From: a virus
DNA length: 32,022 nucleotides
IMG/VR virus record: IMGVR_UViG_3300044699_000028
Location: 1 to 32,022 of that record
Strand: one strand, 5' to 3'
Below the pieces are notes generated by a model. It did not search any database. It saw only the letters and a list, made by a program, of their open reading frames with translations, and was not told where the DNA came from. Positions 1 to 32,022 of this stretch are shown piece by piece (the first letter of the stretch is position 1; each line of letters starts with the position of its first letter). The position numbers and the translations under genes were made by a program.

Positions 1-1
1 C

Positions 2-98
2 TGGATCGCCGAAGCCCTAGACGCTCAGGGCCTGCTCTCCACCCCCGAGATGCGGCAGGCGGTGGAGGCGTGCAAGCGACTGGCGCTGGCGTTCGATG
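2..98 (+). CDS. 3' part of a hypothetical protein (partial)
   Basis: The reading frame is already open at the window edge and encodes WIAEALDAQGLLSTPEMRQA and onward to about residue 33, with coding-like composition. The frame stays open to about 307, but the coding signal passes to the next gene at 96, so the true stop is probably near 98 and obscured by an indel. I do not recognise the family and the start lies outside the window. Confidence 0.4.
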
Positions 99-324
99 GG
101 CGAGTTTTCGATGGTCTCCGCCACGGACCTGTGCATCGGTGCCGGGAAGTCCGCACTCGCCGAGGAAGCCGAGCGGGCTCCGAAGCCGCCTTGGATTGTA
201 GTCAAAGGGTCAATGGGACAGTGGAACGTGCAGCGCGGAGAAACTGTTTGCAGCCCACTGCATCAACCTCGACATGGACCAGGCCCGCGCCGTGGCCGAC
301 GCGCTGAACGGGCTCCCGTCGTGA
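96..324 (+). CDS. Small phage protein of the 'PW..V....W.V...ALN' type, one frameshift
   Basis: About 75 residues once a shift near 237 is bridged. The first half contains APKPPWIVVKGSMGQWNV, the second half continues EKLFAAHCINLDMDQARA and ends ADALNGLPS with a stop at 322-324. The pattern of a PW motif, a W-x-V strand and a terminal helix ending in ALN is common in short uncharacterised phage proteins; this resemblance is from memory of the family. The start could be ATG 96 or ATG 111, and neither has a clear ribosome site. The stop overlaps the next start as GTGA. Function unknown. Confidence 0.5.
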
Positions 325-542
325 CCGCCCCGAGTCTCACCCACATGGAGAAGGCGAGCGCGATAGCGCACGCGGTAGGCCGCCACGATGTAACCGTGTC
401 GCGCGCTGTTGACCTCATCGCCCGCGCCCTCGCAGCCGAGCACGACGCGGCGCTGGAGAGAGCCGCAGTCGCCTGCAAGAACTACCAGAACGGATTGCTG
501 TCAGAGCACATCCGCTCCATGAAGATCGGGGAGGGGAGATGA
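321..542 (+). CDS. Hypothetical protein, 73 aa
   Basis: The GTG start at 321 overlaps the upstream stop (GTGA) and the stop overlaps the next start (ATGA at 539), so both ends are fixed by translational coupling. The protein begins VTAPSLTHMEKASAIAHAVG and is predicted mostly helical, with an alanine-rich middle (VDLIARALAAEHDAALERAA). No motif is recognised. It belongs to a run of small coupled genes upstream of the terminase. Confidence 0.55.
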   Translation: MTAPSLTHMEKASAIAHAVGRHDVTVSRAVDLIARALAAEHDAALERAAVACKNYQNGLLSEHIRSMKIGEGR

Positions 543-889
543 GCCGCCTAGACGAAGCGCGAGAGAGGCTGGATCGATTCCGCGCCGTGACGCTGCCGCA
601 CAACGGGTTGTCGGCGCACCCGCTGGAGGATGATGTTGCCCTACTGCTCCGCTCTGAAGCCGACCTCCGCGCCGCGCTGACGCAAAGCGCCGAGAAGGTC
701 GCCCGTCTGGAGCGAACGGTGGAGAGGATGAATGACGCCTTCGCGTGGGCTCTCGGCGAGCGCGACCACTTCGCCATGAGAGGTGATAAGCAGGGCGCGT
801 ACTGGTGGCGCACCGAACTACGCAGACGCCGGGACGCCGCCCTCGCCGCCTCATCCCCGGATCACGCGGGCGCACCGGAGGGGGAGTGA
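539..889 (+). CDS. Hypothetical coiled-coil protein, 116 aa
   Basis: Intact frame with coupled ends (ATGA at 539, GTGA at 886). The protein is highly charged and helical; residues about 38-75 (SEADLRAALTQSAEKVARLE onward) have heptad-like spacing that suggests a coiled coil, followed by an arginine-rich segment (WWRTELRRRRDAALAA). No catalytic motif is visible. Proteins of this kind are frequent and uncharacterised in phage accessory regions. Confidence 0.65.
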   Translation: MSRLDEARERLDRFRAVTLPHNGLSAHPLEDDVALLLRSEADLRAALTQSAEKVARLERTVERMNDAFAWALGERDHFAMRGDKQGAYWWRTELRRRRDAALAASSPDHAGAPEGE

Positions 890-1083
890 CTGACGAGTTA
901 TTCACCACCGCCCAGCTTCGCGGCAAGCCTTGTCCGGCCTGCGGCAAGAAGGGCCTGTTCGTCGCGTGGCACCCGCACGCATTCGGCTGGAAAGACCCCA
1001 CGAGGGCAAAGTGCCGGTTCTGCCACAAATCATTCCGCAAGAAGCCGGTCCCGTCCGTCGAGGCCGGGGAGGGGGACAGGTGA
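886..1083 (+). CDS. Small zinc-ribbon-like protein, 65 aa
   Basis: The GTG start overlaps the upstream stop by four bases. Two CxxC knuckles are present, CPAC and CRFC, about 28 residues apart, with a His-rich stretch between them (AWHPHAFGWK), the arrangement of a zinc ribbon. The C-terminus is basic (KSFRKKP). Binding of zinc is expected from the motif; the target (DNA, RNA or protein) is unknown. The stop overlaps the next start as GTGA. Confidence 0.6.
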   Translation: MTDELFTTAQLRGKPCPACGKKGLFVAWHPHAFGWKDPTRAKCRFCHKSFRKKPVPSVEAGEGDR

Positions 1084-1332
1084 GCGACCGTCCTGGCGAA
1101 GCAGGTGGCGGAAGTTCTCGCCGATTGCAAGTGGGACCGCATCCCGGAGCGGGCGCTGCCGCTGCTCGCTGAGTTGGTGATGGCCGGGGCCGCACTTGAA
1201 GCACGGGCCGGGGATGCCGAGATGGGCGACGTGCAAGAGGGGTGGGACGAGGCTCTGCGCCGTGTGGGCCGAGAGTCTGGGGGTGAAGGGTGGCTGATAC
1301 CCAGGCCGGGACGATCTACACCGTCACCCTGA
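1080..1332 (+). CDS. Hypothetical protein, about 70 aa, frameshift near the start
   Basis: The GTG at 1080 overlaps the preceding stop, but the conserved-looking sequence (VAEVLADCKWDRIPERALPL, then LAELVMAGAALEARAGDAEM) is in another frame, so an indel probably lies between 1085 and 1105. The literal frame ends at 1332, overlapping the next gene by more than 40 bases; the true stop is likely near 1290. Mostly helical, acidic, no recognised motif. Confidence 0.45.
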
Positions 1333-1777
1333 GCCCGGACGAGATCCACGCCGGGGCACGCACGCCATCCTCCGCAGGTTCATGAAGCATAACGGGATGA
1401 GGTCGGAGAGGTCCCAGAAGATGGCCTCGTCCTGGGACAATGAGATAGAGGGAGCCCTCGCCGAGCTGGCATGGTGCAAGATGCGAGGCCGGTTCTGGTC
1501 CGGCATGTCAGGAATCAAGGCCACCGACGCCGGGAAGGTGGAGATCCGATGGACCCGGCACGAGTCCGGGGGGCTGATCTACTACCCCGACCGGGACAAG
1601 GACACGTCCACGTTCATTCTCGCCAAGGGCTGGGCTCCCAGGTACGAGTTCGTCGGCTACCTGACGGGGGCAGAGGCCAGAAGCATGGGCAAGACCACCG
1701 AGTTCGGGATGCTGGTAGATGCCGGAAGGCTCCACCCGCTCCCGGCCAACCTCACGCAAGGAAAGGAAATGCCATGA
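1290..1777 (+). CDS. PD-(D/E)XK-like fold phage protein, one frameshift
   Basis: About 160 residues after joining the GTG start at 1290 to the frame beginning MKHNGMRSERSQKMASSW at 1382; the shift is near 1362-1372. The helix EGALAELAWCKMRG, then DAGKVEIRWTRHESGG, then a strand and loop with YPDRDKDTSTFILAKG and a final EFVGYLTGAEARS match the layout of a widespread phage family with a restriction-endonuclease-like core (E in a first helix, then a D-x-x-V-E-I-R strand). A nuclease or resolvase-like role is inference; the usual lysine of the E-x-K motif is not obvious. The stop overlaps the next start (ATGA at 1774). Confidence 0.5.
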
Positions 1778-1902
1778 GAACCGCACTGGTCTACTTCGTC
1801 GTCCTGCTCTGCGTCACCGTCCTGTCTCGCCACCGAGGCCCAAGGCCGATCTCCCGTTACTACCAAGGGGTGGACTGGCTTCTCTGGTGGATCCGCCGGT
1901 AG
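1774..1902 (+). CDS. Small membrane protein, 42 aa
   Basis: The ATG at 1774 lies within ATGA at the preceding stop and follows a good ribosome site (AAGGAAAGGAA). Residues 3-18 (TALVYFVVLLCVTVLS) form a membrane segment, followed by a basic stretch and an aromatic tail (GVDWLLWWIRR). Stop at 1900-1902 directly abuts the next ATG. Function unknown. Confidence 0.55.
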   Translation: MRTALVYFVVLLCVTVLSRHRGPRPISRYYQGVDWLLWWIRR

Positions 1903-2317
1903 ATGACGCTCCCCCGCAAGAGGCCGAAGCGAAGAAGCTGCTGGGCTTCGCCACCCCCAAGCGTGCCCTGAACCTGCGGAGCATGGTCAAGGACTTGGAC
2001 CGGCTGGCGAAGGAAGCCACCATGCAACGGGCCGGAAGGCGCTGCGAACGCTGCGGAACTGCCGACCGGCTCCAGTGGCATCATGTATACTCACGACGCA
2101 TCCAAAGCCTGCGCTGGGATCTCGACAACCTCGTGATTCTCTGTGCAGGGCATCACCTCTGGTGGCACCATAACCCCGATGGCATGCGGTAGAATGGTTT
2201 CAGGAGTACGCACCCCCCGACCGGCTCGAGCGGCTGAGACTCAAGCGCATGACCGTCCGCCGCACCGATCTGGCCGGGCTACGCATCCTGCTCCAGAACC
2301 AGGTGGGCGAGAGATGA
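1903..2317 (+). CDS. HNH endonuclease next to the terminase, frameshifted
   Basis: About 135 residues after bridging shifts near 1925 and 2180. It has the Cys-His HNH signature: CERCG, then LQWHHVYSRR (the HH of the catalytic strand), LDNLVILC and AGHHLWWHHNP. The tail, read in a third frame, is EWFQEYAPPDRLERLRLK and ends in GER with TGA at 2315-2317, overlapping the next ATG. HNH proteins encoded beside terminases in several phages (for example HK97 gp74) assist terminase cleavage during packaging; that role here is inferred from position. A homing endonuclease is the alternative. Confidence 0.75.
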
Positions 2318-2674
2318 CCGAGGCCCAGAAGGCTGCGGCCAGAGAGAACGGCAAGATGGGGGGCAGGCCGACCTCCACCCTGACCGACCTCCGCAAGAAG
2401 GCACGCGAGGACGCCCAGAAGCTACTGGCCGCCATGCAGACCCGTGCCGTCCAGTTCCTCTCCGAGGTCATGCTGGACGAGTCCGTGGACGTGAGAGAAC
2501 GGGTCAAGTGCGCCACCGAACTGCTCGACCGTGGCGAGATGCCGAAGAAGTCGGCTAACTTCCACGGGGTGGGAGAGATCAGCGAGATGGACGCCATCTT
2601 CTCTGCTCCCAAGATGTTCGTCGTGAGCAAGTATGGTGCCGAAACCACCGAGGAAACCCGGGCGTGCAGGCTGA
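2314..2674 (+). CDS. terS: Terminase small subunit (putative)
   Basis: The ATG overlaps the HNH stop (ATGA). The protein starts MTEAQKAAARENGKMGGRPT and continues as a helical domain with ERVKCATELLDRGEMPKKSA, a pattern typical of small proteins directly upstream of terL. A small subunit recognises packaging-site DNA and recruits the large subunit. The literal frame runs on far beyond, but the coding signal of terL starts at about 2664, and a one-base indel in the CCCGGG at 2658-2663 would give a stop at 2672-2674. No clear helix-turn-helix was identified, so the call rests on position and general similarity. Confidence 0.55.
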
Positions 2675-4202
2675 AATCCTCGAGCCCGACATGGACCCCC
2701 GCTTCAAGCCGGGGGCAGGGTTCGAGGTCAACTCCTGGGCGCAAGAGCGGTTCCACTGGTCGCAGGCCCCCTGAACTGCTCTACTCCGGCACCGAGGGTC
2801 CAGCAAGAGCCGGACGATCTGCGAGAAGCGGACTATCTCTGCCGCTCCATCCCCGGCGCTCGCATCGTTCTCTCGCGGAAGAACGCGAGCACATGGGCAA
2901 GACCACGCTCGTCACGCTCCTGCTCCGAGACGATCACCCCGGCTCACAAGCAGTGGGGCTGGAACCCATCGGCTGACGGTGGCTCGACCCTCTACTACCC
3001 GAACGGGTCCGAGATCCTATGCGCGGGCCTGGACAACCCCGGAAGGATGCTCAGTGGCGAGTTCATGGCAAACTTTACGGACCAAGCGGAGGAACTGGAC
3101 GAGGAAGAGTTTGTCGCAATCGGCGGAAGTCTACGCCAACGGACCGACCGCTTGGGTAACCGCATCCCCTTCCAGCAGCTCGGGCTGGCTTGCAACCCTG
3201 GCGGGACAGGTCATTTCCTCTACCGACGCTTCCGGCCCGATCGCTGCGAGCACGGCTCCAGCTACATCCAGCGGTCCGAGTCCGATACCCGCCTGCTCTC
3301 CGGGGTCAAGTTCCCCGCCGGGAGAGTGCTTCGAGAGTGTATCGTCGCCGGGCTCGCGGATAACATGGAGAATCTGCCCCCCGCGTACCAGCTCTGGCTC
3401 GAGAGCCTGACCGGGCGCTACCGGGAGCGGTTCGTGCTGGGGCAAGTGGGTGGCCTTCGAGGGCTCCCTGTTCGACCACTTCGATGAGCGATTCCACGTT
3501 ATCGACCGGCCCGCCGAATGGTCGCTCTGGGGCGGGTATCCCCCACCCACCTGGAAGCGGGTCCGGTCGGTAGACTTCGGATACACGGCCCCGTTCGTCT
3601 GGCAGTGGTGGGCGATCTCCCCCGAGAAGGTCTGGCACCTCTACCGTGAGATCTACCGCTCGCAGCGCATGGTGGCCGACCACGCCAAGGTGGGGAAGGC
3701 CGAGGAAGCGAAGGAGCTGGCGCCCTGAACGCTGCCATGACCGAGCAGGACAAGGAGAAGTGGCCCCGACGCCCCCTGCTTGAGCGCCTGTCCTTCTCCG
3801 GCTCATACGCAGACCACGCGGACGCAGAGGCGCGCGCCCAGCCTCCAGGCCTGGGGTTCTCGACCTCTCCGGCAGTCAAGGACCGGGACGCTGGCTACCA
3901 GACGCTCTACGAGGCGCTTGGCCCCGAGGTTGAACCCCGCCACGAACGAGACGCGCGCCCGGCTCTACTTCATCCGGGACGCACGCTGCGAGGCCCCGAC
4001 CCGCACCTCGGTCCACTCCGGCAAGCCGACATGCACGCACGAGGAAATCCCCCTGTTGCAGTTCCTGCCCGAGCCGACCTCCGCGACCAGCCCCGAGAAG
4101 GAGGGCAACATCAAGCGGAATGACCACGGATACGACGCAGCCAGATATGCGCTACACTCCCACCTGGTAGGTGGACCGTCTGACCTGATCTCACTCAAGT
4201 GA
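2664..4202 (+). CDS. terL: Terminase large subunit, broken by at least eight frameshifts
   Basis: Packaging motor ATPase-nuclease, about 510 residues when frames are joined. The GTG at 2664 is the likely start (VQAEILEPDMDPRF). A Walker-A-like segment reads GTEGSSKSRT near 2790-2810; further on are LYYPNGSEILCAGLDNPGRM and the ATPase coupling region (FTDQAEELDEEEFVAIGGSL). The C-terminal RNase H-like nuclease has VRSVDFGYTAPFVWQWW with its first catalytic Asp and ends NDHGYDAARYALHSH, the usual last acidic motif. Frames change near 2772, 2797, 2828, 2900, 2925, 3437, 3705 and 3930. Identity is secure; the exact protein sequence is not. Confidence 0.9.
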
Positions 4203-4208
4203 GGGACG

Positions 4209-5058
4209 ATGCGGAACGCTGATTGGGCGGCGACCTGCGAAGGGCTGCGCGCATCCATCAACCCCATCGACTGTTTGAAGATCCCTCCAGTGCGTGTAAC
4301 TCCCCGCTGGACTGGTACGACTGGCCTCAGACGACAGCCTACGGGACGGTACCGCCCCGTTCATCGGGCGCAGGGACTGCGACCCAGATCAACCCGACTA
4401 AGCAGCAAGGGTTGATGACCTACTACGTTGGGACTAGCGGGGGCGAACAAGGTCTGGGAAGCCATTATGGCATGGGGCATCATCCCGATTCCGGTCACGA
4501 GTCCGGTGCAGCATCGCAACTCGTTCGGATGCCGTTTTTCTGGAACATGAACTTCAATCGCTCCAACCCGATCGGTAACAACACGGGCGAGAAGTATCAC
4601 GGCATCTCGTGGGGCGATAGCTGGAGCATCGACACCCCGTGGCAAACCAACTTCGAGGCTGCGCTCGGGAACTGCAACGCCCGCATAGGGCTGCACTACA
4701 ACTACACACTGGAATCATGGCAGGTGCAGGTGTTCAGCGAGAACGACCCGCAGACCGGCCCCGACCTGTACACATGCGTCTATCAGCCGACCTTTCTCGG
4801 TGGACCTGAACCCCGCCGACCTCGCCCTGCTCTGGGTTCCTGCCGATGCGAACGGGGCGCAGGAGCCGACTGGTGGCCCTGCTCAACGGATCATCGCCCT
4901 GAACCTGTTCGACAACCCGAGGTGCAACGCCATCTCGGACCGATTCCACGAGTACGACCGGCCCCCGGGATCTACTTCACGAACGGGTCGGATGCCGCGT
5001 CCGAGGTGGTGAGGCTGGGTTCTACACGGGCCGCTTCTGGATCGGGATGTCGCGATGA
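4209..5058 (+). CDS. Paralogue A of a tandem pair, unknown function, frameshifted
   Basis: About 283 residues after bridging shifts near 4275, 4795, 4970 and 5015. It starts MRNADWAATCEGLRASINPI seven bases after terL. Landmarks shared with the next gene are: DWFEDP and a CN-x-P-x-DWY-x-W motif near residue 25-40 (the W is inferred across a shift), FFWNMNFNRS, GEKYHGIS followed by a serine-tryptophan segment and TPWQT, IGLHYNYT, LALLWVP, FDNPRCN and EAGFYTGRFW at the end. Tryptophan and tyrosine are abundant and two cysteines are conserved. No known fold is recognised. Position between terminase and portal suggests a virion or packaging-associated protein, but this is only inference. The stop overlaps the next start as ATGA. 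Confidence 0.65.
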
Positions 5059-5931
5059 TGAAGCGCCAGCGTATCGACGACATCGCCGCAGGGCTGCGCC
5101 GCTCGAATATCCCGATGGACTGGTTCGAGGATCCCAACAACGGCTGCAACTGCCCCCCCGGATTGGTACGAGTGGAGCCACCTGGTGCTGCCGGGTGCGT
5201 CGAACGTCTCACCGTTCCAAGGGCAGAGGACGGCGGCCATCCAGTCGGACAAGCGGCACGGGCTCATGCTGTTCCTGGATACGGTCGCGGGGGTGAATCA
5301 GGTGTACGAGGTCGTCAAGGCATGGACGATCTTCCCCTATGCGAACAAACCCGGCCCTGAACCCCGGAGGGTCGTTCGCCCAGCCGTGGTTCTGGTCGAT
5401 GGGATTTCAACCGCTCGAAACGCTGCGGGAACCGACGCGGGGGAGAAGTATCAGGGTATTTCTTTCGCTCATCGTGGAACATCAACACCCCGTGGCAGAC
5501 GGGCTACGCCGGAGCGCCTCACCTTGGCGGCAGCGGTGAGGTCAGGGTCGGGCTTCATTACAACTACACCACGAACAAGTGGACAGGTGCAGATCGCCAG
5601 CCTCTACGACCCGGACGCCCTCGATGGTGCGCCGCAGTTGATCGACTGCGCGATACAGCCCCCGTTCGTGGTGACAGTGCTCCGGCGGAGGTTTCGCTCC
5701 TATGGGTGCCACGCGACAGGACGGGGCGCAACTCCCGTCTGGTGGCCGATGCACAACGGGACCATGATCCTCGACCTGCTGGACAACCCCCGTTGCAACC
5801 AGATTCCAAACAGCTCAAGCGCCTACGGTCCCGGCTACTACTTCACGCACGGCAGCGGAGCGTCCTCGCGAGCGTCGGAGGCCGGTTACTTCACGGGCCG
5901 CCTATGGGCTCCCGTGCCGCGCTACACGTAG
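5055..5931 (+). CDS. Paralogue B of a tandem pair, unknown function, frameshifted
   Basis: About 290 residues across several shifts (about 5155, 5355, 5410, 5465, 5580, 5680-5740). It starts MMKRQRIDDIAAGLRRSNIP and mirrors paralogue A in order and spacing: DWFEDPNNGCNCPP then DWYEW, PWFWSMGF, GEKYQGIS, SWNINTPWQT, VGLHYNYT, VSLLWVP, LDNPRCN and EAGYFTGRLW. Similarity is visible at protein level only, so the duplication is old. Function unknown; see the separate finding. Coupled to the upstream gene by ATGA; stop TAG at 5929-5931. Confidence 0.65.
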
Positions 5932-5940
5932 AGGTCACAT

Positions 5941-6063
5941 CTGACGGCATTCCGATGGATAGCGGTCGCGGGTCTGGTGGGATTCGGGCTACTCGCTCTG
6001 CTCGCTGGGCAGCCAACCGCTTGCGGATCTATTGCTTGCTGGCGCCTCGTGGTGAAGCCGTGA
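5941..6063 (+). CDS. Tiny membrane protein, 40 aa, apparent CTG start
   Basis: After an AGAGGT ribosome-site-like motif at 5930-5935 the open frame begins with CTG at 5941 and encodes a hydrophobic segment (AVAGLVGFGLLALLAG) followed by CGSIACWRLVVKP. No ATG, GTG or TTG occurs between the upstream stop and the hydrophobic segment in this frame, so either CTG is used or the start codon is misread. The stop overlaps the next GTG (GTGA at 6060). Function unknown. Confidence 0.4.
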   Translation: MTAFRWIAVAGLVGFGLLALLAGQPTACGSIACWRLVVKP

Positions 6064-6195
6064 CGCCGTGGGACTTGTTCTGGTACATCGTCGCTGCTGG
6101 GTGCGGGACTGATGGTGCTGGGCGCTCTGGGCCTCATCGCATGGGCGGTGCTGAACGTGGCCGCTGACCTCGTGCAGAAATGGGCGAAGCAATGA
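6060..6195 (+). CDS. Small membrane protein, about 45 aa, one frameshift
   Basis: The GTG at 6060 is coupled to the upstream stop. VTPWDLFWYIVAA is followed, after a shift near 6105, by GLMVLGALGLIAWAVLN and a polar end (ADLVQKWAKQ), giving one or two short membrane spans. TGA at 6193-6195 overlaps the portal start (ATGA). Function unknown. Confidence 0.5.
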
Positions 6196-8410
6196 ACCCG
6201 ATTCTCCGAAGCGTGTCGCGCGCACTGGCCCCCTTCTCGCGGGGCATGTCGGCGTCGCAGCTCCCGATGGGAACCTCGTGGCAGCTTGGCCGACCCTGGA
6301 ACCTGACGCCCGAATACACCGACTTCCCGTGGGCCTATCGACTCGTCCCTACGGTCCAGTTCTGCGTTGATCTCCACCAGAGCACCATCGCAGCGACACC
6401 GTTGAAGTTCTACTAGGCGACGGGGACCGGAAGAAGGAGCTGGAGCGCCAGCCGGGGAACATCGCGGACATGTGGGCGCGCGCGAACACGGAGCAGACCG
6501 GCTACGAGCTGACCGAGGATCTGGTGGGCTCGATGGAGATTTTCGGGAACGCCTACCTGTTCAAGGACTTTGCGGGGACCAAGCGCGTTCCAACAGTTCT
6601 GGATGCTGAACCCCAACTCCTGCAAGCCCGTGCAGAACTCCGGGCGGTCGGTCGCCTACTACGAGGTGCAGGAAGGGCGGCGCGTGGTGAAGGTTCCGCG
6701 CGAGCAGATCGTCCACTTCAAGCGGTACGACCCGGAGATGGGGGCCTTGGGAGTCTCCCGGCTGCAGGCCCTCTCCCTGTCGTATGAGACAGAGCGGGAC
6801 TCAGCCCGGTTCCAGCGGGAGTTCTACCGCAAGGGGGCGCAGGCGGCGGGGCACTACTCGACCGAATCCGCCATCGACGATGACGACATTGCGCGGTTGA
6901 AGGCCCAGTTCAAGACCCATTTCCAAGGCATCGAGAACTCGTGGGATCCGGTCATGCTCCCGAAGGCGCTCAAGTACACGCGCGCGGGGCTCACCTTCGC
7001 CGAGATGCAGTTCATCGAGAGCCACAAGCTGACCTCGCAGGAAATCCTCAAGGTCTACAAGGTGCCCCCGATGCTGGCTGGCATCCTGGAGGGGGCTCGG
7101 GCTCAACTCGACGTGGCCCGAGTCTCGATGGAGCTGTTCCTGCGCTTCGGCATCATGCCCTCGACCACCCGCATCGCTGCCAAGCTGAACGAGTCCCTGC
7201 TCGAGTCCGGGGAGTTCGGATTCAACATCTCGTGCGAGTTCGACTTCTCGAACGACCCGGTGATGGTGGCAGCGTTCCTGACGCAAGCGGAGATGTGGAA
7301 CAAGGCCACCGGAGCGCCCCACATCAGCCGGGCCGAGGCTAGGGACCATCAGGGCCTGCCCCCGCGCGAGGACTCCGAGGGGCTGGACGAGATCCTTGTT
7401 CCTGCGGGGATGCAGTCTGCGGAGATGGCGAAGGCTCAGGCCGAGGTGGACCTGGAGAACGCGAAGAATCCCCCTGAGCCCCCGCCCCAAGCACTCCCCC
7501 CGGATCAACCCCCGGTCAAACCGGAGCCGGAACAGAAGGCGCGAACCTTCGACCGTGCCATGAACCGGGAAGTTGCGAGGGCGCGGGCTCAGAGGCGACT
7601 CACGGCCCACGAGGCCAAGGTCGCCACCTTCGCCAGACGCCACTTCCTCGCCCAGACGAAGCGGTTGAAGCGAAGCTGAGGGCACAGTCGCGGGCCTACG
7701 ACTTGGACGAGATCCTGGCGACACTGGACGACCCCGAGGCCATCAAGAAGGCCCGGAAGCTGGTCCGTGGCATCGTGTCGGATGCCGGGGACGACGCTAT
7801 CGCCGAGCTGGCGCAAGACCTGTCGTTCGCCCTCTCAGCCTCTCAGGCGCGGGCATTCGTGGAGCAGAAGGGGCCAAGCTGGTGCGGGACATCGACGCCA
7901 CCACGCGGGCCGCCTTGCAGGAAGTCCTGTCGGAAGCCTTCGCAGACGGGGCCGGGCTGGACCGGCTCATCACCGAAGTCGATGGCGTCATGGGCGACCG
8001 CCTGGAGCGTGCGAGCCGGATCGCGCGGACGGAAACCTCTGCCGCTTACAACTTCGGGACGCTGGAGGGCTATCGCCAGTCCGGGGTGGTGTCGCAGAAG
8101 GAATGGCTCACCTCGCATGACGAGGCCGTGCGCGAGACGCACAAGGCCATCGAGGAAGCCGGACCCATCCCGCTGGACGCTGACTTCATCTCGCCGGACG
8201 GGGCTCGACTGTCCTTCCCCGGTGACCCCGACTGCAATCGATGCGGGCGAGGTAGTAAACTGCCGCTGCACGATGGTTCCGGTCCTCTCACCTCTGGACC
8301 GCGCCATCCCAGATCCCATAAGTAAACGGATGCAGCCCGGCGTGAACGGTTCCGCACAAGGGAAAAGGATTACCCTTGAGAGCTGGCTCCGAGGTACGCC
8401 CTCACGCTGA
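6192..8410 (+). CDS. Portal protein fused to a Mu-F-like head morphogenesis domain, frameshifted
   Basis: The start MNPILRSVSRALAPFSRGMS at 6192 is coupled to the upstream gene. The portal part (to about 7650) has HK97/PF04860-type landmarks: GSMEIFGNAYLFKD, VPREQIVHFKRYDPEMGALG, SRLQALSLSYETERDSARFQ, LTSQEILKVYKVPPMLAG. A proline-rich linker (PPEPPPQALPPDQPPV) and a basic helical region follow. The Mu-F part (PF04233) has IARTETSAAYNFGTLEGYRQ, QKEWLTSHDEAVRETH and DAGEVVNCRCTMVPV, the diagnostic end motif. Shifts lie near 6418, 6575, 7665, 7870 and 8235. At 7665 the reading resumes (VEAKLRAQSRAYDLDEIL) with no start codon or ribosome site, which argues for one fused protein. The portal is the dodecameric DNA gate; Mu-F-like domains act in procapsid assembly. 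The C-terminal end is uncertain (stop at 8408-8410). Confidence 0.85.
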
Positions 8411-8420
8411 TTCGGTGAGG

Positions 8421-8576
8421 ATGCTACCCACCCACTGGTGCGACAAGTTGCCAGCGGGCATTCATCCACAACGTGGACGGGAAGATCGCTTGCCCAAGTG
8501 TGGCGAGCCCCCCGTAGCCCGTGGCGTTCCTGCTGTCGGTGAGTTCACCCGTGGCGAACGGAGGGTCACCCGATGA
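8421..8576 (+). CDS. Small cysteine-rich protein, about 51 aa
   Basis: ATG 8421 follows GGTGAGG. The frame reads MLPTHWCDKLPAGIHP and ends CGEPPVARGVPAVGEFTRGE then RRVTR. In another frame the middle reads FIHNVDGKIAC, so two compensating indels probably hide a sequence like HNVDGKIACPKCGEPP, a possible zinc knuckle with the first Cys at WC. The stop overlaps the protease start (ATGA at 8573). Metal binding is inferred. Confidence 0.45.
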   Translation: MLPTHWCDKLPAGIHPQRGREDRLPKCGEPPVARGVPAVGEFTRGERRVTR

Positions 8577-9697
8577 GCGATTCGCTTCTCTCAGTGCTTG
8601 CCCGACAGGACGCTGCGCGCGACCGTCAGGTTGGCACCGGCTTTCTGGCTCGAGCCCGAGCAGAGCGGAGTCTCCGCGACCGCTACCTGGGCCAGATCCA
8701 GCAGCTCTCCGGCCGGAAGGTGCAGGCCGATGACTTCGTGATCCGTGGCATGATGGTCGCCAACACCCAGCGGGACTACTACTACAGCCGCTTCTCCCGC
8801 GAGAGCCTGGTGGAAGCGTCCCAGCTCATCGTCGGGGCTCCGGTCATGTACGGCCATGACTACGGCACCCAGCCGGTGGGGCGCATCTTCTCCGCCAAGG
8901 TGTCCCGAGTGGAGAACACCGACCTCGCGGCCCGCGACCAGCACTGGCTGGAAGCCCTCTACTACGTCCCGAGGGACGCAGAGGGCGAGGCCCATGTCCG
9001 GCGCGTCGATCTCGGCATCTTCCGAGAGGTCAGCTTCGGCTGGCGCTGCATGGGTCAGGACTGCTCCATCTGCGGGGATTCCATCTACCGCTGCCCCCAC
9101 ATCCCCGGTGAAATCTACGAGGAACGGGGTTTCTGTGAGTACGAGTTCTCAGGCATCACGGCTGCGCTGGAGGTGTCGCACGTATTCCGGGGCGGTCAGA
9201 AGGGCACCAGCACGTTCGAGCCCGAGGATGCTGGCCGTGCCGCTGGTTCTGCCCCGGAACTCTCTGCGCTCGCCATGCGGGCGTTTGTACCGGGCACGCG
9301 GGACATCGACCCGGCCTCGCTGATGATCGCCAAGCGCCACAACGGTGCCCTCGTGCAGAGGCATCTGGGCGACTCCCAGACGCTGGAGCAGTGGCTGCGG
9401 ACCGAGGAAGGAGAGCGAGCCGTGGGTATGGGCGCGCTTTTCTTCGGCAAGCAGGGGGAGAGGGCCAACACGCAGGCCATCCAGGTGCGCGCGGACAGGT
9501 TCTCAAGCACCTACGCGGCGTCGAAGTGGGTCCGTGAGCATGACTTCCGGGCCGACCGGATGAAGGAATCGAGCGGGACGCTGACGTTCGAGCAGGTGCC
9601 GGAGAAGCAGTTCGAGGCTAGGGGCTGGCGAAGCATCCGGCTGGATACGGGAATCGAGGCCCGCGTGGGGAAACCCTGCGAAGGGCATGGACACTGA
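8573..9697 (+). CDS. Prohead maturation protease (HK97-type, with extra domains)
   Basis: Intact, 374 residues, one of the few long unbroken head genes. The N-terminal half has DFVIRGMMVANTQRDYYYSR, then VMYGHDYGTQPVGRIFSAKV (His of the protease motif), VDLGIFREVSFGWRCMG and EYEFSGITAALEVSHVFRGG, the strand order of HK97-family prohead proteases. A cysteine-rich insert CSICGDSIYRCPHIPG (residues about 163-180) could bind zinc. The C-terminus (ASKWVREHDFRADRMKESSG to GWRSIRLDTGIEARVGKP) is a small domain frequently fused to such proteases. It cleaves scaffold and capsid proteins during maturation. Coupled to the upstream gene; sits directly before the capsid gene. Confidence 0.75.
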   Translation: MSDSLLSVLARQDAARDRQVGTGFLARARAERSLRDRYLGQIQQLSGRKVQADDFVIRGMMVANTQRDYYYSRFSRESLVEASQLIVGAPVMYGHDYGTQPVGRIFSAKVSRVENTDLAARDQHWLEALYYVPRDAEGEAHVRRVDLGIFREVSFGWRCMGQDCSICGDSIYRCPHIPGEIYEERGFCEYEFSGITAALEVSHVFRGGQKGTSTFEPEDAGRAAGSAPELSALAMRAFVPGTRDIDPASLMIAKRHNGALVQRHLGDSQTLEQWLRTEEGERAVGMGALFFGKQGERANTQAIQVRADRFSSTYAASKWVREHDFRADRMKESSGTLTFEQVPEKQFEARGWRSIRLDTGIEARVGKPCEGHGH

Positions 9698-9713
9698 CAG
9701 CCGCACCATCACA

Positions 9714-9730
9714 GAGGGGTTCGATCCCTT
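9714..9730 (+). other. Small hairpin in the capsid leader
   Basis: AGGG (9715-9718) pairs with CCCT (9726-9729) around loop GTTCGAT, with a G-T closing pair. It lies in the 95-base gap between the protease stop and the capsid start. The 11-mer GGGGTTCGATC at 9716-9726 occurs again in the hairpin after the capsid gene. A 37-codon frame (9687-9800) crosses the gap, but I see no support for it as a gene. Confidence 0.3.
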
Positions 9731-9792
9731 CGCGTCCTGGCTCAGCGCGGGCAGCCGGGCGACAAACGAAAGCGCGCACGGAGGTAGAGCAG

Positions 9793-11417
9793 ATGGATAG
9801 CAAGCCGTTTGTCGAGTTGCCCGTAAACCCGGACCTGAGCACCCCGATGGGATGCGGTCGCATCAGCTCCTGATTACCAATCGCCTGAACGAACTGGGCA
9901 TGCGTCACGCGTCGGGTAAGTTCGTGACCGAGGACGAGTGGAACAACACGGACGACGCCATCAAGCAGCTCGCGGCCGTGTGAAGTCGGTGGACGACCAC
10001 CTCAAGAGCCAGCGGGACACGTTCGCGGGCGGTTCGGATGCGTTCGTGATGAACCGTGCGGCCCTGCGTCTGGACATGCCCGAGGACATGAACAAGCGGC
10101 AGCGCGGACTACTTCAACCTCGCGGTGCTCCGCTGGGATGAGATCGCGGGCCTCTCGCACCTTGGCGCAGCGGGAGTTCCAAGACCTGGGCCTGATCCTC
10201 AATGTGGCGCGGGCTGGTTCGACGAACTCGGACCGTCTCCGCGACGTGGTGCAGCGGTTCCAGCGGCTGAACGATGAGCTGCTGGTCACGGACGTGCTGC
10301 TCTACCCGGCTGACTCGCGAACCCGGACCTCAACTCCCGCTGGCCCGCATGCGTCACTCGAAGATGGCCGGAGTACACGCGGCTCGTCAACGAGCTGTGC
10401 GACGCGATGAAGATCGAGCGTTCGTTCAAGGAGCGACTCCGCTGAACTGACGGGCCTGAACTGGGTGCCGACGATCCTCTCTCGGCCCAGCTCATGGATC
10501 TCGTGCAGGTCTGGTCGAAGGTGGCCCCGCTGTTCACGCCGGTCACGATGACCAGCAAGATCGCTCGACTGGCCGGTGCTGGGCTGCCGACCTCGTGGCG
10601 TTCATCATGCCGGAAGCCGTGGTGGACGGTACGCGATACGCATCGGCTCGCCCTCGACCGCGACGACCCAGAAGGCCACGTTCATCGCGAAGAAGTCGGC
10701 GTTCGCACCTACGCTTCGAGCGAAGTGGTCGAGGACTCGGTGGTGCCGCTCGTCCCGTTCATCATCAACAACGCGGCGAAGGTGCTGGCTCGCGGCATCG
10801 AGGACGCGATCATCAACGGTGAGTCGGCGGTGTGACGATGGGACGGCGCGACCTTCAACCCGGCGACCAGCGTGTCGTCGCTCTGGAACGGGCTGCGCTT
10901 CCACGCCATCATGACGGGCTCGTACCCCGCCAAGATCGACAACGGCGGCGGCGCGTTCTCCGAGGCCAAGGTGCTGGACATGCAGTACGCGATGGGCGCG
11001 TGGGCGCTTCGCCCGCCCGCTGGCGTTCATCTCCGGGTTCCACGCCTACAAGAGCATGTACAAGTCGCCCTCGTCATCACGCTGGAGAAGTTCGGCCCGC
11101 AGGCGTCCATCCTCTCCGGTCAGGTGGCGAACATGTTCGGCTCGCCCGTCATCCTCTCGGAGTTCGTGACCGAGAAGAATGCAACGGGCGTGCACGACGC
11201 GACCCCGGCGAACAACGTCAAGGGTTCGGTCATCTGCGTGCATCGTGAGAGCTACGGCCTCGCGACCCGGCGCGGCATCTCGGTCAACGGGTCCACCGAC
11301 CGCACATTCGAGATGACCAGGACCGTGTTCGTGGCGACGGCTCGCAACGACTTCCAGGCGTTCTACGCTCCGAGTGCCACCAACACGCCGGTCGGCATCC
11401 TCTACAACATCGTCTAA
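9793..11417 (+). CDS. Major capsid protein (HK97 fold), many frameshifts
   Basis: About 540 residues. The ATG at 9793 has a strong ribosome site (GGAGGTAGAGCAG). Segments in successive frames: MDSKPFVELPVNPDLSTP, MRSHQLLITNRLNELGMRHA, DDHLKSQRDTFAGGSDAFVM, REFQDLGLILNVARAGSTN, AQLMDLVQVWSKVAPLFTPV, VVPLVPFIINNAAKVLARGI with EDAIINGE, GLRFHAIMTGSYPAKIDNGG, GQVANMFGSPVILSEFVTEK and a C-terminus ending APSATNTPVGILYNIV. The 'EDAIINGE' helix and the late 'GSPVI-SE' strand are typical of HK97-like capsids. At least nine frame changes are needed. It follows the protease, as expected. The exact sequence cannot be recovered from this window. Confidence 0.85.
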
Positions 11418-11423
11418 CCACGG

Positions 11424-11453
11424 GGCGGGGGGTTCGATCGTGAGCCCCCCGCC
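11424..11453 (+). terminator. Strong GC hairpin after the capsid gene (possible attenuator)
   Basis: GGCGGGGGG (11424-11432) is perfectly complementary to CCCCCCGCC (11445-11453) with a 12-base loop. It sits seven bases after the capsid stop. No T-run follows (GTAGGGA), so it is not a classical intrinsic terminator; it may slow transcription or protect the 3' end of the abundant capsid message. That role is inference. Confidence 0.4.
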
Positions 11454-11466
11454 GTAGGGAGCCGAG

Positions 11467-11759
11467 ATGGCAAAGGAAAAGGCCGCAGAAGCAGCAGCAG
11501 TGCCGACCATGGACCGTGCGGAAGTTCCTCTATAGGGGTCCGAGTGGTCGCGGCTGGCTGTAGTGTCCCGTTCGGCGAGACGCGAGTGTTCCGCGCGGGG
11601 CAGACCTACGAGGTCGGGGAGTCCTACGCCTACTTGTGGAAGGATCTCCAGTTCGCTGCATGGTTCGAGTGGCAGGGGGAGCCCATCGAAGTGCCGCCAT
11701 CAATGAGGGGCAAGTTCCCCCACCGTCCTGAGCGGAGCGAATCGCGGGAGCGGGGATGA
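11467..11759 (+). CDS. Small head-neck region protein, about 97 aa, frameshifted
   Basis: The ATG at 11467 follows GGGAGCCGAG and begins MAKEKAAEAAAVPTMDR. After a shift near 11520-11540 it continues SVPFGETRVFRAGQTYEVGE and QFAAWFEWQGEPIEVPPSMR, ending RPERSESRERG. Small beta-rich proteins with this sort of 'G-x-x-RVFR-x-G-x-x-Y-EV' region often lie just downstream of capsid genes; the role is unknown. The stop overlaps an ATG at 11756, which opens only a 24-codon frame. Confidence 0.55.
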
Positions 11760-11822
11760 TTCGCGGTCGGGGCGGCCTCCGCTGCGAGACTGAACCGCTC
11801 CCGTTCCTATACGAGGTGACAA

Positions 11823-12452
11823 GTGGCTGAGATCGTCACGCTGGACCCACTGACACTGTGCGACCTGGACACGGCTCGCGCATACCTCAAGAGCGAGTCC
11901 ACACGTCGATGACGATATCATCAAGGCCCTCATCAACCACGCATCCTCGCAGATCGAGATGCACTGTCGCCGCTACCTGCTGGCGCGGCCCTACGACACG
12001 GCTTCCGTGGTCGTGGGTAAGCGTGCGACCTTGAAGCTGGACGGGACCGGCTCCAACTGGGTGTCCTTCGGTGGAGCTGAGTACCCCATCAACACCGTGA
12101 CCTCGATGACCGAGCGATTCGATGACGGGGTAACCACGAGGGCGTTGAACATCACGGGCCTTCGCATCCTCATGGGTCACAAGGTCCGCATCCCTCTGGA
12201 TTCGTTCACCAAGGAGAGCGGAACATCGAGGTCGTCTGCAACCTGGGCTATGAGGCCGCCACGCACGCGCGCGAGCGCCGAGCCCTCGAGTCCGCATGTC
12301 TCCGATTCGTGCAGGTGCTGTTCCAGGACCGCGAGGCCGTCATCGGGCGCGGTACCACGTTCGGGGTGGGTGGGGAGACGGTGCAGTTGATTGCCGACCC
12401 CATCCCGGCTGATATCCAGAAGGTGCTGCAGCCGTTCGTGAGGTTGATCTAG
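11823..12452 (+). CDS. Head-tail adaptor (gp6-like / DNA-packaging connector), frameshifted
   Basis: About 209 residues. GTG 11823 follows GAGGTGACAA. It begins VAEIVTLDPLTLCDLDTARA and continues, after a shift near 11900, DDDIIKALINHASSQIEMHC with RRYLLARPYD, the helical core of HK97 gp6-type adaptors. The beta insert ends ITGLRILMGHKVRIPLDSF; after a shift near 12222 the C-terminus reads NIEVVCNLGYEAATHARERR then SACLRFVQVLFQDREAVIG and ends QPFVRLI. Such proteins form the ring under the portal. Its TAG shares its G with the next GTG. Confidence 0.7.
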
Positions 12453-13110
12453 TGGCTGGCATCAAGATCGTCGGGGCGGCGGGAATCAACCGCGTGGCGA
12501 ATACCCTCGCCTGCGCTCGCTCCAGATGGTGAAGCAGGAAGCCATCGCGATGGAGCGGGTGACCAAGACCATCGAACGCGACATGAAGCAGAAATGGTTC
12601 GCCGGGGTGGCCGGGACGAATGACCTATTCGGGAAAACGGGGGCGGCCTTCGGGACTGGTCAACTGGGGAAGGTGACTGGCACCGCTAGGAAAACCCTCG
12701 TCTCCCGCGTGTTCACCCGGCTGTCCCGCGTCATCGGAGTGGTGGGCACCCCGCTGGCTTATGTCGCCATGCATGAGTTCGGCGGGCAGGTGACTGGTAG
12801 CCCCAACTCTCGCATCCCGACCAAGTTCTCCAAGAAGCCTTCCGGGCAGGATAAGTTGCAGGGCCGCAGCGCGCGGACACTGCCCGAAGGCAAGACGGCC
12901 CTGTTCCGTTCCGCGCGCGGCAACCTTTTCATCTGGGAAGGTCGGGACCGCTCGCGCGAAAGGCAGCAGGCCGTCCGATCCCCCTCTACCTGCTGGTGCC
13001 ATCGGTCACGTTCAAGGCGCGCCATATGTTCAGGAACTCGCTCCGGGCGAACAAGGCGATGATCCGCGAGCACTTCGGGCGCGTGTTCGCCACGGTTCAG
13101 GATGGGCTGA
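12452..13110 (+). CDS. HK97 gp10-like neck protein, frameshifted
   Basis: About 218 residues. VAGIKIVGAAGINRVANT from GTG 12452 is joined, after a shift near 12508, to LRSLQMVKQEAIAMERVTKT and a long basic domain. YVAMHEFGGQVTG is the hallmark HEFG segment of gp10-type proteins, and LPEGKTALFRSARGNLFIWE precedes the C-terminus, which in another frame is IPLYLLVPSVTFKARHMFRN then MIREHFGRVFATVQDGLR. The family sits in the head-tail joining region. The end is approximate; in the final coding frame the literal stop falls some 30 bases later. Confidence 0.7.
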
Positions 13111-13111
13111 G

Positions 13112-13582
13112 ATGCCGCCCCTCGTCACGACCTGCAAGCTGAACCAGCTACTGGACGCGGTGACGGCCAGGCTCAAGACCTACGTGAAGCCGAAAGTCGG
13201 GTTGAACCTGGTTCCCACCCCGGTCACGGTCAAGCGAGGTGCTGCGTCTCGGAGACTTCACGGGGCTGGCGAAGCCCTCTGCTGGCGGTGCAGGCCGCGT
13301 CGTGGAACGTCATCCCGCAGTGCGCGTCTAGGTTCGAGGGGGTGCTGCGGTTCAACGTCCAATCCTCGTGGCCGCGCACATCGGGACCGATGAAGTCGAG
13401 TTGATGGATCTCTGCACGGACGTGATTCGCGCGATGAACGTGGACATTACGTTCGGGGGACTCGTGACGATGTGCTTTCCCTTGGAGTTCACGCCGATGG
13501 TGGACGTGAACCCGAATACCGGATTCGCTCAGGCCGCGATCACCTACGAAGCCACCTACACATGGGACGCAGCGACCCCGTA
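13112..13582 (+). CDS. Tail terminator / tail completion-like protein, frameshifted
   Basis: About 155 residues. MPPLVTTCKLNQLLDAVTAR opens the gene. After shifts near 13245, 13280 and 13365 it reads LAVQAASWNVIPQCASRFEG and AAHIGTDEVELMDLCTDVIR with MNVDITFGG, ending ITYEATYTWDAATP. The order (after gp10-like, before tail tube) and the alpha-beta layout fit a tail terminator that caps the tube and joins it to the head. The function is inferred from gene order more than from a motif. Confidence 0.5.
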
Positions 13583-13604
13583 ACGGGGAGAGAGGGGTAG
13601 GGAC

Positions 13605-14663
13605 ATGCCATTCATTCTCCCCGGCCTGGGGTTCAATAGCCGCGTTCTGATGAAGCACGAAGCCGTCGCAGGAACCGCAGCCACGGAGCGGCCTGAGCAC
13701 GCGAGCGAGATCGTGAGCGCCGAGGTGACCCCGCGACTCTCCACCATCATCGACCCGTCGCTCTCCAACACGCAGCGGTCCAGCCGCTTCATCGGGCAGG
13801 GCGGCAAATACTACGAGTGGTCGGTCAAGGTCCGCGTGGGCTTACACGGCATGGTGCCGTGGCTACGGATGATGTTCCCCGGCTACGTCGGGGACACGTG
13901 ACCCTCCGCGCGCGTGACCACACGTTCACAGGAAGATGGGCACGGGCTCCCAACAGTCGGTGGTCAGTGGTCGTATACCATCGACATCCTCTGGGGCAAC
14001 GTCCCGAACGCACTCCCGATGCGGTTGATAGGCGCATACGCCACGGGCATGCGGTTCTCGGCTCAGGCGGGCACGGCGAGAACGCGATGCTGATGTGCGA
14101 GATCAGCGGCGTCGCCAAGTCTGCGACTCCCTGGGCTGCCGTCTGGTGCCCTCACGAGCGTGACGCTACCCGCTGCTCTGGGCGTCATCTACCACCAGCA
14201 GGCTTCGGACGGTGGGCACGTTCGGCGACGGTACTGGAGTGATCGCGGACGACATTCAGATGAAGTCGTTCGAGTGCAACATCACGTCGCCCTACGACAC
14301 GCAGCGGTTCCTGTTCGGTCAGGTGGACGCCGAGCAGCCGGTGCCGAACGGGGTCATGGACGTGGACGTTCAACATGGAAACTGGAGTGGACGAGCATCA
14401 GCCAGATGACCGCGATGCTGGCCGGTGGCGGTGCGACCATCAACCTATTTCCAGAACCCGTGCTGATCGCTCGGCGCGGTCACGACGAAAGCCAGAGTTC
14501 GAGATCCAGAGCCCTACACCCGACCGCTGCGGAATACGGTACGGCCATCCCCGGCTATGGGGTGGTGACGCAGAAGCTGGCCCACAAGTGCGCGTATAGC
14601 TCCACGACCATGAACGCTGGTCGCTATTCGCACGAACGTGGGCGACGCGCCATGTCGTTCTAG
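13605..14663 (+). CDS. Major tail tube protein, frameshifted
   Basis: About 350 residues. A strong purine-rich leader (GGGGAGAGAGGGGTAGGG) precedes MPFILPGLGFNSRVLMKHEA. Tube-like sequence includes NTQRSSRFIGQGGKYYEWSV with HGMVPWLRMMFPGYVG, then in later frames LPAALGVIYHQQA, MGTFGDGTGVIADDIQMKSF with ECNITSPYDTQRFLFGQVDA, and ATINLYFQNP-like sequence, ending TAIPGYGVVTQKLAHKCAYS and RAMSF. Position before the chaperone and tape measure supports the identity. Frames change near 13903, 13970, 14150, 14205, 14370 and beyond. Polymerises into the tail tube. Confidence 0.7.
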
Positions 14664-14684
14664 TCTCACCACGGAGGCCGCCAC

Positions 14685-15202
14685 ATGGAGTTAGAACTGG
14701 ACGATGACGTGGCCCTGCCCATCCTGAGAATCGAGCTGGACGACCTCAAGATGAAGTCGGGCAAACCGTTTGTAGCCTTCGTGGAGAAGATCCCCGAGGA
14801 ACAGATGGTCGATATCATTGCGAACCCTAGCCGGGAGAGTTCCCGATTTCAGTGCCGGGAGCACCAGACCCGGACGAAGGTGAGCGACGAATCCGAAAGT
14901 GGCTCGCCTGGGCACCGGCACTGATTCAAGCGGGCTGCTATACCGTGCGGGCGGATGGAACCGAGATCCGACCGGCATTCTATTGGGGAGAGAGCCAAGC
15001 GGGAGCCGTTAGGGGTTCCTTCCTATCCGCACGGGACCGTACCAAGTTGATGAATGGCATCCTGGAACTGAGCGGCTGGGCTAAGGGGGCCGCCGCACCA
15101 GCGACATTTCATGCTGGAGAGCCCGGAGGGAGCAGCGGTGTCGCTGGAAATCTGGACGCTGGCGAAGGCGGCGGGCCGGACCCCGTGGGAGGTGGTGCAT
15201 GA
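14685..15202 (+). CDS. Tail assembly chaperone, first frame (gpG-like), frameshifted
   Basis: ATG 14685 follows ACGGAGGCCGCC. MELELDDDVALPILRIELDD is joined, after a shift near 14830, to VPGAPDPDEGERRIRKWLAW, then APALIQAGCYTVRADGTEIR and LSARDRTKLMNGILELSGWA. Acidic start, an LI-x-AGC core and position between tube and tape measure fit the chaperone that binds the tape measure during tail assembly. The literal frame runs to 15202, but after about 15100 it reads as low-complexity glycine sequence and is probably out of frame. It overlaps the second chaperone frame. Confidence 0.55.
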
Positions 15203-15323
15203 CCCGCACCTCGCCTACAACCTCACGGTCATGCGGGCGGCAGTCGAGTTGAAGCGGTGGACGCTGGACCGAGCGCAGCAGAATCAGGGACTGATGGCGC
15301 AGCGAATCCTCGCACTGGAGTGA
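15111..15323 (+). CDS. Tail assembly chaperone, second frame (gpT-like)
   Basis: Seventy residues from ATG 15111: MLESPEGAAVSLEIWTLAKA, AAGRTPWEVVHDPHLAYNLT, VMRAAVELKRWTLDRAQQNQ. The upstream part overlaps the gpG-like frame, the geometry of the G/GT chaperone pairs that are made by programmed frameshifting. The frame is open upstream of 15111, so the product may be the extended form. With surrounding indels I cannot tell a programmed slip from a sequencing error. Stop TGA 15321-15323, four bases before the tape measure start. Confidence 0.55.
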   Translation: MLESPEGAAVSLEIWTLAKAAGRTPWEVVHDPHLAYNLTVMRAAVELKRWTLDRAQQNQGLMAQRILALE

Positions 15324-15327
15324 CCCG

Positions 15328-17268
15328 ATGGCAGGTGAGGCGGACCTCAAAGCCCAGATCGTCATCGAGGCCAAGACCAACAAGTGCGTCATCCAGAATC
15401 TGCCGGGGCCTTCGCCAGTTGGGCGGGGCGTTCTCGAGCATCGCCAGGGATGGCCGGGCCGGTCGGTATCGCCATCGGGGCCGTTGCTACCGGGTTCTGG
15501 GCCGTGGTCAACAGCGGCGGCAGGGAGTGCCGGATCAGGTCGAGCAGCTGGATCTGCTCTCCAAGCGCACGGGTGTAGCGGTCGAGGACTTGCAGGTTCT
15601 GACCCGGCAGATCGAGCGACATGGGCGGGCAGTCCGAGTCCCTGACGCAGGCCCTGTCGTTCCTGAACCGCTCCATTGCCTACGGGCGACCCGCTCCTGG
15701 CCCAGCTTGGCGTGACCTCAAAGGACACGCTGACCGCGTTCAACCAGTTGGCTGCGGCCTTCGCTGCAAGCGACAACACGGCTAAGAAAACCGAGATCGG
15801 GTTCCAGCCTCCTGGGCCGTGGGGCTGGGGAGCTGGTCGCCATGATGCCGCAGCTGGCTGCCGGGTTCGCTTCCGCCAAGTCGAGCATGGAAGCGGCGGG
15901 CGGGGTGATGAACGACTCCGTTCTGAAATCCGCGCGGGAGTTGGATCAGGCCGCTGACCAGCTAGACCGAAGCTGGGCGAACCTGATGGTGAACCTGCGC
16001 GCGAAAACGCTTCCGGTCGCCCTCGACGTGACGAACGCGCTCAACGATATGTGGGACGCGATGAGCGGGCGCGAGAAGTCTCCGGCAGAAGCAGCCGCGC
16101 GCACTCAGCAGGACTTCATCCGGCAGATCAAGACGCTACAAGAGTTCATCTCCGCGTCTCAGACCGATGGGACCGATCCGCGATTCCTCACGGAGTACCT
16201 GGAGCGCATCGAAGCACTCAAGGCCAAGCTGGACAGTCTCCGGCAGGCTTCGGCGCAGGCCGAGCGCGATTTCCGTTCGCAGGCCGGTACGCTGGGGCCG
16301 ACCATCGACCGTGGGCCGGACTTGGTGGACACGGCCAACCTCAAGACCAAGACAGAAAAGACCGAGCGCGAGAAGCAGATCGAGAAGATCATGCGCGCGC
16401 TGCAACTCTTGAAGCCCGAGGCCACTGCGGTATACGAGCAGCTCGAGCGCATCGGAGACGCGAAGTTCGCAGAGGGTGTGTTCTCGGAACTCATCAAGAC
16501 CGGCGGGCCGCTGCCCGAGGCTCCCGCGAACATCAGGGCGATGGCAGACGAAGTGCAGAACATGGCGACCCTGTTCGGAATCAGCACCTTTGAGGCTGAC
16601 GGGCTGGTCAAGAAGCTGCATGAGCTGGACGAGGTTCGTCAGCGCCAGGCGGTCGCCAACCAGTTGAAGGCCGACCAGAAGATCACGCCGGAAGAAATCA
16701 CGATGAAGTGGGCGCAGACCGTTGCGGACATGGAAGCACTCGCCACTGTCGTGGACGACACGTTCGGCGCGCTATTCAATGGGCTGGAGCAGGGGTTCAA
16801 TACCGTGTTCCAGAACCTGCTGACCGAGGGGCAGACGTTCGCATCGGCGATGCAGAACCCTGTTCCGTTCGATGGTCAGCGCGCTGCTCGCCGAGCTGGC
16901 GAAGCTGGCGGCCCTCGCTGCGTTCAAGGCCATTCTCGGATTCTTCACGGGCAGCAGATCTCGATCCCTAACCTCGCCCCGGCTGGACGGCCCCGTCCCG
17001 AACTTCGGCAACCTCGAGGCCCCTACTCCCGACTTCTCGTTCCGCTCCCAGCCACCGCCCGAGAACTTCGCCACGCAGCAAGCACCCCCACCGCAGGCCG
17101 TCGCTCCGGCCCCCGAGCCAATCAACCTCGCGGTCGGAGCCACCCCCTCCGGGCAACACCTTCAACGTCTACACCTACGACGCGCACACCATCGTGGCCG
17201 ATCTCGTCTCACCCGGTGGGAAGCTGCGCCGCGCGCAAGACACCGTGGCAGTCCTGGGGGCCTACTAG
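15328..17268 (+). CDS. Tape measure protein, frameshifted at both ends
   Basis: About 645 residues, which by the usual 0.15 nm per residue suggests a tail near 0.1 micrometre. It begins MAGEADLKAQIVIEAKTN; after shifts (15385-15800) come MAGPVGIAIGAVATGFWAVV (hydrophobic membrane-insertion-like segment), EQLDLLSKRTGVAVEDLQVL and TSKDTLTAFNQLAAAFAASD. The frame from 15842 to about 16855 is unbroken, with long helices (MMPQLAAGFASAKSSMEAAG; EKTEREKQIEKIMRALQLLK). Then SMVSALLAELAKLAALAAFK, a proline-rich linker (QQAPPPQAVAPAPEP) and a short beta end domain (FNVYTYDAHTIVADLVSPGG). Domain order matches short TP901/HK97-type tape measures. TAG 17266-17268 overlaps the next GTG. Confidence 0.8.
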
Positions 17269-18143
17269 TGTCCAGCAATGTGAAGTTCCTCATGCCGCAG
17301 ACGAACCGGGCGCGGCTGCACCCCCCGAACTTCGACTCCCCGGTACTAGTCAACGGAGACCCGGGGACATACACGGAGCGCCCGCATTGGTTCAGGATGC
17401 GGCATTCCCGATGAGCAACGCGCTGGTGCCGGGCCGCAACGGGACGGTATGGCGCTGCCCTGCTGGCGGGCCGTCCAACTTCCCGACTGACGGGACTTCG
17501 GTGGTGCTCGAGCTGGACGCGGGGAGCAACATTCACCCCGCTGGCGTGGGGCGTGCTGGGCTACCACTGCGGGGCCTCGAATCCCAACACCGTGCAGCTC
17601 TGGTACAAGGTCGCCCCCTACGTTGCGGGCGAGATCGGGTGGACGCAGGTGGTCGGGAACATCACCCTGGGACCGATGGCCCGGGGACGACTCCTGACCG
17701 TGGCATCGTCATCGGCAGCCCCCCGGCTGCTAGGTTCTGGCGGTTCAAGTTCACGTTCGCGGCTTCCAGCACCACCGGGTTCAGCATCTCGGGACTGTTC
17801 CTCCAGACCGCCATCACGGACCTTGGGTTCCTCTACTCCGGGGCCGATGAGACGCGCATCATCCCGCGCACGGTGGTCGAGGCTTACAACCGGAGCCCGA
17901 CGATCACCCGAACGGGCGGGAGTTCCGCCGCTGGTCCCTGCGCTACGAAAACAACGACGCGGCGCTGCGAACCACGCTCGACGCCCTGTTCTCGATCCAA
18001 GCGAGTCAGGAGCCGTTCATCTTCCTGACCCCTGAAGGCTTGTTTTTCGAGTGCGTCTGGGATGACGAGCTTTCACCCGGTCCCACATCTGGGCACCCCC
18101 GGACCGATACCAGATGACGGTGGGCCTTCGGAGCCTGAGTTGA
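17268..18143 (+). CDS. Distal tail protein-like, frameshifted
   Basis: About 290 residues. VSSNVKFLMPQTNRARLHPP from GTG 17268, then ALVPGRNGTVWRCPAGGPSN, LAWGVLGYHCGASNPNTVQL, ARFWRFKFTFAASSTTGFSI, RIIPRTVVEAYNRSP, RRWSLRYENNDAALRTTLDA, LFSIQASQEPFIFLTPEG and a last strand WAPPDRYQMTVGLRSLS. The final part (a W/F-rich strand, 'PF-FL', then a terminal strand ending in a short basic beta hairpin) resembles the N-domain of distal tail proteins that link tube and hub. Several shifts (17390, 17560, 17690, 17915, 18070). Identity is inferred from order and pattern. Confidence 0.55.
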
Positions 18144-21100
18144 GCGCGGCGCAGGAGTTCCTGGATCTCTGGAGGTCTGGGAACCGGCAGCTTGCCGTGC
18201 TGGCGCGCATCGGGCTACGGAACCGCTCCACGCTCGCGGCGACTCAGGTACTGGCCGCCACGGACCAGGTGACCACCCCGGCGGGGTCGGTGGAGCCGTG
18301 CAGTTCTGGCCCTCCACGCTCTTGAAGGTGGACCCGGTGAACGCTCCCGGGGGCTTCGGGGAAACCTCCGTGAGCCTCTGCTCCGGCGGCCTGACCCTCT
18401 CCCCGGAGTTCGACGTGCAGGGGCTCCTGCTGGACGGTGCGCTGGTGGAACTGCTGGCTCTGGGACAAGCGGCTGACCGACTTCGATCAAGCCCTGCCGC
18501 TCCTGCCAAGGGGTCGTGCCTGAACTGGCACCGGGACCAGTCGGGGCTGGCGCTCCAGATCCGGCAGCGGGTCAACTGGAACCGCGACATGACCCCAGTG
18601 GACGTGACGGCGGAAGCCTACCCATGCGCTCCAGACTCAAGCCTTGGGCAGCAGATCCCCATCGTCTACGGCAGGCTCCGAAACGTCCCCATGCGCCGCC
18701 CCTGGGCCGAATACCCGATGATCGATGACGGGGCCACGGCGGTCGGGGACAAGCCCGCGTCGTTGTTCCTGGGGGGCCGCAGGGCCGGGGCCGCCATCAT
18801 GGTGGACATGGGGCGCGGTACGGGCATCGTGAACAACCCGGCGGCGAAGGTGCTCTGTGCGTCCCACAAGGTCCGCAGGGTCGGGGACCATTCGGTGGGG
18901 GCTGGCTTCTACGTTGACGCGGGCGGGGACAGACTCGGGGCCATCGAGGTCATCACCCCCGGAACGGACATTGTGAACACCGCGACCGAGGCCGGGATCC
19001 TCCTGCGCGACAACGACGCCACGGGCTGGATGAGCGTCTGGCCCACCGAGGTGATGGACACCCCGAACACGCTCCAGAACGTGCGCGCGCTGCTGGACCC
19101 CTACAACGAGAACAACTACGCGATAGCGGACTATGCCGGGAACCTTCGCACGGCCCGCTTGCAGTTCCCGTCCGTGACGCCGGCCGGGGACATGGTGGCG
19201 CTCTACCTGGTGGTCGGATACCGCTCGCCTGCAAACACGAACATGCAGGCGCGCATCATGAACAAGAATACGGGCTTCATCAACGCCCCCGGAAACAACC
19301 TGCCGACCTCTGCCAACCGCACGATGCTCATCGCGTCGAACGTCATCTCGCTGGTATCCCCCGCCGCTACCGAATGGAATGTCGGCCAGTTCGAGGTCGA
19401 GGTGGGATGGGGTACGCGAGCCCCGGCTATCGTCGGAACCGGGACCGCCGAGATTTACATGGTCGGTTTCCTCATCAACTTCCGCCCGCGTCAGGAAGTG
19501 TTCCTCACAGAGCAGGTCGTGTCCCACGTCGAGACTCGGCCAGTGACCAAGCGGGTGGGTGGGGCCTTCGGGCACAACGAAGTGACGATGGAGCCCTATA
19601 CCGTCATCGAGCAGATCATCCCGACCACGACGCAAGCGGTCGGTAAGTTCTACGCGAACGTGGACGGCTGGCCGGATGACGGGGCCGGGACTTACGCCAG
19701 CGAGGACTTGAACATTCGAGGCGGGAACTGCTCCGCCGTGACGAACACGCTACAGATCGACTTCTCCCGGACCGCGCAGGTCTACAAGGACCGGCTAGCC
19801 TCGCTGGCGGCGGGGGATCTCATCATCGCGCGCGTGGGCGGGCCTGCGAGCGGGACCGTCACCTCATACGTAGTCAGCACCGGCATCCTGACCGTGACCA
19901 CCGCGAACACGAGCACGCCCGCCGCTGGCTTCGCCGAGATCACCATCAGGACGCGGAGCGGACTCATCGAGAAGGCCCCGGACGTTGCCACCCACATGTT
20001 GGCGAACTACGGGGCCGAGCCCATCGCCAAGATCGAGCGGACGGTGGGGGAGTTCGGTTCCTTCATCGACGCGCGCGACAACCTGAAAACCTATCAGGGC
20101 CGAGACATGACGTTCGCCCTGTCGGTGGACAAGGCCACGGACGTGATGACGGCCCTAGCCTGGATTGGGCAGGGCTCGCTCTCCGCGATCTTCCTCGACC
20201 GCTTCACCGATAAGTGGCGCATGCGCCCGTGGAGACTGAACGCCCCGGTGGACTACCCGTGGACGTTCCGACCCGAGGATATCGTGGAGCCCTACGGGAT
20301 GAGGGTATCCCGCACCCCGCTCTCCAGCCTGAGCACTGGCGTTCAGGTGACGTACAGCTATTCGGCCCACAAGCAGGGCACGGTCCAGAAAAACCGCGTG
20401 GCCTGGGACGGCAGCCAAGCGGGGCAGAAGTGGCGCGGGGTGCGCGACGAGAACCTGCTCGTGGACACGTCGAACAACAAGCTGACGTGGTTCGTGGTCG
20501 GGGTGTCTGCGTTCACGGCAACCCTCACCAGCGGGTTCTACACCCCGGCCACCTTCATGTCGCACGTAGACGCCCAGATGAAGGCCGCCGATCCCGCCGC
20601 GCGATTACATCGTCTGCCACGGGGCGACCATCGTGGCGAACTACAATGACCAGATCCAGTTCGTGGACAACGGGACCGCGACCACCTACACGCTGAACCT
20701 GACTCCGGGTTCCTACACCTTCGACTCGCTCTGCGCGCACCTGACCGCGATCATGTCCAATGCCGTGTTCGGGAGCCCGACGCCAGCGTTCCCCATCTTG
20801 ATGAGTTATTCCTATTCGACCAGCAAGGTGTCGCTCAGTTCGATGAACCGGAACATCACGCTGAACCGCACCACGTCACCGCTGCGCGCCCGCAGGCTCC
20901 TGGCCGCTCTCGGGTTCGACCAGACGGCTGCGGCCCAGAACGTGGTTTATCCCGACATTGCCCGCGAGGCTTCGTTCGCGCGCGAGGATCAGGTGTTCAT
21001 CGTGGGGACGAACACGCTCGAGGTGAGCATCCTCTGGGAGAACGGTGCGTCGGGACTGAACGGCACGCGCACCGACTGCCACTCGCTGCTGGGGTTCGAT

Positions 21101-21526
21101 GGGCTCAGGGACTCCGGCCCCATCGCTGGCGGTGGGGGGGTCGGAACCTGCCAGTTGGGGAACTCCCCCAAGGGGAACCGGGAGCAGCTTCTCAGGGGCT
21201 ATGCCTTCCGACACGGCTCCAAGCGGGATATGACCATCGACGCCCGGACCATCCAAGAGTCGGAGACGGCGCGGGAGCTGAGGAACCGGATCTCGGACCT
21301 GAGCGTGAAGCCCCGCATCGTCGTAGACTTCGCCACGGAGATGGCCCCGGACCTGGAGAGAACCCGAGTCATCCAGTTCCACCCGGACATGGACGCGGTG
21401 ATACCATACCCCGACCCTGACGTGGGAACCTCGTGGCTCAACAAGCGTTTCGTGGTGATCGAGACTGAGCAGATGACTGGCCCGGTGGCCTTCTACACGA
21501 AGGTCAGGGCCGTGGCCTTGGACTAG
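18140..21526 (+). CDS. Tail tip hub protein (large, two or three frameshifts)
   Basis: About 1,128 residues, the largest gene here. TTG 18140 overlaps the upstream stop: LSAAQEFLDLWRSGNRQLAV and LARIGLRNRSTLAATQVL. After a shift near 18290 one frame stays open to 20649 and then, after another near 20600, to 21526. Landmarks: SSLGQQIPIVYGRLRNVPM (hub-like conserved loop), a galactose-binding-like region around 19000-19480, KAPDVATHMLANYGAEP, and RTIQESETARELRNRISDLS with KPRIVVDFATEMAPDLERTR near the end. VYGRLR and the late ATEMAPDLE strand suit proteins that form the central hub. Two adjacent segments (20476-20635 and 20645-20800) look like copies of one small domain. Host-contact and tail-closing role inferred. 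Confidence 0.65.
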
Positions 21527-21535
21527 GGGGGCGCA

Positions 21536-21993
21536 ATGGTTTCCGCTTCGTATGTCGTCAGAGATCCGAGCAACATCTCGGCAACCATCACCGAGGCCAC
21601 CCGCTGGGCTCCCTGTTTCGGGGCTCGCTCAGTCGTGGTCGAGTGGAAGTCGGCGACCTCCGGCGTGACCCCGCAGACGGCTGGCTCACCGATGGAGTTC
21701 TCCAACGGCAACCCCCGTAGCGGGCGGGGCCACCATCGGCATCACGCCCGGCATGGCCGCCAACCCCACCCCCGCAGTCGGTGGGCTGACACTCAACCTG
21801 ACCTCCGGGGGGCAGCGTGGGCATCATCCTGCCCACGGCTGCGAATGGGTACTTCGTCTGCGGCTGGGTCCGGGTTCTCATCACCGGCAACGCCACGAAC
21901 CCGATTCCCGACCTCCAGTGTACCCTGACGGTCACCTACGATGGCGACACGCTGCCGCCTTGGGTGCCCACGGGCTACCCGAAGGGGGCCTAG
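21536..21993 (+). CDS. Minor tail / tail tip protein, about 151 aa, frameshifted
   Basis: Nine bases after the hub stop, with GGGGGGCGCA as ribosome site. MVSASYVVRDPSNISATITE and SVVVEWKSATSGVTPQTAGS are followed, after shifts near 21720 and 21812, by ATIGITPGMAANPTPAVGGL, GSVGIILPTAANGYFVCGWV and LQCTLTVTYDGDTLPPWVPT. Beta-rich and threonine/glycine-rich, typical of small virion surface proteins. No specific family recognised. Confidence 0.5.
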
Positions 21994-22431
21994 ATGTGGA
22001 CGAACGGCGGCCTCAAGCGGATCATGGACGGGACGCTCAACCTGTCCACGGCTACTCTCAAGTTCATGCTCCTGGGCATCGCCTACGTCCCGGACCCGGA
22101 CCACGAGTTCGCCTCGAGCCTCACGGCCCACGAGCTGAACGGGACCGGCTACACCGGGGGCTTCGGCGGTGGCGGGCGCAAGACCTTGGCAGCAAAGGTT
22201 TCGCTAAGGACGACACGAACGACTGCGCGACCCTCGACTGCACCGACCCCGTGTGGCCGGGCTGACGCCGGGACCGTGGGGACGGTCGCCATCATCACCG
22301 AGATCACGAACGATGCGGCTTCCCCGGTCATCGCCCTGATCCCCTGTCTCCCCCCGTGGAGATGCGCTCCGGCTCCTTCACGCTCCAGCTGGGGGCCTAC
22401 GTGCCTCAAGCTGCGGTCGGTGAGCGTCTGA
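21994..22431 (+). CDS. Phage structural protein, tail region, about 145 aa, frameshifted
   Basis: The ATG abuts the upstream stop. MWTNGGLKRIMDGTLNLSTA, TLKFMLLGIAYVPDPDHEFA and LTAHELNGTGYTGGFGGGGR are followed in another frame by KGFAKDDTNDCATLDCTDPV, then DAGTVGTVAIITEITNDAAS with PVIALI and a SFTLQLGAYV strand. The order 'LL-x-x-x-Y-x-PD-x-DH', 'H-E-LNGTGY', 'K-DDTN', then 'TDAASP-IA' is a recurrent pattern of uncharacterised phage virion proteins near tail tips. Role unknown. Shifts near 22200, 22260 and 22350. Confidence 0.55.
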   Translation: MWTNGGLKRIMDGTLNLSTATLKFMLLGIAYVPDPDHEFASSLTAHELNGTGYTGGFGGGGRKTLAAKVSLRTTRTTARPSTAPTPCGRADAGTVGTVAIITEITNDAASPVIALIPCLPPWRCAPAPSRSSWGPTCLKLRSVSV

Positions 22432-22432
22432 C

Positions 22433-23700
22433 GTGGCCGACATCCTCAAGGGGACGTGCTGGTGGGCGTCGAACCCGACCTGGACGCAGGTAGATAACAC
22501 CACCATAGGCGGGCCTGACCCTTACCTCGCTGACGGCTGCCGGGGCGTACGACGCATCGGACGCCACCAAGCTGGCGGCGGGCTGCGGCGGGGACGGGGT
22601 GGCGTTCGAGGGTGACATGAACGTGCATACCTCGCACGCCCTGACGGCTTGCCCTGCCGGGGGAATCAAGTTCGTCCGGTTGAAGGTCCGCGCGCGCTTC
22701 GTCATCACCGCAGGGGCGGGCACCGCCATCGTCTCGGCCCAGCTCCGGCTCAGTGGCCTGGACTACGAGGCTGGCGGCATCTCGGCATTCGCGGTCACGG
22801 GCACCTACCAGAACTTCACGATGGACATGGCGGTGGACCCGGCAACCGGCCTTCCGTGGACCGTCGCCAGGTTCAACGGGCACACCTGGGGGCTCAACGG
22901 CCATGTCGTGACCAGCGACTTCGGGGTCTGGGCGACTGTGGCCGCGCTCGAGGTCGCCGAGTACACGGTCGAAGTCTGGGGCGAGGACGTGACCGCCACC
23001 GTGACGGGAGCCTCAAGCGATAGCCTGGCGACGGTGCAGGCCGCACTCCCCGGAGATCGGGACGGCTCGCTCATCGTGCCCCTGCTGATGACGCTGGACG
23101 GGGGCTCAGTGCCCGCCGTGGCCCGCAGCTTCAAGACGGGGTTGAACGACCAGTCCACCGCCACGGCTGACGTGTACACGACCGCTGGGACCGGCACGGA
23201 GACGAAGGCCCTGTTCGGGCAGCCTCTCAGGGGGTCGTGGGCTCGAGCGGGGCGGGGAACGGCATCAACGGCACCGGGGTCATCGCTGGCATCAAACTGT
23301 ACGCCATCGCCCGCATCTCCAAGCAGGCGGCGGGGACCATCACGAATGTGCGCTTCGGCACCGCGATGGGCGTTCAGGCCCTCGTGACCCCCGCGACCAT
23401 CCGGGACTTCGACCAGCCCTGACGGCAGATATGTTCGAGAGGCTGGAATCGGTCCTCGTCACGGTCGGACCCACCGCCCAGCCGTTCGAGTGGGGCAACG
23501 GGACGAACAGCGTCTGGGCCAGCATGTTCGGCTGGACGTTGAACTGGACCCTCGCAGGTGGTGGGACCAAGCAGATGGAGATCGCCGAAGCCTGGGTGGA
23601 GATCCTGGGACCAGTCGGGGCAAGCGATACGAGCAACATCGAGTTGACGCTATCCATCGGCCTCGCGCCGAAGATCATGCAGTCAAACAATGTCCGCTAG
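22433..23700 (+). CDS. Tail fibre-like / minor structural protein, about 420 aa, frameshifted
   Basis: GTG 22433 starts VADILKGTCWWASNPTWTQV one base after the upstream stop. Shifts near 22515, 23235 and 23420 join the pieces. The body is beta-rich: KFVRLKVRARFVITAGAGTA, SGLDYEAGGISAFAVTGTYQ, TYQNFTMDMAVDPATGLPWT with FNGHTWGLNG, then repeated strands (YTVEVWGEDVTATVTGASSD). It ends ASMFGWTLNWTLAGGGTKQM and LTLSIGLAPKIMQSNNVR. WG-motifs and beta sandwiches suggest carbohydrate-contacting virion surface structure; this is inference from composition and position. Confidence 0.5.
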
Positions 23701-23710
23701 GGGGTGACTC

Positions 23711-24065
23711 ATGGCAGACGAAGTGGTTGTCGGAGCCACCCGCAGGGACTTGAACATCACCTGCTGGACCGTTACACGGGCTACCAGTCAACATGCAGGG
23801 CGGGGCAGCGGCTGCGAAGTTGCAGGGCAAGAGCCCCGACACGCCAGCCGTATCGGTGGACGCGGTGATGGTCATCGTGGACGGTGCCGCTGGCAAGGTG
23901 AAGTATGCCGGAGTCGGGGGGCTTCTCACGCAGGCTAACCTGAACTCCGCAACTGTCGTCCAGTCCACCTACCCGTTCCGCGTCCGCTACGTGGACAACG
24001 CGGGCCTGGTGGACTACTGCGACATCTTCGAGATCATCTTCAAGTCGAACCCTCTGGGGGTCTAG
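23711..24065 (+). CDS. BppU-N-like small tail protein, about 118 aa, one frameshift
   Basis: MADEVVVGATRRDLNITCWT follows GGGGGTGACTC. After a shift near 23785 it reads NMQGGAAAAKLQGKSPDTPA, VSVDAVMVIVDGAAGKVKYA and RVRYVDNAGLVDYCDIFEII, ending FKSNPLGV. The sequence 'R-D-LNIT', a 'DLTGA-like' turn, 'G-KV-Y', then a final long strand resembles the N-terminal immunoglobulin-like domain seen in BppU and many tail-attached proteins. It precedes the lysis genes. Resemblance is by pattern only. Confidence 0.45.
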
Positions 24066-24092
24066 TGACGCGCGTTCATAAAAAGCGGGACA

Positions 24093-24449
24093 TTGGACCC
24101 CTCTGGAACGAATGCGTATTGGAATGAGCGCACGAAACTTCCAGACGTGAGAGAGCAACGCAGAATCCGAGCGAGAAGGAACAAGGTTCAAGTCATCGCG
24201 CTTCTGGGCGGTTCGTGCGAGATATGCGGGGACGCACTCACCGAGCACATGACTATAGATCACCCGCAGGGCAATGGGCGAGAGCATCGCAGGAAGTATG
24301 GGGCGGCCCAGCGCATCCTGTACCGCATTCGCCGACGCGAGGAAGATACGCTAGACCTTCGCCTGCTGTGCTACTCATGCAACTGCTCTCTGGGGCACCA
24401 CGGCTACTCACCCATCGAGGCCATGAGGGTGCTCTATGCAGCTGGTTAG
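24093..24449 (+). CDS. HNH / endonuclease VII-like nuclease, about 118 aa
   Basis: Two CxxC pairs and a DH motif are visible: CEICG, then MTIDHPQGNGREHRRKYG, and LRLLCYSCNCSLGHHGYSP. This is the zinc-bound HNH arrangement common in small phage nucleases (CxxC, then IDH...G..HR, then LCxxCN). The literal frame opens at TTG 24093 with DPSGTNAYWNERTKLPDVRE; a GTG at 24065, overlapping the upstream TAG, is the better coupled start but needs an indel before 24093. Free-standing homing or DNA-processing role possible. Overlaps the endolysin start by 14 bases. Confidence 0.75.
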   Translation: MDPSGTNAYWNERTKLPDVREQRRIRARRNKVQVIALLGGSCEICGDALTEHMTIDHPQGNGREHRRKYGAAQRILYRIRRREEDTLDLRLLCYSCNCSLGHHGYSPIEAMRVLYAAG

Positions 24450-24867
24450 GGAATACGTAATGGTGCACCACTCGCTGACGAAAGATGGAACCTCCAAGTC
24501 ATGGCCCGCGATCCGGCGTTACCACATGGAGCAGGGCTGGAATGATATCGGCTACCACGCCGGGGTCGAACTCGTGAGCGACCATCTAGAAGCAATGCTG
24601 GGCAGGCCGGAAGATCAGGTGGCGGCGGCATGCAAAGAAGATCACATGAACGCCCGCGCGTTACATCTCTGCATAGTCGGCAACTTCGACTTGACCCCCC
24701 CGAGCGACACGGTGCTGAGTTTCGCGGCCCGCGTCGTGGTCAAGCCTTGGCTAGAGCGATATGGCCTTGGCTCGGAGAGCATCATCGGCCACCGGGACCG
24801 GGCGCATTACAAGTCGTGCCCCGGCTTCATGTTCGACCTGGACAGACTGAGGATGGCTTGTGCGTGA
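24436..24867 (+). CDS. Endolysin: N-acetylmuramoyl-L-alanine amidase (Amidase_2/PGRP)
   Basis: Intact, 143 residues. Cleaves the bond between N-acetylmuramic acid and L-alanine. The T7-lysozyme pattern is clear: zinc ligands H11 (in YVMVHHS), H119 (IIGHRDR) and C128 (YKSCPG), catalytic Tyr 40 (IGYHAGVE) and Lys 126. HLCIVGNFDLTPPS is the conserved central strand. The length equals a single catalytic domain with no cell-wall binding module and no signal peptide, so a holin is needed. It lies upstream of a single-span coiled-coil protein and a holin candidate, and overlaps the preceding nuclease by 14 bases. The start is ATG 24436; an internal ATG at residue 9 is too late for the fold. Confidence 0.9.
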   Translation: MQLVREYVMVHHSLTKDGTSKSWPAIRRYHMEQGWNDIGYHAGVELVSDHLEAMLGRPEDQVAAACKEDHMNARALHLCIVGNFDLTPPSDTVLSFAARVVVKPWLERYGLGSESIIGHRDRAHYKSCPGFMFDLDRLRMACA

Positions 24868-25178
24868 GCGAACCACGAACCGTCGAGGATCGGCTCGACT
24901 CCATCGAGGAAGATCTGATGGAGATACGAGCGCAGCAGGGTAGGGTCAAGCTGGAGCCCGGCACTCTCGTGCTTCTCTGGGCGATGGTGCTAGCGGCATT
25001 CAGCTGCGTGGTGTTCGTGGTACGGCTGGAGGGCAGGATGGAAGCCTACAGCCGGATGCTGGCAGAGGATCACCAGAGGCTGGGCGACCACATGCAGAAC
25101 AACGGTCACCCGGTCATCGACCGGCAGTTGCTGGAACTGAGCCGCGACATAGAGCGGCTGGACAAGCGCATACCCTGA
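24864..25178 (+). CDS. Single-span coiled-coil membrane protein of the lysis cassette, 104 aa
   Basis: Intact. GTG 24864 overlaps the amidase stop (GTGA). A polar helix of about 30 residues (VEDRLDSIEEDLMEIRAQQG) precedes one membrane span near residues 33-53 (LVLLWAMVLAAFSCVVFVV), then a charged helix ending RDIERLDKRIP. Layout suggests an inner-membrane spanin subunit or a holin partner; the position between amidase and holin supports a lysis role, but no partner gene overlaps it. Which end is periplasmic cannot be told. Confidence 0.6.
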   Translation: MSEPRTVEDRLDSIEEDLMEIRAQQGRVKLEPGTLVLLWAMVLAAFSCVVFVVRLEGRMEAYSRMLAEDHQRLGDHMQNNGHPVIDRQLLELSRDIERLDKRIP

Positions 25179-25188
25179 CCCGGAGGTG

Positions 25189-25542
25189 ATGGTGGAGCAG
25201 ATTCTCGCATGGCTGGCGAACCCGCTGGCTCAGGCCATCCTGCTGAACGTGGGTGGCTGGATCCTCAAGACCTGGCCCGTGTTCGTGAACAAGGCCATCC
25301 CGCTGGCCCTGCTCGTGGTCAGCATCCTGGGCAACCTGCTGGCGGCCCTCTGGCCGAACCTCGTCCCGGCGGCTGGGGCTGCCGAGCTGGCTCAGGCCGT
25401 GGCGTCCGTGCCGTGGTGGAAGGCTGCGGGCCTCTGGGGCTGGCAGGTGGCCTTCCCGGTGGTCATCGCGGTGGGCCTGCACTCCAGCAGCAAGAACGTT
25501 CGGGAGTGGGCGAGTCTGGGGAACGGGCTGCTCAAGCGTTAG
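25189..25542 (+). CDS. Holin (putative), about 117 aa
   Basis: Intact. The GGAGG at 25182-25186 is only two bases before ATG 25189 and five before GTG 25192, so GTG 25192 may be the real start; both give nearly the same protein. It is hydrophobic throughout: an amphipathic first segment (ILAWLANPLAQAILLNVGGW), a span at about 37-57 (AIPLALLVVSILGNLLAALW) and another at about 84-102 (LWGWQVAFPVVIAVGLHSS), then a basic end (SKNVREWASLGNGLLKR). Two or three spans, a basic tail and the neighbouring endolysin fit a holin that releases the amidase. Confidence 0.65.
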   Translation: MVEQILAWLANPLAQAILLNVGGWILKTWPVFVNKAIPLALLVVSILGNLLAALWPNLVPAAGAAELAQAVASVPWWKAAGLWGWQVAFPVVIAVGLHSSSKNVREWASLGNGLLKR

Positions 25543-25581
25543 GCGAAGGCGCGCCGCACGCGCGTTGAGCCGCAACGGGTT

Positions 25582-25618
25582 ACGGGGGCGACCTTCATGG
25601 GGATGGGGAAGCCCCCGT
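25582..25618 (+). terminator. Hairpin after the lysis cassette (possible terminator)
   Basis: ACGGGGGC (25582-25589) is perfectly complementary to GCCCCCGT (25611-25618), loop 21 bases. It lies 40 bases after the holin stop in the longest clear gap before the next gene. No T-run follows, so efficiency as an intrinsic terminator is doubtful. The 195-base gap also holds a candidate promoter further down. Confidence 0.4.
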
Positions 25619-25656
25619 GCCAGTTGTCAAATCACGAGTCAATCACCCGAATCGAG

Positions 25657-25685
25657 TTGAGTTCTGGTGGAGGATGCCCGATATT
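25657..25685 (+). promoter_or_regulatory. Candidate sigma-70-type promoter
   Basis: TTGAGT (25657-25662) and GATATT (25680-25685) are spaced by 17 bases and match four of six positions each of the -35 and -10 consensus. The local sequence is richer in A and T than its surroundings. It follows the hairpin and precedes the gene at 25739, so it could start a second, probably earlier-expressed unit. A 5-bp hairpin (TGCCC/GGGCA) overlaps the -10 region. Confidence 0.4.
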
Positions 25686-25738
25686 AGGTGGGCAGCAGGA
25701 AGTCAGGAAGCGAACCGAAGTCTACGGAGGATCAGAGA

Positions 25739-25945
25739 ATGAACCCCAAGGGTTTCAAGGTCTGCGGTCGGAACATCAGGAACCGCTGGTCGTGCTGCTT
25801 GGAGCGCGGACACCGTGGGGCGCACGCCCGGTGGACCCCAGAAGCGCGCGAAGCCATGTGGGCTGAGTACATCGCCCGCGCCGAGAACCAGGAGCAGGCC
25901 GCCGTTCGCCGAGCCGAGCAGGAAGCCGCGCAGGTGTCCAAGTGA
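25739..25945 (+). CDS. Small zinc-finger-like protein, 68 aa
   Basis: ATG 25739 has an excellent ribosome site (ACGGAGGATCAGAGA). The first 32 residues hold C9, C19, C20, H25 and H29 (KVCGRNIRNRWSCCLERGHR), the 'C..C..GH-x-G-x-H' pattern seen in many small phage proteins and likely to bind zinc. The rest is a charged helix (EYIARAENQEQAAVRRAEQE). The stop overlaps the next GTG (GTGA at 25942). First gene after the candidate promoter. Function unknown. Confidence 0.6.
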   Translation: MNPKGFKVCGRNIRNRWSCCLERGHRGAHARWTPEAREAMWAEYIARAENQEQAAVRRAEQEAAQVSK

Positions 25946-26653
25946 CCGCCCGCACCGAGAGCACCCGCCCCGCCAACACGGCCCGCCACTTCGTTCCCGC
26001 TGGCCGCGAGTTGGTCATCGGCTCCGAGTCTGGCGAGGCGACCGTTGTTCAGGCCACCGCAGAGCAGGGCGTGTGGGCAGACGTTCCGGTGAACGCTCCG
26101 ACGATGGTGCGCAACCTCCGCACGGCTCCCACTGCGGCCGAAATGAACGCCGCGCTGGCGACCAACCGCCCGTTCGGTGACGCCCCCAAGCCCGGCGCGC
26201 TGGCGCTGGAATACCTCAGCGTCAAGGCTTCTCAATCCGCCACGGGAACCAGTCAGGCGTGCATCTGCCTTGGCGACCTCCGCGCCCTCATCGCCCGCTG
26301 CGAAGCCGCCGAGAAGGAATACGCCCGCCGTGGTGAGGCACTCGCCGGAGATGCAGGGACGAGGCCGTGAAGTGGAGGGCCGACGCCGAGCGGGCGGAAG
26401 CCCGAGCCAACCTGGCCGAGAGCGCCGCGTCCAACCTTAGCCAGCAGCGCGCCGAACTCATCGCAGATTTGGACTTCCGCTAGGGCCGACGCCGAGCGGC
26501 TGGCGGGGGGCGCACTCTGCTGTGATCGCTCGCGCCGCTGGTGCGTGGAACGTGTCCGCTCTGCCCTCTGGCGTGACCGCAGACGCCAAGGCCGACTGTT
26601 CGCGCATCTCTGCCGAAGCCCTCGCCGCTCACCGGGCAGGGGGTGGCAAATGA
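25942..26653 (+). CDS. Hypothetical helical protein, about 235 aa, frameshifted
   Basis: GTG 25942 is coupled to the previous stop. The first part (VTARTESTRPANTARHFVPA; MVRNLRTAPTAAEMNAALAT; ASQSATGTSQACICLGDLRA) runs to about 26355. After a shift comes a coiled-coil-like segment (DEAVKWRADAERAEARANLA, then NLSQQRAELIADL); after further shifts near 26480 and 26515 a final piece, VIARAAGAWNVSALPSGVTA to ALAAHRAGGGK, whose stop overlaps the next ATG. It may be two genes; the literal stop at 26481-26483 is the alternative end. No function recognised. Confidence 0.45.
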
Positions 26654-27041
26654 GCCTCTACGCCTACCGCATGGCGAGCCTGGCCGCGTTCAACCGATTT
26701 CTCGCCTTGGGCAACGCCCAGGTGGATTTCCGATCCGATGCGGAGTGGGTGCGCCTGAACGACCGCGCCGACTCCATCTTCCGCAGTTTGCCGCCGTCCA
26801 TGCAGTCGTTCCGCGCGAGGGGACCGATGACCCGTGACGAGTGGCACCGGGAGCGCATGGAGCAGGAGCGGCTGGAGGATGCTCAGGTAGAGGCGCGCGA
26901 GGATGCGGAAATGTTCTACGACTTCGCCTGCGCGAAGATCCTCGCCGATGCGTTCCACAAAATGCTGTTGGCGCTGTGCGAGCCTGCCGATGACCTGATG
27001 GACCGCTGCCCTACCCCAAGGGATCGGATGGTGCGTGGTGA
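26650..27041 (+). CDS. Hypothetical protein, about 130 aa
   Basis: ATG 26650 overlaps the upstream stop (ATGA). It begins MSLYAYRMASLAAFNRFLAL and has a charged middle (REMEQERLED-like; EWHRERMEQERLEDAQVEAR) and a helical end (FHKMLLALCEPADDLMDR). The literal frame stays open to 27390, but a tiny membrane protein with a proper GTGA overlap starts at 27038 and a new ribosome site precedes 27142, so one indel near 27020 probably hides the stop at 27039-27041. Function unknown. Confidence 0.5.
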
Positions 27042-27127
27042 GAACTATTCGCTCGCTTGGCTGGCTGTTGCTGGGTATGTTGTTCGTGGTGGAGCTGGTG
27101 CTCGCGGCTATCATCTTCTCGTCGTAG
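27038..27127 (+). CDS. Tiny membrane protein, 29 aa
   Basis: GTG 27038 reads VRTIRSLGWLLLGMLFVVEL and ends VLAAIIFSS with TAG at 27125-27127. After a short basic start almost the entire protein is one membrane span. It is followed at once by the ribosome site of the next gene (GGGAGGGGGAAGG). This supports three separate genes here instead of one long one. Function unknown. Confidence 0.45.
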   Translation: MRTIRSLGWLLLGMLFVVELVLAAIIFSS

Positions 27128-27141
27128 GGAGGGGGAAGGCT

Positions 27142-27390
27142 ATGGAAGGGACGCAGGAGCAGCTTGAACTGCTGGAGCACTTGACCCGTCGATTGAACGT
27201 GGTTCTCCGGGTCTACGGACAGCGCATGAAGCGCGCCGAGTACGAGTTCTCGGCCTATCTCCGCTCGTCCACCGTGGACAATGCGGACAAGTGCTGGGCC
27301 GCTTTCAAGGCTCAGGCCCGCAGGGCTGACCGCATGGCCCTGCGTCACCACCGCATCGCCCGCCGCGCCATCGAGGTCAGCCGTGGGTGA
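27142..27390 (+). CDS. Hypothetical helical protein, 82 aa
   Basis: ATG 27142 is placed by the purine-rich ribosome site ending five bases upstream. MEGTQEQLELLEHLTRRLNV, VVLRVYGQRMKRAEYEFSAY and a basic end rich in arginine and histidine (ADRMALRHHRIARRAIEV). Short charged helices throughout, no motif. Overlaps the next gene by eight bases. Confidence 0.5.
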   Translation: MEGTQEQLELLEHLTRRLNVVLRVYGQRMKRAEYEFSAYLRSSTVDNADKCWAAFKAQARRADRMALRHHRIARRAIEVSRG

Positions 27391-27565
27391 GTGCTGCTGG
27401 ATCTGCTTGGACCCCATCCTGGAGGGCGAGGAAAGCGTAGAGACTTCCAAGCGTCCGTGGCAGCTTGAGCGCGGCATCGCCCACCGGGACTGCGCGGACG
27501 GGGCTGCGAAGGAAGCAGAGATGGGCCGTTCGGATGCACGCAGGGAATACGAACGCGGCAGGTAG
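27383..27565 (+). CDS. Small cysteine-rich protein, 60 aa
   Basis: GTG 27383 opens VGECCWICLDPILEGEESVE; then IAHRDCADGAAKEAEMGRSD. A CxxC pair (CWIC, with a preceding Cys) and an H-x-x-C pair (HRDC) about 40 residues later could hold one zinc ion, as in LIM- or RING-like single knuckles. The frame ends at TAG 27563-27565, just before the structured gap. Function unknown. Confidence 0.5.
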   Translation: MGECCWICLDPILEGEESVETSKRPWQLERGIAHRDCADGAAKEAEMGRSDARREYERGR

Positions 27566-27568
27566 ACA

Positions 27569-27645
27569 GGTGGCCCAAGAGTTCCGAAACAAGTGCTAGG
27601 AACCTGCACCGACGCCCCTCCGCACAATGGGGCTAGGGGGCCACC
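27569..27645 (+). ncRNA. Predicted three-stem structured RNA upstream of the annealing protein gene
   Basis: Three exact complementary pairings nest without conflict in 77 bases: an outer stem GGTGGCCC (27569-27576) with GGGCCACC (27638-27645), an inner hairpin GTTCC (27581-27585) with GGAAC (27599-27603), and a second hairpin GCCCC (27614-27618) with GGGGC (27629-27633). This is a three-way junction in the 110-base gap between two genes, 30 bases before the next start. It is not a tRNA: the loops are 13 and 10 bases and there is no T-loop. It may be a leader regulatory element, a protein-binding site or a DNA-level structure. Seen in sequence only; no match to a known family. Confidence 0.45.
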
Positions 27646-27675
27646 GAATCACCCGAGACACGGAGGCCGACAGAC

Positions 27676-28415
27676 ATGAGCATCACGAATGCAGGGCCGG
27701 TGGCGTTGCAGCCCCGGAGCGAGTCGGACGCCATCCTGGCGCTGTTCGACCGGGCGCTGGCGTCAGACGGTGGGAGCGTGGACGGGCCTCACCAAGTTGG
27801 TGGACCTCTACGACCGGATGCAGCGGAGGAAGGCCGAGCTGGCGTTCTCGCTGGCCTTCGCAGCGTTTCAGGAGACGTGCCCGGCAATCGAGCGGAACCG
27901 TGAGGCGAAGATTCCCACGAAGTCCGGCACGAACTTCACGTTCGCTTACGCGGACTTGGAGCAGATCGTGGAGACGGTCAAGCCGCACCTGGCCGCGCAC
28001 GGACTCAGCTTCTCGTTCGACTCGAGCACGGACAAGGACCACCTGACGTGCTTCTGCACGCTGCGCCACTCCGAGGGGCACAACATCCGGGCGCAGTTCG
28101 CCCTGCCCACCGAGTCGAGCGGGGCCATGAACGAGCAGCAGAAGGTCGCGGCGGCCATGACGTTCGCCAAGCGGCAAGTCCTCATCTCGGTGCTGGGCTT
28201 GTCCATGACCGAGCCGGACCCGGACGAACAGGTGGACCCCAGCCCGGTGAGCCCGGAGCAGTTGCAGAACATTGAGGCCCTGCTGGACGAAACCAAGTCG
28301 AGCCGCACGCGGTTCTGTGCGCGGTTCAACATCCAGCGAGTCATGGACCTGCGCGCGGCCAGCTACAAGGAAGCCATCGTCCCTGCTCGAGAAGCAGCGC
28401 AAGGCCGTCCGATGA
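27676..28415 (+). CDS. erf: ERF-family single-strand annealing protein, frameshifted
   Basis: About 246 residues. Start MSITNAGPVALQPRSESDAI at 27676; after a shift near 27780 it reads LVDLYDRMQRRKAELAFSLA, FAAFQETCPAIERNREAKIP, TFAYADLEQIVETVKPHLAA and HGLSFSFDSSTDKDHLTCFC, the core of the ERF family (phage P22 Erf). The AAAMTFAKRQVLISVLGLSM helix is also typical. A shift near 28383 leads to the end LLEKQRKAVR, with TGA at 28413-28415 overlapping the exonuclease start. It anneals complementary single strands, probably with the exonuclease next to it, for recombination-dependent replication or repair. The leader carries the three-stem structure. Confidence 0.75.
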
Positions 28416-29033
28416 TCGCGCAACGAAGTGAAGCAGGGTTCCGCCGAGTGGCTACAGATGCGGCTGGGCATCCCCACCGCGTCCAACTTCGACCGCATTA
28501 TGACGCCCAAGACGCGGAAGGCATCGGGGCAGGCGGCGGGCTACATGCACGAGCTACTGGCGGAACGGCTCCTGGGCCACCCGCTGGAGGAATCATCCGG
28601 GGCAGGAATGACCCCGCTGATGCAGCGCGGCAACCTGCTGGAGCTGGAAGCCGTGAAGGCATACGAGTTCGAGCGGGACGTGGACACTCTGCCGGGTGGG
28701 TTCATCCTCTCGGACTCCGGGCTCTACGGGGCATCGCCCGACCGGCTGGTGGGGGCTGATGGGCTGCTCGAGGTCAAGTGCGTGAGTGCCAAGAATCACG
28801 TAGCCGCGATGCTGGGCTGCAACGATGACGACCACGTGAGCCAGTGCATGGGGCAGATGCTCGTCTCCGGGCGCAAGTGGGTGGACAACCTGTTCTATAA
28901 CCCGGTCCTGCCGAGCCATATCGTCAGGATCTCGCGCGACCTGTCCTACATCGGGCAGCTACAGATGCACCTGGATGCGTTCTGCTCCAACTTGAACGCG
29001 AGCATGTCCGGCTGTTGGAGATGCCGGGCGTGA
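28412..29033 (+). CDS. YqaJ-like viral exonuclease, frameshifted near both ends
   Basis: About 206 residues. ATG 28412 overlaps the erf stop, but the conserved sequence KQGSAEWLQMRLGIPTASNF is in another frame from 28428, so an indel lies at the start. Catalytic PD-(D/E)XK features: GNLLELEAVKAYEF, then ASPDRLVGADGLLEVKC (D, then E-x-K) and the following QCMGQMLVSGRKWVDNLFYN helix and strand. The C-terminal helix is LQMHLDAFCSNLN; a shift there would move the stop from 29033 to about 29059. Pairs of exonuclease and annealing protein act together in phage recombination (lambda Exo/Beta type systems). Confidence 0.8.
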
Positions 29034-29051
29034 TGCGGAGGGAACTGCACC

Positions 29052-29251
29052 ATGCCTGAGACGCTGATCGAGATGGAGATGGTCGTTCACATGCTGAACA
29101 GGGTTCCGGGAACTTGGTCACCGTCTCTCTGGACACGAGCGACGAGGCGATGCAGGGCCAGCCGTGGTTCGCGTTCAAGGTTCCCGAGCGACTGGCCCCG
29201 AAGGTCGGGCAGCGAGTCACGGTCACGGTCACCGCAGCAGAGGGCGCATGA
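29052..29251 (+). CDS. Small hypothetical protein, about 66 aa, frameshifted
   Basis: ATG 29052 starts MPETLIEMEMVVHMLN. A shift near 29100 leads to NLVTVSLDTSDEAMQGQPWF and VPERLAPKVGQRVTVTVTAA, ending EGA with TGA at 29249-29251. It is beta-rich, with the recurring layout of short OB- or barrel-like proteins that sit by phage recombination genes. No function assigned. Confidence 0.5.
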
Positions 29252-29370
29252 CGTTCCGGGGGGTAGTGGGGAGCCCTTGGCGGGGCCGCTGGATCATCCA
29301 GCACTCTCCATTCATGACGGGGGCGTCAGCCCCCCGGATTCACTCTAGGGAGCGCAGATGCTCAGTCTGA
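29248..29370 (+). CDS. Short open frame before csrA (doubtful)
   Basis: ATG 29248 overlaps the upstream stop (ATGA), giving 40 residues (MTFRGVVGSPWRGRWIIQHS onward). The frame overlaps the start of csrA and contains two inverted repeats, so this may be a csrA leader and not a gene. Composition is no guide at this length. Confidence 0.25.
   Translation: MTFRGVVGSPWRGRWIIQHSPFMTGASAPRIHSRERRCSV
29288..29302 (+). promoter_or_regulatory. Palindrome upstream of csrA
   Basis: GCTGGATCATCCAGC is a perfect seven-base inverted repeat around a central C. It lies 56 bases before the csrA start and holds a GGA. It could be an operator or an RNA hairpin (five-base stem, five-base loop). Role unproved. 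Confidence 0.3.
29319..29334 (+). promoter_or_regulatory. Tight GC hairpin in the csrA leader
   Basis: GGGGGC (29319-29324) pairs with GCCCCC (29329-29334) around GTCA, ending 23 bases before the csrA start. It is followed by CGGATTCACTCT and the AGGGAG ribosome site. It could reduce read-through or set translation of csrA; no T-run argues against an intrinsic terminator. Confidence 0.35.
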
Positions 29371-29600
29371 ACCGCAACGTGGGCGAGATCGTGCTGGTCG
29401 GAGGGGGTGCCCTCATCATCCTGGGAGTCGAGGGCGGGAATGTCCGCATCGGCTTCGACTTCCCCGAGGACACGGAGATCTGGCGCTCTGAACTCCGGCA
29501 CCTGACCCCGGCTGCCCGCAGGCTCATCGAGGCCCGCAAGGCTTCGCAGGCCGAACAAGTCGAGAAGGTTCTGACCGAGAGAACTTCGGTGAGACAGTAA
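29358..29600 (+). CDS. csrA: CsrA/RsmA-family post-transcriptional regulator, phage-encoded
   Basis: Intact, 80 residues. ATG 29358 is seven bases after AGGGAG. CsrA is a small homodimer that binds GGA-containing hairpins in mRNA leaders. The protein aligns over its full core with E. coli CsrA: MLSLNRNVGEIVLV (matching MLILTRRVGETLMI), ILGVEGGNVRIGFDFPED (matching VLGVKGNQVRIGVNAPKE) and IWRSEL (matching VHREEI). RNA-contact residues Leu 4 and Arg 6 are kept, and Arg 43 aligns with the key Arg 44; Arg 7 is replaced by Asn. A charged helical tail of about 30 residues follows (AARRLIEARKASQAEQVEKV), longer than in typical CsrA. Located between the recombination genes and a secreted protein, it may redirect host or phage mRNAs. 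The stop TAA overlaps the next ATG (TAATG). Confidence 0.9.
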   Translation: MLSLNRNVGEIVLVGGGALIILGVEGGNVRIGFDFPEDTEIWRSELRHLTPAARRLIEARKASQAEQVEKVLTERTSVRQ

Positions 29601-29839
29601 TGCGCTGCGCTAGCATTCAGGGCGGGTTGAACCTATACGACCCCTCTCGCACCCTTGAATCTAGCGGCCACTTCTACGGCGTGGGGCTCGCTCCGCTCGC
29701 TCACGTCATAGAATCTAAGCTAGAACCTACTTCTTACGGGCTTTCCGCCCGTGCCCGCATAAACGCGGATTGTATGGAGAAGTCGAAGCGCGTCAAGAGG
29801 ATTCTACAGTCGCAGGGTGTGTCAAAACGGACACGGTAA
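29600..29839 (+). CDS. Doubtful small protein, 79 aa, or structured 3' region of csrA
   Basis: ATG 29600 overlaps the csrA stop as TAATG, and the frame is open to TAA at 29837-29839. It encodes MRCASIQGGLNLYDPSRTLE and ends with a basic helix (EKSKRVKRILQSQGVSKRTR). Codon use is more AT-rich than its neighbours (CTA, TCT, ATA codons), and a strong inverted repeat covers its start, so it may be a transferred gene or not a gene at all. If real, the basic tail suggests nucleic-acid binding. Confidence 0.4.
   Translation: MRCASIQGGLNLYDPSRTLESSGHFYGVGLAPLAHVIESKLEPTSYGLSARARINADCMEKSKRVKRILQSQGVSKRTR
29609..29665 (+). repeat. Inverted repeat just after csrA
   Basis: GCTAGCATTCAGGG (29609-29622) is nearly the reverse complement of CCCTTGAATCTAGC (29652-29665): 13 pairs with one unpaired base on each arm, and a 29-base loop. 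The mismatches are single-base bulges, which in this indel-rich sequence could be errors. It could be a 3' hairpin of the csrA message. Confidence 0.4.
29819..29834 (+). promoter_or_regulatory. Dyad GTGTC-N6-GACAC
   Basis: A five-base dyad with a six-base spacer (GTGTC, AAAACG, GACAC) 35 bases before the start at 29869. The geometry suits a small repressor operator, and a winged-helix protein is encoded two genes on. No direct support for either link. Confidence 0.25.
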
Positions 29840-29868
29840 GAAACTGACCACTGAAAGGTAGGGAGCGA

Positions 29869-30303
29869 ATGCACGCTGTTCGGAGGATGGTAGTTCTGGG
29901 GACCGGAGAGCTGGACGATGGAGCCGAGCAGTCGATTCTAGAAGCCGTCCGGCGCGGGGAGTGGCTGCGCGCCGAGGACGTGATGGGGAACGGCTGGAGC
30001 AGGGACTACGCCCCCGTTCGCAACCTGTCCGACATGATCTCAGACCACGAGCGGGCCGTCCGCAAGCTGGCGAGCGACCGCCGTGCGGCGATCAGGATGC
30101 GTCGCAGGCAGGACGAGGCCGCGTTCCTCAAACGTGAGTCAGAGCGCAGTGATTACGCCCGGCATAGACGGCAGGAGGAAACCGCCCGGATGGTCGAGCA
30201 GATGACGTGGGCGCTGGAGCAGGCGAGGCGGAATGCCGCCCAGCCGCTACGGACAGAGGAACTACTCTCTCGGGCGCGGATCATCTTGGAGCGTGCGAAA
30301 TGA
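29869..30303 (+). CDS. Hypothetical charged helical protein, 144 aa
   Basis: Intact. ATG 29869 follows AGGTAGGGAGCGA. MHAVRRMVVLGTGELDDGAE is followed by a strongly helical, arginine- and glutamate-rich body (VRKLASDRRAAIRMRRRQDE; RQEETARMVEQMTWALEQAR), probably a coiled coil. No motif recognised. The stop overlaps the next start (ATGA at 30300), so it is coupled to the winged-helix gene. Confidence 0.65.
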   Translation: MHAVRRMVVLGTGELDDGAEQSILEAVRRGEWLRAEDVMGNGWSRDYAPVRNLSDMISDHERAVRKLASDRRAAIRMRRRQDEAAFLKRESERSDYARHRRQEETARMVEQMTWALEQARRNAAQPLRTEELLSRARIILERAK

Positions 30304-30611
30304 CCCGTCTCCTGCCGCAGCTAGAAATCGACTTCACCGACACGAGCCAGGAAGCGTTCGACTCCATCCTGCCCCACTTGGGGAAGATCGAGGCCGAGGT
30401 GTTCCGGGTCATCTCCGAGGCCGGGAGTCGGGGAGCCACCTCCGATGAGGTGGAGGTAGCACTGGAGGGACGGCACCAGACCATCTCCAGCCGCATCTGG
30501 GCGCTCACGAGGCGCGGGGTAGTCCGAGACTCTGGTCAACGCAGGAAAACGCGCTCAGGCCGAAATGCGGCAGCGTGGGTGTCCACGGTAGGGCCTACGG
30601 AGGAAGCATGA
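30300..30611 (+). CDS. Winged helix-turn-helix DNA-binding protein, 103 aa
   Basis: Intact and coupled at both ends by ATGA. A wHTH domain covers about residues 27-92: KIEAEVFRVISEAGSRGATS, DEVEVALEGRHQTISSRIWA (helix-turn-helix with recognition helix HQTISSRIWAL) and RRGVVRDSGQRRKTRSGRNA with AAAWV (the wing). This pattern recurs in small phage proteins and is expected to bind DNA. It lies directly before the secreted glycosidase-like gene. It may regulate this unit; targets unknown. Confidence 0.75.
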   Translation: MTRLLPQLEIDFTDTSQEAFDSILPHLGKIEAEVFRVISEAGSRGATSDEVEVALEGRHQTISSRIWALTRRGVVRDSGQRRKTRSGRNAAAWVSTVGPTEEA

Positions 30612-31777
30612 ACGCCAAGGAAGCGCGGACCTATTGGGGAGTGGTCATCCTGCTGGCCATCCTGCTGGGGGTGCTGCTCCAGTGCGCAGAGGCTCACGCC
30701 GAGGGCTATCCCCGCATCGGGGCCTATGTGGGGGTCCGCTCCGGTGGTCAACCCCTGACTCGAGCGGACGGCTCCATCGACTCTGCGGTATGCCGGGACT
30801 TCGCCCGGTTCCCGGAGGTGGCCCTCGACCACAACGCCCTGCACATCGGGGCAGCGATCATCCCGACCCTGCTGCACTTCAACCCCGAGATCCGCATCGA
30901 TGGGTACCAGCATTGCGCGAGCTGGTGGCTGGCCCCGGACTTCCCGGTGCAGTCGTCAGATAAGACCTTCAACGCCTACTGGCATCTGGGCTTGCAGGCC
31001 ACGCACGGGTTCATCGCCGGGGCTCCGAGGGAGTACCAGGTCAACCTCGCCCAGCGAGCGACCGTGGACACGATGGGCTCCCTGATGATCTGGAGCCTCG
31101 AGCGCCTTCGGATCTCCGGGATGTTCTGGGACTACTGCTCTCCGGCGGCCAGTTGGGTTCCGGTGGGTAACACGTTCACCGACCAGGAGCGCATCCGAAA
31201 CGTGGCCCAGATGAGCGCCCGGATTCGGGACGCCATGCCCTACGGGTTCAAGGTGTACGGGAACGGGACAGGGGCAGAGTCCTGCGGGCTGGACGGTACG
31301 CTGGTCGAGGGCTTCCCCGGCTCGGTCGGGCCGTTCTCCAAGGCCATCGCCCAGAAGGACGGGGACTGGCTCAAGTCGGAGGGGAGCCGGACGGACTACC
31401 GGGCGCAGCGGTTCGTGCTGGGGACCGCGTGCCTGACCGGGGCGAGGCTGACCTACGGGCAGCAGGTGGTGGACGCTGGGGGGCAAGGCTGGCCGGGCCA
31501 GTGGTGGTTCGACGAGTGGAGCGTCACGCCGGAGGGGAAGCCGGACCCCACGGGGCAGCATGTCGGGTGGCTGGGGGAAGCCTTGGGACCGTTCACGAAG
31601 CTGGCGAGCGGGCTCTATGTCCGCTTCTTCGAGCATGGGGCAGACCTCGTGAACCCGACCGGGAACCCCATCACGCAGGACATGATCTGGCCCCGCTACC
31701 ACCGCATCGGGCAGTTGGACCCGGTGCTCAAGGTGGTGGTCCCTGCGACTGATGCCGTGCTGCTTTGGGGCGACTGA
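30608..31777 (+). CDS. Secreted TIM-barrel glycosidase-like protein (GHL15-like)
   Basis: Intact, 389 residues. A signal peptide is clear: basic start, hydrophobic core (WGVVILLAILLGVLLQ) and an AEAHA site, cleavage likely after residue 31. The mature protein follows the strand order of hypothetical glycoside hydrolases with a TIM barrel: RIGAYVGV, FPEVALDHNAL, IIPTLLHFNPEIRIDGYQHC with SWWLAPDF, SLERLRISGMFWDYCSPAAS (Asp 175), YGFKVYGNG, GLDGTLVEGFPGSV (Glu 234) and a C-terminal GLYVRFFEHGADLVNPTGNP, typical of the last beta domain. Asp 175 and Glu 234 are candidate catalytic acids. It is coupled to the wHTH gene. A secreted, non-virion enzyme in a phage suggests attack on, or change of, extracellular polysaccharide; the substrate is unknown. 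Confidence 0.7.
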   Translation: MNAKEARTYWGVVILLAILLGVLLQCAEAHAEGYPRIGAYVGVRSGGQPLTRADGSIDSAVCRDFARFPEVALDHNALHIGAAIIPTLLHFNPEIRIDGYQHCASWWLAPDFPVQSSDKTFNAYWHLGLQATHGFIAGAPREYQVNLAQRATVDTMGSLMIWSLERLRISGMFWDYCSPAASWVPVGNTFTDQERIRNVAQMSARIRDAMPYGFKVYGNGTGAESCGLDGTLVEGFPGSVGPFSKAIAQKDGDWLKSEGSRTDYRAQRFVLGTACLTGARLTYGQQVVDAGGQGWPGQWWFDEWSVTPEGKPDPTGQHVGWLGEALGPFTKLASGLYVRFFEHGADLVNPTGNPITQDMIWPRYHRIGQLDPVLKVVVPATDAVLLWGD

Positions 31778-31956
31778 TGCGCCCCAGGTTCTATCTCGCG
31801 GTCGCGCTGCTGGCGATCTTGGCAGGCTGTGCGTTTCGGTTCGTCCAGACCCTCAGCGTGGGGGTCGGGAAGCAGGCCGCAGACACATGCAAAGGGAGAA
31901 GCGATGACTACGGAACCGGGGGCCGCCAAGATGAACGAACAAGTTCGCAAAGCTGA
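31777..31956 (+). CDS. Small lipoprotein, up to 59 aa
   Basis: ATG 31777 shares its A with the upstream TGA (TGATG). A lipoprotein signal is present: MRPRFYLAVALLAILAGC, with LAGC as lipobox and Cys 18 as the lipidated residue. The short mature part has little structure. The frame ends at 31956 but overlaps a well-placed gene start at 31904, so an indel may hide an earlier stop at 31905-31907. Could be an outer-membrane spanin subunit or a superinfection-type lipoprotein; no evidence decides. Confidence 0.55.
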   Translation: MRPRFYLAVALLAILAGCAFRFVQTLSVGVGKQAADTCKGRSDDYGTGGRQDERTSSQS

Positions 31957-32022
31957 GCAATGCGTCCGGCAGCACGCGCAGCACCTACGCTGGGGGATCG
32001 CCGGGGACAGGGACACGTTCCG
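31904..32022 (+). CDS. Hypothetical protein (5' part, runs off the window)
   Basis: ATG 31904 lies five bases after AAAGGGAG and reads MTTEPGAAKMNEQVRKAEQC then VRQHAQHLRWGIAGDRDTF, open to the window edge. It is a charged helical start. It overlaps the end of the lipoprotein frame. No motif is visible yet. Confidence 0.5.
   Translation, partial: MTTEPGAAKMNEQVRKAEQCVRQHAQHLRWGIAGDRDTF

Follow-up and report, generated by a model that had tools for sequence, protein, structure and literature searches.

A predicted exported GHL15-type glycosidase in a phage genome, with a catalytic domain exchanged behind a resident signal peptide

Introduction

Why should a phage carry, away from its virion genes, an enzyme that appears to be built for secretion? 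The question is raised by a stretch of viral DNA of 32,022 nucleotides (IMG/VR record IMGVR_UViG_3300044699_000028, positions 1 to 32,022; hereafter the window). A first-pass annotation of its sequence had noted a gene encoding a classical signal peptide and a TIM-barrel glycosidase layout, with Asp 175 and Glu 234 as candidate acids, far from the tail genes and next to a DNA-binding protein and csrA. It offered two explanations: export from the infected cell to alter extracellular polysaccharide, or a shared gene of host origin. Here we examine the gene, its relatives and its surroundings, and ask what such an enzyme would do for the phage.

Results

The glycosidase ORF is intact, with 389 codons and an ATG start (Table 1). 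An in-frame GTG at 30575 could extend it and sits within the upstream gene. The stop codon of the winged-helix-like gene overlaps the glycosidase start in the sequence ATGA, and at the other end TGATG joins the glycosidase stop to the overlapping start of a lipoprotein-like ORF of 59 codons; because of these overlaps the three genes are probably translationally coupled. Differences from the homologue in phage L008 fall at 0.28, 0.20 and 0.50 by codon position, and this conservation in frame argues that the ORF is not a chance one. With its intact frame, ribosome site, coupling and in-frame conservation, the gene is real, and the sequence observation of the first-pass annotation held in every point that could be checked.

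Table 1. Features of the window discussed in the text (all coordinates refer to the window).
Feature	Position	Strand	Basis
N-acetylmuramoyl-L-alanine amidase, likely endolysin	24436..24867	+	Pfam Amidase_2 3.4e-12
Candidate holin, below Pfam cut-off	25186..25542	+	Phage_holin_5_2 2.4e-4, 21.7 vs 29.2 bits
YqaJ-type recombination nuclease, backbone, 86% aa identity to L005	28428..29033	+	
CsrA-family protein	29358..29600	+	Pfam 9.8e-10
Winged-helix-like DNA-binding protein (phrog_1123)	30300..30611	+	PHROGs E 4e-14
Shine-Dalgarno-like GGAGG of glycosidase gene	30599..30603	+	Sequence
Exported GHL15-type glycosidase gene (predicted), 389 aa	30608..31777	+	Intact ORF, homologues, barrel model
Signal peptide, residues 1-31 (predicted cleavage between AHA and EG)	30608..30700	+	Rule-based reading; 84% aa identity to L005
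Exchanged segment: mature glycosidase and downstream small ORF	30695..31905	+	60-base identity profile vs L005; blastn
Asp175 codon, predicted nucleophile, end of beta4	31130..31132	+	Alignment, profile match, AF2
Glu234 codon, predicted acid/base, end of beta6	31307..31309	+	Alignment, profile match, AF2
Small putative lipoprotein, lipobox LAGC, start overlaps glycosidase stop	31777..31956	+	

Gene order bears out the distance from the tail genes. The glycosidase stands about 2 kb before the terminase genes, between these and the recombination genes, and its direct DNA-binding neighbour is the winged-helix-like protein. The csrA gene ends 1.0 kb upstream. It recurs, at variable distance, in five of the eight glycosidase-bearing records (the window, G004, G006, G008 and G055) and is also present in fragment G002, which lacks the glycosidase, so that a link between the two genes is suggestive only. 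Between csrA and the glycosidase of phage L050 (4220-5388) lie two ORFs that by eye resemble a glycosyltransferase and a methyltransferase, the first of them without a Pfam hit.

The closest backbone relative, L005, also clarifies the structure of the record. The two ends of the window adjoin in L005 (6352-6461 corresponds to window 31910-32020, and 6465-6540 to window 2-77), and the window, although classed as linear, is therefore a circularly permuted, near-complete phage genome. Its positions 1851-4260 contain 13 indels relative to L005, ten of them single-base, which break the terminase genes. Frames also appear broken in the portal, Erf and tape-measure-like ORFs, and the glycosidase ORF is spared; we attribute these breaks to assembly errors or decay.

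The glycosidase precedes the terminase in the window, L005, L008, L018 and L050, lies between terminase and portal in L002 and stands beside an integrase in L010, and none was found in the 27.8 kb record of the backbone relative L004. These three positions, together with the absence from the L004 record, are typical of a cargo gene, useful yet outside the core. Between terminase and portal (window 4256-5919, L005 10631-11494) an unknown protein of 287 aa, which has no NCBIfam family, is present in two diverged copies; this site, where L002 has its glycosidase, is a second cargo slot.

A separate amidase, the likely endolysin, and a candidate holin lie 5-6 kb away from the glycosidase, which argues against the latter as the muralytic gene of the lysis cassette; the endolysin reading was rejected. 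Relatives G005, G001 and G055 likewise have endolysins of their own, and L010 has a GH108 enzyme.

The classical signal peptide noted earlier is recovered by rule-based reading, with an n-region of net charge +1, an h-region at residues 12-23 (mean Kyte-Doolittle value 3.5) and a c-region in which A-H-A precedes residue 32, so that cleavage is predicted after Ala31. Each of the nine homologues has a hydrophobic, export-like stretch at its N-terminus. We therefore infer export of the window glycosidase through the inner membrane. Three homologues, newly recognised here, carry a lipobox in place of the cleavage site (L008, ASSC; L018, MSSC; L007, LGGC), which suggests that some family members are probably membrane-anchored lipoproteins and may stay membrane bound.

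Fold prediction had been proposed in the first-pass annotation, with a fold lacking a barrel as the adverse outcome. AlphaFold2 (AF2), given the nine-sequence alignment, returned a confident model (pLDDT 84.1, pTM 0.81) with a (beta/alpha)8 barrel followed by a C-terminal beta domain; on the single sequence, with no alignment, it gave a meaningless model (pLDDT 38). The eight predicted barrel strands span residues 38-40, 70-74, 96-102, 171-175, 215-218, 230-234, 254-257 and 280-283, approximately. Asp175 closes the fourth strand and Glu234 the sixth, and both are invariant in all nine sequences at identities down to 29%. The acids had thus been picked correctly, and the TIM-barrel layout is upheld by the model.

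The alignment comprises nine members, which are 29-63% identical to the window protein. Other IMG/VR records supplied seven of them, and one (L013) is from a contig of Candidatus Eisenbacteria. These relatives were reached through phages with common backbone genes and then through alignments. The first single-protein scans of IMG/VR and GTDB contigs returned no relative, nor did a single-sequence search of the PDB; tblastn of INPHARED phages and PLSDB plasmids gave no match; PHROGs and NCBIfam hold no family for the glycosidase; and Rfam found nothing in the last 3 kb of the window. The homologues in four or more further phage lineages are new, none being in PHROGs or INPHARED.

A profile search against GHL15 (Pfam PF14885, hypothetical glycoside hydrolase family 15; Naumoff 2011), likewise proposed earlier, gave a divided answer. 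The window protein itself scores 17 bits, under the curated cut-off of 27, whereas its homologue P0005 passes with 50.9 bits over positions 2-270 of 271. The window protein is 29-30% identical to P0005 (tblastn E 1e-31), and five of the nine family rows match GHL15 at E up to 1. Because P0005 passes the cut-off, the family is tied to GHL15: the window protein is homologous over the whole domain to an accepted member and has the barrel and two conserved acids expected of one. Within the literature found, GHL15 has no characterised member or enzyme activity.

Sequence profiles and fold comparison, two independent routes, both lead to PbFucA and the GH168 endo-fucanases. A profile search of PDB sequences reached PbFucA (8rg5) at E 2.9e-4 with alignment A7 and 5.2e-5 with alignment A4, and 9f9v at 0.007; in the A7 alignment to 8rg5 the Asp and Glu fall on the motifs DGVFMD and AAMIEH. 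With Foldseek, the 14 best hits were GH168 fucanases, 9f9v and PbFucA (E 2.5e-12 to 1.3e-9, TM 0.5-0.6), led by the GH168 endo-fucanase 8ya6 (E 2.5e-12, TM 0.56/0.59). The predicted protein shares the GH168 fold, including an Asp/Glu pair placed as in MeGH168, where Asp167 and Glu237 are the predicted nucleophile and acid/base (PMC12210190). By sequence it does not belong to GH168, since E 0.17 is all that a family profile attains against 9jos, an entry of GH168. The related group GH114/GH191/GH166 has the same Asp-Glu pair, at a spacing of 58-69 residues (PMC12054363); in the window protein the spacing is 59. The agreement of the pair with both groups supports a retaining mechanism, with Asp175 as predicted nucleophile and Glu234 as predicted acid/base. 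A TM score near 0.56 at 10-13% identity would not fix the substrate. In BFVD there was no close viral structure, the best matches being GH5-like and spherulation-type barrels.

The comparison with L005 bears on the history of this domain. Backbone DNA on both sides of the gene is common to the two phages at 78-86% (blastn), and the first 80 bases of the gene region are 95% identical (30603-30682). In a 60-base profile, identity drops from about 0.8-0.9 to about 0.5 near 30695, the border between signal and mature protein, and recovers near 31905. At the protein level, the window and L005 are 0.84 identical in the signal and 0.37 in the mature part (Fisher p 4e-7), whereas the window and L008 show the reverse, with 0.26 and 0.66 (Fisher p 2e-5). 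The mature enzyme is shared at 66% with L008 and at 60% with L018, both otherwise unrelated phages; the terminases of L008 and L050 have no detectable similarity to that of the window, and that of L018 is 36% identical. The glycosidase tree joins the window, L008, L018 and L050 at 100/98 and excludes L005. Since the signal and mature identities reverse between L005 and L008, and the tree conflicts with the backbone, the sequences indicate that either the window or the L005 lineage kept its resident export signal and took on another catalytic domain behind it by exchange. The swap is seen in this one close backbone pair only. The downstream small ORF was probably exchanged along with the mature domain, and the window's glycosidase clade has circulated among unrelated phages.

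Similarly placed lipoprotein-like ORFs occur in L005 (6152-6340) and L018 (7149-7472); they and that of the window are dissimilar in sequence, and an exclusion or spanin-like role is possible for them. In L005 an N6/N4 DNA methylase (4306-4983) separates the winged-helix gene from the glycosidase, as an insertion exactly at their junction.

Relatives also exist in cells, occurring in 17 of 47 genomes of the Eisenbacteria phylum, often in tandem. The cellular homologue L013 adjoins genes that resemble recA and alaS in their translations, and carries a type IX secretion sorting domain, from which we take it to act probably outside the cell. The phage glycosidases fall into two groups in the tree, so that the gene is likely to have passed between cells and phages more than once, cellular sampling here being of the Eisenbacteria phylum. 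A terminase search for the host in the 47 genomes gave weak matches in one (E 2e-9). The suggested host origin is thus partly supported, by the existence of cellular homologues, but a plain pick-up from the host is too simple for a gene with two phage groups, of which the window's clade has circulated among unrelated phages.

Discussion

We consider it probable that the product of this gene is a retaining endo-glycosidase of GHL15 type, made by the phage and exported, and directed most likely against a surface or matrix polysaccharide of the host. The Sec signal would carry the enzyme across the infected cell's inner membrane, and the mature barrel would cut an alpha-linked polysaccharide by means of Asp175 and Glu234, as the fold and the aligned relatives suggest. 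A signal peptide alone delivers a protein only to the periplasm of a diderm; the target, most likely the host's own polysaccharide, would be reached from there or after lysis, and its cutting would free progeny or strip binding sites. We favour this target because lysis is served by other genes and L013 probably acts outside the cell. Differences in the target from host to host would drive the recombination of catalytic domains that is seen behind the resident signal peptide. The first-pass interpretation is thus supported in part: it survives in its barrel, acids, export signal, non-virion position and cellular homologues, but not in its simple host-gene form, and an exopolysaccharide substrate and release beyond the periplasm would be further steps.

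Several other roles have to be weighed against this one. An infected or lysogenic cell might export the enzyme, alone or with the coupled lipoprotein, to strip off or alter a receptor glycan and so block re-adsorption. Such surface exclusion would make use of the export signal, the lipoboxes of the L008, L018 and L007 homologues and the coupled lipoprotein-like ORF of three phages; the place of the L010 homologue beside an integrase is a usual one for lysogenic-conversion genes, and G055 and G056 also have an integrase. No integrase was found in the window record, however, and most of the known exclusion proteins are small proteins other than glycosidases; we regard this role as unlikely. Less credit still is due to an accessory role in lysis, with peptidoglycan or some other glycan of the envelope as substrate. 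Export to the periplasm would suit it, and there is a precedent for wall activity in a hypothetical glycosidase family, since Cwp19, the first GHL10 protein to be characterised, hydrolyses peptidoglycan (PMC5765458). Against it stand the amidase and candidate holin of the window, the separate lysis enzymes of its relatives, the action of the nearest structures on other, alpha-linked polysaccharides, and the domain exchange, which would not be expected for a conserved target.

An auxiliary metabolic gene of cellular origin, supplying the infected host with sugar released from polysaccharide in its environment, in the manner of soil-virus chitosanases, seems slightly more improbable again. Viral carbohydrate enzymes are known (PMC9485262), and the Eisenbacteria-phylum homologues, one with an extracellular sorting domain, are compatible with such a source. 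Yet no uptake or catabolic genes accompany the glycosidase, any gain within one infection cycle is doubtful, and exchange behind a fixed signal better fits a host-specific target. A virion-attached, tailspike-like depolymerase, for which similar chemistry and the same habit of domain exchange would be expected, is very improbable given the export signal, the lack of room for a tail-attachment or trimerisation domain and the position of the gene between recombination genes and terminase.

The exported glycosidase that we favour could belong to a wider arrangement, which we put forward tentatively. Bacterial relatives of CsrA can repress matrix synthesis. The resident signal peptide and its frame, with the winged-helix gene 5' and the lipoprotein-like gene 3', might form an exchangeable export cassette that takes up different mature glycosidase domains, a cell-exported counterpart of tailspike exchange; with a phage CsrA, the host matrix would be both cut and stopped in its making.

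The exchange of a catalytic domain behind a fixed export signal is the addition of most interest. If our reading is true, the adaptation of phages to host glycans does not proceed through tail proteins alone, but also through proteins exported by the dying or lysogenic cell. The glycosidases form a small set of directly testable enzymes for the uncharacterised family GHL15, and link that family to the GH168/GH114 group.

Comparison with known systems places the enzyme more closely. It is homologous to GHL15 over the barrel, although it scores below the cut-off and has no phage family in PHROGs. GH168 and PbFucA (8rg3/8rg5) supply its best profile match, an Asp/Glu pair placed alike and the best matches in fold, which extend over almost the full length; at 10-13% identity and TM 0.5-0.6, however, a fucan substrate is not implied, and the known members serve catabolism in marine or planctomycete bacteria. 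The endo-galactosaminidases of GH114, GH191, GH135 and GH166 (Ega3, TmGH191, Sph3, PelAH) act on matrix polysaccharides, but are absent among the listed fold hits and linked at the superfamily level only. The soil viral chitosanase V-Csn (GH75) is likewise a phage-borne carbohydrate enzyme from IMG/VR contigs, of another fold and family, described without mention of a signal peptide (PMC9485262). Tailspike depolymerases, finally, cleave host glycans and exchange their catalytic part by recombination, as the window enzyme would; they are parts of the virion, whereas the window enzyme carries a signal for export from the cell.
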